From an uncultured Verrucomicrobiota bacterium (lineage in GTDB: Bacteria; Verrucomicrobiota; Verrucomicrobiia; Limisphaerales; UBA9464), in the NCBI GenBank assembly GCA_903842505.1, contig CAIMMI010000146.1, positions 1 through 56,157 on the forward strand: a DNA stretch of 56,157 nt, read 5' to 3'. The notes below the pieces were generated by a model. That model saw nothing but the letters and a program-made list of their open reading frames with translations, did no database searches and had not been told where the DNA came from. Position 1 is the first letter of the stretch, and the number at the start of each line of letters is the position of its first letter. Positions 1-56,157 of the stretch are shown one piece after another. The translations under genes were made by a program, and so were the position numbers.

Positions 1-286
1 CCCATTTCATGAATCCCATCCCACGGCTCACGCCGTGGGCTATCCTCTGCCGGTGCTCCGCACCTCAGCGCCTCCATCCGCTCCGTGTCCTCTGTCGCGG
101 AAGGCAATGGGGTCAGTCCCATATTTTCAACTTTTGTCCGGAATCCCAACGACCCCGTCACCCCCTTTCGCCCCGTCCGGGGCTCTTTCCCATTTCATGA
201 ATCCCATCCCACGGCTCACGCCGTGGGCTATCCTCTGCCGGTGCTCCGCACCTCAGCGCCTCCATCCGCTCCGTGTCCTCTGTCGC

Positions 287-390
287 TTTCGTACTCGTAC
301 TCAGCCCGCAGGGCGGTACTCGTACTCGAACCAACGTGTACCGCACTCAGATCCATCCCGTGATCCCATCGGTTCGAGTACGAGTACGAG
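287..390. repeat. Inverted 'ctcgtactc' element, copy 1
   Basis: Runs of gtactcgtactc and a 'cagcccgcagggcgg' hairpin are followed about 70 bases later by cgagtacgagtacgag, so the ends can pair. Closely similar elements lie at 830-945 (duplicate block) and far away at 47984-48080. This marks a dispersed genomic repeat. Confidence 0.65.
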
Positions 391-462
391 TACCCCCATT
401 CGGAAACCCACGGCGAGGCAACCCCAGCCCCAACCGGGGCGTCCGATCCCGGCGATTCGGTC

Positions 463-489
463 CATCCTGTTCATCCTGCCCATCCTGTC
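463..489 (+). repeat. 9-bp periodic tract (catcctgtt-like), copy 1
   Basis: Three consecutive 9-mers (catcctgtt, catcctgcc, catcctgtc). The same tract recurs at 1011-1037 and 1744-1770, always followed by 'ttccgc' or 'ctccgc'. It is a short tandem element of unknown function found only between genes here. Confidence 0.7.
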
Positions 490-534
490 TTCCGCACACC
501 CCACCCACCCTGTCCGCGCGCCGATGAGGTCTCG

Positions 535-636
535 CTACTGCCGAAAAAAGGCGAATCGTTCCCCAAGGATTCTGAGCCAGATCCCGTCTTCCACCACTTC
601 GATCTCGCACTCCGACATCCCAGCGTTTTTGGCCAT
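535..636 (-). pseudogene. Truncated 3' copy of the small exported-protein gene at 1083-1484
   Basis: The last 33 codons and stop of the gene at 1083-1484 are repeated here almost unchanged, starting MAKNAGMSECEI. The only visible protein differences are the final two Tyr changed to Phe (FFRQ instead of YYRQ). Upstream of the internal Met the similarity stops abruptly at a junction with repeat block B, so the signal sequence and first ~100 codons are missing. It is a by-product of the tandem duplication of the surrounding block and is unlikely to be expressed. Confidence 0.75.
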
Positions 637-829
637 GGGGGAAGGCAATGGGGTCAGTCCCATATTTTCAACTTTTATCCGGAATCCCAACGACCCCGTC
701 GCCGTCTTTCGCCTCGTCCCGGGCTCTTCCGCATTTCATGATTCCCATCCTACGGCTCACGCCCTGAGCTATCTTCTGCCGGTGCTCCGCACCTCAGCGC
801 CTCCATCCGCTCCGTGTCCTCTGTCGCTT

Positions 830-945
830 TCGGACTCGTACTCAGCCCGCAGGGCGGTACTCGTACTCGAACCAACATGCACCGCACTCAGATCCATCCC
901 GTGATCCCATCGACTCGAGTACGAGTAGGAGTAGGAGTACCCCCA
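830..945. repeat. Inverted 'ctcgtactc' element, copy 2
   Basis: Second copy within the duplicated block. The right arm has diverged (gagtaggagtaggag instead of gagtacgagtacgag). Otherwise it is the same architecture as the copies at 287 and 47984. Confidence 0.6.
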
Positions 946-1010
946 TTCGGAAACCCACGGCGAGGCAACCCCAGCCCCAACCGGGGCGTCCGATCCCGGC
1001 GATTCGGATC

Positions 1011-1037
1011 CATCTTGTTCATCCTGCCCATCCTGTC
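1011..1037 (+). repeat. 9-bp periodic tract (catcctgtt-like), copy 2
   Basis: Three 9-mers with one substitution (catcttgtt) relative to the copies at 463 and 1744. It lies inside the second copy of block C. Confidence 0.65.
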
Positions 1038-1082
1038 CTCCGCACACCCCACCCACCCTGTCCGCGCACCGATGAGGTCGCG

Positions 1083-1484
1083 CTACTGCCGGTAATAGGC
1101 GAATCGTTCCCCAAGGATTCTGAGCCAGATCCCGTCTTCCACGACTTCGATCTCGCACTCCGACATCCCAGCGTTTTTGGCCATGTACAGGGAAACAAAA
1201 CCCAGCGACTCCTTCCCCGGCTTCGCACGATACAGGTAGCAATCTGTCGCCAAGGCTCCCGAGTACGGATTTGCGGTGCAAATGACCCACTTCCCACCGT
1301 CAGCCGCCTTCTGCTCCCGGATCTGGACTGGAATCTTCTGTGCGATGAAGTGGCGGTGAAGCGAATTGGTCCCGTCAAAGTGCTGCGGGCGCACCATGTG
1401 TGGAAGGTCATGTGCCAACAGCGCAGCGCTGGTTCCGCCAACGGCCAACAAGACCCGCAGGTACACGATTGAGGTCCCTTTCAT
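1083..1484 (-). CDS. Small exported hypothetical protein
   Basis: A 133-residue protein of unrecognised family. The N-terminus (MKGTSIVYLRVLLAVGG...) has a short basic start and a hydrophobic stretch to about residue 24, consistent with a signal peptide. The mature part is mixed charged/hydrophobic with two Cys (in WVICTANP and ATDCYLY) and ends FAYYRQ. The start at 1484 is chosen because an AGGGA sequence lies about 11 bases upstream. An upstream in-frame ATG at 1508 would add eight residues before the signal peptide. The neighbouring DNA is repeat-rich, and the last 33 codons are duplicated at 535-636. That the fragment kept near-identical codons suggests a recent duplication. No function can be assigned. 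Confidence 0.6.
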   Translation of the reverse strand: MKGTSIVYLRVLLAVGGTSAALLAHDLPHMVRPQHFDGTNSLHRHFIAQKIPVQIREQKAADGGKWVICTANPYSGALATDCYLYRAKPGKESLGFVSLYMAKNAGMSECEIEVVEDGIWLRILGERFAYYRQ

Positions 1485-1866
1485 TTCGTCAGTTTCCCTT
1501 GGTTTCATTGGCGGTCAATCGCCGGCAATCCCCAGCCACAGGGCAGAGGCGGACGTTCACCAAGAGGCCTGTGAACGTTTCGACACCTACGATTGAAAAC
1601 CATCCGTGCACCGGGTCCGTGCGGCCATTCAGGGCGCGGATCATTGCGAACGGACGGCCCCGGGGTTCCACCCCGGGCTTTCACCGTTTGCCCCGTTGGG
1701 GCTGACTCCGCATACGGTTCGTCCGGTCCCGCCTACGCGGGTCCATCCTGTTCATCCTGCCCATCCTGTCTTCCGCTTCCCCAAGACGGGAAGCCCGATG
1801 GCGACGGGCATCCAACCCGAAACTGAGAACTTCAAACTTCCCCTGTCACTCGCCACCATTCCGGCC
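1485..1866. other. Gene-free spacer with hairpins and 9-bp tract
   Basis: About 380 bases with no convincing gene. They contain a perfect 8-bp stem with a 3-base loop (1659-1677, CCCGGGGT/ACCCCGGG), a 'gccccgttggggc' hairpin just downstream, the third 9-bp periodic tract (1744-1770) and a partial 'gagaacttcaaactt' piece of the main dispersed repeat (about 1823-1843). I see no clear promoter for the downstream fmdB-like gene. Confidence 0.5.
1744..1770 (+). repeat. 9-bp periodic tract (catcctgtt-like), copy 3
   Basis: Three perfect-register 9-mers identical to those at 463-489, located upstream of the zinc-ribbon gene. Confidence 0.65.
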
Positions 1867-2397
1867 ATGCCGATCTACGAGTTTGCCTGTCCGCGCTGTC
1901 GGAAGATCTTCAACTTCCTGAGCCGCCGGGTGAATCCATCGCATTCGCCGACCTGTCCCACCTGCGGGAACAAGAAGCTCACGAAGGAGATCAGCCGGTT
2001 CGCCATGATCAAGGGTGCGCCCGAACCCGCGGCCGCTCCGCCCGGAGACGGGCCGGACGAAGCCGGAGGCCCGCCGATGCCGGACTTCGATGATCCCCGG
2101 GTCGAGAAGGTCATGAACGAACTCGAACGGGACATGGATCACCTCGACGAGAACAACCCGCGTCACATGGCCCACATGCTCCGCAAGATGCAGCAGGCCA
2201 TGCCGCCCGGCTCGATCCCCAAGGAAATGGAGACCGCGCTCCGCCGACTCGAGAAGGGCGAGGATCCCGAGAAGATCGAGGAAGACATGGGCGACGTCCT
2301 GGGTGAATGGTTCGGCAAGGGCGAAGGCGAGGACGGTCCCGGCGGTGGACGCGGGGGTGGCGGTTACTCGCACGACCCCGGTCTCTACGACTACTGA
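1867..2397 (+). CDS. FmdB-type zinc ribbon protein
   Basis: A 176-residue protein beginning MPIYEFACPRC, the hallmark of the FmdB/CxxC_CxxC_SSSS putative regulatory family. Two CxxC knuckles (CPRC near residue 9 and CPTC near residue 33) should bind one zinc. The family domain usually ends near residue 45. The remaining ~130 residues here are acidic, helical and Met-rich (EKVMNELERDMDHLDENN...), then end in a Gly-rich tail. The start at 1867 is fixed by the conserved MPIYEF. Longer in-frame upstream extensions run into repeats and are discarded. The next gene starts 9 bases after the stop, so the two are probably co-transcribed. Its molecular role is not established for the family. Confidence 0.85.
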   Translation: MPIYEFACPRCRKIFNFLSRRVNPSHSPTCPTCGNKKLTKEISRFAMIKGAPEPAAAPPGDGPDEAGGPPMPDFDDPRVEKVMNELERDMDHLDENNPRHMAHMLRKMQQAMPPGSIPKEMETALRRLEKGEDPEKIEEDMGDVLGEWFGKGEGEDGPGGGRGGGGYSHDPGLYDY

Positions 2398-2406
2398 GGT
2401 CCGACC

Positions 2407-3639
2407 TTGAACGAAGCCTTCCAGACACTGGCCCTCGCGCTTGGCCTCGGCCTGCTGGTCGGTCTGCAACGCGAGCGATCGGCATCGGTGCTGGCCGGCT
2501 TCCGCACCTTCCCGCTCATCACCCTGTTCGGGACCGTGTGCGCGTGGCTGTCGGTGCAGCACGGCGGATGGATCCTCGGGGCCGGACTGGTCGCACTCGC
2601 GGCGGCCATCTTCTCGGGGAACATCGTCCGCGCCCGCCAGGCGGAGTCGGACCCCGGCATCACCACCGAGGCCGCCATGCTGGTGATGTTCGGGGTCGGT
2701 GCCTATCTGCCGGGTGGCGAGCGACCCATCGCCCTGGTGATCGCGGCCGCCACCGCGGTCCTGCTCCACCTCAAGCCCCAACTCCACGACCTCGCCCGGC
2801 GAATCGGTGACCATGACTTCCGGGCGATCATGCAGTTCGTCGTCATCGCCCTCGTCATCCTGCCCATCCTGCCCGATGCCACCTACGGCCCGTTCAACGC
2901 GCTCAACCCGCATCGGATCTGGTGGATGGTCGTTCTCATCACGGGCCTGAGCCTCGGGGGCTACCTGCTCCACAAGTGGATTGGGGACCGCGCCGGAGCG
3001 TTCGCCGCCGGGCTTCTGGGCGGCCTGATCTCCAGCACGGCCACCTCCGTCACGCACGCACGCCTCACCAAGAGCCAGCCAGCCAGCGCGCCGCTCGCCG
3101 CGGTCGTGATCCTGCTGGCTTCGGGTGTCGTGTTCGCACGCCTCCTCGTCCTCGTCGCCGCCTCGGACCGCGAGCATCTCGCGGCTTACATCCCCGCCTT
3201 TGCCTCGATGCTCGCGGTGCTCATCGGGTCCGCCTTGTGGCTCGGGTTCCGTCGACGGGACTCCGAAGCCACCCTTCCCGCGCCCACCAATCCCACCGAG
3301 CTTCGGTCGGCCCTGTTCTTCACCGTGCTCTACGCGGGCGTCCTGCTGGGGGTCGCTGCCGCACGCGAATGGTACGGCAACCGTGGCCTCCTCGTGATCG
3401 CCGCCCTCTCCGGGCTCACCGACATGGACGCCATCACGCTCTCGACCGCGCAACTGTCCCGGCAAGGAACGATTTCTGTCGGAGAAAGCACGCGGGCCAT
3501 CCTGGTGGCATCGGTCTCCAACCTGTTCTTCAAGGCGGGTGTGATTGGTTCGCTCGGCGATCGATCCCTGCTCCGCAAGATCCTTCCCGCCTTTGGCGCG
3601 GCCGCGGTCACCGGACTCGCGTGGGCGTTCCTCGGCTGA
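2407..3639 (+). CDS. MgtC/SapB plus DUF4010 multi-pass membrane protein
   Basis: A 410-residue, very hydrophobic protein with about 11-12 predicted membrane segments. The N-terminal ~140 residues match the MgtC/SapB pattern (LGLLVGLQRER..GFRTFPLITLFG). The C-terminal half has the DUF4010 signature (LSGLTDMDAITLSTAQL near residue 340). This two-domain architecture is common in uncharacterised inner-membrane proteins, and substrate or partner is unknown. The predicted start is TTG at 2407, 9 bases after the fmdB-like stop, giving MNEAFQTLALALGLG. No nearby ATG would keep the first helix intact. Confidence 0.85.
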   Translation: MNEAFQTLALALGLGLLVGLQRERSASVLAGFRTFPLITLFGTVCAWLSVQHGGWILGAGLVALAAAIFSGNIVRARQAESDPGITTEAAMLVMFGVGAYLPGGERPIALVIAAATAVLLHLKPQLHDLARRIGDHDFRAIMQFVVIALVILPILPDATYGPFNALNPHRIWWMVVLITGLSLGGYLLHKWIGDRAGAFAAGLLGGLISSTATSVTHARLTKSQPASAPLAAVVILLASGVVFARLLVLVAASDREHLAAYIPAFASMLAVLIGSALWLGFRRRDSEATLPAPTNPTELRSALFFTVLYAGVLLGVAAAREWYGNRGLLVIAALSGLTDMDAITLSTAQLSRQGTISVGESTRAILVASVSNLFFKAGVIGSLGDRSLLRKILPAFGAAAVTGLAWAFLG

Positions 3640-3660
3640 GATGGGAAGCGGGAGCCGGGT

Positions 3661-3758
3661 TATCCACAGATTTCACAGATTACACAGATGAGGGGGATCG
3701 GTCGTGCGCCTTCCTCGGCCTGCCGATAATCGGTGAAATCTGTGTAATCTGTGGATCT
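3661..3758. repeat. Inverted 'cacagatt' repeat element
   Basis: Left arm 3661-3689 and right arm 3730-3758 are both made of 11-12-bp 'cacagatt' and 'tacacagat' units. They can pair as a long imperfect hairpin across a ~40-base spacer. A related element is at 48931-49067. It lies between convergent genes (stop at 3639 on plus, stop at 3776 on minus), a typical place for REP-like elements. Confidence 0.7.
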
Positions 3759-3775
3759 CAAGCTCTCTCCCGATT

Positions 3776-4570
3776 TCAGGCATTCCTCCGTCGCATCCAG
3801 AAGACATACAACGCGGCGGCGCAGGCGCTGGCGCCGCCGGCCCAGGTTCCGGCCTCGGGGACATTCGAAAGCGCCATGGCGGTGACATCGCGATGCGGCC
3901 CGGAACTGACGAAAGTCGTCGCGGCCGTGGACGGATCCACCGAGTAGAACCAGCGATGAAACCAAGTAACGGCGTAGAGCATGCCGGTGCCATCGAACTC
4001 GATGTCACTGATGTAACTGGCCGTATCGCCGTGGGACAGGCCGCCCACGACCGTGGATGCGGCGGTGTTGGTGTTCACCTGGAAGAGGAAGTCCTGGTTG
4101 AAGCCCGTATTGCCGCTCAGGAAGAGGTCGCCATTGAACGGATTGCGGGTCACGCCTGTGATCGTGTAGCCCGTCAGACCGCTGGTGATCGGAACCGAGT
4201 AGGTCACCGTAGCCGAGCCCAGGTCGATGTAGAAGAGTTCCTGACTCGCGTTGCTGAAACCCCATAGGCCACCCGCGTCGTAGTCGAGGTCCGCGATCTG
4301 CGTGTAGGCCACGGTGAACATGGGAACCGGCGGCCCGGGCACGAAGTAAATCCCGCCAGCCGCATCGGCCTGATAGAGCAACCCGCTTGGATGCGCCGCG
4401 AGGCTGTCCGACGGCACGAAGGTGTTCGCGTAGACGGAGTCGGAGTTGTTCGCCAGGTCCACCAGGTGCACGACCTGACTGGTCGTCAGCGTGTACCCAT
4501 TGGGTCCGGCCAAGGCTGCGCTGCCGGAGAGGCCAAGGAAGGCTGCCGCAAGGCAAGAGAGGGAACGCAT
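3776..4570 (-). CDS. Exported protein with PEP-CTERM-like sorting tail
   Basis: A 264-residue protein with an N-terminal signal peptide (MRSLSCLAAAFLGLSGSAALA) and a body of repeated short beta-strand segments resembling a beta-propeller (LDYDAGGLWGFSN, RNPFNGDLFLSG, IEFDGTGMLYAVT). The C-terminus is VPEAGTW followed by ~15 hydrophobic residues and the basic end MRRRNA. This is the layout of a PEP-CTERM signal recognised by exosortase, with PEA in place of PEP. Its role is probably extracellular or envelope-associated (inference). The start is at the signal peptide; the region upstream is repeats. No exosortase gene is in this window. Confidence 0.75.
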   Translation of the reverse strand: MRSLSCLAAAFLGLSGSAALAGPNGYTLTTSQVVHLVDLANNSDSVYANTFVPSDSLAAHPSGLLYQADAAGGIYFVPGPPVPMFTVAYTQIADLDYDAGGLWGFSNASQELFYIDLGSATVTYSVPITSGLTGYTITGVTRNPFNGDLFLSGNTGFNQDFLFQVNTNTAASTVVGGLSHGDTASYISDIEFDGTGMLYAVTWFHRWFYSVDPSTAATTFVSSGPHRDVTAMALSNVPEAGTWAGGASACAAALYVFWMRRRNA

Positions 4571-4617
4571 GGGGTGAGACTGGGCACATCTTGACCCGTC
4601 CGTAAACCCACCCCCCC

Positions 4618-4665
4618 TCCCGGCGGGGAGTTTCCAGTCGCCCGATTCCAGATGCCAGACCAGCC
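4618..4665. repeat. Dispersed 'ttccagatgccagac' repeat piece
   Basis: The sequence around 'tttccagtcgcccgattccagatgccagacc' recurs near-identically at 6849-6883, and related 'ccagttcc/ggaaactgg' runs occur at 24719-24781, 31574-31614 and 32699-32727. It is a short intergenic element directly upstream of the PEP-CTERM-like gene. Confidence 0.55.
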
Positions 4666-4708
4666 CACGGCTCGACGCCTCGCCCCACCCTCGAAAGCTA
4701 ACTCCACG

Positions 4709-4797
4709 GTGGGGCGAGTGTCCTCACGAGCCGGGCGGGAGTCCCAAGTTTCAGGATTCAAGTCGCTCCAAACCTGAAACTGAAATCTTCCAACTCC
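4709..4797 (+). repeat. Dispersed intergenic repeat R1, copy near 4.7 kb
   Basis: Core 'ggggcgagtgtcctcacgag' is followed by 'gagtcccaagtttca' and a 'gaaactgaaa' arm. The same element recurs at 7011, 10877 (opposite strand), 15471, 29113, 29988, 37155, 39924 (partial), 41299 and 47897 (variant). Confidence 0.75.
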
Positions 4798-4806
4798 CGC
4801 GCCCGC

Positions 4807-6756
4807 TCAGTGGATCGTCAGGTAGGTGTAGTCCTTCAGGCCTCGCTCGTAGTCGTCGAGCAACCGCATCGCTTCGCTGGGCTTGAGGCGGTCGGATTTG
4901 ATCGCGGCATCGACCTGCGCCTTCATCTGGCGCTTCAGTTCGTTCACGTCGTACTGCACCTCGGTCAGCGAGTCGCTGATGGTGTCTCCCTCGATGACCT
5001 CCTCGATGTAGTACCCGGCGGGTTCATCCGGTTCGAGGAACACGTGGACCTCGTTGACGCGGCCGAAGAGGTTGTGGAGGTCGCCCATGATGTCCTGGTA
5101 GGCGCCCATCAGGAAGAAGCCGAGCAGGTAGGGTTCCTGGACGCCGTCGCCGCGCAACGCGTGCACCGGGAGCGTGTCGCGGACATCGCGCAGGTCGACG
5201 AACTTGTTGATCTGACCGTCGGAGTCGCAGGTGATGTCCACCAGCGTCGTCTCGCGGGTCGGCCGTTCGGTGAGCCGGTGAACCGGCATGATCGGGAACA
5301 ACTGCCCGAGCGCCCAGTGATCCAGCAACGACTGGAAGACGCTGAAATTGCAGAGGTACTGATCGCCCAGTGCGTCCTCGAGTCCCTTGATTTCGTCGGG
5401 GATGTAGGCTTGGCCGCGGAAGCTGTCGACGACGGAGCGGCTGATCTCCCAGTAGAGGGACTCGATCTTCGCCTTGTCGGGCAACTCCAGCATTCCGAGC
5501 GTGAACATCTGGTGCGCGTCCTCCTTGCGCTCCTGGGCATCGTGCCACGCCTCGCGCTTGTTCAGGCGATGCAGGTTGTCCCGCAGGTCCGCCAGTTCCC
5601 GCACGAGCCGGTGATCCTCGGGGCCATACGAGAACTTCGCTTCCTGACGCGTCTTGTCGATCGAGCCGAAGACCTCGACCAACAGGACCGAGTGATGCGC
5701 CACCAGCGCGCGACCCGATTCCGAGACGATGTCCGGATGCGGCACGCCCTCCGCGGTGCAGACGTCGGCCAGGTAATGGACGATGTCGTTGGTGTATTCC
5801 TGGAGGGAGTAATTGGTCGAAGAATCAAAGGCCGAACGCGAGCCGTCGTAGTCCACGCCCAAGCCGCCGCCCACGTCCACGAACTCGATCGGGAAGCCCA
5901 TCTTGTGGAGCTTGGCGTAGAAGCGCGAAGCCTCCTGCACCGCCTTCTTGACGGTGAGGATGTCCGGCACCTGCGAGCCGATGTGGAAGTGCAGCAGACG
6001 GAAGCAGTGGGCCAAGCCCTCGTCGCGCAGCATCTGTGTTGCCGCCAACAGATCGGAAGTGCTCAGGCCGAACTTCGCGTTTTCGCCGCCGCTCTCCGCC
6101 CACTTGCCCGCACCCTTGCTCATCAGGCGGGCCCGGATGCCGATCATCGGCTCCACACCCACGACCTTCGAGACCGAGATGATCTGTCGGAGCTCCTCGA
6201 GCTTCTCCACGACCATGATCACCTTCTTGCCGAGCTTGATGCCCTGCAGGGCGAGCTTGATGAACGGCGTGTCCTTGTAGCCGTTGCAGATGATCAGCGA
6301 ACCGAGCTGGTCCTGCAGCGCCATGCCCGCGTACAGCTCCGGCTTGCTGCCCACCTCGAGGCCGAACGAATAGGGCTTCCCCGCGTCGAGGATCTCCTCC
6401 ACGACCTCGCGGAGCTGGTTGACCTTGATGGGGAACACGCCCCGGTACTTCCCTTGGTAACCCGACTCGCTGATGGAAGTGCGGAACGCCTCGTTCAACG
6501 CCATGACCCGGTGCCGGAGGATGTCCTGGAACCGGACCAGCAACGGGAACCTCAGGTTCCTCGCCCGGGCCTCCTCGACGAGATCCATGAGGTCCACCTC
6601 GACCCCATTCTGCAGCGGCTTCGCCACCACATGCCCCTCGGCGTTGACGTCGAAGTATCCCGCGCCCCAACGATCGACGTTGTAGAGGCTCCGTGCTGCC
6701 GCAATGTCCCAGACCGGTTCGGCGCCGGCAGGAGGAACCATGGAAGAATCACTCAT
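4807..6756 (-). CDS. speA: Biosynthetic arginine decarboxylase
   Basis: A 649-residue enzyme, close to the ~658 residues of E. coli SpeA, that converts arginine to agmatine, the first step of the agmatine route to putrescine. Visible hallmarks are the PLP-lysine motif FPIKVNQ (Lys111), the HFHIGSQ and DVGGGLGVDYDG segments of the alanine-racemase-like barrel, SESGRALVAHHS, and the catalytic CDSDG loop near residue 510. The start at 6756 (MSDSSMVPP) is chosen because the frame further upstream runs through intergenic repeats. The gene stands alone. The nearest minus-strand genes are separated by repeat spacers on both sides, so it is probably transcribed by itself. Confidence 0.95.
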   Translation of the reverse strand: MSDSSMVPPAGAEPVWDIAAARSLYNVDRWGAGYFDVNAEGHVVAKPLQNGVEVDLMDLVEEARARNLRFPLLVRFQDILRHRVMALNEAFRTSISESGYQGKYRGVFPIKVNQLREVVEEILDAGKPYSFGLEVGSKPELYAGMALQDQLGSLIICNGYKDTPFIKLALQGIKLGKKVIMVVEKLEELRQIISVSKVVGVEPMIGIRARLMSKGAGKWAESGGENAKFGLSTSDLLAATQMLRDEGLAHCFRLLHFHIGSQVPDILTVKKAVQEASRFYAKLHKMGFPIEFVDVGGGLGVDYDGSRSAFDSSTNYSLQEYTNDIVHYLADVCTAEGVPHPDIVSESGRALVAHHSVLLVEVFGSIDKTRQEAKFSYGPEDHRLVRELADLRDNLHRLNKREAWHDAQERKEDAHQMFTLGMLELPDKAKIESLYWEISRSVVDSFRGQAYIPDEIKGLEDALGDQYLCNFSVFQSLLDHWALGQLFPIMPVHRLTERPTRETTLVDITCDSDGQINKFVDLRDVRDTLPVHALRGDGVQEPYLLGFFLMGAYQDIMGDLHNLFGRVNEVHVFLEPDEPAGYYIEEVIEGDTISDSLTEVQYDVNELKRQMKAQVDAAIKSDRLKPSEAMRLLDDYERGLKDYTYLTIH

Positions 6757-6889
6757 TTCTCGTTGGTCAAGAGGACCGGACTCTAAAAACGGTGGCCTGA
6801 GATTCAAGAAGCGCGTTGGGAAATCGTAAGGGGGGCCGGACGGCCGGAGTTCCCAGTCGCCGGTTTCCAGATGCCAGACCACCAGCCTC

Positions 6890-6944
6890 CTCACGTCGGC
6901 TGCTACACCCGTAGCCGACGACGTCAGGAGGCGGGGCTTTGGGA
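6890..6944. repeat. Dispersed 'ccgtagccgacg' repeat
   Basis: The segment 'cctcctcacgtcggctgc' pairs with 'ccgtagccgacgacgtcaggagg' as an inverted repeat. Similar elements occur at 24657-24706, 31531-31573 and, degenerately, 32601-32634. Confidence 0.65.
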
Positions 6945-7010
6945 AGTTCGCAGTCGCCAGACCAGCCATTGGCTCGACGGAGTCTCGCCCCACCTTGGGA
7001 TGGGCCTTGC

Positions 7011-7137
7011 GCGGTGGGACGAGTGTCCTCACGAGCTGGGAGGGAGTCCCGAGTTTCAAGATTCAAGCCCGGCTCCTGCTTCAAACTTGAAACTGAAAAC
7101 TTCAAACTTTGGGGCGGCTCAACGTCTCGCCCCACCT
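7011..7137 (+). repeat. Dispersed intergenic repeat R1, copy near 7.0 kb
   Basis: Has the core 'gagtgtcctcacgag', the 'agtttcaagattcaag' arm, the complementary 'cttgaaactgaaaacttc' arm and a closing 'tctcgccccacc'. The outer ends and the inner arms can each base-pair, so the whole element is one large imperfect inverted repeat. Confidence 0.75.
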
Positions 7138-7139
7138 TC

Positions 7140-8111
7140 TCACTCCTCTGCCAGCAGGCACGCGACCCTTCGTCCATCGAGCATCGGTCGCAGTTCCGGG
7201 ACTTCGGTGCGGCATCGCGCCTGCGCCATCGGACAGCGGGGATGGAACGGACACCCTGCGGGTGGATTCAGCGGCGATGGAACATCCCCGGCCAGCCGCA
7301 CGCGCGCTTCGCGGGAAGCGCCGGGATCCGGACTCGGAACAGCGGACAGGAGCGCCCGGGTGTAGGGATGGACTGGCGAGCGGCACACCTGGGCCGAGGT
7401 CCCTTCCTCGACGATCCTCCCGAGGTACATCACGACGATGCGGTGGCTGAGGTGTTCGACCACCGCGAGATCATGCGCGATGAAGAGGTAGGCCAACCCC
7501 ATCTCCTTCTGCAGCGACGCGAGGAGGTTCACCACCTGGGCCTGCACCGACACGTCCAACGCGCTGACCACCTCGTCACAGACAATCAGGTGCGGCTCCA
7601 CGGCCAGCGCCCGGGCGATTCCGATCCGTTGCCGCTGGCCTCCGCTGAACTCATGCGGATACCGGTCCGCGGCGGCGGGATCGAGCCCGACCTGCGCGAG
7701 CAATTGCGTCACGCGACGGCGCCTTGAATCCCGATCGCCGCCCAAGCCATGGAGCAACATGGGTTCCTCGACGATCTCGCGGATCGTCCACCGCGGGTCG
7801 AGCGATCCATAGGGATCCTGGAAGATCATCTGCAGGCCGCGTCGGGCCGCCCGGAGTTCCGCGGCATCCAGCGAGGCGAGGTCATGCCCTTCGAACCGGA
7901 TGCTTCCCGCGGTCAGCGATTCCAACCGGACGATCGCGCGTCCGAGGGTGCTCTTGCCGCAACCGCTTTCGCCCACCAATCCCACGGTCTCGCCGGATCG
8001 CACGGTGAGACTCACTCCATCGACGGCGCGCACGACGGCGGTGGGACGGCCACGCCAATCGAGTTGGACGGGAAAATGGACCTTCAGATCCTGCACCTCG
8101 AGGAGGTTCAT
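7140..8111 (-). CDS. Oligopeptide/dipeptide-type ABC transporter ATPase (OppF/DppF-like)
   Basis: A 323-residue ATP-hydrolysing subunit of a peptide/nickel-type importer. Walker [10 protein letters not shown] (near residue 50), signature [15 protein letters not shown], Walker [13 protein letters not shown] and the family C-terminal Cys-rich tail ([14 protein letters not shown]) are visible. The start at 8111 overlaps the upstream ATPase stop by four bases (ATGA), which fixes MNLLEVQDL as the N-terminus and indicates translational coupling. The partner ATPase lies immediately upstream. No permease or solute-binding protein genes are nearby, so the membrane part must be elsewhere. Substrate unknown. 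Confidence 0.9.
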
Positions 8112-9085
8112 GCCGATGCTCCTTCCCCGGCGAACGGACAACGCGCCCGCCTCAGCGCGGTCAGATCCCGCAGTTGGGGAACATCCCGCGCGCAGGCATC
8201 GACCGCCTCCGCACAGCGCGGGTGAAACCGGCATCCGGGCGGCCATTGGCCGGCGGGGGGAACCATTCCGGGAATCGTGTTCAACGGCCCGGCGACGCCG
8301 CCCAAGCGCGGCACCGAAGCCAGCAGGGCCTGGGTGTAGGGATGCGCCGGGCGTCGCAGGACATCCGTCACGGGACCGCTCTCGACGACCTGACCGGCGT
8401 AGAGCACCGACACCTCGTCGGCCAGGTCCGCCACGAGACCGAGGTTGTGCGTGATGAGGAGGATCGCCATCCCGAGTTCGGCGCGAAGTTCCCGGAGCAG
8501 GTCCAGGATCTGGGCCTGGATGGTGACGTCGAGCGCCGTGGTGGGTTCGTCGGCCACCAACAGCCGCGGACGCGGTGCCAGCGCCATCGCGATCATGACG
8601 CGTTGCTGCATGCCGCCCGAAAGCTCGTGGGGATATTGCCGCGCGCGGACCTCAGGAGACGGAATTCCCACTCGCGCCAACCAGCGCACCACCTCGGCCT
8701 GCGTGGCCTCATCGGGTCGGTGCAGGCGGAGCGACTCCAGGATCTGGTCGCCCACGCGCAGGACGGGATTCAGGGCTGAAGCGGGCTCCTGAAAAATGTA
8801 GCTCACCACCGACCCGCGGATCCCCTGCAGACCCCGATGGTCGAGCGCGAACACGTCCTTCCCGTCGACCCGCACCGTTCCGCCCACGCGATGCGCGAGT
8901 GAATCCGGCAGAAGGCGGGTCAACGTCAGCGCTGTGATCGACTTGCCGCTGCCGCTTTCTCCGACCAGCGCCTGGACCCGGCCCGGTTCCAGGCGGAGGT
9001 CCACCCCATCGAGCACGCGGATGCGGGCCGACTCCACGGCCAGTTCCAGTTGCAGGTGGTCGATCTCGACGAGTGGCATGGGCAT
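8108..9085 (-). CDS. Oligopeptide/dipeptide-type ABC transporter ATPase (OppD/DppD-like)
   Basis: A 325-residue ABC ATPase paired with the OppF-like protein. It has Walker [11 protein letters not shown], signature [15 protein letters not shown], Walker [13 protein letters not shown] and the C-terminal oligopeptide-transporter extension ([14 protein letters not shown]). The ATG at 9085 shares its A with the stop codon of the upstream M28 peptidase gene. A TTG at 9088 and an ATG at 9079 are alternatives. Together with the downstream 4-base overlap, this shows a three-gene coupled transcript (peptidase, OppD-like, OppF-like). Peptide uptake is the usual family role; the coupling to a peptidase fits use of peptides (inference). 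Confidence 0.9.
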
Positions 9086-10779
9086 CAACGGTTGCGCATC
9101 GTGGCTCCGCGGCGGGTCTTCGTGCGAAATTCACTACCCGAGCGCCACTGGGGCCAATCGCGGCCATCGGCCAACCGCCAGCCCACCTCGGCCAGGAATC
9201 GGATGTCCTCCTCGGCGCCCCGCAGGTCCCAGCCAGGTTTCACCTCGTCGGAAACCTTGTGATAGTCGTTCTCGATGTACTCGGTAACCCGCTTCTCGCC
9301 ATAGCCCGCGGGGTGATCGAGGTATTCGTCCCCCGCCTTCAGGTACACCGCGGGAACGCCCAGCTTCATGAATTCAAAATGGTCACTCCGGAAGAACATC
9401 CCCCGCTCCGGATGCGGATCCGGCATCAGGCGGCGTCCGGCATTTCGCGCCACGCTCCGGAGCACATCGTCCAGGGTGGAATGCCCCGCCCCGACCTGCC
9501 GCAGGTCCCGGGTACGACCCCAGGTGTTGAGACCGTCCATGTTCAGGTTGGCGACCGCCGAGGCGAGATTGAAGGGCGGGTTGCGGGCAAAGTAGCGCGC
9601 ACCCAGCAACCCCTGCTCCTCGGCGGTGGGTGCGAAGAAGACCACCGAACGTTTCGGAGCCTTTGGTACCGCACCGAACGACCGGGCCAGTTCCAGCAGG
9701 CCCGCCACGCCCACTGCATTGTCTGCCGCGCCGTTGAAGATCGGGTCGCCCTCCCGCTTGGCATCGCGCCCGAGGTGATCCCAATGCGCCGAGTAGACGA
9801 CGTACTGGTTCCGCAGTACCGGATCGGATCCTGGCAGGACCCCGACGACATTCCGGGACTGGACCCGCCGGATCGACTGGGAGACGGAAGCCTCGAAGCG
9901 CTGCTGGAGGATCACCGGACGGAAGGTCCGCTGGACCGCCAGAGCCAGCGCGGACTCATAGGTCATCCCGTTCAAGGCCAGCAATTCCTTCGCAGCCTCC
10001 TGGCTGAGCCAGCCTGCCAGCGGCGTCTTCGGATCCGCGTCCGCCGCCAGTTCGAATCGTTCCCGTCCCCAGGAGTTGACCACGACAAACCACGGGTAAG
10101 CCGCCGCCCGCGTCTCATGGATGAGCAATGCCGCCGCTGCACCGCGCCGCGCCGCCTCCTCGTACTTGTAGGTCCAGCGCCCGTAATAGGTCATGGCGTT
10201 CCCCTGGAAGGTGCGCGGATCCAGGCCTCCCGGTGACTTGGCATCGGGCACGGGCGGATCGTTGACCAGGATCACCACCGTCTTCCCGCGGACATCCACG
10301 TCCTTGTAGTCGTCCCAGCGGTACTCCGGAGCCGTAACCCCGTATCCGACGAAGACCATCTCACCCGAAGGGATCGCGACGCGGGAATCCGTGACGGGCG
10401 ACCACGCGACCAGATCCTGGGGGAACACGAGAGGACGACGTCCGGCGGGTCCGGACCAGGCCGCGCCGACGGTGGAAGTGATCCCGACGATCGGCACCTC
10501 CTGGACCCAACTGTCGCCGGGCATACCGGGCTTCAATCCGCTCCGGGCGAACCCGGCTTCGAGGTACCGGACCGTTTTCTCTTCGCCGGCGGAACCGGGA
10601 CCGCGTCCCTCGAACTCATCCGATGCGAGCGTCCGGGTGTGTTCCAGGATCCGACTGCCGTCGACACACCGACAAACCGGACGGGACAAGGGGGTGCTCG
10701 ACTCGCCCGGGAGAGCCGTGGACATCCCAAGCCACAGCAGCGCCCCTGAAACCCAGACTGGAGGAAAGAGGTGCCTCAT
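9085..10779 (-). CDS. Secreted M28-family metallopeptidase
   Basis: A 564-residue protein with an N-terminal signal peptide (MRHLFPPVWVSGALLWLGM..). A PA-type insert (GKTVVILVNDPP) is followed by the M28 di-zinc core. Visible ligands are SAHWDHLG (His/Asp), GAADNAVGVAGLLELA (Asp), PTAEEQGLLGA (Glu-Glu), NLNMDGLN (Asp) and the final SDHFEF (His). M28 enzymes are mostly aminopeptidases or glutamate carboxypeptidase-like. It probably acts in periplasm or outside the cell. The start at 10779 places the signal peptide first; 22 further in-frame residues upstream are discarded. The stop overlaps the start of an ABC ATPase gene by one base, linking peptide hydrolysis to putative peptide import. Confidence 0.88.
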   Translation of the reverse strand: MRHLFPPVWVSGALLWLGMSTALPGESSTPLSRPVCRCVDGSRILEHTRTLASDEFEGRGPGSAGEEKTVRYLEAGFARSGLKPGMPGDSWVQEVPIVGITSTVGAAWSGPAGRRPLVFPQDLVAWSPVTDSRVAIPSGEMVFVGYGVTAPEYRWDDYKDVDVRGKTVVILVNDPPVPDAKSPGGLDPRTFQGNAMTYYGRWTYKYEEAARRGAAAALLIHETRAAAYPWFVVVNSWGRERFELAADADPKTPLAGWLSQEAAKELLALNGMTYESALALAVQRTFRPVILQQRFEASVSQSIRRVQSRNVVGVLPGSDPVLRNQYVVYSAHWDHLGRDAKREGDPIFNGAADNAVGVAGLLELARSFGAVPKAPKRSVVFFAPTAEEQGLLGARYFARNPPFNLASAVANLNMDGLNTWGRTRDLRQVGAGHSTLDDVLRSVARNAGRRLMPDPHPERGMFFRSDHFEFMKLGVPAVYLKAGDEYLDHPAGYGEKRVTEYIENDYHKVSDEVKPGWDLRGAEEDIRFLAEVGWRLADGRDWPQWRSGSEFRTKTRRGATMRNR

Positions 10780-10876
10780 CACAGGCACGACCTTGGGAAC
10801 TGGGGCACCCCGTTTGAAGGGCAAAGTGGGCCGGCAATGCCGCAAAGGAGCATTTTGACAAAGCCCAAGCCGAGGG

Positions 10877-11008
10877 GTGGGGCGAGACCGTCGAGCCGTT
10901 GCTGAAGTCGCAAGTTTTCAGATTCAAGTTTCAAGCACTGGCCTTGAATCTTGAAACTTGAAACTTGGGACTCTCAAACGGCTCGTGAGGACACTCGCCC
11001 CACCCCTC
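10877..11008 (-). repeat. Dispersed intergenic repeat R1, reverse orientation
   Basis: Contains 'ggggcgagaccgtcgagccg' at one end and 'cggctcgtgaggacactcg' at the other, with inner arms 'cagattcaagtttcaag' and 'cttgaaacttgaaacttg'. It is the mirror-image copy of the element at 15471-15606. Confidence 0.75.
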
Positions 11009-11052
11009 GCTGGGGGCAGTGTCAAGATGCGCCCATGGGCCGGCCGTTCCCC

Positions 11053-11090
11053 AAAAATCAAAAAGGCGCAGCCCCGTGAAGGGCTGCGCC
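11053..11090 (-). terminator. Rho-independent terminator of the groEL transcript
   Basis: A perfect 10-bp GC-rich stem (11065-11074 with 11081-11090, GGCGCAGCCC/GGGCTGCGCC) with a 6-base loop. Read on the minus strand it is followed by TTTTTGATTTTT. It starts 44 bases after the groEL stop. Confidence 0.9.
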
Positions 11091-11134
11091 AGAAGACGGT
11101 CACGGGGGTGAACCCGTGGTGTCGGGGGATGGAC

Positions 11135-12769
<1,635 letters not shown>

Positions 12770-12809
12770 GTCTAGTCAGCAGTTGAACGTGGATGTTTAA
12801 AAAAACGAA

Positions 12810-13103
12810 TCAGGAAACGATCGCAAGGATGTCGTCGGCGTTGAGCAACTTGTACTCCTTGCCGTCCACCTTGATCTCGGTGCCACCGTACTTGGAAATG
12901 AGGACACGGTCTCCGACCTTCACTTCGAAGGGCAGCACCTTGCCAGCATCGTCCTTCTTGCCAGTCCCCAGAGCGCGGATGACGCCCTCGGTCGGCTTTT
13001 CCTTGGCAGAATCAGGAATGATGATTCCACCCTTCTTGACTTCCTTCTCCTCGACGTGCTCGACGAGCACACGGTCGCCGAGCGGTTTCACATTGAGTCC
13101 CAT
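12810..13103 (-). CDS. groES: Co-chaperonin GroES (Hsp10)
   Basis: A 97-residue lid protein of the GroEL chamber. It begins [36 protein letters not shown], with the mobile-loop ([13 protein letters not shown]) and roof-region motifs in the normal places, and ends DDILAIVS. It is immediately followed by groEL, the near-universal order. No CIRCE operator (TTAGCACTC-N9-GAGTGCTAA) is seen in the 127 bases upstream. Only a weak, unconvincing TTAGCGAGTGC stretch occurs there. Confidence 0.97.
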
Positions 13104-13189
13104 ATGACTATTAACGTGGTTCTATGCGTTGCGTTTAACCTCTGGAAACAACTCCCGCCGCACTCGCTAACGGGAAAAGCCGGGGCAGC

Positions 13190-13211
13190 CAGCCATCCCT
13201 CCGGATGGCCC
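13190..13211 (-). terminator. Possible hairpin after dnaK
   Basis: Arms GCCATCC and GGATGGC pair perfectly around a 4-base loop about 20-40 bases after the dnaK stop. The T-run downstream is poor, so this may be a weak terminator or a processing hairpin between dnaK and groES. Confidence 0.35.
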
Positions 13212-13230
13212 GCCGCTTCCGAAAACTGGT

Positions 13231-15168
13231 TTACTTCTTCTTCTCGTCCACAACCTCGGCATCGATGATCGGACCGTCGCCTCCGGTCGTGGACTTCTTC
13301 GGGCCGGCGTCCGAGGCACCGGCACCGGCGGCCCCTTCCGCGGCTTCCGCCCCGGCAGGACCACCCTTGGCGTACATCGCCTCGCCCGCCTTCTGCATCA
13401 CCTCGTTGAGGTGGTCGATCGACGACCGGATCGCAGCAGCGTCGCTGCCCTTCAGGGCGTCGCGGACGGCCTTGGCCGCCTCTTCAATCGGCCCCTTGGC
13501 CTCGCCGAGCTTGTCGCCATTGTCGCGGGCGAACTTCTCGGCGCGATAGGCGATGTTGTCGCCTTCGTTGCGCAACTCGACTTCCTCGCGCTGCGCCTTG
13601 TCTTCGTCGGCATGAGCCTCGGCATCGCGCCGCATGCGCTCGACTTCATCCTTGGAAAGTCCGGAGGACGCCGTGATCACGATCTTCTGACTCTTGCCCG
13701 TGCCGAGGTCCTTGGCGCTGACATTCAGGATGCCGTTGGCATCGATGTCGAACGTCACCTCGATCTGCGGGACACCGCGCGGGGCAGGAGGAATGTCGCG
13801 AAGCTCGAACCGACCGAGCGACTTGTTGTCGCGGGAGAACTGGCGCTCGCCCTGGAGGACGTGGACGTCCACGCCCGGCTGACTGTCGCTGGCGGTCGAG
13901 AAGATTTCCGACTTGCGGGTCGGGATCGTGGTATTGCGCTCGATGAGCTTGGTGAACACGCCGCCCAAGGTCTCGATACCCAGCGAAAGCGGGGTCACGT
14001 CGAGGAGCAGGACATCCTTCACTTCACCCCGGAGAACGCCGCCCTGGATCGCCGCGCCAATGGCGACGACCTCGTCCGGATTCACACCCTGATGCGGAGC
14101 CTTGCTGACGAGGGAACGGGCCGTCTCGACGACGCGCGGCATGCGGGTCATGCCACCGACGAGCACCAACTCATCCACCTTGTCCGCCGAAAGCCCGGCG
14201 TCCTTGAGACACGCCTTGGTCGGCGTGATCGTGCGCTCGAACAACCGGTCGCACAGCTGCTCCATCTTCGCCCGGGTGAGCTTGGTCTGGATGTGCTTCG
14301 GTCCGGAGGCATCGGCCGTGATGAACGGCAGGTTGATGTCGAACTGCTGCGAGGAACTGAGCGCGATCTTCGCCTTCTCGGACTCTTCCTTGATGCGCTG
14401 GAGGGCATCCGGTTGCTTGCGGAGATCAACGCCGGTGTCGCGGCGGAACTCGTCGAGCATCCAGTCCATGAGGGCGTTGTCCCAGTCGTCACCACCGAGG
14501 TGCGTATCGCCATTCGTGGCCTTCACCTCGAAGACACCGTCACCGATCTCGAGGACCGAGATGTCGAACGTGCCGCCACCGAGGTCGTACACGGCGATCT
14601 TCTCGTCCTTTTTCTTGTCGAGACCGTAAGCCAACGAGGCCGCCGTCGGTTCGTTGATGATGCGGAGAACCTCCAGGCCGGCGATGCGACCCGCGTCCTT
14701 GGTGGCTTGCCGCTGGGAATCGTTGAAATAAGCGGGAACCGTGATGACCGCCTGCGTGATCGTTTCGCCGAGACGGACTTCCGCGTCCGCTTTCAGCTTT
14801 GCGAGGATCATCGCGGAAACCTCGGGCGGGCTGTACTGCTTCGGCTTGCCTTCCTCCTCCACCTCGATCCAGGCGTCGCCATTCGGCGCCTTGACCACCT
14901 TGTACGGCACCCGCTTCACCTCTTCCTGAACCTCGTCGAACTTCCGGCCCATGAAGCGCTTCACGGAGTAGACCGTATTGCGGGGGTTGGTCACGGCCTG
15001 CCGTTTGGCAGCCTCGCCAACCACCCGTTCGCCACTCTTGGTAAATGCAACCACCGAGGGTGTTGTGCGCTTGCCCTCTGAATTCTCCAACACCAGCGGT
15101 TCTCCACCTTCCATCACCGCCATGCAGGAGTTGGTCGTCCCCAAATCAATTCCAAGTACCTTTGCCAT
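13231..15168 (-). CDS. dnaK: Molecular chaperone DnaK (Hsp70)
   Basis: A 645-residue Hsp70. The N-terminal ATPase opens [23 protein letters not shown] and contains the signatures [10 protein letters not shown]-type ([15 protein letters not shown]) and [11 protein letters not shown]. The substrate-binding domain includes [14 protein letters not shown], and the C-terminus is a helical lid plus a Gly/Ala-rich tail ending [11 protein letters not shown]. It is followed by groES and groEL, an unusual but plausible all-chaperone cluster. No grpE or dnaJ is present here. The upstream region has a 29-bp inverted repeat (15322-15350) and a 12-bp palindrome (15256-15267) that may be regulatory. Confidence 0.97.
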
Positions 15169-15255
15169 AAGCCTGTCGACTTTGTCCCCTTCTCCCTTGC
15201 AAACGGGATGCCGCAGGCGGTTGCGAGCTCCAGCTGTTTTTCAACCGATTCAAAA

Positions 15256-15267
15256 TCAACATGTTGA
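15256..15267. promoter_or_regulatory. 12-bp palindrome upstream of dnaK
   Basis: TCAACATGTTGA is a perfect palindrome 88 bases upstream of the dnaK start. It could be a regulator site. No known heat-shock operator matches it. Confidence 0.35.
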
Positions 15268-15321
15268 GTTTGTGTTCGAATCAATTGGCCCCGTTTCCAA
15301 ACACTCCCACCGTGCCACGAC

Positions 15322-15350
15322 GTGTGACAATCCAAGCCACTGTGTCACAC
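15322..15350. promoter_or_regulatory. Inverted repeat GTGTGACA-N13-TGTCACAC upstream of dnaK
   Basis: Perfect 8-bp arms separated by 13 bases, about 154 bases before dnaK. It is the strongest operator-like structure in the chaperone promoter region and is not part of the dispersed repeats. It does not match CIRCE or HAIR consensus. Confidence 0.4.
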
Positions 15351-15470
15351 ATGGCGCATTCCTGACACTCGCCCCGACACACCTCCACCCGTACCCGCGC
15401 CACCCCGTACAGGAATCCAACGCCCGGAACCCACTCCCGCGGGCGCACCTTGAAACGGTCCCCGGCGAGG

Positions 15471-15606
15471 GGTGGGGCGAGTGTCCTCACGAGGCGTGGA
15501 GGAGTCCCTAGTTTCAAGATTCAAGTTTCAAGAGCCGGCGGCCGCTTCAAACTTGAAACGGAAAACTTCAAACCCCGGAGCGGCTCGACGGAGTCTCGCT
15601 CCACCG
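15471..15606 (+). repeat. Dispersed intergenic repeat R1, copy near 15.5 kb
   Basis: The fullest copy: 'ggggcgagtgtcctcacgag', then 'tttcaagattcaagtttcaag', then 'cttgaaacggaaaacttc', then 'cggagtctcgctccacc'. The outer and inner arms are complementary. Confidence 0.8.
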
Positions 15607-15707
15607 GTTTCGGGGGCAGTGTCAAGAGGGACCCTCTCCCCGAGCGCCCCGACAAAAACCGCGCGTGCAACCCGGGCACCCGCCGGCCTATTCTTTCCGG
15701 CATCATC

Positions 15708-16685
15708 ATGAGCACTCGCATCGGAGTTGTTGGGTTGGGCCGGATGGGCGCAAACATGGCGCGGCGGCTGAAGGATTGCGGATACGCGGTGACGGCGCTG
15801 TACGACGTCCGCCCGGAGGTGGTGAAGGAGTTGGCGGCCGAGCTGGGTTCCGCCGCCGCGTCGACCCTCGCGGAGGTCACCGCCGCCGCCGACGTCATCC
15901 TGACCGTGGTCACCGACGACGCGGCGATGGACCGGATCTTTGCGAAGAAGGGCGACAGCCTGCTGAAGGGCGCCAACGGCCGGGTGTTCATCAATTGCGC
16001 GACGGTCAGTCCGGCCATCCACGTCGAGGTGGCCAAGCGCTCGACGAAGGCCGGTGCGGCGTCGCTGGAGGCCTGCATGGCATCCAGCATCAACCAGGCC
16101 CGCGCGGGAACCCTGTATCTCATGGTCGGTGGCGATGAACCGGTGTTCACCCGGGTCCGGGAGGTCCTCACGAAGCTCTCGGATGACGGCAAGCTCCTCC
16201 GCTACGTCGGCACCACCGGCAAGGCCGCGCAGCTCAAGGCGCTCGTCAACATGGTCATGAACATCAACACCGCCGGGCTTGCCGAGGGGCTCGCCCTGGC
16301 GGACGCCGTCGGACTCGACCTGACGATGGTGCGCGAGGTGTTCTCCCAGACCGGGGCCAACTCCCGCGTGCTCGTCACCGACGGCGAGGACATGCAGAAC
16401 CGCGATCATTCGTGCTTCTTCAGTGCCTCCCACGCCGCCAAGGATTCCGGCATTGCCCTCGAACTCGGTCGCAAGGCGCGGCTCAACCTGCCGCTCGCCG
16501 AGACGACCTTCGCGCAGTATTCGCGGATGACCCGGCTGGGGATCGGCGAACTCGACAAGTCGGGCATTGCCGAACTGACCTTCAAGGGACGCGCTCCGAA
16601 GAAGGCATCGGCCAAGAGCAAGGCGAAGAAATCCACGGCGAAGAAGCCAGCCGCCAAGCCGGCGAAGAAGGCTGGCAAACGCTGA
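15708..16685 (+). CDS. Beta-hydroxyacid dehydrogenase family protein with histone-H1-like tail
   Basis: A 325-residue NAD(P)-dependent enzyme of the 3-hydroxyisobutyrate / tartronate-semialdehyde / 6-phosphogluconate dehydrogenase-like family. The Rossmann motif GLGRMGANMARRL is at residues 8-20, followed by the INCATVSP segment and the catalytic-lysine region GTTGKAAQLKALVNMV. The last ~33 residues are different in kind: an Ala/Lys/Pro-rich repeat (KKASAKSKAKKSTAKKPAAKPAKK) resembling the tails of bacterial histone-H1-like proteins. The substrate cannot be assigned. The start at 15708 is set by MSTRIGVVGLG; the in-frame upstream extension is translated R1 repeat. It is followed 67 bases later by a secreted c-heme protein. 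Confidence 0.85.
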   Translation: MSTRIGVVGLGRMGANMARRLKDCGYAVTALYDVRPEVVKELAAELGSAAASTLAEVTAAADVILTVVTDDAAMDRIFAKKGDSLLKGANGRVFINCATVSPAIHVEVAKRSTKAGAASLEACMASSINQARAGTLYLMVGGDEPVFTRVREVLTKLSDDGKLLRYVGTTGKAAQLKALVNMVMNINTAGLAEGLALADAVGLDLTMVREVFSQTGANSRVLVTDGEDMQNRDHSCFFSASHAAKDSGIALELGRKARLNLPLAETTFAQYSRMTRLGIGELDKSGIAELTFKGRAPKKASAKSKAKKSTAKKPAAKPAKKAGKR

Positions 16686-16752
16686 TCGGCATCCGCGCCG
16701 GGCGATCCTCCAGCAAACTCCAACCGGATCGCCTGTCGTCCGACCCAGGATC

Positions 16753-18291
16753 ATGAAGCCGTTCGCATTGGCCATCGGGATGGCGCTCTGTTCCGCGCTG
16801 GCGCGGGTCCTCGCACAGGAGGGTCCCGCTCCGGATCCCACGGCAGCGCGCCTCGCCGCGGTGACGCATTGCGCGACCTGTCATGCGCTGCCGGAGCCCT
16901 CCCGACTCGACCGCCAGACGTGGACCAACGAACTCCTCCCCAAGATGCGGGTCCTGGTCGGACTGGAGAAGCCGACCCGCGAGGCCGGCTTCCTCGACGT
17001 GCCGCTTCTCCTCGAATCGAAGGCCTTTCCCGAGAAGCCCGCCATGACCGAGGCCGCCTTCACGTTGGCCTCGTCCCATTTCGTCCGGAACGCGCCCGAG
17101 AAACTCGCCTCGATCCAGGATCACGCGAAGATCCGGGTCGGCCTCCAGGGATTCGAGACCGTCTTCCTCCCCGACCGCCACTCCCCACCGCTCACCACGC
17201 TGGTCCGGATCGACGCACCGAACCGCCGCCTGCTGCTCGGCGACGCAGGTTTCCAGGGCTTCAACGTCATCGGCCCGGGGCTCGACATCCGCGAGGGAAT
17301 CAAGCTGGGCAACATCCCCGTCAGCAGCACCACCCTCGGCGACACCGAGTGGCTCGCCTGCATCGGTCACTTCTTTCCGCGCGAGGAACCCCGCGGCCAG
17401 GTGCTCCGCCTGCGCCGCAAGCCTGACGGCAGTTACGACCGCACCGAGATCGTCACCGGTCTCCCGCGCGTCTCCGACGTCAAGCCGGTGGACCTCAACG
17501 GGGACGGGCGACTCGACTTCACGCTCTGCGTCTACGGCAATTTCATCGGCCGGTTCTCGTGGTGGGAGGGACTCGAAGGCGACCGCTGGTCCGAGCACAT
17601 CCTGTGGGACAAGCCGGGCGCCATCCGGTGCGAGATCACCGACCTCGACGGCGACGGGAAGCGGGATCTCGTCGTGCTGTTCGCCCAGGCGTTGGAGACG
17701 ATGGTGCTGTTCGCGGGCGACGGAAAGGGAGGCTTCAAGCGGCACACGCTGTTCCAGAAAGACCCGAGTTGGGGACACAGCGGATTCGAGGTGGCGGACT
17801 TCAATGGGGATGGAAAGCCGGACCTGCTGGTGACCAATGGCGACAACGCCGACTTTTCCCGTTCGCCCGCCCGTCCTCATCACGGCGTCCGGATCTACCT
17901 GAACCGCGGCGACCACAAGTTCGAGGAGGCGTGGTTTGGTCCGATGAACGGGGCCTATCGGGCGCTCGCGCGGGACTTCGATGCCGACGGCGACCTCGAC
18001 ATCGCCGCCGTCTCGTTTTTTCCCGACTACGAGGCCTCGCCCCGGGAGAGCTTCCTCCTGTTCGAGAACACCGGCACCAAGGACCGGCTCCAGTTCACCG
18101 CATCCACGTTTGCCGAGTGCGTCACGGGTCGCTGGCTGACCCTCGACGCGGGGGATCTCGATGGGGACGGCGACGAGGACATCGCACTGGGCTCCCTCAT
18201 CCGGATGCCCACTGCGGTCCCGGAGTTCGTGAAGGAGATGTGGGAGAAGAAAGGTCCGTCGCTCGTGCTACTCCGGAACAGGAAGCGCTGA
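16753..18291 (+). CDS. Secreted FG-GAP/VCBS repeat protein with a c-type heme motif
   Basis: A 512-residue exported protein. A signal peptide (MKPFALAIGMALCSALARVLAQ) is followed at residues 40-44 by CATCH, a CxxCH heme-attachment motif. The rest is a beta-propeller of FG-GAP/VCBS-type repeats, each with a calcium-like DxNxDGxxD loop: LNGDGRLDF, LDGDGKRDL, FNGDGKPDL, FDADGDLDI and LDGDGDEDI. The heme domain is short, without an obvious distal Met loop. It is probably periplasmic or cell-surface and may transfer electrons from or bind a polymeric substrate (inference). It is related to secreted propeller proteins abundant in Verrucomicrobia and Planctomycetes. Confidence 0.85.
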   Translation: MKPFALAIGMALCSALARVLAQEGPAPDPTAARLAAVTHCATCHALPEPSRLDRQTWTNELLPKMRVLVGLEKPTREAGFLDVPLLLESKAFPEKPAMTEAAFTLASSHFVRNAPEKLASIQDHAKIRVGLQGFETVFLPDRHSPPLTTLVRIDAPNRRLLLGDAGFQGFNVIGPGLDIREGIKLGNIPVSSTTLGDTEWLACIGHFFPREEPRGQVLRLRRKPDGSYDRTEIVTGLPRVSDVKPVDLNGDGRLDFTLCVYGNFIGRFSWWEGLEGDRWSEHILWDKPGAIRCEITDLDGDGKRDLVVLFAQALETMVLFAGDGKGGFKRHTLFQKDPSWGHSGFEVADFNGDGKPDLLVTNGDNADFSRSPARPHHGVRIYLNRGDHKFEEAWFGPMNGAYRALARDFDADGDLDIAAVSFFPDYEASPRESFLLFENTGTKDRLQFTASTFAECVTGRWLTLDAGDLDGDGDEDIALGSLIRMPTAVPEFVKEMWEKKGPSLVLLRNRKR

Positions 18292-18406
18292 ACCGGAAGA
18301 AGGCGCCTCCACCCTCGACCATCCCACTGCGCTCCATGCCCAATCCCAACTCGGCGACTTCGCGCCTCCTTCGTGATTTGTTTTCCGCTGGGGATCCGAC
18401 GTAAAA

Positions 18407-19828
18407 TCACCACCGCACCAACCGTGCGAGGTCCTCGGCCGACCAAGGTTCGCGAGTGGCCTCGAGCCGGTCGGCGGCCTGTCCATGTCGGAACACGGCG
18501 CCTCGGAGGGTCCGGACGACATCGGCAGCGAGCGCGGGTTGGGCGAGGCTGGCGCCGAGGAATCCGGCGAGGACATCCCCGCTGCCGCCCTGGGCCAGGC
18601 CCGAGTTGCCCGTCGGATTCCACCACGGCAACTCGCCGGATCGACCCACGAGCGTCCCCTGTCCCTTCAGCACCACCCACGCCTTCCCCAGTCGCGATGA
18701 CAATCGCTCCAGCGCGCCGATGCGATCGGACTGAACCTCCAGGGGACTGACGCCCAGCAATCGCCCGGCCTCGCCGGCGTGAGGTGTCACGACGCGTATC
18801 CCGTGCGGTGGAACCGCACCGGAGGGCAAGGCATCGAGGGCAGAGGCATCGGCCACCACGGGAACGTCGCAACCCGACCACAGATCGGCGATCCAGCGGC
18901 GGATTCCATCTGGAAGGCCGGGATCGGCGAGGCCAGGTCCAACGACCACCGCCGTCGTCTTGGGTGGAAGCCGGAATTCAGGAGACCAAGGCCGCACCAT
19001 GGCGGCCGCGAGTTGGGAGGCGACAGGCAGGTAGGTATCCGGTGCGGTCACGACGGTGACCAACCCGGGTCGGGCGCGGAGCGCGCCCCGTGCGGCGAGG
19101 ACGGCGGCGCCGTGGTACCCGACGCTGCCCGCGAGGATCACGACGTGACCGAAATCACCCTTGTGCGCCGTCGAGCGGCGCGGAGGAGGCCATCCCTCAA
19201 ACTCGGCCTCGTCTCCCACCCAGGCCTGGGGCGCAACCAGGGAATCCGACCACGGCAACAACCCGACCTCGCGCAGGACCACGATCCGACCGGTGAACTC
19301 CGCCGCCTCCATCCGGATCAGGCCTCGCTTCACGGCACCAACGGTCAGGGTCCAATCCGCCCGGATGGCCGCACCCAGGGTTTGCCCGGAGTCGGCGTCG
19401 AGACCGGAGGGAACGTCCATGGCCACGATGCGGATTCGGCACTGGTTCAGCAGTTCGATCACCCGGATCCAGGGAGCTTCCAGGGGACGGTTGAGCCCGA
19501 TGCCGAAGAGGCCGTCGATGATCACGGCCGGATGGCGGCCGAGGGCGCCCTGCAACCGGGCCAGGTCGGTGGCGGGGTCGCGAACGTCGACCACCTCCAC
19601 GGCGAACCCAGCCAGGTGCGGGACGGCGGCGCGGACGTCGTCTCCATTGTGGCCCTTGCCACAGGCGAGCAGCAGACGGGATCCCGGTGCGATGTTGCCG
19701 CGCAACCACGAAGCCAGCGCGGCGCCGACCCGGGTGATGACCTCGCGTTCCCGGAGGCCGGATTTCCACGACGCCTGTTCCCACGCCCGCATGCCGTCGG
19801 TGCTGAGGACGGGAACCGAGGTGTTCAT
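18407..19828 (-). CDS. nnr: Bifunctional NAD(P)HX epimerase / ADP- or ATP-dependent NAD(P)HX dehydratase
   Basis: A 473-residue metabolite-repair enzyme that restores hydrated NAD(P)H. The N-terminal YjeF_N epimerase half (about residues 1-210) has the ACGKGHNGDD variant of the usual GPGNNGGDG loop and VIIDGLFGIGLNRPL. The C-terminal dehydratase half (YjeF_C/ribokinase-like) has HKGDFGHVVILAGS, VVTPHAGEAGRLLG, VVLKGQGTLV and NSGLAQGGSGDVLAGF. The start at 19828 is an ATG immediately followed by the domain. It lies 34 bases after the stop of the sigma-54 regulator gene on the same strand and may be co-transcribed. Confidence 0.92.
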   Translation of the reverse strand: MNTSVPVLSTDGMRAWEQASWKSGLREREVITRVGAALASWLRGNIAPGSRLLLACGKGHNGDDVRAAVPHLAGFAVEVVDVRDPATDLARLQGALGRHPAVIIDGLFGIGLNRPLEAPWIRVIELLNQCRIRIVAMDVPSGLDADSGQTLGAAIRADWTLTVGAVKRGLIRMEAAEFTGRIVVLREVGLLPWSDSLVAPQAWVGDEAEFEGWPPPRRSTAHKGDFGHVVILAGSVGYHGAAVLAARGALRARPGLVTVVTAPDTYLPVASQLAAAMVRPWSPEFRLPPKTTAVVVGPGLADPGLPDGIRRWIADLWSGCDVPVVADASALDALPSGAVPPHGIRVVTPHAGEAGRLLGVSPLEVQSDRIGALERLSSRLGKAWVVLKGQGTLVGRSGELPWWNPTGNSGLAQGGSGDVLAGFLGASLAQPALAADVVRTLRGAVFRHGQAADRLEATREPWSAEDLARLVRW

Positions 19829-19862
19829 GCGTGGGAAGGGAAGAATCGGGACAGAAGGCGGA

Positions 19863-21371
19863 TCAGGCGACGTTCAGCTCGCGTCGGATGCTGAACTTCT
19901 CAACTCGTTTCCGGAGGGTGGCACGGGTGATGCCCAGCATCTTTGCAGCCTGCACCTGATTGCCGGAGGTTTCCTTGAGTGCCTGGATGACGAGCTCCCG
20001 CTCGACGGCGGGGATGACCTTCAGCTTGGAATCCGCCCGGGCGTACCGGAAGAGGATCTGGGCGATCTCGGAAATGGTGAGGGGATCCGTGCGAGGGTTT
20101 GCCGACGGCGCTGGCGAGGACGGCGCGGAGCCGGCGGCAGCCGTCGGAGCTGCGGGCGATACGACGGGCGCCGTGCCGGGGTGGGTGGTGGCCGTGGCCT
20201 TGTGGACGGCGGCGGCGACCTCCGGAGGAAGGTCTGAAAAGAGGATGGCCGGACCCTTGGCGACGACCGTGGCGCGCCGGATGATGTTCTCCAGCTCACG
20301 GACGTTTCCGGGCCAGTGATAGGCCTCCAACGCAGCCACGGCGGAGGTACTGATCGTCTTGGGCACGCCGGCACCGGCGAGCTTGCGGAGGAAATAGTCC
20401 ACGAGGAGCCGGATGTCATCCCGACGCTCACGCAGCGGCGGCAGCTGGATCCGGACGACGTTCAACCGGTAGAACAGGTCCTCGCGGAACTGCCGGTTGG
20501 CGACGGCGTCCTCGAGGGGCTTGTTGGTGGCGGCGATGATCCGGACGTCGACGCGGATCGGGGAGTTGCCCCCGACGCGCTCGAACGTGCCGCTTTGCAG
20601 GACGCGCAGGATCTTGGTCTGGGTCGTCGGCGACATGTCGCCGATTTCATCCAGGAAGAGGGTACCGCCGTGGCATTGCTCGAACTTGCCGATGCGCTGC
20701 TGGCTCGCTCCCGTGAAGGCGCCCTTCTCATGACCGAACAGCTCGCTCTCCAGGAGGTTCTCCGGAATGGCTGCGCAATTGATGGCCAGGAACGCTTGCT
20801 GGCTCCGGCGGCTGTTGTGGTAGATCGCACGCGCCACCAACTCCTTGCCCGTGCCGCTTTCGCCCGTGATCAACACCGTCGCATCCGTATACGCCACCTG
20901 GCCGATCAGCTTGAACACGGACTGCATCGGATCCGAACGTCCGATGACGCCGAGGTCGTAGTCCTGCTGTTCGAGCTGGGGAGCGACCGCGACGGTCTGG
21001 CGCATGTCGCGGGAAGCCTTGAGGGCATCGCCGACCAACTGCTTCAGGCGTGGGACATCGAAGGGCTTCAGCAGGTAGTCGAAGGCGCCCAGCTTCATCG
21101 CCTCGATGGCCGTCTGGGTCGTGCCATAGGCCGTCATCAGGATGACGGGCAGCTTGGGATCCAACTGGCGGATGCGGCGCAGGGTCTCCAGGCCGTTGAT
21201 GCCGGCCATCCGGATGTCGGTGATGACCAGGTCCGGCCGCACCTGCGGAATCAGCCGGAGCCCTTCCTCACCGCTGGAGGCCGTGTGGAGTTCGAGGTCC
21301 GGGGAGTCAAAAATCCGGCGGAACGAGTACTGAACGTCCACCTCATCATCGATCAGTAGCAGTTTTTCCAT
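19863..21371 (-). CDS. Sigma-54-dependent response regulator (NtrC family)
   Basis: A 502-residue transcription activator. The receiver domain (residues 1-~120) has the acidic pair IDDE and phospho-acceptor Asp52 (VITDIRM). The AAA+ domain has Walker A GESGTGKE, the sigma-54 contact loop GAFTGA, and the GNVRELENIIRR sensor region. It continues through an Ala/Pro-rich linker (~40 residues) to a Fis-type helix-turn-helix (GNQVQAAKMLGITRATLRKRV). No histidine kinase gene is adjacent, so the signal is unknown. The start at 21371 (MEKLLLIDDE) is chosen because receiver domains start this close; an upstream in-frame extension of 11 residues is possible. It would activate RpoN promoters. Confidence 0.93.
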   Translation of the reverse strand: MEKLLLIDDEVDVQYSFRRIFDSPDLELHTASSGEEGLRLIPQVRPDLVITDIRMAGINGLETLRRIRQLDPKLPVILMTAYGTTQTAIEAMKLGAFDYLLKPFDVPRLKQLVGDALKASRDMRQTVAVAPQLEQQDYDLGVIGRSDPMQSVFKLIGQVAYTDATVLITGESGTGKELVARAIYHNSRRSQQAFLAINCAAIPENLLESELFGHEKGAFTGASQQRIGKFEQCHGGTLFLDEIGDMSPTTQTKILRVLQSGTFERVGGNSPIRVDVRIIAATNKPLEDAVANRQFREDLFYRLNVVRIQLPPLRERRDDIRLLVDYFLRKLAGAGVPKTISTSAVAALEAYHWPGNVRELENIIRRATVVAKGPAILFSDLPPEVAAAVHKATATTHPGTAPVVSPAAPTAAAGSAPSSPAPSANPRTDPLTISEIAQILFRYARADSKLKVIPAVERELVIQALKETSGNQVQAAKMLGITRATLRKRVEKFSIRRELNVA

Positions 21372-21596
21372 GGAGAGGCCCCGCCCACGAAAGGTCAGAG
21401 CCACGGCCAGTTAAGGGTACCCCGTTCCGACCGCAAGCAAGGTTTCTCGCAAATTTGGGCAAGGGTTCGATCCCGATGAGCGCGGAGGTACCGGGGTGCC
21501 GCCGCGGGCGGATTCCTCGGGAACAGGAAGTTCGAGGTGCCTCCAAACCGACCGATTGCTAGTTTGCGTCCTGCGGCGCTCACGTGCCACGGCCTG

Positions 21597-23543
21597 ATGA
21601 GTTCATCCATCCACTATCGACCCGAGATCGACGGTCTCCGGGCTCTGGCGATCGCTTCGGTGGTTGCCTTCCACCTCGGAGCCTCCTGGATTCCCGGCGG
21701 ATTCGTCGGTGTGGACGTGTTCTTCGTCATCTCCGGATTCCTGATCACCTCGATCATCGCCCGACAGCAGGCCTCAGGAACGTTCCGTCTCCGGGAATTC
21801 TGGCTGCGACGCGCCCGCCGTCTTCTCCCAGCCCTGGGCGTCCTGCTCTCGATGACGTTCGCGGCCGGTTACCTGCTTCTGGTCGGCGGGGATTTCCGCT
21901 TCCTGGGAATCCAGATCGCTTCGACGCTCTCCTTCTGGGCGAACGTCTGCATGTACCGGAATGCCGGGAACTATTGGGGCCCGGAAGCCGAGGACTTCTC
22001 GCTGCTGCACTGCTGGTCCCTGTCGGTAGAGGAGCAGTTCTACATCCTCTTTCCACTGGGGATGCTGTTCCTCCGCCGGCTGGGCAGCAGCCGGATGAAG
22101 TGGATCCTGTTGGCCGCAGCGGTGGCCAGCTTCGGGCTGGCGGTCTTTGGGGCCCGACGTTATCCGGCCGCCGCCTTCTATCTGCTCCCGACCCGGGCGT
22201 GGGAACTCCTCATCGGCTGTCTCCTGGCGCTGGCACAGAGCCGGCTCGACGCCCGGTTTTCTACCCACCGAACACGGGGTATGCTCGCCGACCTCGGCGG
22301 CTTGATGGTCCTCGCTTCCTTTTTCGTGGTCCGGAAGGGGACTTGGTTCCCGGCTCCGGCGGGATTGCTGCCCACTCTGGGTGCCGCTCTGGTGATCGGA
22401 CTGGGGCGGGACTCGGGATGGATCCGGAGATTCCTGTCGCTGTCACCCGTCGTCTACCTGGGACGGATCTCCTACTCGTGGTACCTGTGGCACTGGCCGG
22501 TCATCGTGCTCAGTCGTCAGGCTGCGTTCGAGGAAACCTCGGTCCAGTTTGCCGCCGGTCTGACCCTGGGGATCGCCAGCTACCACCTGATCGAAGTGCC
22601 GACGAGGTCGTTGTGCGAGGCCAAGATCCTCCGGGGAATCATCCTCCCGGTGGCTGCCGTCGGCCTGCTGGCGTTCTTCATTCCCAGGCTCGGATTGAGA
22701 AGCTCCGGGAACTACGAGATCCCGACCGACTGGTGCGATGCCAACCTGACAACGTCGGAAGTGGAATTGGGCGAGCGCCCCGGCTGCATCAAGCCTGCCC
22801 TCGTTCGGGATTGGCAGTCAGGGATCCGCAGGGCGACCCCGATTCCGGGGCCGGTCCAGGCCGTGCTGCTGGGCGATTCCCACGCGAAGGCATGGTTGCC
22901 GGCCCTCGATACCGTCTTCGGGGAACTCGGCTGGAACTACACAGCCTTCCCCGCTCCCGCCACATCCCCGTTCTTCGTACCGAGCGGCAGAAACCCAATT
23001 CACTACGGGAGGGCCGACATGTGGCCCGGGACGAAACGCCTGGAACTCGACCAATACCGCCGCGCTTACCTGACCTCCAACCAACCCCCGTTCGTCGTGA
23101 TCGGCGCCCGATGGTTCACACACAAGGATTGGAGCCGATCGGAGTTCGACGCCGGGATCTCGAACCTGCTCGTCCTGCTCCCCCGATCGCAATTCCTCCT
23201 CATCGGGCAACCACCGGAGTTGCCGTTTGGCGAGGAGGGATTCCACCGCATCGGCGACGACATCGGGCTGTGGACGCAGTTCAAGGAGCGGCCAACCTCT
23301 CGGGCGGGGCGCGAACGCGTGCATGGCTGGATCCGGGAATTCGCGGCGCAGAATCCGCGGATCCACTTTCTGGAATCGGCCGGCCACTTCCTCGAAGGTG
23401 ACCGGATCCGACTCCACGAGGGCAGGCTCACCCTCTATCGCGATGATGACCACGTCAGCGTCGAGGGAGCCATGCGCCTGACCGGAGTTTTCCGGCAGGC
23501 GTTGCTCGAGTGCTCGAAGGCCGCCGCAAACCAACAGCCGTGA
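21597..23543 (+). CDS. Membrane acyltransferase 3 with C-terminal SGNH domain (OafA/YrhL-like)
   Basis: A 648-residue protein. The N-terminal ~350 residues form a ~10-helix acyltransferase-3 module with the hallmarks YRPEIDGLRALAI, FFVISGFLIT and the RRARRLLPAL loop. The C-terminal extracytoplasmic SGNH hydrolase-like domain has GDSHAKAW (Ser/Asp/His block I) and DDDHVS near the end (catalytic Asp-His). The family O-acetylates surface polysaccharides, including LPS O-antigen or peptidoglycan. It overlaps by four bases (GTGA) with a serine hydrolase gene, suggesting joint control. The start at 21597 (MSSSIHYRPEIDG) sits close to the conserved block; 20 in-frame residues upstream are discarded. 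Confidence 0.92.
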   Translation: MSSSIHYRPEIDGLRALAIASVVAFHLGASWIPGGFVGVDVFFVISGFLITSIIARQQASGTFRLREFWLRRARRLLPALGVLLSMTFAAGYLLLVGGDFRFLGIQIASTLSFWANVCMYRNAGNYWGPEAEDFSLLHCWSLSVEEQFYILFPLGMLFLRRLGSSRMKWILLAAAVASFGLAVFGARRYPAAAFYLLPTRAWELLIGCLLALAQSRLDARFSTHRTRGMLADLGGLMVLASFFVVRKGTWFPAPAGLLPTLGAALVIGLGRDSGWIRRFLSLSPVVYLGRISYSWYLWHWPVIVLSRQAAFEETSVQFAAGLTLGIASYHLIEVPTRSLCEAKILRGIILPVAAVGLLAFFIPRLGLRSSGNYEIPTDWCDANLTTSEVELGERPGCIKPALVRDWQSGIRRATPIPGPVQAVLLGDSHAKAWLPALDTVFGELGWNYTAFPAPATSPFFVPSGRNPIHYGRADMWPGTKRLELDQYRRAYLTSNQPPFVVIGARWFTHKDWSRSEFDAGISNLLVLLPRSQFLLIGQPPELPFGEEGFHRIGDDIGLWTQFKERPTSRAGRERVHGWIREFAAQNPRIHFLESAGHFLEGDRIRLHEGRLTLYRDDDHVSVEGAMRLTGVFRQALLECSKAAANQQP

Positions 23544-24664
23544 ACGGATACATCTCACCCCGCCCAACGTCCGACTGGCCTGAAACCCGCCGCGTCCTCG
23601 AATCCGGCATCCGGGAGGGCTGGCATGCGGGCGCCCAGCTTTCCGCATCGATCGGCGGCCAAGCCTTCGAACTCGCGGTCGGCGAGTCCTCACCCGGCAT
23701 CCCGCTCCATCCCGATTCCATCGGCCCCTGGCTTTCCGCGTGCAAACCCATGACTGCGGTCGCCCTGGCCCGACTCGTCGAGTCCGGGCAATTGCATTGG
23801 GACGATCCGGTCATGTCCTGGATTCCTGAGTTCGCCGGCGGCGGAAAGGAATCGATCACCCTTCGCCACATCCTGAAGCACACAGGTGGATTCCGGGCGG
23901 CCGACCGATGCGATCCGACCCATTCCTGGGAGGACAGCGTAGCGTGCGCCTGTGCCAGCGAGCTCGAACGCGGCTGGGTGATTGGAGAGACCGGCGGGTA
24001 TCACGCCAACGGATCGTGGTTCATCCTGGGTGAGATCGTTCAACGGGCAACCGGACGGTCGTTCCAGGACTGGATGTCTTCCGAGGTCTTCACGCCGCTA
24101 GCCATCGAGGACGCGTGGTTCGGCGTCGGGCCCGCCGCGCGATCCGGAATCGGCGACCGCTGGGTCACCCTGGAACGAACGGGAAACGGAGTCCGAAGCC
24201 CAGACCCGGTCCTGAACGACCCGTGGGTGGTGACGCGTTGCCGGCCGGGATCCGGATTGCGGGCTCCGGCGCGTGTGTTGCGCCGGTTCTACGAAGGTCT
24301 CCTGCATCCGCCAGCGGGCTGGCTGACCTCCTCCACGCTGGCCGACCTGATCCGTCCACACCGGGTGGGCACCTACGATCGGACGTTCCTGGCCGTCATC
24401 GATTTCGGGTTGGGATTCATCCTCAACTCCGACCGACCCGGAGAACGTCCGGCACCCTACGGATACGGCCCGCACGCGGGCCCGAGGACGTTCGGCCACA
24501 GTGGCAACCAGTCCTCCTGCGCCTTCGCGGATCCGGACCGGGATCTCGCGGTGGCCTGGCTTTGCACGGGAATGCCCGGCGAACCGGCCCATCAGCAACG
24601 GCAGCGGGAGATCAACGCCGCGATCTACCAGGACTTGGGACTCCTCCTTCCACCCGCCTCCTGA
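23540..24664 (+). CDS. Serine hydrolase of the beta-lactamase (class C / esterase) superfamily
   Basis: A 374-residue protein with the catalytic SxxK as SACK (WLSACKPMTAV, around residue 61). In place of the usual YxN it has YHANGSWFILGEIV, the YHA variant seen in esterase-type members of the superfamily. A C-terminal HSGNQSS segment occupies the KTG-like position. It is therefore more likely an esterase or amidase than a beta-lactamase (inference). No signal peptide is evident. The GTG start at 23540 gives a 4-base overlap with the acyltransferase stop. A GTG at 23510 would overlap by 34 bases and is less likely. The pairing with an acyltransferase suggests an acyl-group-trimming partner. 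Confidence 0.85.
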   Translation: MNGYISPRPTSDWPETRRVLESGIREGWHAGAQLSASIGGQAFELAVGESSPGIPLHPDSIGPWLSACKPMTAVALARLVESGQLHWDDPVMSWIPEFAGGGKESITLRHILKHTGGFRAADRCDPTHSWEDSVACACASELERGWVIGETGGYHANGSWFILGEIVQRATGRSFQDWMSSEVFTPLAIEDAWFGVGPAARSGIGDRWVTLERTGNGVRSPDPVLNDPWVVTRCRPGSGLRAPARVLRRFYEGLLHPPAGWLTSSTLADLIRPHRVGTYDRTFLAVIDFGLGFILNSDRPGERPAPYGYGPHAGPRTFGHSGNQSSCAFADPDRDLAVAWLCTGMPGEPAHQQRQREINAAIYQDLGLLLPPAS

Positions 24665-24787
24665 CGTCGGCAGCTACCCCGTAGCCGACGAGGTGACGAG
24701 GCGGGACTTGAGGGGAGATCCCAGTTCCCAGTCGCCAGTTTCCAGAACTGGAAACTGGCCTCTGGGGACTGGCCTCTGGAATCCGCC
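24657..24787. repeat. Composite dispersed repeats ('ccgtagccgacg' and 'ggaaactgg')
   Basis: A 'cctcctgacgtcggcagc...ccgtagccgacgaggtgacgagg' inverted element is followed by 'cccagttcccagtcgccagtttccag' and its near-complement 'aactggaaactggcctctgg'. The same combination occurs at 31531-31614. Confidence 0.65.
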
Positions 24788-24794
24788 CTGCCCC

Positions 24795-24832
24795 TGAAAA
24801 CAAAAAGGGCCCCGTCCTTGCGGACGGGGCCC
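24795..24832 (-). terminator. Rho-independent terminator of the LamG-repeat gene
   Basis: A perfect 11-bp stem (24807-24817 with 24822-24832, GGGCCCCGTCC/GGACGGGGCCC) and a 4-base loop, followed on the minus strand by TTTTTGTTTT. It lies 20 bases after the stop at 24853. Confidence 0.9.
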
Positions 24833-24852
24833 GTGTTGATCAGACGCTCAGA

Positions 24853-27800
24853 TCAGCGACCGAGGCGCAGGAACAGGTTGCCAGCCGTGGAGGACACGGT
24901 GGCCGAGGTTCCCACCACGCCGCCGACGTCCGTCCAGGGACCAGAAACGGCCGGAGCCGACTGGAGCTTGAGGCCGGAGGTATCGGTCCAGGAGACCGTG
25001 ATCGAACCGGTGCCACGCACGACCTTGATCACCGGCGCGGACGGAGCCGCAGACGCCGTCTGGATCAGGATCGGGATGCCGCCAGCGGAGGGCTTGCCGA
25101 GGGCTTCGAGCTCGGGATAGGAGAGGCGTCCGGAGCGGATCTGGATCGAGCTGACCCACATCTCGCGGCGTTCGTCCTGGTCACCGTCACCGAAGAGGAT
25201 GGCGGTGGGTTGGAGGGCGCGGCGCGGATTGTCGAGACCCTGGTTGGCCGTCCAGTTGTCCTGGAAGATGCCGTCCACGTACTTCACGACGACCGGCGGA
25301 TTGGCGGCCATGTCATAAGCGGCGACCACGCGATGCCATTCGCCCGCGGTGAAGGCGCCGGTGCCGTTGTAGCCACCACCACCCTGACCGAAGTTGCTGC
25401 CCTGCCAGAACAGGTCGCCGTCATCGGTGTTGGCCAGCGAGCTGACCTGCAGGAGGGACGCCGCTCCGGGACCGGAGGGCGCGACGTAGATGTCCATGAC
25501 CAGGGTGTACTGGTTCACGCGCGATCCGCCACCGTTCGGGGCGATGCGGTGGGTCATGACGTAACCGATGTTGCGGTCGAGGGCGCCCGGGGCCTTGAGG
25601 ACCTTGGCGGCCACGCCGTCGATGTCGGATTCACCGAACTCGGTGCCGGTCTTGGTGAGACCTTCGTTGCCGTCGAAGTAGGCGAGCGGGGCGCCGATCG
25701 TGGCACCCAGGTCACCGAACTCGAAGTCCCACTGACCGGTGACATTGCTCTCGGGAACGACCAGCGGGATGCCGGCCGCCGAGGGCTTGCCGAGCAGCAC
25801 CGCCTGGGCGTCGCTGATCTTGCCGGCGCGGACCTGGATGGAATTCAGGTACATGATGCGGCGCTCGTCCTGGTCACCGTCCGCGAACAACAGCGCGGTC
25901 GGCTGCAAGGCACGACGCGGGTTGTCGAGACCCTGGTTGGCAGTCCAATCGTCCTGCTTGATGCCGTCGACGTACTTGGTGACGACCGGCGGGGTCGCCG
26001 CCATGTCGTACGCAGCCACCACGCGGTGCCACGCACCCGCCGTGAACGTGCCGCGACCGTTGTAGCCGCCGCCGCCCTGGCCGAAGTTGCTGCCCTGCCA
26101 GAACAGGTCGCCGTCGTCCGTGTTGTTCAACGAACTCGTCTGGAGCAGCGAGGCCGCACCCGGACCCGAGTTGTCGACCCAGATGTCGAAGATGAGCGTG
26201 TACTGGTTCACGCGCGTGCCGCCGCCGTTCGGGGCAATGCGGTGCGTCATGATGTAACCGATGTTGCGGTCGAGCGCGCCCGGAACCTTCATGACCTTCA
26301 CGTCCGTGCCTTCGATCGGATCGATGCCGAACGAGGAGGCCGTGCCGTACTCGGTGCCGGACTTGGTGACGCCTTCAGCGCCATCGAGGTAGGTGAGGGC
26401 TGCACCGGCCGTGGCCGAGAGGTCAGCGAACTCGAAGTCCCACTGACCCGTCACCGTCGTGCGCGGGATGTGGACCGGGATGCCGGCGGCCGAAGGCCCA
26501 CCGAGGTAGGCGATCTCGGCGTCGCTCAGGCGGCCCGAACGGATCTGGACCGAGTTCACGTAGAATACGCGGCGCTCGTCCTGGTCACCGTCACCGAACA
26601 GGATCGCCGTCGGCTGGAGCGCACGGCGCGGGTTGTCGAGGCCCTGGTTCGCGGTCCACTCGTCCTGCTTGATGCCATCGACGTACTTCACAACGACCGG
26701 GGGCGTCGCCGCCATGTCGTACGCGGCCACCACGCGGTGCCACGCACCGGCCGTGAACGTGCCGCGGCCATTGTAGCCGCCGCCGCCCTGGCCGAAGTTG
26801 TTGCCCTGCCAGAACAGGTCGCCGTCATCCGTGTTGTTGAGCGAACTCGCCTGGAGCAGCGAGGCTGCGCCCGGTCCCGAGTTGTCGACGTAGATGTCGA
26901 AGATGAGCGTGTACTGGTTCACGCGCGTGCCGCCGCCGTTCGGGGCGATCCCGTGCGTCATCACGTAACCGAGATTCCGGGACAGCTCGCCCGGCGACTT
27001 CATGACCTTCGCCACCTCGCCATTGATGGCGTCGATGCCGAAGTCCGCCGTCGTGCCGTAGCCCGTGCCGTTCTTGGTTTCGCCCTCGGCCCCGTCGAAG
27101 TAAGCGAGCGGCTTTCCAACCGTCGCGCCCAGGTCACCGAAGTTGAAGTCCCACTGGCCGGCCACATTGCCGCCCTTGAGGTCGGTCGGGATGCCGTCCG
27201 CCGAAGGCCCACCGAGGACCGTCGCTTCGGCATCGCTGATCTTGCCCGAGCGGACCTGGATCGAGTTGACCCACATCTTGCGGCGCTCGTCCTGGTCGCC
27301 GTCGGCGAACAGGAGTGCGGTCGCCTGGAGGGCGCGACGGGGATTGTCGAGACCCTGGTTGGCGGTCCAATCGTCCTGCTTGATGCCGTCGACGTACTTG
27401 GTGACCACCGGCGGGTTCGCCGCCATGTCGTACGCGGCCACCACGCGGTGCCACTCACCGGCCGTGAACGTGCCGCGGCCATTGTAGCCGCCGCCGCCCT
27501 GGCCGAAGTTGTTGCCCTGCCAGAACAGGTCGCCGTCGTCCGTGTTGTTCAACGAGCTGGTCTGCAGCAGCGACGCCGCGCCGGGCCCGGAGGTGTCCAC
27601 GAGGACGTCCATGATCAGCGTGTACTGGTTGACGCGCGTGCCGCCACCGTTCGGGGCGATGCCATGCGTCATGACGTAACCGATCTCGCGCGTCACGTCG
27701 CCGGGCACTTCCAGAACCTTGGCCACCCGGCCACCGATGTTGGGAACGCCGAGGGCCTCGGTCGTGCCGAACTGGCTCTTGGTCTGGGTGGCGCCACCGA

Positions 27801-29004
27801 CACCACCGAGGTACTCGAGCGCCGTGCCTGCCGTCGCGCGCAGGTCACCGAAGTCGAAGTCCCACTGGCCGGCGAGCCGGCTGCTGGAACCACCGGAAAC
27901 CACGATGTCGAAGTTCCAGGTCGCCGTGCGCAGGGCCGACGCGGAATCCGTGTACTCCAAGCGAACCGCGTTGCCGACCGTCGTCCGGGCCGCATCCGGG
28001 TTGAACGTCAGGGACGTCTTGCCGTCCGCCTTCGTCAGAGACTGCGGCGTGACCGGGTTGCCATTGAGCCGGAGCTTCACCCCGGAGGTGGCAACCGTCG
28101 TTGCGCCGTCCGCGATCAACGCCGTGATCGGCGTCGCCGGGCTGTTGCCGGCAGATCCGGCAGAGGGCGAGATGGCCGCCACGTAGGGCCCGTTGGCCTC
28201 AACCGAGGTGCTGTCCCGGAACACGCGCAGGGCGGAAGGATCGTTCGGATCGTTCAGCAGGACGCGAGAGATGCCGTCCGGGGTCGAGAACCACTGGAGG
28301 CTGGATCCGCGCCCGGTCTGCCAATACACGAGCCGGAACGGATACAGGCCGGCGCTCGGCGCCGTCACCGTCCACATGTTCTCGTTCTTCGAATCAGGCT
28401 TGAACGGCGGAGCAAACCGCTCGAACTCACCGACCTTCAGGTTGAAAATGTCCCGGGGATTCGCACCGACCGTCACGACGTAGGAATCGTCGTCGTTCAC
28501 GTCCGTACGATCCGTGCCGACGATCACGCCGAGCGTGGTCGAACCCGCCGGCAACTCGATGAAACCAACGACCTCGACTGCGAAGGCATCGGTTCCGCCG
28601 CCATTTCCCGGAACGCCCGGGAACGAATTGGGGGCGAAGCTCGCCACGAGATTCCCGAACTCGTCCTCGATGTCGAACCCAGCGGCGTTGCGCTCGAAGT
28701 TGACCGTGTCGACGAAGTAAGCGCCGCCGACCTCAGGCCCAACGATGGCGTCGTTGGGGATCACAACGCCGTTGGTGTCCTTCAGCGTGCCGTTGATCTG
28801 GCTCAGGGCGCGGATGAAGTTGTTGCCGACGACGGTTTCGGCGGGCGCCTGAAAGGTGCGCACGACAAACCCGCGATTGCTGGAGGTGCTCGGGTTCAAC
28901 GCGAGTCCCGACGGCAAGGCCGTGGTACCTGCGATGGCTGAACCGGCACCCAGTGTCAGGATCAACCCCGTGAGGAGGCTGTTCTGGAGGGTGGTGGATT
29001 TCAT
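24853..29004 (-). CDS. Giant exported protein with four LamG-like repeats
   Basis: A 1383-residue secreted protein. The signal peptide (MKSTTLQNSLLTGLILTLGAGSAIA) is followed by a ~200-residue region including FERFAPPFKP...GLYPFRLVYWQTGRGSSLQW, a domain seen in large verrucomicrobial surface proteins. An Ig-like module runs to ~375. Four LamG/concanavalin-like repeats start with GQWDF at ~378, 615, 852 and 1089. Each repeat contains YVMTHGIAPNGGG or YIMTHRIAPNGGG, NNTDDGDLFWQG and FTAGEWHRVVAAYDM. A ~65-residue C-terminal module ends LFLRLGR. Repeats 1-3 are exactly 711 bp apart. It is probably a surface or extracellular carbohydrate-binding protein (inference). A strong terminator follows. 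Confidence 0.9.
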   Translation of the reverse strand: MKSTTLQNSLLTGLILTLGAGSAIAGTTALPSGLALNPSTSSNRGFVVRTFQAPAETVVGNNFIRALSQINGTLKDTNGVVIPNDAIVGPEVGGAYFVDTVNFERNAAGFDIEDEFGNLVASFAPNSFPGVPGNGGGTDAFAVEVVGFIELPAGSTTLGVIVGTDRTDVNDDDSYVVTVGANPRDIFNLKVGEFERFAPPFKPDSKNENMWTVTAPSAGLYPFRLVYWQTGRGSSLQWFSTPDGISRVLLNDPNDPSALRVFRDSTSVEANGPYVAAISPSAGSAGNSPATPITALIADGATTVATSGVKLRLNGNPVTPQSLTKADGKTSLTFNPDAARTTVGNAVRLEYTDSASALRTATWNFDIVVSGGSSSRLAGQWDFDFGDLRATAGTALEYLGGVGGATQTKSQFGTTEALGVPNIGGRVAKVLEVPGDVTREIGYVMTHGIAPNGGGTRVNQYTLIMDVLVDTSGPGAASLLQTSSLNNTDDGDLFWQGNNFGQGGGGYNGRGTFTAGEWHRVVAAYDMAANPPVVTKYVDGIKQDDWTANQGLDNPRRALQATALLFADGDQDERRKMWVNSIQVRSGKISDAEATVLGGPSADGIPTDLKGGNVAGQWDFNFGDLGATVGKPLAYFDGAEGETKNGTGYGTTADFGIDAINGEVAKVMKSPGELSRNLGYVMTHGIAPNGGGTRVNQYTLIFDIYVDNSGPGAASLLQASSLNNTDDGDLFWQGNNFGQGGGGYNGRGTFTAGAWHRVVAAYDMAATPPVVVKYVDGIKQDEWTANQGLDNPRRALQPTAILFGDGDQDERRVFYVNSVQIRSGRLSDAEIAYLGGPSAAGIPVHIPRTTVTGQWDFEFADLSATAGAALTYLDGAEGVTKSGTEYGTASSFGIDPIEGTDVKVMKVPGALDRNIGYIMTHRIAPNGGGTRVNQYTLIFDIWVDNSGPGAASLLQTSSLNNTDDGDLFWQGSNFGQGGGGYNGRGTFTAGAWHRVVAAYDMAATPPVVTKYVDGIKQDDWTANQGLDNPRRALQPTALLFADGDQDERRIMYLNSIQVRAGKISDAQAVLLGKPSAAGIPLVVPESNVTGQWDFEFGDLGATIGAPLAYFDGNEGLTKTGTEFGESDIDGVAAKVLKAPGALDRNIGYVMTHRIAPNGGGSRVNQYTLVMDIYVAPSGPGAASLLQVSSLANTDDGDLFWQGSNFGQGGGGYNGTGAFTAGEWHRVVAAYDMAANPPVVVKYVDGIFQDNWTANQGLDNPRRALQPTAILFGDGDQDERREMWVSSIQIRSGRLSYPELEALGKPSAGGIPILIQTASAAPSAPVIKVVRGTGSITVSWTDTSGLKLQSAPAVSGPWTDVGGVVGTSATVSSTAGNLFLRLGR
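25060..25737 (-). repeat. LamG repeat unit 4 (slightly shortened)
   Basis: Begins at the GQWDFEFGDL codons at 25737. It lacks about six codons after TEFG compared with the other units and runs into the C-terminal module; the right boundary is approximate. Confidence 0.75.
25738..26448 (-). repeat. LamG repeat unit 3 (711 bp)
   Basis: Begins at the GQWDFEFADL codons at 26448. Same period as units 1 and 2. Confidence 0.85.
26449..27159 (-). repeat. LamG repeat unit 2 (711 bp)
   Basis: Begins at the GQWDFNFGDL codons at 27159. It is highly similar at the DNA level to units 1 and 3 across the FWQGNNFGQGGGGYNG and WHRVVAAYDM segments. Confidence 0.85.
27160..27870 (-). repeat. LamG repeat unit 1 (711 bp)
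   Basis: Begins at the GQWDFDFGDL codons at 27870. It is the most N-terminal and most diverged unit at its start (TKSQFGTTEALGVPNIGG). Confidence 0.85.
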
Positions 29005-29112
29005 GATAATGAGGCGTCCCAACGCAGAAATTGCCGGGACAAGCTTCTATTAATCCCTGTCGCGGAATTTTTGGACAGCCCTAATTCCGGGGAGGTGCGG
29101 GTTGGGCGCCTC

Positions 29113-29178
29113 GGGTGGGGCGAGTGTCCTCACGAGCCGCTCAGGAGTCCCAAGTTTCAAGATTCAAGGTTCAAGCCC
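29113..29178 (+). repeat. Dispersed intergenic repeat R1, partial copy
   Basis: Core 'ggtggggcgagtgtcctcacgag' plus the 'caagtttcaagattcaagg' arm. The complementary second half is missing. Confidence 0.7.
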
Positions 29179-29233
29179 TGCTCACCCGACTTCCCCATTG
29201 CCCTGTCGGCGCAGGCACGTTCGAATCCCATCC

Positions 29234-29980
29234 ATGCCAAAGCAGGTCTGGTTGTTTGCCGCCATCCTGAGCGCCCTTTTCCTGGGATCCATCGGATTCC
29301 TCCAGGTCCGCGAAGCCAAGTTCTCCCACCGGGCCGCCGTTGAAGCCGCTGAGGCAGCTCGCCTGGCCGCGGAGGCCGCCGCCCGCACCAACGGCATCCT
29401 CTCCGCCGAACTCGAGATGCTCCGATCCAAGGCCGCCGAACTCGAACAACAGGTGCAGAAAGCGACCGAGGATCGATCCTCCCTCGAAAAGCAGATGCGT
29501 TCGGAACTCGAATCCCGGGACGTCACCATCTCCGAACTCCAGGGCCGCCTCACCATCAACATCCTCGACCGCGTCCTCTTCGATTCCGGCGAGGCGGACC
29601 TCAAGCCCGAAGGCCAGCAGGTCCTCCTCAAGCTCGCCCAGGTCCTCCAGCAGCACACCAACCGTCAGGTCCAGGTCGTCGGTCACACCGACAACGTCCC
29701 CATCCACTCCCGCACCCGGGGCGGATTCACCGACAACTGGTCCCTCTCCGCCGGCCGCGCCACCGCCGCCGTCCGATTCCTCCAGGAACAGGCCAAGGTC
29801 GATCCCCGCCGCCTCGCCGCCGTTGGACTCGGCCAGTTCCGTCCCCTCGCCGACAACGCCACCCCCGAGGGCCGCGCCCGGAACCGCCGCATCGCCGTGG
29901 TCATCCTCCCTGAGGAAATCGTTCCCACCGACACCAGCACCAACGCCACCCCCACCACGCCGGGCCCAGGCTCCAGGTGA
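29234..29980 (+). CDS. OmpA/MotB-domain envelope protein with coiled coil
   Basis: A 248-residue protein. An N-terminal membrane anchor or signal segment (VWLFAAILSALFLGSIGFL) is followed by an Ala/Glu-rich coiled coil (residues ~25-105) and a C-terminal OmpA-like peptidoglycan-binding domain. That domain has VLFDSGEADLKPEGQQVL, VVGHTDNVPI and the NWSLSAGRATAAVRFL and ARNRRIAVVI motifs, then a Thr/Pro-rich tail. The domain binds diaminopimelate in peptidoglycan, so the protein likely tethers a complex to the cell wall. The start at 29234 is the ATG before the hydrophobic segment; the in-frame extension upstream is R1 repeat. Confidence 0.88.
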   Translation: MPKQVWLFAAILSALFLGSIGFLQVREAKFSHRAAVEAAEAARLAAEAAARTNGILSAELEMLRSKAAELEQQVQKATEDRSSLEKQMRSELESRDVTISELQGRLTINILDRVLFDSGEADLKPEGQQVLLKLAQVLQQHTNRQVQVVGHTDNVPIHSRTRGGFTDNWSLSAGRATAAVRFLQEQAKVDPRRLAAVGLGQFRPLADNATPEGRARNRRIAVVILPEEIVPTDTSTNATPTTPGPGSR

Positions 29981-29987
29981 TCCTCAC

Positions 29988-30019
29988 TGGGTGGGGCGAG
30001 TGTCCTCACGAGCCGCTCA
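29988..30019 (+). repeat. Dispersed intergenic repeat R1, core only
   Basis: Only the 'gtggggcgagtgtcctcacgagccgctcaa' core is present, between the OmpA-like gene and the MBL gene. Confidence 0.65.
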
Positions 30020-30077
30020 ACCCCAATCCGAATCTTGTCACTCGAATCCCGGATGATCCCCGGGCACCATTCCGTCG

Positions 30078-30857
30078 ATGTCGTTTTCATTCCGGTTCCT
30101 GGGCACCGGCACCTCGCAAGGCGTGCCGATCATCGGGAAGTCCTATCCACCGGAGTTCCTCGCCAACCCGCGGAACAACCGGCTGCGGGCCTCGATCTAC
30201 GTCGAGACAGCGACGACGCGCTGCCTCGTCGACACCACGCCGGACTTCCGCACCCAGATGCTCCGCGAAGGCCTCGGGTACCTCGACGCCCTCCTCATCA
30301 CCCATGCCCACGCCGACCACATCATGGGCCTGGATGATTGCCGCCGGGTCTGCGACCTGCGCGGAGGTCCGCTCCCCATCTACGCTTCGGCGGAAACGAT
30401 GGCCACGCTCCGCCGGGTCTACGACTACGCCTTCGACGGCCGCCCCATTCCCAAGTCCTACTTCCATCCGGAACCCCACGAGATCACGGGGCCGTTCCGG
30501 GTCGGTGACCTCGACGTCGAGGCCTTCCCCCTTCCCCATGGCCGCATGATCACCTCGGGATTCGTCTTCCGCCACGGCAACGCCCGCTTCGCCTACTTCA
30601 GCGACTGCAAGGAGGTCCCCGATGAAGCCATCGCCGCCGCACGCGGCGCGGATGTCGTCGTGCTCGATGCCCTCCGACGGGATCCGCACCCGACGCACAT
30701 GTGCCTGGACGAAGCCCTGACCACGGCGCGCCGGATCGGGGCCGGACGGACCTACTTCACGCACCTGACCCACGATTACGATCACGACCGGGACCAGGAG
30801 GAGATGCCGCCGGGCGTGTTCCTGGCCTACGATGGACTGCGGGTGGAGGTCGCATGA
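30078..30857 (+). CDS. Metallo-beta-lactamase fold hydrolase (PhnP-like)
   Basis: A 259-residue cytosolic MBL hydrolase. It opens [16 protein letters not shown], typical of the PhnP/phosphodiesterase-like branch. It has the metal motif [10 protein letters not shown] (residues ~75-84), a third ligand region (PLPHGRM), an acidic ligand in YFSDCKEVP, and a final His in [10 protein letters not shown]. In this branch substrates are cyclic phosphodiesters or related esters; the actual substrate is unknown. The stop overlaps the next gene by four bases (ATGA), so it is coupled to plsC-like translation. Confidence 0.88.
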
Positions 30858-31525
30858 CGGCGGAAGAAGCCGCGTTGCGGGCCGTCGCGAAACGGCCTGG
30901 GGTCTACCGGGTCAGCGCATTTTTCGCCCGCCAGTTGGCCCGCGTCTATTTCCGGCTCGGTACCCGGGGATCGGAGAACATTCCCGCCCTCGGCCCGGTC
31001 ATCCTGGCCTCGAACCATGTCAGCTTCCTCGATCCGCCGCTCATCGGTGCCTTCCTTCCACGGAAGATCCATTTCCTCGCCCGGAAGACCCTGTTCGATT
31101 CCCCGCTGCTCGGCTGGCTGATCCGCCAGTTGCAAGCCGTGCCCGTCGATCGCGACGGAGGCGGCGGCGCCGGACTCAAGGCGATCCTCGATCGGTTGGA
31201 CGGCGGCGCGGGAATCCTGCTCTTCCCCGAGGGAACCCGCTCGCCGGATGGCGAGGTCAAGACTGCCCGTGCCGGCATCGGAATGACCGTCATCAAGTCT
31301 TCCGCCCCGGTGATCCCCGTCCGGATTTTCGGCGCATTCGAAGCCTGGGGCCGGCACCAGAAGTTTCCCCGGCCCCACCGGATCCGGATCGTTTTCGGAC
31401 GACCCCTCCACTTCGAAAAGCTCCGGGCCGAGGCAGAAACCTGCGACAAGGCCCGGCTCAAGGAGATCTATCAGGAGATCGCCGACCAGTTGATGGACGC
31501 GATCCGCGGACTGAAGCAGGACTGA
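30854..31525 (+). CDS. 1-acyl-sn-glycerol-3-phosphate acyltransferase (PlsC family)
   Basis: A 223-residue lysophospholipid acyltransferase that makes phosphatidic acid from lysophosphatidic acid. Family blocks are [13 protein letters not shown] (the catalytic HxxxxD), the [28 protein letters not shown] region, [12 protein letters not shown] (block III) and [12 protein letters not shown]. The start at 30854 overlaps the MBL gene stop by four bases. It is probably a peripheral inner-membrane enzyme. In the absence of other lipid genes nearby, a more specific acyl acceptor (for example ornithine lipid) is possible. Confidence 0.9.
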
Positions 31526-31530
31526 GCTTG

Positions 31531-31735
31531 GGCCGCCTCACGCCGTAGCCGACGACGTCAGAAGGCGGCTGGAAAGTTCCCAGTTCTGGAATCTGGAAAC
31601 TGGCGACTGGGAACTTCTTCAAGTCCCGCCTCGTTAACTCGCATTGGCTACCGGGTCCAACTGTGTTTTGTAGGCTGCGTGCCCCCACGCGGCGGTTCAC
31701 GATCCACGCCGGGTGAGGGCACCCGGCCTACAACC
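31531..31735. repeat. Composite dispersed repeats between plsC and the DUF1080 gene
   Basis: A 'ccgtagccgacgacgtcagaaggcgg' element (31541-31566), then 'agttcccagttctgg' and its inverse 'ggaaactggcgactgggaactt' (to ~31618), then an imperfect 19-bp inverted repeat (31670-31688 with 31713-31731, 16 of 19 pairing, GTAGGC...CAC). The spacer has no gene. Confidence 0.7.
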
Positions 31736-31746
31736 AAGGAACTGGC

Positions 31747-32547
31747 TCACTCCGGACGATCGTACGTCCCGATCGGGCGGATCCAGATGTTGCGGAACCG
31801 GACGGGATCGCCGTGATCCTGGAGGCGGATGGGACCGGTGCTGTCGTACTTCACGTACTTCGGCACGTTCTGGTGACCGCTCGGGCCGGTGAACTCCTGA
31901 CGATGGTGGAGGACCGCACCGTTGTGGATGACGGTGACGGACGCCTTGCGGGTGACGGTGCCGGCGTCATCAAAGCGGGGTCCCTCGAAGATGATGTCGT
32001 AGCTGTTCCATTCGCCGGGCTTCACGGACGCTTCGACCAAGGGAGCCCACTGGCCGTAAAGGCCGCCTGCCTGGCCGTCGGCGTAGGTCTTGTTCTTGTA
32101 CACGTCGAGGACCTGGACCTCATACAACCCATGCAGGAACACGCCGGAATTGCCGCGCCCCTGGCTGTCGCCCTTCGGGGGGGTCGGGGACGCCCACTCG
32201 ATATGAAGCTGGAAGTCGGCGAACTTCTCCTTGGTCTCAATGTCCCCGCCGCCCTTCACGACCTCGAAGTAGCCGTTCTCGACCTTCCACTTGGCTTCCT
32301 TGTTGCCGCTCTTCCAGGCGTCGAGGTTCTTGCCATCGAACAGGACCTTGGCGTCCGAAGGCGCCGGAGCCAGATGGCTGAACGTGGCGCCAGGGGTGAT
32401 GACCGGCGGGTTCGGACGGGCCTTGTCATGCACCTTCCACTTCTGACCGGGAATCTGCGGGGTGTTGTCATAGCCAACCCCGGCGGCAAACACAGCCGTG
32501 GCGGCAGCCACGAGCAGGGACGGCACGGCGATACGTGAGATCTTCAT
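31747..32547 (-). CDS. Secreted DUF1080 (3-keto-disaccharide hydrolase-like) protein
   Basis: A 266-residue exported protein with signal peptide (MKISRIAVPSLLVAAATAVFAAG) and one DUF1080 concanavalin-like domain. Signature pieces are VLFDGKNLDAWKSG, WKVENGYFEVVKGGGDIETKEKFADFQ, GNSGVFLHGLYEVQVLD and FRNIWIRPI. DUF1080 proteins are very abundant in Verrucomicrobia and Planctomycetes, and some are 3-keto-glycoside hydrolases. The substrate here is unknown. The start at 32547 begins the signal peptide; 43 in-frame residues upstream are discarded. Confidence 0.9.
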   Translation of the reverse strand: MKISRIAVPSLLVAAATAVFAAGVGYDNTPQIPGQKWKVHDKARPNPPVITPGATFSHLAPAPSDAKVLFDGKNLDAWKSGNKEAKWKVENGYFEVVKGGGDIETKEKFADFQLHIEWASPTPPKGDSQGRGNSGVFLHGLYEVQVLDVYKNKTYADGQAGGLYGQWAPLVEASVKPGEWNSYDIIFEGPRFDDAGTVTRKASVTVIHNGAVLHHRQEFTGPSGHQNVPKYVKYDSTGPIRLQDHGDPVRFRNIWIRPIGTYDRPE

Positions 32548-32734
32548 GAGTGTCCCGAGAGCTTCCCGCTCCCACGCCCCGCCGCAATCGCAAAGTTCAT
32601 TCGTAGCGGCAGCGGCCGACGTAACGGGGCGGGATGCGGGAAGCTCTGGAAGACCTGCCTTTTCCCTGGACCACATCCATCACCGGGCCCACGCCCCACT
32701 GGAATCTGGCATCTGGAAACTGGGCTCTTCCCCT

Positions 32735-33673
32735 TCAGATCTTCCTCATCGCCTGCGTCAACCGCTGGCTCAATTCCTTGGCCGCATTCAGCCCGTTCAA
32801 CCTCAGCTTCGTCTGGAAGGCTGCCACCTCGATCAACCGCGCCAGGTCCCGACCCGGCCTCACCGGGATCTCCATGTGCGGCACCTTCACTCCGAGCAAC
32901 TCAATGTACCGCTCCTCCAGTCCCAACCGATCCACTTCCTGCATCTGCTCCCACGCCTTCAACGTCACCACCAGATCCACCTGCTTCTCCGGTCGGATCG
33001 AAGCCACCCCGAACATCGCGGCCACGTCGATGATCCCGATGCCGCGCACTTCCATGAGGTTTCTTGTGAGTTCCTTGCCGGTGCCGATCAGCTTGCGTCC
33101 GTCGACCAGCGTGAGGCGGGTGATGTCGTCGGTGACGAGGCTATGCCGACGTTCGAGCAACCCGAGGACCGCCTCGCTCTTGCCGATGCCACTCTCGCCC
33201 TGGATGACGACGCCGACGCCCTGGATGTCCACCATGCTGCCATGGACCTGGGTCCGCGGCGCGAACAACGCCTCCAACGCAAGCGTCGCCAGGTTGATGA
33301 ACTTCATCGTCACCAGCGAAGTCTGGAGCACCGGCGTCCCGGCCTTCTCGGCAGCCCGGAGGAAGTCGCGGTCTGGCTTGATCCCGCGGCAAAGCACCGC
33401 GCAGGGAAAACGCCAGCCGAACAACTCCGTGTAGCGCTGCCGGCGCAAGTCCGGTTCCATGGCCCGGAGGTAGGCCGTCTCCACGTTGCCGATCACCTGG
33501 ACCCGGCGCGGGGCGAAGTATTTTCGGAATCCCGCGAGGGCCAACCCGGGACGATTCACCGTGGGTTCCCGAATCACGCGATCCAAGCCCGTGGCACCGG
33601 CCAGCAGGTGCAACCCGAGGACCGACGCCTGTTCGGTAAAGAACTTCTGAACCGTGACGGGAGGAGGATTCAT
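32735..33673 (-). CDS. hprK: HPr kinase/phosphorylase
   Basis: A 312-residue bifunctional regulator that phosphorylates and dephosphorylates HPr (or an HPr-like protein) on serine. The N-terminal domain (~1-130) is followed by the kinase core with HGSMVDIQGVGVVIQ (catalytic His144), the P-loop GESGIGKS (159-166), and the HprK signature EVRGIGIIDVAAMFG. The length matches the family. It starts three bases after the lptB stop, making it the last gene of the kdsC-lpt transcript. No ptsH or other PTS gene is in the window, so the partner cannot be seen here. Confidence 0.95.
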   Translation of the reverse strand: MNPPPVTVQKFFTEQASVLGLHLLAGATGLDRVIREPTVNRPGLALAGFRKYFAPRRVQVIGNVETAYLRAMEPDLRRQRYTELFGWRFPCAVLCRGIKPDRDFLRAAEKAGTPVLQTSLVTMKFINLATLALEALFAPRTQVHGSMVDIQGVGVVIQGESGIGKSEAVLGLLERRHSLVTDDITRLTLVDGRKLIGTGKELTRNLMEVRGIGIIDVAAMFGVASIRPEKQVDLVVTLKAWEQMQEVDRLGLEERYIELLGVKVPHMEIPVRPGRDLARLIEVAAFQTKLRLNGLNAAKELSQRLTQAMRKI

Positions 33674-33676
33674 GGC

Positions 33677-34465
33677 CTAGAGATTGAAGTCCGGACCCAG
33701 GTAGATCTCGCGGGCCTTGGGATCGTCGATGAGGCGGTTGGCCGGACCTTCATACACGACGCGCCCCTGATGGATCAGATAGGCCCGGTCCACGAGCTTG
33801 AGCGTCTCACGCACGTTGTGATCCGTGATCAGGATGCCCAGGCCCCGGTCGCGTAACCGCCGCACGATCTTCTGCACCTCATAGATCGCAATCGGATCGA
33901 TGCCCGCGAAGGGCTCGTCCATCAGCAGGAGCTTCGGGCTGGTGACGAGGGCCCGGGTGATCTCGAGCCGCCGCTTTTCGCCGCCGCTCAACTGGTACGC
34001 GAGGCTCTTCGAGAGCCGCGCCAGGTCGAGTTCGTCGAGCAGGTAATTCAACCGCGTGGCCCGTTCGGCCATTGGGCAATCCACCGTCTCCAGGATGGCG
34101 CGCAGGTTGTCTTCCACCGACAGCTTGCGGAACACGCTGGGCTCCTGCGTCAGGTAACCCACCCCAAGCCGCGCCCGCGTGTGCATGGCCATCCGCGTCA
34201 CGTCCTGTCCCTGGAAGTTGACCTTCCCCACGTCCGGCCGGACCAACCCCACCACCATGTTGAACGACGTCGTCTTCCCGGCGCCGTTCGGCCCCAACAG
34301 TCCCACGATCTCACCCGCGTCGACATGGATCGTGACCCCGTCGACCACGCGCCGGCCCTTGTACTCCTTCACCAGGCCTTCGACGGTCAGCAACCGCTGC
34401 GCCCCGGTCGTGGTCACGGGTCCGGCCTGGCCGGCCGCCGTTCGGGAATCGGTCTCGGTCTTCAT
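33677..34465 (-). CDS. lptB: LPS export ABC transporter ATP-binding protein LptB
   Basis: A 262-residue ATPase powering LPS extraction from the inner membrane (LptB2FGC). Walker A GPNGAGKTTSF, Q-loop VGYLTQEPSVFRKLSVEDNL (characteristic LptB wording), signature YQLSGGEKRRLEITRAL and Walker B LLLMDEPFAGIDPIA are present. A ~25-residue N-terminal extension precedes the domain. The start at 34465 is the first ATG; a TTG three codons earlier is possible. Identity is supported by location after lptA and lptC. LptF/G are not in this window. Confidence 0.95.
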   Translation of the reverse strand: MKTETDSRTAAGQAGPVTTTGAQRLLTVEGLVKEYKGRRVVDGVTIHVDAGEIVGLLGPNGAGKTTSFNMVVGLVRPDVGKVNFQGQDVTRMAMHTRARLGVGYLTQEPSVFRKLSVEDNLRAILETVDCPMAERATRLNYLLDELDLARLSKSLAYQLSGGEKRRLEITRALVTSPKLLLMDEPFAGIDPIAIYEVQKIVRRLRDRGLGILITDHNVRETLKLVDRAYLIHQGRVVYEGPANRLIDDPKAREIYLGPDFNL

Positions 34466-34492
34466 CCGATGCAACGCGCAAAAACCCGTCGT

Positions 34493-35032
34493 TCAGGGCT
34501 TGGAACCACCGCCCGCCGCCGGCGCGTTGGTCGTCCGCCGGAACAGGCCCGAGGTGCGGAACATCTCCGGATTCAACTCGGTCACCTGATGGCCGGTCGC
34601 GCGCACGCGGCCCGTGGCAACGTCATAGATCACCTCGGTGCCACGCATCGTTCCCTGCGGCGCCACAACGCGGGTGTCGCCACCCGAAAGCGTCACCACC
34701 TCGTTGGTCGCCGTATAAACCGCCTTGTCTCCGTAGGCCCGGATGACCACCGGCGCAGCACCCGGACGTCCCAGGCGGACGATCTCGATGACGACGTTGG
34801 TGGTGGCGACGAGGGATTCGAGGCGGTTGTTCTCCTTCTGTGGCTGCGCGAGCAGGTCGCCGCAGGTGAGCTTGAGCAGGCCGGGCACGTTCACGCGCAC
34901 GTTGCCCACGTAATGGTACGCGCCTCCCTTCAGGTCCATCTCGGCCCAGTCGCTCTCGATCGGAGCCCGGGCGTCCTGCGCCAGCAGCGAACCCGCCATC
35001 CAACCCACGGCCATCAAACAGAATGCCTTCAT
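34493..35032 (-). CDS. lptA: Periplasmic LPS-bridge protein LptA/OstA-like
   Basis: A 179-residue exported protein (signal peptide MKAFCLMAVGWMAGSLLAQD). It is all-beta with OstA-like strand patterns (YHYVGNVRVNVPGLLKLTCGDLLAQ, DKAVYTATNEVVTLSGGDTRV, ATGRVRATG), which form the beta-jellyroll bridge carrying LPS across the periplasm. The C-terminus has a short low-complexity tail. It lies between lptC-like and lptB genes in the conserved order, which is the strongest support. Confidence 0.85.
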   Translation of the reverse strand: MKAFCLMAVGWMAGSLLAQDARAPIESDWAEMDLKGGAYHYVGNVRVNVPGLLKLTCGDLLAQPQKENNRLESLVATTNVVIEIVRLGRPGAAPVVIRAYGDKAVYTATNEVVTLSGGDTRVVAPQGTMRGTEVIYDVATGRVRATGHQVTELNPEMFRTSGLFRRTTNAPAAGGGSKP

Positions 35033-35065
35033 ATGGAAATCAAGTTGTCGGGAACCCTCCGGGCG

Positions 35066-35515
35066 TCACTTCGACCTGTCCCCCCCGGGCAGCGGAATGG
35101 CCAGAAGCGTCTTCACCCGATTGGAGATCACCAACCGCTGGGCGCCCTGGTCCCAATAGAAACCCTCACCGCTCAGCTCGAAGCGTCCCTCCGCCTGCAC
35201 CACCTTCAGCGCCCCCGGCGACGTGACGATGAAGCTGTCATTGGTCAGGTAGACGCGGCACGCCGGGGATTCCGCGGTCAGGTCCAACTCGCCGTCCGCG
35301 CGGAAGGTGTCGACGTGGAAGTCCTCCACATCGAACGCCCTCAGGCCGCCCACGGGCGTCGCCACCCCTCCCTTGAACCGACCTTGCGTCCGACCGTCCT
35401 TCTGGAGCGTGAACGCCCAGTTGCGGACCACGGACGTCGCGGGACCCTGCGCGAGGACGATCCCCGCCAGCAATCCACCCAACAGGCCAACCATTCTGGG
35501 AATCCGGGCGTGCAA
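35066..35515 (-). CDS. LptC-like periplasmic LPS export protein
   Basis: A 149-residue exported protein of unclear sequence family but in the exact position of lptC. After a hydrophobic N-terminus, beta-strand patterns DGRTQGRFKGG, AFDVEDFHVDTFRADGELDLTAESPACRVYL and EGRFELSGEGFYWDQ are what an LptC/OstA-like jellyroll needs. The start is uncertain: TTG at 35515 gives MHARIPRMVGLLGG, a proper basic signal peptide, whereas ATG at 35494 lacks charged residues and has no ribosome site. I use 35515. The call is by context plus fold-like pattern. Confidence 0.7.
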   Translation of the reverse strand: MHARIPRMVGLLGGLLAGIVLAQGPATSVVRNWAFTLQKDGRTQGRFKGGVATPVGGLRAFDVEDFHVDTFRADGELDLTAESPACRVYLTNDSFIVTSPGALKVVQAEGRFELSGEGFYWDQGAQRLVISNRVKTLLAIPLPGGDRSK

Positions 35516-35545
35516 GCCCCGCCAGCATGGGAGCCGACCCCGGCC

Positions 35546-36079
35546 TTAGGAAGTGAATTTCTCGATCAGGGCCGCCCACCGACCCTGCCCCTTGAGCACC
35601 AGGTCCACGACCTCGCGCACCGCCCCGCAACCTCCGTTCAACCGACACACATAGTGCGCCAATGCCCGCGCCTCCTCGATGCCGTCCGCCGGAACCGCCG
35701 CGAACCCGGCCCGCTTCAGCGCCGCCAGATCCACCACGTCATCGCCCATGTACAACGTCTCGGCCCAACCCATTCCCAACTCCCTCTGGATCTCCTCGAT
35801 CACCCCGACCTTCGGGCTGCTCGACTGCTTCACGTAGTCCACCTTCAAGTCGTTCGCCCGCTCCGTCGTCGCCGCCGAAGGCCGCGCACTCACCCACGCC
35901 ACCTTCAAGCCCTCCGCCTGCAACAAGCGCAGTCCCAGCCCATCCCGGATGTGGAACACCTTGCGCTCCGCCATCCCAGCTCCCATCTCGATCCGCGCCT
36001 CCGTCAGGACGCCGTCCACATCGCAGACGAACAGCTGGATCCGCTTCAACCGCTCCACCAAAACCCCGGGTACTTCCAT
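35546..36079 (-). CDS. kdsC: 3-deoxy-D-manno-octulosonate 8-phosphate phosphatase
   Basis: A 177-residue HAD-family phosphatase (C0 type, tetrameric, without a large cap). It removes phosphate from Kdo-8-P in LPS inner-core synthesis. It has motif I FVCDVDGVLT, motif II VSARPSAAT and motif III/IV YMGDDVVDLAALKRAG, with C-terminal GGCGAVREVVDLVL typical of KdsC. It is the first gene of a minus-strand run kdsC-lptC-lptA-lptB-hprK. The start at 36079 (MEVPGVLVERLKRIQLFVCDVDG) gives the family length; the long in-frame extension upstream overlaps the divergent gene's control region. Confidence 0.93.
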   Translation of the reverse strand: MEVPGVLVERLKRIQLFVCDVDGVLTEARIEMGAGMAERKVFHIRDGLGLRLLQAEGLKVAWVSARPSAATTERANDLKVDYVKQSSSPKVGVIEEIQRELGMGWAETLYMGDDVVDLAALKRAGFAAVPADGIEEARALAHYVCRLNGGCGAVREVVDLVLKGQGRWAALIEKFTS

Positions 36080-36173
36080 GCCCAGCAACCCTATCCAACC
36101 ACCCACCCGCCGTCGAATGCGCGTTCCACCCCGGTTGCACAATGACCGGAACAGGCGCATCTGTGGGCAGCTC

Positions 36174-36572
36174 ATGATCCTCTTCCTCCGTGTCCTCTTC
36201 CTCGGCGTCCTCGCGGTCATGACCTGGGGAACCGTCCGAGCCAGCCTCGCCCACTCGATGTTCAACATCCCGTCGGCCGTCACCGCCAACCCCTGGTTCC
36301 AGGTCACGCTCTTCGACGCTTACTTCGCCTTCCTCACCTTCTGCGTCTGGATCGCCTGGAAGGAACAGCGCCTCGCCGCCCGCATCCTCTGGGTCATCAC
36401 CGTCCTGCTCTGGGGCAACTTCGCCATCGCCACCTACATGCTCATCGAACTCTTCCGCATCCCCACCAGCGGATCCCTCGACGAAGTCTTCACCCGCAAA
36501 CGCCCCGGCAACCTGCCCCTCCCCATCGCTTTCACCGTCCTCGGCCTCCTCGTCTACGGACTCAGCCTATGA
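36174..36572 (+). CDS. DUF1475-like small membrane protein
   Basis: A 132-residue protein with about four membrane segments (residues ~1-20, 45-62, 70-92, 113-131) and a polar loop before the last. Motifs FDAYFAFLTFCVWIAWKE and LLWGNFAIATYMLIELFRI match the DUF1475 style. Function unknown. The ATG at 36174 follows a GGGCAG sequence. Its stop overlaps the lipocalin start by four bases (ATGA), so the two are coupled. It starts 95 bases from the divergent kdsC. Confidence 0.75.
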   Translation: MILFLRVLFLGVLAVMTWGTVRASLAHSMFNIPSAVTANPWFQVTLFDAYFAFLTFCVWIAWKEQRLAARILWVITVLLWGNFAIATYMLIELFRIPTSGSLDEVFTRKRPGNLPLPIAFTVLGLLVYGLSL

Positions 36573-37147
36573 TTCCACGCCTCCATCCCGCTCTGTCCTT
36601 CATACTCGCCCTGGCCGCCGGACTCCTCCTCCCCGGTTGCTCCACCTCCCGATCCGTGAAACCTCCGCTCCCACTCGCCACCAACGTCAACCTCCCCCGC
36701 TTCATGGGCGACTGGCACGTGATCGCCAATATCCCGACGTTCATCGAACGCGATGCCCACGACGCCGTCGAAAGCTACGAACTCCAACCCGACGGCACGA
36801 TCGCCACCACCTTCCGGTTCCATCGCGGCGCCCCAGACGGCCCCCTCAAGGTCTATCACCCGACCGGATTCATCCACGACCCCGTCACCCAGGCCGAATG
36901 GCGCATGCAGTTCCTTTGGCCCTTCAAGGCCGCCTACCTGATCCTCCAGGTCGATGACGCCCACGAAACCACCGTCATCGGCGTCCCCAGCCGCCGATAC
37001 GTCTGGATCATGGCCCGGACCCCAACCCTCCCCGACGCCCGATACCAGGAGATCGTCCGTTTCCTCGACTCCGTCGGATACGACACCTCCCGTCTGCAAA
37101 AGGTCCCCCAGTCCGGAAGGAACCCCGCCGCCGAAGCCCGAAAGTAA
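36569..37147 (+). CDS. Lipocalin-family outer-membrane lipoprotein (Blc-like)
   Basis: A 192-residue lipoprotein with signal peptide and lipobox LLPGC (Cys24). The lipocalin opening FMGDWHVIANIPTFIERDAHDAVESYEL is followed by beta-barrel strands (IATTFRFHRGAPDGP, AEWRMQFLWPFKAAYLILQVD, YVWIMARTPTLPD). Bacterial lipocalins bind or transport lipids at the outer membrane and are induced in envelope stress. It is translationally coupled to the small membrane protein upstream. Confidence 0.85.
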   Translation: MIPRLHPALSFILALAAGLLLPGCSTSRSVKPPLPLATNVNLPRFMGDWHVIANIPTFIERDAHDAVESYELQPDGTIATTFRFHRGAPDGPLKVYHPTGFIHDPVTQAEWRMQFLWPFKAAYLILQVDDAHETTVIGVPSRRYVWIMARTPTLPDARYQEIVRFLDSVGYDTSRLQKVPQSGRNPAAEARK

Positions 37148-37154
37148 CCCTCTC

Positions 37155-37260
37155 CGGTGGAGCGAGTGTCCTCACGAGCCGTTGGGGAGTCCCGAGTTTC
37201 AAGATTCAAGATTCAAGTTTGAAGGCCGGTTGAATCCTGAAACTTGAATCTTCGAACCTC
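37155..37260 (+). repeat. Dispersed intergenic repeat R1, copy near 37.2 kb
   Basis: Has 'ggtggagcgagtgtcctcacgag', three 'gattcaag' steps and the complementary 'tcctgaaacttgaatcttcg' arm. It lies between the lipocalin gene and the DUF362 gene. Confidence 0.75.
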
Positions 37261-37288
37261 CCGAATCTTTCCCCTACACTGCCCACAC

Positions 37289-38347
37289 ATGCGCGGCGTG
37301 TTCACTCACCTTGGTAGCGGGATCCTGACGGTCCTGACGCTCCTGCTGGCCATCCCGGCGGTGTCCTCCGCCCCGGCCTCCGCCAACGACGCCCCGAAAT
37401 CGGTGGTGTTCGCCGCCCACGACTCCGACGCCACCCAGAGTTACGTCCCCAACCCCGCCATTGTCCGCCGTCTCGTCGACTCCGGCATCCAGGCCTTGGC
37501 CGGCACCAACCAACTCGCCGCCGCCTGGCGCCGTTACGTGAAGCCCTCCGATGTCGTCGGCTTCCGCGTCGTCTCCGCCTCCGGCCCCATCAGCGGCACC
37601 CGCCCCGCCGTCGTCGCTGCCCTCATCGAGTCGCTCGTGGCCACCGGCCATTCCCCGAAGCAGATCGTGATCTGGGACAAACGCGCCAGTGACCTCATCC
37701 TCGCCGGTTACCCGAAGCTCGCCGAACGCCTCGGCGTCCGCTGGGCCGCCACCGAGGAAATCGGCTGGGACGAAGCCCGCTTCTACGAGAACGCCACCAT
37801 CGGACGCCTCCTCATCGGCGACCTCGAATACCCCCGCCGCGACCAAGCCAACGTCGGACGAAAATCCTTCGTCTCCCGACTCCTGGCCCGAGACGTCACC
37901 CGCATCATCCCCGTCACCCCGGTCCTCAGCCACTCCCAGCTGGGCGTCAACGGCCAGATCGCCAACCTGTCCCTCGGTGCCGTCGACAACACCATGCGCT
38001 TCGAACAGGACGCCGGCCGCCTCGCCGAAGCCCTCCCCGAAGTCTGCGCCCTCGACGACATCTTCCCCCGGCTCGCCTTCGGCGTCTCCGATGCCCTCAT
38101 CTGCCAGTACCGCGGCGATGAACGCACCTATCTCCACTACGCCGTCGCCCTCAATCAGGTCCGCTTCAGCACCGATCCCGTCGCCCTCGACGCCCTCGCC
38201 CTCGACGACATCCGCCGCTCCCGCGCCGCCAATCCCACCGAAGGCGAGAAGCCCTTCAACACCGACCTCTACGGGAACTGCGCCCTGCTCGACATGGGCA
38301 ACGCCGACCTCTCCCGGATCGACGTCCGCAAGGTTCCCCAACCCTGA
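37289..38347 (+). CDS. Secreted DUF362-domain protein
   Basis: A 352-residue exported protein (signal peptide with core ILTVLTLLLAIPAVSSA). It matches the DUF362 pattern without iron-sulfur cysteines: VGFRVVSASGPISGTRPAVVAALIESL, QIVIWDKRASDLILAGY, and FSTDPVALDALALDDI near the end. Function is unknown for stand-alone forms. It is followed after 15 bases by a GxGYxYP-family gene, so they likely work together on an extracellular substrate. Start at 37289: this ATG begins the signal peptide. Confidence 0.8.
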   Translation: MRGVFTHLGSGILTVLTLLLAIPAVSSAPASANDAPKSVVFAAHDSDATQSYVPNPAIVRRLVDSGIQALAGTNQLAAAWRRYVKPSDVVGFRVVSASGPISGTRPAVVAALIESLVATGHSPKQIVIWDKRASDLILAGYPKLAERLGVRWAATEEIGWDEARFYENATIGRLLIGDLEYPRRDQANVGRKSFVSRLLARDVTRIIPVTPVLSHSQLGVNGQIANLSLGAVDNTMRFEQDAGRLAEALPEVCALDDIFPRLAFGVSDALICQYRGDERTYLHYAVALNQVRFSTDPVALDALALDDIRRSRAANPTEGEKPFNTDLYGNCALLDMGNADLSRIDVRKVPQP

Positions 38348-38362
38348 TAGCCCCCTCCCCTC

Positions 38363-39916
38363 TTGATCTCCCGGCTCCTTCACGGTCTCCGCATCTTCGC
38401 CGGCTTTTTCATCCTCGCCGGCTTCGCCCACGCCCAAACCTCAGGCGCTGCCTCGACCGACGGACGTCCCCTCCTCTGGATCCTCGACCCTCCGCCGGCA
38501 GACGCCGCCCACCAGGCCCTCGCCGCCTCAATCCAGGGACTCCTCAACCAGGATCGCGCCGTCGTCTGGATCCGCGCCCGAAGCCTGCAGGCCCTCGTCC
38601 TCGAACGGGTCCAGGACCGCTTCACCCCGGCCATCACCGCCAACCCCTGGGAAATCGTCCGATCCAACCGCGCCCGCTTCGCCGGATTTCTCACCTGCCA
38701 CGTCACCAATCACACCCTCAACCTCGCCACCAGTCTCGCCGGCCCGCGTCAGGCGCTCGTGATCGACACCTCGCTCCGCCAGACGGCCCTCGACCTCGGC
38801 CTCACCGAAGTCGCCGACCTCCGCGCTGTCCCGGCCACCCACGCTTTCGACCGCTTCAGCCCGGAATGCAGCCGCGGCATCCTGATCCATCAACCCGTCT
38901 CGAAGCCGTTCCACCTCCGCGACCTCGCCGTCGCCCGCAAGGCCTGGGTCGACTTCGAACCTTCCAACGGCTCCCTCACCGAACGCGTCCGCCAACTCGG
39001 CCCCGATACCGAAGTGCTCGGCTGGGGCTCCGACGAGGAGGTGTTCGTCCGCGAATCCACCCGCGGCGGTGGCTGGGTCATTCCCGCCGATTGGGCCCTC
39101 AACCTCTCCGCCCATCGCTGGCTCCACGACCCGACTCCGCAACCGAGCCCCCGCCCCGCTCCCGCTCCCGCCCAACCCGGCGAACGGATCGTCACCTTCG
39201 TCATCTCCGACGGCGACAACGTGCAGTGGCTCCTCGGCGGATTCGCTACCCAACCCGGTTTCTGGTCCAGCCCCCGACGTGGATCCTTCCCCGTGACCTG
39301 GGAACTCGCGCCTCGCCTCGCTGAACTGGCCCCCGCCGCCGACGCCTGGCTCCGTCGTACCGCCACGCCGCTCGACGCCTTCATCGGCGGCCCCAGCGGC
39401 GGCGGTTACTACTTTCCCCACCACGCCCCCGATCCCTCCCGCATCGCCCACCGCTCTGCCGATGCCCTCGCCTTCGCCAACCTCCGGGTCACCTCGATCC
39501 TCAATTCCGGCGGCAGCCCCGCCGATGCCGCCGCACTCCTCGCCGACCCGCGCATCGACGGCGTCCTCTACAAGGACTACGCCCCCTACAACCGCCGTCA
39601 GGGCGCGGTCTCCTGGCATCAGGGCAAACCCGCCGTCGCCTATCGGTACCTGCTCTGGGAACAGAAGGACCGAACCGGAAAGCTCCGACCCGACTGGCTC
39701 CCCGAAGGCGTCGCCAAGGCCATCGCCGCCTCTCCCGACGACCCCACCTCCACCGCCGAGGCCTTCAGCGTGATCCAGGTCCACGCCTGGTCGTTCCGCT
39801 CCCAGGGCGGCCCCATGGAAGCCATCCACGACACCATCCGCCAACTGCCACCCCGCACCCGCGTCGTCACCGCCCCAGACCTCATCGATCTTATCCGCCC
39901 CCTCCGCCCGAAGTAG
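38363..39916 (+). CDS. Secreted GxGYxYP-family putative glycoside hydrolase
   Basis: A 517-residue exported protein. The N-terminal part (LLWILDPPPADAAHQALAASIQGLLNQ) and the C-terminal domain with ISDGDNVQWLLGGF and the name-giving GPSGGGYYFPHHA (a G-GYYFP form of the motif) match the GxGYxYP family, a proposed but not biochemically proven glycoside hydrolase. The start is a TTG at 38363 (MISRLLHGLRIFAGFFILAGFAHAQ), 15 bases after the DUF362 stop. It supplies a signal peptide, and no ATG nearby would. The pair probably acts outside the cytoplasm. Confidence 0.82.
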   Translation: MISRLLHGLRIFAGFFILAGFAHAQTSGAASTDGRPLLWILDPPPADAAHQALAASIQGLLNQDRAVVWIRARSLQALVLERVQDRFTPAITANPWEIVRSNRARFAGFLTCHVTNHTLNLATSLAGPRQALVIDTSLRQTALDLGLTEVADLRAVPATHAFDRFSPECSRGILIHQPVSKPFHLRDLAVARKAWVDFEPSNGSLTERVRQLGPDTEVLGWGSDEEVFVRESTRGGGWVIPADWALNLSAHRWLHDPTPQPSPRPAPAPAQPGERIVTFVISDGDNVQWLLGGFATQPGFWSSPRRGSFPVTWELAPRLAELAPAADAWLRRTATPLDAFIGGPSGGGYYFPHHAPDPSRIAHRSADALAFANLRVTSILNSGGSPADAAALLADPRIDGVLYKDYAPYNRRQGAVSWHQGKPAVAYRYLLWEQKDRTGKLRPDWLPEGVAKAIAASPDDPTSTAEAFSVIQVHAWSFRSQGGPMEAIHDTIRQLPPRTRVVTAPDLIDLIRPLRPK

Positions 39917-39923
39917 GCGGAGT

Positions 39924-40008
39924 CCGAAGGTTCAAGGTTCAAGTTGGCTGCCAGTCTCCAGACCCACGCCCTCTTGAAACTTGAATCTTCAAACTTGGGA
40001 CTCCCCAT
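39924..40008 (+). repeat. Dispersed intergenic repeat R1, inner arms only
   Basis: Only the 'ggttcaaggttcaag' and 'cttgaaacttgaatcttcaaac' arms remain, without the 'gtcctcacgag' core. Confidence 0.6.
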
Positions 40009-40054
40009 CTTGTCTTGCACTCCTCCCACACCCGCGGAGACAACCCACCCCAGC

Positions 40055-40981
40055 ATGCCGCTGCCTTCCTTGCGCCCGGTCCGTGACTCGCTCGCCGCGT
40101 GGCGATTCCGGCGTGCCCTGCGTGCCCTTCATCCCCAGGTGTTCGGATGGTCCGACGCCTTCATGGGCTTCTCCCGCATCCTCGCCCCCCAGCGACTCCG
40201 CCACCGCATCGGCAGCCAACTCCTCGCCCGTCATTGCGAGACCCAGCCCGACCCCGCCGGCGGCTTCAAGGTCCACGTCCGCCCGCTCGGTCTCGACTTC
40301 TTCTGGCCGTCCCCTTCGACCTGCGACACCTGGTACGCCCTCGAACAGGAACTCCGGGAAGACAACCCCCACTGTTACACCACCGCCCCGATCCGCCTCG
40401 GTCCGGACTCCGTCGTACTCGATGTGGGCGCCTGCGAGGGTCTCTTCGCCTTCCGGGCCCTCCGCCAGAAGCTGGCCCGGGAAGTCATCGCCTTCGAACC
40501 GTTCCCCGCCATGGCCGAACTGCTCCGTCGCGGCGCCGCCGCCAACGGGATCACCCTGGGTCTCCATCACGAACCCTTCGCCGTCAGCAACCACAACGGC
40601 CCCGTCGGCTTCCGCACCGACCTCGGCGCCGACAGCAGCCAGGTGATCCTGAATCCTCCCGCGGACTTCCAGGGCGTCGTCGTGCAGTCGATCCGACTCG
40701 ACGACTACCTCGCCCAAACAGGCCGGAAACTCTGCGAAAAGGACCTCCTCAAGATCGACGCCGAGGGCGCCGACTTCGACGTGCTCCGCGGGGCCGAGAA
40801 AACCATCCGTGAATCCGCTCCCCAGATCGCCGTAACGACCTACCACCTGGACGAACACGCCGCGGACATCCTCGATTGGCTCCAGAAGGTCCAACCGCGC
40901 TACCGCTATCGGCTCAAGGGATTCTCCTACTGGACCACCACGCCGCGGCCGGTGCTCCTGCAGGCGTCGGCCCTCGGCTGA
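40055..40981 (+). CDS. FkbM-family SAM-dependent methyltransferase
   Basis: A 308-residue protein with a Rossmann-fold methyltransferase domain: SVVLDVGACEGLFAFRAL (SAM-binding motif I), EVIAFEPFPAMAELLRR, and the FkbM signature DLLKIDAEGADFDVLRGAEKTI. FkbM enzymes O-methylate sugars or polyketides. Next to envelope genes, methylation of a surface glycan is plausible (inference). Its stop is 15 bases from the convergent infA stop. The start at 40055 is the only ATG ahead of the domain without translating repeat DNA. Confidence 0.85.
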   Translation: MPLPSLRPVRDSLAAWRFRRALRALHPQVFGWSDAFMGFSRILAPQRLRHRIGSQLLARHCETQPDPAGGFKVHVRPLGLDFFWPSPSTCDTWYALEQELREDNPHCYTTAPIRLGPDSVVLDVGACEGLFAFRALRQKLAREVIAFEPFPAMAELLRRGAAANGITLGLHHEPFAVSNHNGPVGFRTDLGADSSQVILNPPADFQGVVVQSIRLDDYLAQTGRKLCEKDLLKIDAEGADFDVLRGAEKTIRESAPQIAVTTYHLDEHAADILDWLQKVQPRYRYRLKGFSYWTTTPRPVLLQASALG

Positions 40982-40996
40982 TCAACTCCGTTCCGT

Positions 40997-41215
40997 TCAG
41001 TTGCTGACGAGGATCCGGGCTTTCGTCAGGTCGTAGGAGGACATCTCCACCCGCACCCGGTCTCCGACGGAAATACCGCTGGAATCCTTCTGTCCCTTGC
41101 CCGGGATATGGGCGAGCACGAGGTGCCCGTTGGGCAGTTCAACCCGGAACGTCGTCCCGGGCAGCACCTCAATCACTGCACCGACCACCTGAATCGGTTC
41201 TTCTTTGCCGGTCAT
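40997..41215 (-). CDS. infA: Translation initiation factor IF-1
   Basis: A 72-residue protein, exactly the usual length, with the S1/OB fold: GAVIEVLPGTTFRVELPNGHLVLAHIPGK, then GDRVRVEMSSYDLTKARI. It binds the ribosomal A site during initiation. It begins MTGKEEPIQV, somewhat different from the usual MAKED start. Its neighbours are not ribosomal-protein genes, so it lies outside the classical cluster. The in-frame extension upstream is R1 repeat and not coding. Confidence 0.95.
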   Translation of the reverse strand: MTGKEEPIQVVGAVIEVLPGTTFRVELPNGHLVLAHIPGKGQKDSSGISVGDRVRVEMSSYDLTKARILVSN

Positions 41216-41525
41216 GTCACCGAATCTGGAAAGCCCGCCCTCCCGAGGCAAGCCGGTTTTCCCGCCGCTGAATGTTTGCCTGCCCCCCCAAGCACCCCCT
41301 CCGGTGGGGTGAGTGTCCTCACGAGCCGTTGGGGAGTCCCGAGTCCCAAGTTTCAAGCCCGGCTCCCGCTTCAAACTTGAAACTGAGAACTTCAAACTCC
41401 GAGGAGTCTCGCCCCACCCTCCAAGGCTTCCCCGCTGGGTGGGGCGAGTGTCCTCACGAGCCGTCCATCCCCACTCCACTCTTTTCCCGATTCACCCCCC
41501 ACCGCTTCGACCCCACACTCCTCGC
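41216..41525. other. Divergent spacer infA / thiD filled by R1 repeats
   Basis: About 310 bases. One R1 copy (41299-41420) plus a second R1 core (41439-41463) fill much of the middle. No THI-box (TPP riboswitch) sequence is visible ahead of thiD. No gene. Confidence 0.5.
41299..41463 (+). repeat. Dispersed intergenic repeat R1, tandem double copy
   Basis: A full R1 (two arms and 'tctcgccccacc' close at ~41420) is followed by a second 'gggtggggcgagtgtcctcacgag' core. It shows that the element can sit in tandem. Confidence 0.75.
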
Positions 41526-42326
41526 ATGGCACGACGCGAACGATGGCCGGTGGCACTGACGGTGGCGGGTTCGGATTCCGGGGGCGGCGCCGGAATCCAG
41601 GCGGACCTCAAGGTCTTCCAGTCGCTCCAGGTCCACGGCACCACCGCCATCACCTGCCTGACCGCCCAGAACCCTGCCGGCGTGACGGCCATCGAAGCCG
41701 TTTCTCCCGCGTTCCTCCGCGCCCAACTGGACGCAGTCTTCGACGAACTTCCGCCCCGCGCCGCCAAGACCGGCATGCTCTGGAAGGCCGGACTGGTCCG
41801 GGAAGTGGTCCATTGGTGGTCGATCTCCCAACACCCGCCCCTCGTCGTGGATCCCGTCATGATCGCGACTTCCGGCGCGGTCCTCCTGCGTCCCGACGCC
41901 ATCGCCGCGATCCGCAACGATCTGCTGCCATTGGCCGCCATCGCCACCCCGAACCTCGACGAGGCAGCCCATCTGCTGGGCGTTTCCCTGCACTCGCTCG
42001 ATGACCTCCGCGATGCGGCACGGGAATTGCACCGACGCCATCAATGCGCGTTTCTGGTCAAGGGCGGTCACCTGAAGAACTCGGCCGATGCCGTGGATGT
42101 CTTCTGGGACGGGCGCCGGGAGCTGCTGCTCTCAACCCCATTCATCCGCGGGGTATCAACCCATGGCACCGGGTGCACCTACTCGGCGGCCATCGCTGCC
42201 CATCTCGCCCGCGGACTGCGTCTGCTCCCCGCCGTCCAGGCCGCCAAGCACACCATCACCCAGGCCATCATCCACAGCGTCCGCATCGGCTCCCACCAAG
42301 CCCTGCGCCCGTCCGCCAAGCCCTGA
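41526..42326 (+). CDS. thiD: Hydroxymethylpyrimidine/phosphomethylpyrimidine kinase
   Basis: A 266-residue ribokinase-fold kinase that phosphorylates HMP and HMP-P for thiamine synthesis. Motifs are VAGSDSGGGAGIQADLKVF, VVDPVMIATSGAVLL, LVKGGHL and the anion-hole/catalytic THGTGCTYSAAIAAHLARG. The length is as expected. The start at 41526 (MARRERWPVALTVAGSDS) is the first ATG after the repeat. No other thi genes are adjacent, so it may serve salvage. Confidence 0.93.
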   Translation: MARRERWPVALTVAGSDSGGGAGIQADLKVFQSLQVHGTTAITCLTAQNPAGVTAIEAVSPAFLRAQLDAVFDELPPRAAKTGMLWKAGLVREVVHWWSISQHPPLVVDPVMIATSGAVLLRPDAIAAIRNDLLPLAAIATPNLDEAAHLLGVSLHSLDDLRDAARELHRRHQCAFLVKGGHLKNSADAVDVFWDGRRELLLSTPFIRGVSTHGTGCTYSAAIAAHLARGLRLLPAVQAAKHTITQAIIHSVRIGSHQALRPSAKP

Positions 42327-42547
42327 AGGCCACGCGCATCCCGGAGGGACGCAAGCCGATCGCAAAGAACTGTCCTCTGTCCTCTGCCCTCTGGCTTCTG
42401 GCATCTGGCTTCTGGCATCTGGGTACTGGGAACTGTCCTCTGGCATCTGGGTACTGGGAACTATCCTCTGGCAACTACCTGCCGACAACGCCCCCCTCCC
42501 CTCGGCCCGACTCTTGACCCTGCACCGCGTCCGGTAACACTGCCTCA
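42327..42547. other. Spacer between thiD and the ThuA gene with a 28-bp tandem repeat
   Basis: Contains shorter 'tctggcttctggcatc' steps followed by two near-perfect 28-bp units (42411-42438 and 42439-42466, one difference). No gene or clear terminator. Confidence 0.5.
42411..42466 (+). repeat. 28-bp tandem repeat (two units)
   Basis: Units share 'tctggcatctgggtactggg' and differ at one base near the 3' end. A third partial unit follows. The words resemble those in the other 'ggaaactgg' intergenic elements. Confidence 0.65.
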
Positions 42548-43450
42548 ATGAATTCCGTACCCAAAGGATGGTTGGCAGCGGTCCTCGCCCTGGTGACGAC
42601 GGCAGCCTGCGCCGCGGACAAGACGGTTCTCCTCATCGCCGGACGCCCCAGCCATCCCCCGGGAATGCATGAATTCCGGGCCGGGATGATGCTCTTCCAG
42701 ACCTGCCTCGAAGGCGTCCCCGGCCTGAAGGTCCAGGTCGCCTCCAATGGCTGGCCCACCAAGGTCGAGGGCGACAAACGCGTCGATGACAACGCTGCCT
42801 TCGAGGGCGTCGACGCCGTCGTCATCTACGCCGACGGCGGCGGCGGCCATCCGGCCCTCCAGAACAACCGCACCCAACTCTTCGACTCCCTCGCCAGGAA
42901 GGGCGTCGGCCTCGGCTTCGCCCATTACGGCGTCGAAGTCCCCAAGGGCGATCCCGGCGCCGCCATGCACCGCTGGGTCGGCGGGTACTACGAGCACCAG
43001 TTCAGCGTGAACCCGATGTGGAAGCCGGAGTTCAAGTCCTTCCCCGTCCACCCGGTCACCCGCGGCGTGAAGCCCTTCGCCACCCACGACGAATGGTACT
43101 TCAACATGCGCTGGGTTCCCGGCCAGAAGGGCGTCACCCCACTCCTCGTCGCCACCCCGGACGAAAAGGTCCGCCGCGGCCCCTACGTCTACCCTCAGGG
43201 GCCTTATGACCACATCGTCGCCGATGCCGGCCGCGCCGAAACGATGATGTGGGTCTGCGAACGCGAGGACGGCGGACGTGGATTCGGCTTCACGGGCGGT
43301 CACACCCATCGGAACTGGGCCGACGCCAACCAACGCAAGATCCTGCTGAACGCGGTCTTGTGGATCAGCAAGCTCGAGGTCCCGGCCAATGGCGTCGTGT
43401 CCACCCCCTCCGAGGACACCCTGGTCGCCAACCAGGACAAGAAAAAGTAG
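42548..43450 (+). CDS. Secreted ThuA-like domain protein
   Basis: A 300-residue exported protein. A signal peptide (MNSVPKGWLAAVLALVTTAACA) precedes the ThuA/glutamine-amidotransferase-like fold (KTVLLIAGRPSHPPGMHEFRAG, VVIYADGGGGHPA, VGLGFAHYGVEVP, HRWVGGYYEHQF, FTGGHTHRNWADANQRKILLNAVLW). ThuA-like proteins are linked to trehalose or other sugar use, but the enzymatic role is unproven. It ends in a KKK tail. It lies 45 bases upstream of the DUF3570 gene on the same strand, but is more likely an independent unit. Confidence 0.88.
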   Translation: MNSVPKGWLAAVLALVTTAACAADKTVLLIAGRPSHPPGMHEFRAGMMLFQTCLEGVPGLKVQVASNGWPTKVEGDKRVDDNAAFEGVDAVVIYADGGGGHPALQNNRTQLFDSLARKGVGLGFAHYGVEVPKGDPGAAMHRWVGGYYEHQFSVNPMWKPEFKSFPVHPVTRGVKPFATHDEWYFNMRWVPGQKGVTPLLVATPDEKVRRGPYVYPQGPYDHIVADAGRAETMMWVCEREDGGRGFGFTGGHTHRNWADANQRKILLNAVLWISKLEVPANGVVSTPSEDTLVANQDKKK

Positions 43451-43495
43451 CCAACCCTTCGCCTCACCGGTCTCGCATTCCGTTCCCGAATCCTC

Positions 43496-44818
43496 ATGAA
43501 GACGCCGATCACCCCGGACGAACCCGCCTCCCTCACCGCCTGGCGCCCCCATCTCTTCGCCTGGGCCCTGTCCTGCGTGCTCCTCGTCTTCCCCTTCCGC
43601 CGTGGCCAGGCCGAGAACCGCGCCGAATACCGGTACGAGGATTACCGCGAGGACGACGACCGGATGCAGGTCCAGACCCACAGCGTCTGGTTCGAATACG
43701 AACTCCACCAGAAGGTCACCGCCCGCGGGTCCTACGTGAACGACGCCCTCTCCGGTGCCACCCCCACCGGTGGACCCGGCCTGCCCGGCGAAAAGTACGA
43801 GTCCGTCCGCATCCAGGATGAACGCAATGCTGGCTTCCTCGAAACCGCCATCCGCGCCGGTCGCACCACCACCACTCCCCAGATCTCCTACAGCGAAGAG
43901 AGTGACTACCGCTCCCTCGGCATCTCCCTCACCGAGGCCATCGACTTCAACCAGCGCAACACAACCCTCATCCTCGGCGTCGCCCGCGCCAACGACGAGG
44001 TCAGCCGCCGCGGTTGGGATTACTACCTCTACAAGGGCAACTGGGACTTCCTGGTCGGGATCAATCAGGTCCTCGATCCCCGCACCGTCGTCACCTTCAA
44101 CCTGACCTTCGGCTACGCCGACGGTTACCTCACCGATCCCTACAAGGGCATCAACATCTCGCTGGACCTCCCGCCGTACGGCCCATACGACCCAGAAGAC
44201 AACACGGACTTCGATACCCGACCCGACGTCACCAACGACCGCGAACGCCGCCCCAGCCACCGCTTCAAGCAGGTCGCCTTTGCCGGCATCACCCACCTCT
44301 TCGCCCCGGTCAACGGCTCCCTCGACGCCAACTACCGCTTCCACCACGACGATTGGGGCATCATCGCCCATACCGTCCAGCTCACCTGGAACCAGAAACT
44401 CTGGAAGCGGCTGACCCTGTCGCCCCTCTTCCGCTACCACCGCCAGGGCGCGGCGGACTTCTACCGTCTGCGCGTCGATTCCGACACCAGCTTCGCCGGT
44501 TCCCGGGTGGCCTTCGGTCTCGACAATTCCTTCGCCGGTGCCGAAGGGGACCCCGGGTTCGACGACGCCCTCGCCGATCCCGCCAACTTCCAGATCATCT
44601 CCGTCCCGTTCGCCCCGGATTACTACTCCGCCGACTACCGTCTCAGCGAACTGCAGACCTTTACCTTCGGGATGACCGCCGCCATCGAACTCCACGAAAA
44701 CATCTCCCTCGTGCTCGGCTACAAACGCTACCTGATGGAGGGACTCGACGGCAGGACCGCCCAGGATGTCTACCCAGACGCCAATATCTTCACCATCGGC
44801 CTGAACGGACGGTTCTGA
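43496..44818 (+). CDS. DUF3570 outer-membrane barrel protein with candidate FMN-attachment motif
   Basis: A 440-residue protein with a late-cleaving N-terminal signal (hydrophobic residues ~18-33). The body is a series of aromatic-rich amphipathic strands (TVVTFNLTFGYADGYL, ANYRFHHDDWGIIAHTVQLTWNQKLW, LSPLFRYHRQG, TFTFGMTAAIELHENISLVLGYKRYL) ending in a C-terminal Phe, as outer-membrane barrels do. This fits DUF3570. At residues 83-89 is DALSGAT (43742-43762), the Dxx(S/T)GAT motif that ApbE uses for covalent FMN attachment to Thr. The next gene is apbE. It is probably a surface flavoprotein in electron transfer (inference). Confidence 0.85.
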   Translation: MKTPITPDEPASLTAWRPHLFAWALSCVLLVFPFRRGQAENRAEYRYEDYREDDDRMQVQTHSVWFEYELHQKVTARGSYVNDALSGATPTGGPGLPGEKYESVRIQDERNAGFLETAIRAGRTTTTPQISYSEESDYRSLGISLTEAIDFNQRNTTLILGVARANDEVSRRGWDYYLYKGNWDFLVGINQVLDPRTVVTFNLTFGYADGYLTDPYKGINISLDLPPYGPYDPEDNTDFDTRPDVTNDRERRPSHRFKQVAFAGITHLFAPVNGSLDANYRFHHDDWGIIAHTVQLTWNQKLWKRLTLSPLFRYHRQGAADFYRLRVDSDTSFAGSRVAFGLDNSFAGAEGDPGFDDALADPANFQIISVPFAPDYYSADYRLSELQTFTFGMTAAIELHENISLVLGYKRYLMEGLDGRTAQDVYPDANIFTIGLNGRF

Positions 44819-44832
44819 CCCTCCCCCTCCCT

Positions 44833-45864
44833 GTGCCCGCTTCCGTCGAACCATCCCACCCTTCCGCGACCGGCGCCCCGCTGCGCCCGCCGCCGGTCGC
44901 GGATGTCCTCGCGCGGATCCGCGGCAACGCGCGGCTCGAAACCGCCCATGGTTCCTCCGAACTGACGTTCCAGGCCATGGGCACCCGCTGCCGGGTGTCC
45001 TTCGCCGGGCCCCAACCCTCCCGCACCGCCGACCACGTCCTCGCGTGGGTCGCCACCTTCGAGGCCCGCTACAGCCGTTTTCTACCCGATAGCTGGGTCT
45101 CCCAGATCAACGAGCGCGCCGGCGGTGATTGGATCGAACTCGATCCCGAAGCCCACCAACTCCTCGGTCTCTGCTCCCAACTGGTCTTCCTGACCCGCGG
45201 CATCCTCGACCCCTCGTCCCTTCCGCTGATCCGGCTCTGGGATTGGAAGCAGGCCCGCGTGCCCTCCGATCCCGAAATCGAGGCCGCCCGCACCCTCACC
45301 GGCTGGAAGCAGGTCCAACTCGCCCCGGGCCGCATCCGACTCCCCCGCGCCGGCATGGCCATCGACCTCGGCGGTGTTGGCAAGGAGTTCGCCGTCGATC
45401 AGGTGATCCTCCTCCTCGCCAGCCTCGGCGTCCGCTCCGCCCTCGTGGACTTCGGCGCCGATATCCGCGTCCTCGGCCTGCCCCACGACGGCCGGCCCGC
45501 CTGGAAAATCGGACTCGAAGACCCGCGAAACCCAGGCCTCGCCTGGACCCACCTCGTCGTCCGCGAAGGGGCCGTCGCCACCTCCGGCGACTACATCCGC
45601 GGCTTCACCTCCGGTTCCCGACGCTTTGGCCACATCCTCGACCCCCGCACCGGGCGACCGGTCGACAACCGCGTCCTCGCAGCCAGCGTCCTCGCACCTT
45701 CCTGCACTCAGGCCGGCATGCTGAGCACCGCGCTCTGCGTGATGGGACCTGAGGAAGGCCGGCGTCTCCTCGCCAGCTCACCCGGCGTCGAGGGCTGCAT
45801 TTTCTCCACCGATGGCATTGTCACTTCCCCGAGATTCTATGAACACGTCACGCAGGCAGTTTAA
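44833..45864 (+). CDS. apbE: FAD:protein FMN transferase (ApbE)
   Basis: A 343-residue flavin transferase that cleaves FAD and links FMN to Thr in target proteins. Motifs are [66 protein letters not shown] and the [15 protein letters not shown] metal/flavin loop. The most upstream usable start after the DUF3570 stop is GTG at 44833, 14 bases on. From there no signal peptide or lipobox appears, which is odd because ApbE normally works outside the cytoplasm. Its end overlaps the thioredoxin gene by 26 bases, so translation is coupled. Confidence 0.9.
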
Positions 45865-46348
45865 CCGCTGGATCACCGTCACCCTGGCCGCCGTCTGGAC
45901 CGGGCTCATCGCCCTCGCCGGCACCCCGAAGGCCGGCGAGGCTTTCCCGGACCTCGCCAAGGCCAACCTCGAAGGCAAGCTCCCCGACCTGGCCGGGAAA
46001 ATTGTCGTGGTCGATTTCTGGGCTTCCTGGTGCAGCCCCTGCAAGAAGGCCCTCCCCGTCCTCGCCGAACTCAGCAAGGAGTACGGCCCCAAGGGCGTTG
46101 TCTTCGTCGCCGTCAGCCTCGATGAGGACAAGGCCGACATGGATGCCTTCCTGAAGAAGAATCCCCTCCCCTTCGCCGTCGTACGCGATCCCAAGGGCAA
46201 GCTCGCTGAATCCCTGAACATCCAGGGCATTCCCGTCTCCTTCGTCATCGCTCCGGACGGCAAGGTCGCCGCCGCCCACAATGGCTTCGAAGGGGACAAG
46301 ACCCGCGCCAAGTACGTCACCCAGCTCGATCAATTGCTCAAGAAGTGA
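45839..46348 (+). CDS. TlpA-family exported thioredoxin-like protein
   Basis: A 169-residue membrane-anchored or exported thiol-disulfide oxidoreductase. The N-terminal [22 protein letters not shown] starts with an RR pair and hydrophobic segment. The thioredoxin fold has the active site WCSPC (Cys65, Cys68) in [15 protein letters not shown], and cis-Pro in [10 protein letters not shown]. Start at 45839 keeps the signal segment whole. It overlaps apbE by 26 bases and is followed by the DUF4266 gene. The partner may be the Cys-rich end of DUF4266 or a heme/flavin protein in this cluster (inference). Confidence 0.9.
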
Positions 46349-46387
46349 GCCTTCCCTGGCCGCCAATCCCAACCACGCCTCCGACCC

Positions 46388-46618
46388 ATGAAACACTGCC
46401 ATCGCCACCGCCTGGCCCTCCTCGCCATCGCCGCTCTCTCCCTGCTCTCCACCGGGTGTCAGACGGTCAAGCCGTGGCAACGCGGCAGCCTCAGTGACCC
46501 CATCATGCGGCCCGATCGCGACCCGATCGGACTCGCGCTCTCCGAACACGTCTGGTTCTCCCGCGAAGCCGCAGCGGGCGGCCGGGGCGTTGGCGGCGGT
46601 GGATGCGGCTGCAATTGA
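46388..46618 (+). CDS. DUF4266 small lipoprotein
   Basis: A 76-residue lipoprotein: signal peptide and lipobox STGC (Cys24), then the very conserved DUF4266 body VKPWQRGSLSDPIMRPDRDPIG, ALSEHVWFSREAAAGG and the Gly/Cys-rich end GVGGGGCGCN. The two C-terminal Cys (C-G-C) could form a disulfide or bind metal or flavin. It stands between the TlpA gene and the Ig-like gene. DUF4266 is typically found with DUF3570, ApbE and thioredoxin genes. Its role is unknown; it may anchor or couple redox to the barrel. Confidence 0.9.
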   Translation: MKHCHRHRLALLAIAALSLLSTGCQTVKPWQRGSLSDPIMRPDRDPIGLALSEHVWFSREAAAGGRGVGGGGCGCN

Positions 46619-46647
46619 TTTCTGAAACTGACCCTGACGATAAGCCT

Positions 46648-47883
46648 ATGAGTAACCGATCCGATTCGTCCTCTACCTTGTCTCCCAACCCCAGCATCGC
46701 CCGTGGCATCCGCCCGGTCGGCTCTTTGCTGGTGGCCTTGTTCCTCCAGTTCGCTCCGCTGCTCCGGACCATCGAGCCCGCCATGGCCGGTGTCCTGCAA
46801 CCGGTGTTCATGCTGCTCCGCTGGGCCGCCGCCGCCTCGGCCGTCGCCGGAGGTGCCCACGCACTCTCCGGCGCCACCGGCCTTACCACCCCCAATACGG
46901 TTCGCGCCACCAACGGCGTCGCCACCAGCTACCGAGCCGGCATCACCAGCGATACCCACGGTGCGGCCAGGTCTTACTCCGCCACCGCCCTCGCTCCCGG
47001 CCTGACCGTTACCAGCCGGACCGGCGGCATCCTGAGCGGCACTCCCACCACGACGGGCTCTTACAGCACCCGTGTCACCGGATGGGAGAACAACAACGCC
47101 ACGGGCAACAGCTTCACCGTCACCGTCACCTTCACCGTCGTCGACCAGGCCATCAGCATCACCGGCCAACCCCAGCCCGCCACCATCGATCAGGGCAAAC
47201 CGGTCACTTTCTCGGTCAACGCCACCGGCACAACCCTCTCCTACCGATGGCTCCACAATGACCTCGAAATCGCCGGCGCCACCAACTCGACCTTCAGCAT
47301 CGCCTCCGTGAAGGGCACCGATGCCGGCAACTACCAGGTCCGCATCTCCAACGGCACCGGCTCCACCCTGAGCACCAAGGCGCTCCTCACCATCAACGTT
47401 CCCGCGCAACCGCCGACCTTCACCTCGATCTCGCCCAGCTTCTCCGTCCACGAAGGCGACAACGCCTCGATCTCCGCCGTCGCCACCGCCACCGGCGCCG
47501 CGCCCAGCCTCACCTGGTCCTTCAACGGAAATCCGGTCGTCGGCGTGACCGGCTCTCCCCTCGCCCTCTCCAGGGTCTCCCCGGCCCAGGGCGGCACCTA
47601 TCGCGCCATCGCCACCGCGAACGGCCTCTCGACCACCTCCGCACCCGTGGTCCTCACCGTCCTGTCGCCCCTCCAGATCCTGACGTCCTCCGCCGACGAC
47701 TCCCGGTTCGCCCTCACCGTCGGCACCATCAACGGCCGCCGTTACTTCCTCGAAACCGCGTCCGATCCGACCGCCACCTCGTGGCTGCCCGTGACCAGCG
47801 CCGTCGCCACCGGCTCCACCCTCGAACTCACCGACCCGGACCGCGCCCCCGTGGTCAAGACCTACCGCGTCCGCGCGGAATAG
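46648..47883 (+). CDS. Exported Ig-like domain protein with an SGAT motif
   Basis: A 411-residue protein. A hydrophobic N-terminal region (residues ~21-70, one or two membrane segments) ends at AGGAHA, directly followed by LSGATGLTTPN (residues 71-77 are HALSGAT, 46858-46878). Then come cadherin/putative-Ig-like repeats (SYSATALAPGLTVTSRTGGILSGTPTTTGSY; IDQGKPVTFSVNATGTTLSYRW; DAGNYQVRISN) and a C-terminal module ending KTYRVRAE. It is the fifth gene of the DUF3570-ApbE run, starting 29 bases after DUF4266. The motif lacks the Asp usually found at position -6 but otherwise matches an ApbE target site. The start at 46648 is an ATG; 15 upstream in-frame residues are discarded. Confidence 0.8.
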   Translation: MSNRSDSSSTLSPNPSIARGIRPVGSLLVALFLQFAPLLRTIEPAMAGVLQPVFMLLRWAAAASAVAGGAHALSGATGLTTPNTVRATNGVATSYRAGITSDTHGAARSYSATALAPGLTVTSRTGGILSGTPTTTGSYSTRVTGWENNNATGNSFTVTVTFTVVDQAISITGQPQPATIDQGKPVTFSVNATGTTLSYRWLHNDLEIAGATNSTFSIASVKGTDAGNYQVRISNGTGSTLSTKALLTINVPAQPPTFTSISPSFSVHEGDNASISAVATATGAAPSLTWSFNGNPVVGVTGSPLALSRVSPAQGGTYRAIATANGLSTTSAPVVLTVLSPLQILTSSADDSRFALTVGTINGRRYFLETASDPTATSWLPVTSAVATGSTLELTDPDRAPVVKTYRVRAE

Positions 47884-47896
47884 GCCTCCATCCGGA

Positions 47897-47972
47897 CGGG
47901 GTGGGGCGAGACTCTGTCGAGCCGCTCCACCCCCTTCGCGCCCACCGGTGGGGCGAGACTCCGTCGAGCCGC
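47897..47972 (+). repeat. Dispersed repeat R1 variant (two cores)
   Basis: Two cores of the form 'ggtggggcgagactccgtcgag' 45 bases apart replace the 'gtgtcctcac' version. This variant is what closes the copies at 10877 and 15471. Confidence 0.65.
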
Positions 47973-47983
47973 TCTGCGCCCTC

Positions 47984-48080
47984 CCCTCGTACCCGTACTC
48001 AGCCCGAAGGGCGGTACTCGTACTCGACCACACCACACCAACCCTCCCTCCCCCCCATCGGACCGAGTACGAGTACCCTC
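47984..48080. repeat. Inverted 'ctcgtactc' element, copy 3
   Basis: Left arm 'gtacccgtactcagcccgaagggcggtactcgtactcg' and right arm 'cgagtacgagtac' flank a C-rich spacer. It is the same element as at 287 and 830, far from the others, confirming it is dispersed. Confidence 0.65.
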
Positions 48081-48142
48081 CCCCAAAGGTTGGTGGTTGG
48101 TTCGGCGGACGATTCACGGTTCAATCCCCGCGCGTCTTCGCC

Positions 48143-48880
48143 ATGGGAAATTCCGTGCTGCTGCCATCACTCGCCCGCGCCGTCCGCGGGTTGTCGGCCC
48201 TTTTCTGGGGGTTGCCCTTGGCGTTGCTGGCGTGCGTCAAGACCGCCATGGGGGATTCCTGGCGGGCTTTCGGAAGCTGGGGCGCTCCCCTCTGGCGAAA
48301 CCAGGGCTGGGGCGGCCTCGTCCTCGACCTGTTCCAGGCCTGCCTCCCCGCCGCCGCAGCCCTGGTCCTCCTCCTCTACGGACTGCGCTGCCTCGCCCGG
48401 TTCCAGCCACAGGAACGCATCTGGATGAGCGCCCTCGACCGCGCCACCGTCCTCAACAGCCTTCTCCTCGCCCTCGCACCCTTCGCCCACTGGTGGAGCA
48501 TCCACCCCTCCGAACGCTTCTTCACCCAGAGCATCGGCCTCATGATCTTCGGCGGAATCGGCTTCATGATGAGCCTCAACCGCGTCCTCGTCCGACTGGC
48601 CGCCATGCTCCCGGACGAAGTGCTGCGCTCCGACACCCGCCTCTTCGCCCAGGTCAACGGCGGCCTCATCGGACTCCTCGGCATCCTCGTCCTCACCGAG
48701 TCCTTCGCCCAGACCCGACCCGACTGGATGCCCGTCTTCCTCCTCGCCCTCCTCTCGGAACTGGGCGAATCCCGAAACTGGCTCTTCGTGATGCTCGCCC
48801 TCGTCCCTCTCGCCCTCACCATGACCCTCCTCTGGAAGGCCAAGGAAGCGATCGTCAGCAGCGTCTTCCGCCCCGCCTGA
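48143..48880 (+). CDS. Multi-pass membrane protein of unknown family
   Basis: A 245-residue hydrophobic protein with about five to six membrane segments (near residues 12-34, 57-82, 98-115, 132-150, 172-195 and 212-232). It has an unusual amount of Trp near the N-terminus (WGLPLALLACVKTAMGDSWRAFGSWGAPLWRNQGWGG). It has no recognisable catalytic motif. It is separated from the flavinylation cluster by repeats, so a link is not supported. Start ATG at 48143 follows repeat DNA. Confidence 0.6.
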   Translation: MGNSVLLPSLARAVRGLSALFWGLPLALLACVKTAMGDSWRAFGSWGAPLWRNQGWGGLVLDLFQACLPAAAALVLLLYGLRCLARFQPQERIWMSALDRATVLNSLLLALAPFAHWWSIHPSERFFTQSIGLMIFGGIGFMMSLNRVLVRLAAMLPDEVLRSDTRLFAQVNGGLIGLLGILVLTESFAQTRPDWMPVFLLALLSELGESRNWLFVMLALVPLALTMTLLWKAKEAIVSSVFRPA

Positions 48881-48930
48881 CGATCCACGGATTGCCGGAA
48901 CTCAGCCTGGGGAACAGCGGTTGGGTCCAA

Positions 48931-49067
48931 CGAGGACACCGATTGCACAGATTCCTGAAGGCGGCAGGGAGTATCGTTGGCACCCCGCGGATGGATCGGA
49001 AACAACGCTCCCCGTCGTGCCCCTTGCCGCCGTCCAATCCGTGTAATCCGTGCAATCTGTGGATAAC
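48931..49067. repeat. Inverted 'cacagatt' repeat element, second copy
   Basis: Left arm 'gaggacaccgattgcacag' and right arm 'ccgtgcaatctgtggataacc' pair imperfectly across ~80 bases. It is related to 3661-3758 and again sits between convergent genes. Confidence 0.6.
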
Positions 49068-49098
49068 CCGTCCCAGAAGAATCCCCGCCATCGCCCCA

Positions 49099-49611
49099 TC
49101 ACCAGAGCCGTAGTCCGTACTCGTGCGTGATCGGATCCACGTGCGTGCGAGGGATCGCAGGCGTGGTCTCACTGCGCAACGAAGCCGGCAGGTGATGATC
49201 GATCGACCGCCGCTTCTCGAACGCGCTGTTGGCCGCGCTGTACGGCTTCGGAACCGGCGCAAACGGATCGAAAAGGTCAACGACGCCCCGCAGCGCGCCC
49301 ATCCGCTTCACGTGCCGGACCGCCCCACCGGATTCCTCCACCGTCTTCGGACGGACACTTTCCTTCATCCGCACGTCCATCGTCTCCTGCGTGCCCCGGT
49401 TCACCAGATCCGTCTTCTCCCGCCGCGCGATGTCCAGCAACACCTCTGGAGCCGGTTGGCGCATCGCCGGATCCGACACCGGCACCTTCACCGATGTCGC
49501 CGGCGCATTCGTCGTGGGGCCTCCCGCCGCAAACGCCAAACTGGAAGACGCCATCACCACGATCGACGCCACCACCGACCGGAACCCACCCGCCTCAGCA
49601 ATTTGCCTCAT
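49099..49611 (-). CDS. Exported hypothetical protein
   Basis: A 170-residue protein of no recognised family. The N-terminal signal peptide (core VVASIVVMASSSLAFAAGG) is followed by a Thr/Pro stretch and a basic, helical region (LLDIARREKTDLVNRGTQETMDVRMKESVRPK), then FDPFAPVPKPYSAANSAFEKRRSIDHHLP. There is no Cys. It lies 19 bases downstream of the HTH-MBL gene on the same strand and may be its partner. Repeats follow. Confidence 0.6.
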   Translation of the reverse strand: MRQIAEAGGFRSVVASIVVMASSSLAFAAGGPTTNAPATSVKVPVSDPAMRQPAPEVLLDIARREKTDLVNRGTQETMDVRMKESVRPKTVEESGGAVRHVKRMGALRGVVDLFDPFAPVPKPYSAANSAFEKRRSIDHHLPASLRSETTPAIPRTHVDPITHEYGLRLW

Positions 49612-49630
49612 GTCGTCCTCCAGAATCGGC

Positions 49631-50455
49631 TCAGTGAAACCAGGGATTGTGAGCCTTCTCGGCCTCCACCGTCGTCAGGGGCCCATGCCCCGGACAGATC
49701 AGCGTCTCAACCGGCAGGGAGAAAATCTGCTCCCGGATCTTCTGCCGCGCCAGTTCCAGGTTCTCCCGCGCCCCTCCAATCGACCCCGCGAACACCGCGT
49801 CCCCCACCATCGCCACGTGCGGCGCATCCTCCGGCCAATTCCCCACCACGTACGTGATCCCGTCCTCGGCGTGCCCCGGCGTGTCGCGATTCGTGATCCG
49901 GAGGCTTCCCAGCATGATGAAGTCATTCGCCCGGATCCGATGCTCCACCGGCGCGTTCTTCGAACCCGAGTGCAACCGAGCCCTCGGATGCCGCTCGCGG
50001 ATTGGCCCCAGCGCCGCCACGTGGTCCCCGTGGGAATGTGTGATGAAGATATGCCTCAGGGTCAGCTTCTCCGAATCGATCCATGCCTCGATCGGCGCCG
50101 CATCAAATCCCGTGTCGAACAGCGCCGCCTCCCGCGTCACCTCATCCCACACCAGGTAGGCGTTTACCGTCATGTCATCCCCGGCCGTGGTGATCACCCG
50201 CAACTCCCGCCACTGCCCCAGGTCCACCGGAGCCGGGCGCCACCCGTCATGCTGTCGTTGCAGCCGACCTCCATCCAACGTCAGCAACCGCCCCAGCGCT
50301 TCCCACCCAAATCCCGTCGGAGCCCTGCCCGTCGACTCCAGTGCCTGATACACCTCCATCGAAACCCCGGCCGCAACCGCCGCCGTCTCGGCCGCCGTCT
50401 GGGTCGATATCCGCGCCTTGCGCACCACGTCGCCAATCGAGTCTTCGAGGTTCAT
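49631..50455 (-). CDS. Metallo-beta-lactamase hydrolase with N-terminal XRE-like helix-turn-helix
   Basis: A 274-residue protein. Residues ~5-65 (IGDVVRKARISTQTAAETAAVAAGVSMEVYQALESTG) have the pattern of an XRE/Cro helix-turn-helix. The MBL core has NAYLVWDEVTREAALFDTGFD, the metal motif THSHGDHVAALG, a third ligand RDTPGHAEDGITYVVG, DAVFAGSIGG and the final PGHGPLTTVEAE. The fold suits thioesterase-like hydrolysis (glyoxalase II-like). The fused HTH suggests self-regulation or an evolutionary fusion; similar fusions occur in other bacteria. Substrate unknown. Confidence 0.85.
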   Translation of the reverse strand: MNLEDSIGDVVRKARISTQTAAETAAVAAGVSMEVYQALESTGRAPTGFGWEALGRLLTLDGGRLQRQHDGWRPAPVDLGQWRELRVITTAGDDMTVNAYLVWDEVTREAALFDTGFDAAPIEAWIDSEKLTLRHIFITHSHGDHVAALGPIRERHPRARLHSGSKNAPVEHRIRANDFIMLGSLRITNRDTPGHAEDGITYVVGNWPEDAPHVAMVGDAVFAGSIGGARENLELARQKIREQIFSLPVETLICPGHGPLTTVEAEKAHNPWFH

Positions 50456-50658
50456 CTAGTGCCCGCAACGCTACGTACCTCTCCTTCCCCCTGCAACACG
50501 CCCGACACCCGCACGGCAACCTGCACGGCACGCCCCCAAAAACGAAAACTGGCGCATCCCCGGAAGCAGGAATGCCCCCAGCCCACACCGTCCCAACCCC
50601 ACCCCCGGCAAAGCAGGTAGCCCAGGTAGCGCATGCGAACGGGCGAACGGACCCTGTC

Positions 50659-50700
50659 GATTTACAATCCCGTGTCCCATATGCGACATGCGGATGTAAT
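50659..50700. repeat. 42-bp direct repeat, copy 1
   Basis: Contains 'gatttacaatcccgtgtccc' and 'atatgcgacatgcggatg'. It matches copy 2 at 40 of 42 positions, with a period of 72 bp. The 'tgtcccatatgcgaca' centre is near-palindromic. Confidence 0.75.
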
Positions 50701-50730
50701 TCCGCCGGGAGCAGTCCATCCCAGACCCAC

Positions 50731-50772
50731 GATTTACAATCCCATGTCCCATATGCGACATGCGGATGCAAT
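50731..50772. repeat. 42-bp direct repeat, copy 2
   Basis: Two substitutions relative to copy 1 (cccg to ccca; gtaat to gcaat). Confidence 0.75.
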
Positions 50773-50964
50773 CGACCCCGGGAATCCGCTCTTCAGACCG
50801 GATCGTCGTTGCCGACTGCCCAATCCGCCTCCGGGCTTCCGCTCGTATCCGGGATCTCGGATCTTGGGTCTGGGACCTGGAATCCAGCATCTGGGAACGC
50901 CCACGCCCCTCCCAATCTGGCCTGCCCCTTGACCGGAGTGGTTCCCGCTGTTACCCCCCGGTGA

Positions 50965-53013
50965 ATGCGCGCCATCTTTCAGGGTACCGCCGCCGTTGCG
51001 GTGGCCGGCCTGCTGTTGCTTCCCGGTTGCCAGCCTTCGGGTCCGGAGGCCCTCGCGCAGGGGGATCGCGAACTTCAAGCCGGCCGTACCGAGGAAGCCA
51101 TCCGACTCCTCGAACTGGCCGCCACCAAACTCCCCACCGAAGCCCAGGTTTGGAACCGACTGGGTCTCGCCTACCACGCCGCCGGACGAACCAGCGACGC
51201 CCACAAGGCCTACCGACGCGCGCTCGAGTTCAACCGGAACCTCTTCGACGTCCGATTCAACCTCGGCGTCCTCCTCCTCGAACAGGGCCTCGCCCGCGAA
51301 GCCGAGGCCGAGTACCGGACCTACCTCAACGCCTCCCCGGACAACGCCCGCAACCCGGACGCCTGGCGCGGCGTCGGCCTCGCCCTCCTCGCCCAGAAAC
51401 AATACGCCAACGCCGAAACAGCCCTTCGCAACGCCGTCCAACTCGATGCCCGGGACGCCGAGGCCTGGAACGGCCTGGGACTCGTCCGGATCCAACTCCG
51501 GCGGCATCGGGAGGCTTATCAGGCCTTTCAACAAGCCGCCCAGACCGCACCGGATCTCGCCTCCGCCCGACTGAACCTCGCCGTCACCGCCCACCAGCAC
51601 TTCAACGACCGCCGAACCGCCCTCCAGCACTACCGCGATTTCCTCGTCCTCCAACCGGCAGGCCCCGAATCCGACGCCGTCCGCCAGGTCGTGCAGGACA
51701 TCGAGGTGAAGCTCGGACTGGTCCGGGCCGAACCACCGCCCATCCCGACCAACACCCCGCCTGCGACGGGCACCGCCATCACCGCAACCAACGTCGTCGG
51801 CCCCGCCAGCACCAATCGCCCGGCTCCCGCGATCGTCCGATCCAACCCGCCTCCACGCCCCCCCATCGTCATCACCTCCGCGCCGCCCGCCGTCCGGACT
51901 GCCCCCTCGAATCCGCCGAAGGCCATCGTCGCCGTCTCCAATCCGCCTCCGCCGAAGCCTGCGATCGTCGCCACCACAACTCCCCCGGCCGTGGCCGTCA
52001 CGCCGCCCATTGCGGCGACGAATCCACCCCAACCTGCCGCCGTACCCGAAGTTCCACTCGAGGTTGTCCAGGTCACCGAGGACCCACTCCCGCGTCGCGC
52101 CAACGACCTCCTCGTCCGCCCCATGCCGGCTGGCCGCCTGGATGTCCCGATCCCAGCGGCACGCCCGCCTGAAACCACTTTCCGCCCGCCGACGCCCGCG
52201 CCCGCGGTGGAGCCCCCCGCAGTGGAACCCTCCGCGCCAAAGACCACGTCCGCGGCCACCGATCCAATCGAACAACCCGACGAACCGGCCTCACTCGACG
52301 AGAACGGCAAACCCCGGCGCCGTTTCTGGGGCAAGGTCAATCCGGTGAACTGGGGCAATCCGACCAAGTGGTTCCGCAAGGGCACCCCGGACGCTCCTGA
52401 AGTCCCGGACAAGGAGGCGGCCGCCTCTCCCACCGCCAAGGCCTCCATCAAGGTCACCCCGTTGCTTCCGCCGCCGGCGCCGGCCAAGCCTTCCTGGCCC
52501 CGGTACACGCGGCTCAACCCGCTGGCCCCCGCCCGTGGAAACCGCGTGGCTGCCGAGGTCGAATACCAGAAGGGCGCCAGCGCCCATCAGGCCGGCAAGC
52601 TCCCCGCCGCAATTGCCGCCTACAATCAGGCCGTCCAACTCGACCCCTCCCACTTCGAGGCCCAGCACAACCTCGCCCTCGCCACCCTCCAGCAGGGCGA
52701 CCTCAAGTCCTCCCTCCGCATCAGCGAAACCGCCGTTGCCCTCGACCCGTCCTCCGCCAACGCCCGCTATAACCTGGCCGTCGCTCTCCAGCGCTCCCGG
52801 TTCCCGGTCGATGCCGCTGAGGAACTCGATCGCATCACCCGTCAGCATCCGGACGACCCCAACGCCCACCTGGCCTTGGCCACCCTCTGCGCCGGCGACC
52901 TCGCCGAACCCGACCGCGCCCGAACCCACTACGAACGGGTCCTCGCCCTCCAACCCGACCACCCCCAAGCCGCCAATATCCGCCGCTGGCTCGAACGTAC
53001 CCCTGCCCGCTGA
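50965..53013 (+). CDS. TPR-repeat lipoprotein with proline-rich central linker
   Basis: A 682-residue protein. A signal peptide with lipobox LLPGC (Cys22) is followed by about six TPR units (residues ~30-250: ALAQGDRELQAGRTEEAIRLLELA, WNRLGLAYHAAGRTSDAHKAYRRALE). A ~270-residue Pro/Ala/Thr-rich, disordered segment follows, including RRRFWGKVNPVNWGNPTKWFRKG. A second block of about four TPRs runs from ~530 to the end. It is a likely scaffold for protein-protein contacts at the envelope. The start at 50965 precedes the signal peptide. Partner unknown. Confidence 0.82.
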   Translation: MRAIFQGTAAVAVAGLLLLPGCQPSGPEALAQGDRELQAGRTEEAIRLLELAATKLPTEAQVWNRLGLAYHAAGRTSDAHKAYRRALEFNRNLFDVRFNLGVLLLEQGLAREAEAEYRTYLNASPDNARNPDAWRGVGLALLAQKQYANAETALRNAVQLDARDAEAWNGLGLVRIQLRRHREAYQAFQQAAQTAPDLASARLNLAVTAHQHFNDRRTALQHYRDFLVLQPAGPESDAVRQVVQDIEVKLGLVRAEPPPIPTNTPPATGTAITATNVVGPASTNRPAPAIVRSNPPPRPPIVITSAPPAVRTAPSNPPKAIVAVSNPPPPKPAIVATTTPPAVAVTPPIAATNPPQPAAVPEVPLEVVQVTEDPLPRRANDLLVRPMPAGRLDVPIPAARPPETTFRPPTPAPAVEPPAVEPSAPKTTSAATDPIEQPDEPASLDENGKPRRRFWGKVNPVNWGNPTKWFRKGTPDAPEVPDKEAAASPTAKASIKVTPLLPPPAPAKPSWPRYTRLNPLAPARGNRVAAEVEYQKGASAHQAGKLPAAIAAYNQAVQLDPSHFEAQHNLALATLQQGDLKSSLRISETAVALDPSSANARYNLAVALQRSRFPVDAAEELDRITRQHPDDPNAHLALATLCAGDLAEPDRARTHYERVLALQPDHPQAANIRRWLERTPAR

Positions 53014-53064
53014 TCCGATCCACCGGTCACCCGGCTCCACCCTCGAATCTCGAATCTCCCCTCC

Positions 53065-55254
53065 TCAGTCATCCAACGCCGCCCGCATCGCCGCGAAGAA
53101 GTCATCGCCCCCCTTGGAATCCACCGCCTCACCGGTTCCACCCTCGGCCGAGTTGTAGCAGTCCGCCGGCAATTCCTTGAGGAACGGCGACGGGTGGCAC
53201 GGCAGGAACTGGCCATACTTCCGACGCGACCCGCAGTGGCTGATGCGGAGCGACTCCTGCGCGCGGGTGATCCCGACGTAGAAGAGCCGGCGTTCCTCAT
53301 CCAGCGTTCCCTCCACCTTGCTGCGCATGTGAGGCAGCAAACCGTCCTCCACGCCCACGATCTGCACATGCGGGAACTCCAACCCCTTCGCCGCATGCAT
53401 CGTGATCAACGTCACCAGGTCGCCCGCATCGTCCTTGTCCGACTCCCGATCCGAGTCGAGCGTCAGGTCCTCCAGAAACTCGTTCAAACGGTCCATCGGC
53501 GAACCCAGGTAGGTCGGCGGCGGACGGACAATCACCGGTTCCGGCTCCGCGGGCTTGGCTGGCGCCTTTTCCTCGACCAATCCCGCCGCCACCGCGAGGG
53601 ACTTCCCTGCCAACGGCCCCGGCTTCGCCGCCGGGCGCACCATGCGCACCTCACCCCCGTCGAGCGACGCCACCAGTTCCGAGATGTTCCGCACCCGGTT
53701 GTCCGCCACCTCGGGATCCTTCTCCTGTCGACGCAGGTCCTCGAGATAACCGGTCTCCTTCAGCCAAGCATCTGCCCAGTCACTCAGTGAGATCCGCTGC
53801 ATCCCCAGGATCGGCTCCCGGATCCGGTCAATGAACGCCAACAACACACGGATCGCCTCAGCCGTCCGCGGCTGGAACGATGCCTGCACGTCCGTGTGCT
53901 TCATCACCGCGTGCACCGACGTGTGTCGCTCCGAACTGAACGCCAGCAGACGCTCCATCGTCACGTCGCTCAACCCACGCGCCGGCGTGTTCGCGATCCG
54001 CAGCAACGACACGTCATCCGCCGGGTTCACGAAGGTCTTCACATACGCCAGGAAATCCCGGATCTCGCGACGGTCAAAGAACGACTGCCCACCGATCAGC
54101 CGGTACCGGATCTTCGCCTTGCGCAGTGCCGTCTCGATCGGACGGGCCTGCAGGTTCGTCCGGAACAGGATCGCCTGCCCGCCCCACGGCACCCGGTGCG
54201 CCACCCGGTCGTACTCGATGTTGTCCGCGACCGTCTGCGCCTCCTCGTCGTCCGTCGTGAAGGCATGGACCACGATCTTGTTCCCGGCCCCCTTGGCCGA
54301 CCACAGGTTCTTCCCGCGCCGCTTGGTGTTGTTCCGGATCACCGCGTTTGCTGCCTTCAGGATCGTGTTGGTCGAGCGGTAGTTCTGCTCGAGCTTGATC
54401 ACCTTGACCTCCGGGTAGTGCTTCTCCAGTCCCAGGATGTTGGCGATCTCCGCACCTCGCCAACCGTAGATCGACTGGTCGTCGTCACCCACCACGCACA
54501 GGTTCCGAGACTCCTTCGTCAGGAAGTTCACCAACTCGAACTGGCTCGCGTTCGTGTCCTGATACTCGTCCACCATGACGTACCGCCAGCGACGCCGGCA
54601 CGCCTCCAACGCCTCCGGATGCTCCCGGAACAACCGGAGCGTCAGCAGGATCAAGTCATCGAAATCCACCGCGTTCGCCGCCCGCAACGCCGACTCATAC
54701 CGACGCGACACATGCTGCGCCAGGGCCCGCACCGACTCGTCGCCGAACACCGGCGAATCCGGCCCCGAGTTCTTGAACTTCGAGAGCATCGAGAGGACCG
54801 CCCCAGCGTCCGTCTTCTCCCCCTTGGCCGAGATCGCGCTCAGGATCTTCTTCATCGCCGCGAGCTGGTCGCCCTCGTCGTAGATCACGAAGTTCCGCTT
54901 GTAACCCAGCTTCTCGATGTGTTGCCGCAGGATCCGGACGCACAGCGAATGGAACGTGCACAACGTCGGCCGCGCCGTGTACGGATCCTCCGGTTCGTCC
55001 CGGTGCCGTTTTGGCCCCCTCGACTTCGGCACCATCTCGTGCACGCGTTCCTGCATCTCCCGCGCCGCCTTGTTCGTGAACGTCACCGCCAGGATGTGCC
55101 CCGGGGCCACCCCACGGTCGATCATGTGGACGATCCGGCACGTCAACGTCCGGGTCTTCCCTGTGCCGGCACCCGCGAGAATCAGCACCGGCCCCTGAAA
55201 GGTGACCACTGCGTCCCGCTGCTCCGGATTCAACGATCCCAGATCAAACGCCAT
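53065..55254 (-). CDS. UvrD/Rep/PcrA-type ATP-dependent DNA helicase
   Basis: A 729-residue superfamily 1A helicase with all core motifs: LAGAGTGKTRTLTCR (I), TFTNKAAREM (Ia), VDEYQDTNASQ (II), GDDDQSIYGWRGAE (III), LEQNYRST (IV), TMHAAKGLEFPHV (V) and VGITRAQESL (VI). It acts 3'-to-5' in repair or replication restart. A 50-60-residue Pro/acidic insertion (EKAPAKPAEPEPVIV..) lies before motif V, and the C-terminus ends ...AMRAALDD. The start at 55254 (MAFDLGSLNPEQRDAV) is right at the domain; upstream in-frame sequence crosses a 9-bp repeat tract. Rep, UvrD and PcrA cannot be told apart from sequence alone here. Confidence 0.93.
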   Translation of the reverse strand: MAFDLGSLNPEQRDAVVTFQGPVLILAGAGTGKTRTLTCRIVHMIDRGVAPGHILAVTFTNKAAREMQERVHEMVPKSRGPKRHRDEPEDPYTARPTLCTFHSLCVRILRQHIEKLGYKRNFVIYDEGDQLAAMKKILSAISAKGEKTDAGAVLSMLSKFKNSGPDSPVFGDESVRALAQHVSRRYESALRAANAVDFDDLILLTLRLFREHPEALEACRRRWRYVMVDEYQDTNASQFELVNFLTKESRNLCVVGDDDQSIYGWRGAEIANILGLEKHYPEVKVIKLEQNYRSTNTILKAANAVIRNNTKRRGKNLWSAKGAGNKIVVHAFTTDDEEAQTVADNIEYDRVAHRVPWGGQAILFRTNLQARPIETALRKAKIRYRLIGGQSFFDRREIRDFLAYVKTFVNPADDVSLLRIANTPARGLSDVTMERLLAFSSERHTSVHAVMKHTDVQASFQPRTAEAIRVLLAFIDRIREPILGMQRISLSDWADAWLKETGYLEDLRRQEKDPEVADNRVRNISELVASLDGGEVRMVRPAAKPGPLAGKSLAVAAGLVEEKAPAKPAEPEPVIVRPPPTYLGSPMDRLNEFLEDLTLDSDRESDKDDAGDLVTLITMHAAKGLEFPHVQIVGVEDGLLPHMRSKVEGTLDEERRLFYVGITRAQESLRISHCGSRRKYGQFLPCHPSPFLKELPADCYNSAEGGTGEAVDSKGGDDFFAAMRAALDD

Positions 55255-55315
55255 GAAGCCACGCAGTCTCCCCAGACCCAGCCCGCCCGCAAGGGAGGAG
55301 TTGCCTGCCGGGTGG

Positions 55316-55360
55316 ATCAGTCCGATCGGCCTGATCCAACCGATCGGACCGATCCATCCC
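55316..55360 (+). repeat. 9-bp periodic tract (atcggtccg-like)
   Basis: Five successive 9-mers, ATCAGTCCG ATCGGCCTG, then ATCCAACCG ATCGGACCG, then ATCCATCCC, in the 149-bp space between divergent genes. It is degenerate but in perfect register. Confidence 0.7.
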
Positions 55361-55403
55361 GGGCATTGCCCGCACCACCCCCACCAGCCCACCCTCCACT
55401 CCC

Positions 55404-56157
55404 ATGCACCCCGTCCATCCTTCGCCCCCGCTCTGGCAGGCCCTCCTCCTCGGTGCCGCCGCGGGCGGTATGGGATGGGGCATCCGCGGCCAGTACGGCC
55501 ATGAGACCGGTGCCATGATCGCCGGTGCCCTCGTCAGCCTCGTCCTCTGCCTCCTCTTCGCCCGACACCTTCCGTCCACCACCGTTGCCCGCGCCGCCGC
55601 CTGGGGCACGGTCGCCATCGGTTTCGGTGGCTCCATGACCTACGGCCAGACCATCGGTCTCACCCAGAACGCCAACATGGTCGGCAACCTCCACGCCTTC
55701 CTCTGGGGAATGCTCGGCCTCGGCATCAAGGGCTCCCTCTGGATCGGCTTCGCCGGCGCCTTCCTCGGCATGGGTCTGAGCGGCGTCCGCTACCGGACCC
55801 GCGATGTCCTTGTCCTCTACGGAGCCATGCTCGCCGCCTGCGCCCTCGGCATCGCCGCACTCAACGAGCCCTACAACCCCGCCCAACGCCTCCTCCCGAA
55901 GATCTACTTCTCCGCCGACTGGCGCTGGACACCCGACGTCACCCCCGAGGTCCTCAAGCCCCGACGCGAGGTCTGGGGCGGATTCCTCGCGGCCATGACC
56001 GTCCTTCTCGTGCAGCTTGCCGGGGTCCGGCGCGATGGTCTCGCCGTACGCCTTGGCCTCTGGGGACTCCTCGGTGGGGCCATCGGATTCCCGCTCGGCC
56101 AGTGTCTCCAGGCGGGCCATGCGTGGCACAAGGACCTGTTCGCACACGGCTGGCTAG
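55404..56157 (+). CDS. Partial multi-pass membrane protein of unknown family
   Basis: Open to the end of the window: 251 codons from the ATG at 55404 with no stop, so the C-terminus is missing. It is glycine-rich with about six to seven membrane segments (LLLGAAAGGMGWGIRGQ, AMIAGALVSLVLCLLFARH, WGTVAIGFGGSMTYG, FLWGMLGLGIKGSLWIGFAGAFLGMGLSG, ...). Repeated polar residues lie within them (GQYGHETG, TYGQTIGLTQNANMVGN). No family is recognised. It is divergent from the helicase gene with 149 bases between, so it may share the region's promoter space. Confidence 0.65.
   Translation, partial: MHPVHPSPPLWQALLLGAAAGGMGWGIRGQYGHETGAMIAGALVSLVLCLLFARHLPSTTVARAAAWGTVAIGFGGSMTYGQTIGLTQNANMVGNLHAFLWGMLGLGIKGSLWIGFAGAFLGMGLSGVRYRTRDVLVLYGAMLAACALGIAALNEPYNPAQRLLPKIYFSADWRWTPDVTPEVLKPRREVWGGFLAAMTVLLVQLAGVRRDGLAVRLGLWGLLGGAIGFPLGQCLQAGHAWHKDLFAHGWL

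Follow-up and report, generated by a model that had tools for sequence, protein, structure and literature searches.

Gene clusters encoding a DUF3570 protein, an ApbE, a thioredoxin and a DUF4266 protein, with or without DsbD, have been published as the 'DsbD system' (Meheust et al. 2021, PMC8238504), and flavinylation of one DUF3570 protein, that of Chlorobium luteolum, has been demonstrated (PMC8238504). The same article also lists 316 clusters without DsbD (PMC8238504). Since the covalent flavin of DUF3570 and the four-gene cluster are thus already published (PMC8238504), the core of the system is not new.

The Verrucomicrobiota locus and its published relatives

The window, a stretch of 56,157 nucleotides of DNA from an uncultured Verrucomicrobiota bacterium, harbors the following five genes:

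43496..44818, + strand: DUF3570 outer-membrane beta-barrel, 440 aa, with signal peptide (PF12094, E 2.6e-61; AlphaFold2 16-strand barrel, pLDDT 90)
44833..45864, + strand: ApbE-family protein of type I, 343 aa, GTG start, without signal peptide (PF02424, E 2.1e-71; N-terminus without hydrophobic segment)
45839..46348, + strand: TlpA/ResA-like secreted thioredoxin with WCSPC (PF13905/PF08534, Thioredoxin_8/Redoxin, E about 1e-22; best NCBIfam match ResA, below cut-off)
46388..46618, + strand: DUF4266 lipoprotein, 76 aa, lipobox LSTGC, C-terminal CGCN (PF14086, 1.4e-21; tail kept in relatives)
46648..47883, + strand: Ig-domain protein, 411 aa, ATG start at 46648 (Ig_3, 1.2e-16; modeled as two N-terminal helices followed by beta-sandwich, Ig-like domains)

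The first-pass annotation had described a run of five same-strand genes at 43496-47883 with small gaps or overlaps, and all five ORFs were found, with gaps of 14 bp (DUF3570-ApbE), 39 bp (thioredoxin-DUF4266) and 29 bp (DUF4266-Ig) and with the 26-bp apbE/tlpA overlap that it had reported (from the thioredoxin ATG at 45839 to the end of ApbE at 45864). Its view that all products except ApbE are exported agreed with the signal peptide, lipobox or hydrophobic segment at the start of the other four, and the HMM search it had suggested returned Pfam matches to DUF3570, ApbE, Thioredoxin_8/Redoxin, DUF4266 and Ig_3, in line with its five family assignments. Neighborhood analysis, likewise suggested, revealed the same gene order at almost every DUF3570 locus in the phylum, a recurrence far beyond chance; the missing conservation of order that the annotation had named as a refutation was not observed. 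The upstream ThuA gene (42548-43450) was left out of the cluster; two ThuA matches were obtained among 41 loci. A scan of viral contigs for DUF3570 gave no match.

The five genes are a Verrucomicrobiota version of the published flavin-attaching system, the first four being known. Four of the five genes, the CxC tail of DUF4266 and the flavinylation motif of DUF3570 are shared with the system as described in the available sections of Meheust et al. (2021, PMC8238504). The present locus deviates from that description in having no adjacent DsbD, one [S/T]GA[S/T] motif in DUF3570 (D83-T89) instead of two, a fifth protein with Ig domains, and a variant ApbE without signal peptide, on which no remark was found in those sections. 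DsbD was absent beside the window genes, and one DsbD_TM gene is present elsewhere in the same genome. DsbD lies inside the cluster of several relatives (L133-L136, L139, L143, L150 and L192) and of Vibrio (L234). In Vibrio THAF191d the order is Trx-DUF4266-DUF3570-ApbE-DsbD. In the literature searched, no prior description was found of the membership of the Ig protein, the distinct ApbE clade or the location of the barrel threonine.

Structure prediction of the DUF3570 protein using AlphaFold2 showed an even-stranded barrel of 16 strands (pLDDT 90), with helix 18-31 as the signal. The protein contains a single motif of the flavinylation type:

43742..43762, + strand: candidate flavinylation motif of the barrel, D83-A-L-S-G-A-T89, located where strand 3 ends on the extracellular side (motif sequence and AlphaFold2 model)

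T89 lies on the long-loop side of the modeled barrel, and conserved strand residues were concentrated at the motif end (28/38 vs 18 expected, p 5e-4). The model puts the predicted flavinylation threonine at the extracellular end of a barrel strand. Among DUF3570 copies the glycine of the motif is kept and the alanine varies; loci chosen by the DUF3570 motif pattern were left out when the conservation of that motif was judged.

A variant ApbE without the Mg-ligating aspartate

The cluster ApbE contains a PF02424 domain and matched 13 PDB ApbE sequences. The active-site Lys, Ser and His and the second Asp are shared with the FAD:protein FMN transferases ApbE/FmnB, from which it differs in lacking a lipoprotein signal, in two additional conserved cysteines (Cys53 and Cys291) and at two active-site positions:

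45385..45387, + strand: ApbE Glu185 codon, directly behind that of Lys184 of the active site; canonical ApbE has Gly here (Glu in all 118 type-I copies, Gly in all 27 others)
45715..45717, + strand: ApbE Gly295 codon, replacing the catalytic Asp that ligates Mg (Asp301 in FmnB), by comparison with ApbE sequences

A branch with support 100/98 sets the cluster ApbE proteins apart as a distinct clade. The catalytic Asp is replaced by Gly in all 104 cluster copies, and both the D-to-G and the G-to-E change occur in 118/118 members of this type-I clade, with the other active-site residues intact in 117-118 of the 118. The same reciprocal Asp/Glu swap is also present in Vibrio ApbE. Neither an export signal nor a lipobox was found in the cluster ApbE. 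Most ApbEs are secreted and cytosolic ones are known (PMC12052999). Where a DUF3570 cluster has no ApbE of its own, a type-I ApbE was present elsewhere in the genome in 13/13 genomes checked.

Replacement of the Mg-ligating Asp by Ala in FmnB greatly lowers or abolishes activity (PMC8906456), and the variant ApbE may therefore not transfer FMN. In C. luteolum, the pair shown to work, whose ApbE is ABB24423.1, may belong to the other type (two serine sites). Type-I ApbE might instead bind or hydrolyze FAD or act as a flavin chaperone, with DUF3570 either flavinylated by a canonical ApbE encoded elsewhere or left unmodified. The loss of the catalytic Asp from every type-I copy, the absence of an export signal and the canonical ApbEs also present in the source genome are all compatible with such a role. 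Nevertheless, we consider it unlikely, as the remaining active-site residues are retained almost throughout, the loss of Asp is paired with a Glu fixed at the position next to the active-site Lys, loci with type-I ApbE retain the DUF3570 motif, and genomes whose ApbE lies outside the cluster still hold type I. On the reading that we favor, FMN is probably loaded by the variant ApbE ahead of export. A broader proposal is that the signal-less ApbE with its relocated metal ligand (D-to-G, G-to-E) represents a second flavin transferase class, attaching FMN to outer-membrane and surface proteins while these are unfolded and still to be exported, with a new family of flavinylated Ig-domain surface proteins among its substrates; this we put forward as tentative and rather doubtful.

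The Ig-domain protein and its N-terminal module

The Ig-domain protein begins with a module defined by the pattern of two hydrophobic helices followed by [HDNQ]xx[SA]GA[TS]:

46711..46878, + strand: module at the N-terminus of the Ig protein, consisting of helices at 24-41 and 51-69 followed by H71-A-L-S-G-A-T77 (sequence comparison and structure model)

Strong matches to the module were obtained in 25 of the 388 genomes of the phylum, all 25 with DUF3570. Within the class, it was present in 25/26 genomes with DUF3570 as against 0/346 without (Fisher 1.7e-28). Among the 87 clusters of the class that extend far enough for the module to be visible, it was located downstream of DUF4266 at ≤600 bp in 51 and on the same strand at ≤8 kb in 71. 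At the sole class exception (L048), the Ig protein encoded downstream starts with a CxxCH stretch instead, and at another locus (L139) an MtrC/MtrF-like multiheme protein directly precedes the Ig gene. Judged by these sequence comparisons, the Ig protein is part of the system of the cluster.

H71-T77 matches D-x-x-[S/T]-G-A-[S/T] in spacing and acceptor, with His in place of Asp, and across the Ig copies mostly His or Asn occupies this position. The heptamers of the module were read in a fixed frame; SGAT strings are common within Ig domains and were left out of the motif counts. The motif may be a second FMN site and could also be a signal-peptidase site. For the residue before GA[TS] in DUF3570 and Ig proteins of one cluster, the combinations S/S, A/A, A/S and S/A were observed 42, 15, 1 and 9 times, respectively. 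This covariation is real but structured by lineage, and is taken as suggestive, a hint at most. Loss of the Ig-motif glycine appeared to track the absence of a cluster ApbE (5/10 vs 7/73); the relationship was dropped because every genome checked that lacks a cluster ApbE carries a type-I ApbE elsewhere, and related loci are not independent.

A reading of the module without flavin is that GA[TS] is a signal-peptidase I site ending a signal peptide of unusual length, with the Ig protein as an exported structural or adhesive partner. The hydrophobic helix, which has Lys or Arg in front of it and carries A/S/V/T at -3 and nearly always Ala at -1, is in agreement with this, as are those Ig copies that keep Ala and lose Gly (SAAT, SSAS, SKAS), opposite to DUF3570. 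However, the invariant Thr/Ser at +1 and the polar [HDNQ] six positions ahead of the cleavage point are not needed by signal peptidase, the signal peptides of neighboring proteins show no such pattern, and the restriction of the module to DUF3570 genomes would be left unexplained. We regard the cleavage site as a serious contender and lean only slightly away from it.

A proposed electron route across the envelope

Families, gene order, co-occurrence, barrel model, enzyme swap and motif conservation were computed here; the direction and route of the electrons, the activity of type-I ApbE, loading in the cytosol and a flavin on the Ig protein are inferred. Electrons would enter as thiols, with DsbD reducing the periplasmic thioredoxin and the thioredoxin in turn reducing the lipoprotein DUF4266 at its CxC tail. 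They would then pass to covalent FMN on the DUF3570 barrel at T89, where strand 3 ends on the extracellular side. The Ig protein would be the surface partner, its linker motif H71-T77 being the candidate second FMN site. The signal-less ApbE, in which the lost Mg-ligating Asp would be replaced by the Glu next to the active-site Lys, would load FMN on its substrates before export. Cytosolic loading would require FMN-bearing chains to pass Sec in these bacteria, a point counted against the proposal. Taken together, a single envelope redox system of this kind, a surface-facing flavin electron conduit fed by thioredoxin/DsbD, is the reading that we somewhat favor. The interpretation given in the first-pass annotation was partly supported, being right on families, gene order and redox context; it had missed the loss of Asp and gain of Glu in ApbE, the single DUF3570 site and the Ig motif.

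The thiol components might not feed the flavin at all: thioredoxin and DUF4266 could act in assembling the barrel or a metal site or in handling disulfides there, with the flavin reduced from outside in electron import. Sequence does not set the direction, the CxC tail of DUF4266 could bind metal, and the barrel motif faces outward in the model. Yet DsbD, an electron donor to the periplasm, recurs in the operon, and import appears the less probable direction, with a modest chance of being correct.

Under the favored conduit, the system would resemble the porin-cytochrome conduits (MtrCAB, Cyc2) in working, with a redox cofactor in or at an outer-membrane barrel and passage of electrons. It differs in carrying flavin rather than heme and shares no sequence relationship with them; MtrB (6r2q_B) was seen only among general barrel matches. 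The cluster thioredoxin is similar to the periplasmic thiol-disulfide oxidoreductases TlpA/ResA in its secreted thioredoxin fold with WCxPC, although it falls below the NCBIfam ResA cut-off.

Family models score type-I proteins as ordinary ApbE, although the reciprocal Asp/Glu swap marks them as an enzyme subclass. If the proposed route is true, the system would be a thiol-fed flavin counterpart of the porin-cytochrome conduits, moving electrons across the outer membrane, and the role of DUF3570/DUF4266 clusters, open since 2021, would become testable. The Ig proteins, if flavinylated as proposed, would be a new kind of surface flavoprotein in Verrucomicrobiota.

Organization of the cluster and its conservation

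ORF analysis of the window agreed with the first-pass annotation on five same-strand ORFs, their spacing and a 26-bp overlap, and a Pfam search of the cluster proteins upheld its family calls (DUF3570, ApbE, thioredoxin/redoxin, DUF4266, and Ig domains). The region is arranged as follows.

42363–42476, directly 5' of the ThuA gene: degenerate tandem repeat, 14-nt unit (CTGGCTTCTGGCAT type), six overlapping copies
42548–43450: ThuA-family gene (PF06283), ending 45 bp upstream of DUF3570
43496–47883, forward strand: genes for the DUF3570 barrel, ApbE, a TlpA/ResA-like thioredoxin, a DUF4266 lipoprotein and an Ig protein
47900–48077, directly 3' of the Ig gene: 47-nt tandem pair (81% alike) and perfect 14-nt inverted repeat GGTACTCGTACTCG
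50658–50700 and 50730–50772: direct repeats of 43 nt each, 95% identity, spacing 72 nt

The repeats at 47900–48077 possibly mark the operon end. A ThuA-like protein was also found 5' of the cluster in one other locus (L122), and it is not a general neighbor. The draft genome containing this contig (5.2 Mb) has a single DUF3570 gene and a single DUF4266 gene, encodes DsbD on a different contig, and yielded no FMN_bind protein. Its closest named relatives are Verrucomicrobiota MAGs, some labeled Pedosphaera.

DUF3570 was present in 42 of the 388 Verrucomicrobiota genomes sampled. The expected conservation of gene order across the phylum was borne out: DUF3570-ApbE-thioredoxin-DUF4266 was near-universal in 40 fetched loci, and 80 named loci gave the same picture. 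Within the fetched loci from the class of the window, the Ig gene comes after DUF4266. Among the 87 class clusters with sufficient surrounding sequence, the Ig module (two N-terminal helices and a motif) lay ≤600 bp from DUF4266 in 51 and ≤8 kb away on the same strand in 71. DsbD separates DUF4266 from the Ig gene in some relatives from the window's own group; in several Opitutaceae-like loci, the genes in between encode two exported proteins along with a histidine kinase and a response regulator. A recurring set adjoins DUF4266 and the Ig gene in L038, L060, L169, L171, L181, L191, and L194, comprising an OmpR-type regulator, a secreted CarboxypepD_reg-like protein, a histidine kinase and a ∼430-aa exported protein with no Pfam match. 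In L065 (reverse strand, 7929–9337), a TAG stop together with a shift of frame interrupts the DUF3570 gene, next to which lie ApbE, thioredoxin and DUF4266; it is possibly a pseudogene or an assembly error.

The variant ApbE and its relation to published systems

The absence of a signal peptide from ApbE, noted at first pass, extends to the cluster ApbEs in general, as a hydrophobic window occurred in 9% of them vs. 88–99% for their three partners; the exceptions include divergent type-II loci. Alignment of the window ApbE with solved ApbEs placed Gly295 at the Mg-ligating Asp position. The equivalent residue of the FMN transferase FmnB, Asp301, belongs to the catalytic triad, and substituting it by alanine leaves little or no activity (PMC8906456). 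In a comparison of 145 sequences, Gly occupied this position in 104/107 cluster ApbEs (Asp in three type-II copies), and the 37 ApbEs encoded elsewhere in these genomes carried Asp (24) or Gly (13), 12 of the latter being close type-I relatives. The residue following the active-site Lys was Glu in all 118 Gly-bearing ApbEs and Gly in the 27 others, and the equivalents of Asp184, Lys190, Ser257, and His273 were retained in type I. Type-I ApbEs form one side of a tree branch (support 100/98); the exact place of the Vibrio row and of another row, P_L232, is unsure because both are long-branched. The cluster ApbE of Vibrio THAF191d likewise has both substitutions and no signal, and the swap is therefore old and conserved. 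From the alignment, it may represent a relocated metal ligand. Checked genomes whose cluster has no ApbE carry a type-I copy elsewhere; the two additional ApbEs of the window's genome do not show the type-I pattern. Cys53 and Cys291 (window numbering) are conserved in 96–98% of type-I ApbEs and mostly missing from canonical ones; conceivably, they connect ApbE to its thioredoxin partner through a thiol.

Meheust et al. (2021; PMC8238504) described clusters of DUF3570, ApbE, thioredoxin-like and DUF4266 genes with DsbD present or absent, and gave proof that the Chlorobium luteolum DUF3570 protein is flavinylated at two serine motifs; the central idea is therefore already published. Our literature search for DUF3570 or DUF4266 found them named in this paper only, and the available portion of its 2024 follow-up contains no DUF3570 model. 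The type-II loci are L062, L067, and L071 and, less surely, Hymenobacter L235; their ApbEs have a signal peptide and Asp. The first three, from Verrucomicrobiota, differ in gene order, and their DUF3570 has SSAS plus SGAS sites. Judging by its two serine sites, the C. luteolum protein may belong to type II; in that case, no type-I ApbE has yet been demonstrated to flavinylate a protein.

The DUF3570 barrel and the Ig module

An AlphaFold2 model of DUF3570 (77 sequences) gave a 16-strand barrel (pLDDT 90.1, pTM 0.83). The extracellular side was assigned from its long odd loops (2–68 residues) and short even turns (2–4). Thr89 of the flavinylation motif (D83-T89) lies close to the top of strand 3, and conserved strand residues are concentrated at this extracellular end (28/38, p 5e-4), an excess that is weaker when all residues are counted (p 0.02). 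Foldseek matches were confined to outer-membrane barrels of a general kind, and their TM-scores were low.

Ig proteins of the clusters range from ∼300 to 2600 aa with a variable domain number and a common N-terminal module, in which a hydrophobic helix (often LLQRxP), a linker and a second helix with a conserved Gly precede [HDNQ]xx[SAVT]GA[TS]. All 25 of the 388 phylum genomes with strong profile matches have DUF3570. The module was found in 25/26 DUF3570 genomes of the class and in 0/346 genomes without DUF3570 (Fisher 1.7e-28), and the Ig protein is very probably a member of the system.

The motif has the same spacing as the ApbE motif D-x-x-[S/T]-G-A-[S/T]. It is kept in four module copies on other contigs and in one distant partial relative, and the acceptor position is Thr/Ser in every readable module except that of L116. 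DUF3570 proteins from other classes have Asn at the motif Asp position (NAISGAT). Replacing the Asp of the ApbE motif by Ala mattered little in one substrate examined, yet it is called essential elsewhere (PMC12052999, PMC10722498). A signal-peptidase site would also fit the module motif, and some copies retain Ala and lose Gly. The structure model of the window's Ig protein places the motif past helix 2, in a linker modeled at low confidence, where it could be reachable as a linear motif. Flavinylation of the Ig protein is proposed only tentatively, somewhat below an even chance.

Possible redox partners and a proposed electron route

Of the DUF3570 genomes in the class, only G235 (locus L048) lacks the Ig module. 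Its Ig protein in the same slot starts with a CxxCH stretch, on which the cytochrome-like reading mainly rests, since Pfam cytochrome matches are weak and do not reach the cut-off. The gene immediately before the Ig gene in L139 (14636–17128), beside the flavin cluster, encodes a protein that has nine CxxCH motifs as well as MtrC/MtrF-like and PKD domains and is a candidate extracellular reductase.

The barrel model, the swap in the enzyme, co-occurrence and gene order were obtained by computation, whereas we infer the route and direction of electron flow, FMN loading in the cytosol and flavinylation of the Ig protein. As the best account, the variant ApbE would load FMN prior to export, and thiol-derived electrons would pass across the envelope to a flavin at the surface.

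Follow-up and report, generated by a model that had tools for sequence, protein, structure and literature searches.

The FMN_bind proteins NqrC and RnfG carry a flavin-attachment motif of the DxxSGAT type. They have the type of motif and the enzyme family, ApbE, in common with the DUF3570 protein described here, which in contrast is a predicted outer-membrane barrel without an FMN_bind match.

The closest described system is that of Chlorobium luteolum, in which the cognate ApbE flavinylates the DUF3570 protein at two [S/T]GA[S/T] motifs, and in which flavinylation is lost only when the serines of both motifs are replaced (Meheust et al. 2021, PMC8238504). The coexpression in that study used signal-truncated forms, so modification in the cytoplasm is possible. 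According to excerpts of the same paper, DUF3570, ApbE, a thioredoxin-like protein and DUF4266 cluster with or without DsbD, 316 clusters lacking DsbD are counted, and the VIT1 iron transporter occurs in 25 DUF3570 clusters. Excerpts of a second paper (PMC12052999) describe most characterised ApbEs as periplasmic lipoproteins, a location needed for at least one of them, as well as a cytoplasmic ApbE of Klebsiella pneumoniae. The latter acts with fumarate reductase and also has no signal peptide; its substrate is soluble and cytoplasmic, whereas the linked substrate candidate at the locus described here is an exported outer-membrane protein. In the open-access papers searched, PMC8238504 is the one found to name DUF3570 or DUF4266, and the excerpts of PMC8238504, PMC11334425 and PMC12052999 mention neither a DUF3570 barrel topology nor a leaderless ApbE tied to DUF3570. 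Flavinylation of DUF3570 as such is known.

The locus shares with the C. luteolum system the PF12094 domain, a cognate apbE in the cluster, the [S/T]GA[S/T] motif and the thioredoxin and DUF4266 neighbours. It differs in having one motif instead of two, a threonine instead of a serine as the acceptor, no DsbD in the cluster, and an ApbE without a signal peptide (the signal peptide was truncated from the constructs in PMC8238504). The reading of the motif as an FMN site is mostly already published for DUF3570. What is new here is the single-site barrel, the leaderless cognate ApbE and the predicted outward placement of the flavin in the barrel lumen.

The DUF3570 gene and its candidate FMN acceptor

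The window, i.e. the whole stretch of 56,157 nucleotides that was analysed, is a single contig from a genome of 5.2 Mb (362 contigs, 95.6% complete). Its relevant features are as follows.

42548–43450, + strand: ThuA-like gene upstream of DUF3570, also found beside the split-off apbE-thioredoxin pair in relatives (Pfam PF06283, 2.1e-14)
43496–44818, + strand: DUF3570 gene, 440 aa, predicted 16-stranded outer-membrane β-barrel and putative FMN acceptor protein (Pfam PF12094, 2.6e-61; model; barrel fold matches)
43496–43612, + strand: predicted signal peptide of DUF3570, residues 1–39, ending ...RRGQA|EN (read from the hydrophobic N-terminus)
43715–43765, + strand: predicted strand β3, residues 74–90, with the motif at its extracellular end (model and parity calculation)
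43742–43762, + strand: DALSGAT motif, residues 83–89, with T89 (43760–43762) as the predicted FMN acceptor (translation; homologue experiment in PMC8238504; acceptor S/T in 78/78)
43892–43915, + strand: SxExDYxS, residues 133–140, predicted part of an extracellular lumen pocket (S133, E135, D137 and S140 invariant in 78/78)
44833–45864, + strand: apbE, FAD:protein FMN transferase of the GKE-type subfamily, without a signal peptide (Pfam PF02424, 2.1e-71; no hydrophobic N-terminus)
45839–46348, + strand: TlpA-like thioredoxin with WCSPC and an N-terminal signal (Pfam Thioredoxin_8, 5.6e-23; start taken as the second ATG, read from the sequence)
46388–46618, + strand: DUF4266 small lipoprotein with the C-terminal sequence GGGCGCN (CxC) (Pfam PF14086, 1.4e-21)

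The window protein scores 208 bits against PF12094, for which the gathering score is 25. The original prediction had placed a DALSGAT motif at 43742–43762 and apbE 14 bases past the DUF3570 gene. Both placements are borne out: translation puts the motif at residues 83–89 of the 440-residue frame, and the DUF3570 stop codon ends at 44818 while the assumed GTG start of apbE lies at 44833. DALSGAT is the sole [ST]GA[ST] in the protein. Family composition predicts 0.0047 exact Dxx[ST]GA[ST] matches in a protein of 440 residues, and the motif occupies a fixed, conserved alignment column, so it is not a chance occurrence.

To follow the site through the family, 88 DUF3570 open reading frames were aligned. 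Fragments of locus L110 were left out of this set, and eight of the loci L113–L134 were kept, the others being repeats of contigs already present; removal of ten short or split frames gave a 78-row alignment of mature proteins. The acceptor column holds 63 threonines, 15 serines and nothing else. Over all 88 rows it reads T 69, S 16, Q 1 and two gaps, with the glutamine coming from one split piece of L095. The anticipated conservation of D83, S86, G87 and T89 therefore holds without exception for the acceptor (78/78) and less strictly for the rest: D83 is Asp in 69/78 and Asn in 9/78, S86 is Ser or Thr in 67/78 (S 64, T 3, with A 9 and V 2 making up the remainder), and G87 is kept in 75/78. 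A88 and P90 also reach 75/78, and G92, like P90, is nearly as conserved as the motif that it adjoins. The exact Dxx[ST]GA[ST] pattern is present in 52 of the 78 homologues; some members deviate from the textbook form, with Ala or Val in place of S86 or Asn in place of D83.

A second [ST]GA[ST] occurs among the 88 frames only in L101 and L104, where it lies in a low-complexity insertion, and in an overlapping frame of L079. In a subgroup of ten loci (L081–L083, L093, L095, L098, L100, L101, L104 and L105) the site reads N[AS]ISGA[TS]P or a near form and is followed by a long insertion rich in Ala, Pro, Ser and Thr. Within this insertion there is frequently another AGATP or AATP, which may be an additional acceptor carried by a flexible arm.

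PF12094 was found in 40/58 relatives and in 30/288 genomes drawn from the phylum. A scan of genome contigs yielded 22 DUF3570 loci, all of them from Verrucomicrobia-type or Akkermansia MAGs, and in the plasmid collection DUF3570 occurs outside the phylum only in three Vibrio records and one Hymenobacter record.

The homologue experiment in C. luteolum (PMC8238504) and the presence of Ser or Thr at the acceptor position in all 63 copies that lie beside apbE support the proposal that DALSGAT is an FMN-attachment site. By analogy to that homologue, T89 is very probably the covalent FMN acceptor of the DUF3570 barrel.

Linkage of DUF3570 to ApbE and the compartment of the enzyme

It had been proposed that the motif would be conserved only when apbE is adjacent. 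This rule fails. Beside apbE the acceptor is kept in 63/63 copies and the exact motif in 39/63; where apbE is non-adjacent, with more than 1.5 kb of sequence available downstream, the corresponding figures are 14/14 and 12/14, and the one copy at a contig end has both. The genomes that were checked encode an ApbE of the same subfamily elsewhere, which explains the failure, and in several of them the operon is split. In eight genomes with non-adjacent copies, a single ApbE at another site matches the window ApbE at 1e-111 to 1e-140, whereas the other ApbEs of these genomes match it at only about 1e-20 to 1e-31; in the ninth (G340), a same-subfamily ApbE lies on another contig. The cluster-type thioredoxin accompanies the detached ApbE in 6/9 loci, and ThuA does so in 3/5 of those scanned (L135, L141 and L152); apart from these two, the five scanned loci show no shared neighbour. 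Several genomes have the operon divided into a thuA-apbE-thioredoxin part and a DUF3570-(thioredoxin)-DUF4266 part, with the acceptor motif kept. The adjacency prediction is thus wrong, but the way in which it fails ties ApbE and DUF3570 more closely together. Thioredoxin was also seen beside the detached apbE in L137, L139 and L144.

The acceptor is kept, too, in second DUF3570 copies that have their own thioredoxin and/or DUF4266 but no apbE of their own. In L053, L056, L058, L059 and L078, DUF3570 is accompanied by its own thioredoxin and DUF4266, has no adjacent apbE, and has another DUF3570 elsewhere in the genome; one ApbE may serve two barrels in these genomes.

Across the relatives, a cognate ApbE (at least 49% identity) is present in 38/40 genomes with DUF3570 and in 1/18 without it (Fisher p = 1.5e-11, with the relatives not being independent of each other). 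Profiles for ApbE and DUF4266 were applied at strict cut-offs, as looser ones strayed into other reading frames. Of the two genomes with DUF3570 but no cognate ApbE, one (G029) has a DUF3570 gene that runs off the contig end (L073), and in the other (G053) the DUF3570 and ApbE frames are both broken (L110 and L160 on G053:C45), which suggests joint decay. The converse case, G056 (83% complete), has this type of ApbE, located beside a sensor-kinase-like frame on a 3.3-kb contig, and DUF3570 was not found in it. The plasmid collection holds no close match to the ApbE: the 321 records are distant, with identities below 60% among the matches listed.

Signal calls were made by hydropathy, as the best 12-residue value at the N-terminus, and not by a signal-peptide program. 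The median for 66 cluster ApbEs is 0.73, compared with 2.29 for 81 DUF3570, 2.41 for 69 thioredoxin and 2.50 for 77 DUF4266 N-termini from the same loci, which served as positive controls. A signal peptide or lipobox is absent from 63/66 cluster ApbEs, a count that includes the ambiguous L096, and only L107–L109 look exported. Four high values (L102, L069, L043 and L051) are artefacts of starts chosen inside the core, and L110 gave no value. The core residues K184, D189, S251, G252, Y254 and H267 are kept in 66/66. The G-K-E signature is found in 63/66, with A-K-G in its place in L107–L109 and in lipoprotein ApbEs. The start of the window gene is itself uncertain: in relatives, the apbE ATG overlaps the DUF3570 stop codon (MVL), whereas the window has ACG there (44809–44817), and the GTG at 44833 was assumed.

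A Vibrio cluster (L156), from another phylum, has a similar make-up: a thioredoxin, a DUF4266 with GGGCGCN, a DUF3570 with DTVSGAS, a leaderless ApbE and a frame named DsbD-like from its sequence. This ApbE has no leader when read from the earliest start that follows the in-frame stop ahead of it. In the few cases at hand, the Hymenobacter locus L157 and L107–L109, a signal-like ApbE N-terminus goes with an SSAS form of the site. The pairing is thus of SGA[ST]P-type DUF3570 with leaderless GKE-type ApbE, and of the SSAS type with an exported-looking ApbE (AKG in L107–L109). In the Hymenobacter plasmid, apbE is in two frames (3750–5113) and the DUF4266-like end has no CxC, possibly a sign of a decaying cluster.

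The genome of the window holds no FMN_bind protein and hence no substrate of the NqrC/RnfG type, and the DUF3570 protein itself gives no match to FMN_bind PF04205. The neighbours of the other two ApbEs in this genome include no obvious substrate. It is not obvious how a leaderless ApbE would encounter an exported substrate. With the enzyme leaderless and the barrel, the thioredoxin and DUF4266 exported, attachment of the flavin in the cytoplasm before export is suggested, a proposition for which we judge the balance to be even.

The predicted barrel and the predicted position of T89

An AlphaFold2 model of the window DUF3570 protein, built on the 78-row alignment, has a pLDDT of 94.3 and a pTM of 0.89, and 16 barrel strands were counted in its strand list. 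The model matches outer-membrane barrels, solved or modelled, at Z 15–22, with a BamA model (Z 22.2, rmsd 3.3 over 274 residues), PelBC (20.5) and CdiB (17.8) among them; by sequence, a relative is absent from the solved structures up to an E value of 1. In the model, the strand number is even, the barrel spans the protein, both termini are on the short-turn side and the C-terminal residue is aromatic, this residue being F in 57/78 and W in 13/78 homologues. The N-terminus follows the signal peptide. As the long loops are on one side of the barrel, that side was taken as extracellular. A viral origin was considered and rejected, the viral-library matches being generic barrels with TM-scores of 0.13–0.44 among the first ten matches listed.

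The motif had been thought to lie in a loop between strands. The model places it instead in the last part of strand 3 (residues 74–90), ahead of a long loop, with T89 (mature residue 50) as the next-to-last residue of that strand (mature 35–51) at its long-loop end. Lipid-facing parity is odd in strand 3, so T89 and D83 would face the lumen. The parity assignment draws on hydrophobicity, which ties it to residue type. The top 60 positions by conservation are distributed unevenly over the strands: they make up 25/60 positions of the extracellular half of the lumen, 4/52 of its periplasmic half, and 3/55 and 5/56 of the lipid-facing surface. Random flipping of strand directions reaches this bias with p = 0.002, and the rank correlation of depth with conservation is weak (rho 0.14, p = 0.04). 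In the predicted structure, T89 sits in the sole strongly conserved region of the lumen. The placement is based on one predicted model, strand counting and hydrophobicity parity; on these grounds T89 probably points into the lumen from the extracellular end of strand 3, within a pocket of invariant residues.

The model of the L107 protein, which carries DYVSSAS and SGAS, has a pLDDT of 90.7 and a pTM of 0.87, and its candidate serines 59 and 73 are predicted to flank a single extracellular loop, one at each end. Such a layout would explain the family members with two sites.

Proposed flavin loading and electron transfer, and alternative readings

The genes next to apbE supply possible redox partners. 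The window thioredoxin is of the TlpA/Redoxin kind, and Thioredoxin_7 (PF13899), the model named in PMC8238504, matches it only at E 0.15. A CxC end is present in 76/77 DUF4266 homologues examined. DsbD is absent from the cluster, and the one DsbD_TM match in the genome is on another contig (G000:C209). The barrel has no cysteine in 62/78 homologues, which makes a thiol relay inside it unlikely. The cluster genes scanned by Pfam include no iron transporter and no heme protein.

We propose the following model. T89 would receive FMN from FAD through the ApbE encoded by the neighbouring gene, as in the homologue, and ApbE would flavinylate the unfolded DUF3570 precursor in the cytoplasm, before export by Sec and insertion by BAM. 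The flavin would then hand on electrons at the outer membrane or across it. These would most likely come from the periplasmic thioredoxin and from the CxC tail of DUF4266, both fed by the DsbD encoded elsewhere, and the acceptor may be outside the cell. That electrons are transferred to the outside falls somewhat short of being probable. The complete chain, in which a barrel flavinylated by the leaderless ApbE traverses Sec and BAM with FMN attached, places its flavin in the extracellular mouth of the lumen and takes electrons from the lipoprotein CxC tail as a heme-free thiol-to-flavin conduit, is put forward tentatively, as less probable still.

The Sec channel can reportedly pass bulky attachments, a finding ascribed to Bonardi et al. 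in 2011. Excerpts of a review of the pore (PMC6028853) give a width near 0.4 nm, note its unusual plasticity and cite the translocation of a cross-linked loop. Whether proteins that carry a large covalent cofactor pass the Sec channel in nature is a question that this system raises and would make directly testable.

Porin-cytochrome conduits such as MtrCAB consist of an outer-membrane barrel with redox cofactors across the outer membrane. DUF3570 resembles them as a barrel for which a similar redox role across that membrane is proposed, and Foldseek gives a weak match of the DUF3570 model to chain 6r2q_B of the Mtr complex. DUF3570 differs in its 16 strands, its putative covalent flavin, its thiol partners and the absence of a heme protein among the cluster genes scanned. 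The predicted flavin in the outer lumen near invariant residues, together with an ApbE of the cytoplasmic type, gives a testable model of outer-membrane electron transfer without cytochromes.

Three other readings have to be weighed against this model. The motif may be an FMN site that is modified in the periplasm, either by an ApbE exported through an unrecognised route or by the lipoprotein ApbE of the genome (G000:C198). The periplasmic lipoprotein nature of most characterised ApbEs, as given in the excerpts of PMC12052999, agrees with this reading, as do the lipoprotein-like N-terminus of the second ApbE in the genome (L111) and the pairing of DUF3570 with a signal-bearing ApbE in L107–L109 and in Hymenobacter L157. 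The ApbE that co-occurs with DUF3570 is nevertheless of the leaderless type, many clusters leave no room for a signal (12–30 residues from the DUF3570 stop to the ApbE core), the Vibrio enzyme is leaderless from its first available start, and against the window ApbE the lipoprotein ApbEs score no better than about 1e-20 to 1e-30. We consider periplasmic attachment rather unlikely. Alternatively, the leaderless ApbE might act on a cytoplasmic protein while the barrel motif is retained for structure, as a turn ending strand 3, and does not bind FMN. There is a precedent in the cytoplasmic enzyme and substrate of Klebsiella (excerpts of PMC12052999), P90 and G92 are nearly as conserved as the motif, and S86 varies. 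Against a structural role stand the direct flavinylation of a homologue at such a motif (PMC8238504), the tight co-occurrence and operon linkage of DUF3570 and ApbE, an acceptor that is always Ser or Thr (78/78), and the five scanned detached loci, whose only shared neighbours are ThuA and thioredoxin; we regard this reading as highly improbable.

A purpose other than outward electron transfer is also conceivable for a flavinylated barrel: it could be a pore or transporter in which the flavin performs a local step, for example the reduction of iron(III) for uptake. The VIT1-containing DUF3570 clusters reported in the excerpts of PMC8238504 point in this direction, and siderophore receptors and porins are among the best fold matches. 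Yet the cluster genes scanned lack an iron transporter, and the conserved residues crowd the extracellular end of the lumen and do not line a path through it, which leaves this role doubtful. Cytoplasmic loading of T89 followed by electron transfer at the outer membrane remains our preferred reading.

Some smaller observations concern the partner genes. A Tat route as a common feature of the thioredoxin was rejected: SRRQF is found in the window copy (45839–45880), and a loose Tat pattern occurs in 8/69 copies. The DUF4266 tail (SREA..GGRGVGGGGCGCN) hardly varies among family members, and the distance from its lipid-anchor cysteine to the end of the protein is 53 residues in 41/54 copies with a pattern-recognised lipobox.
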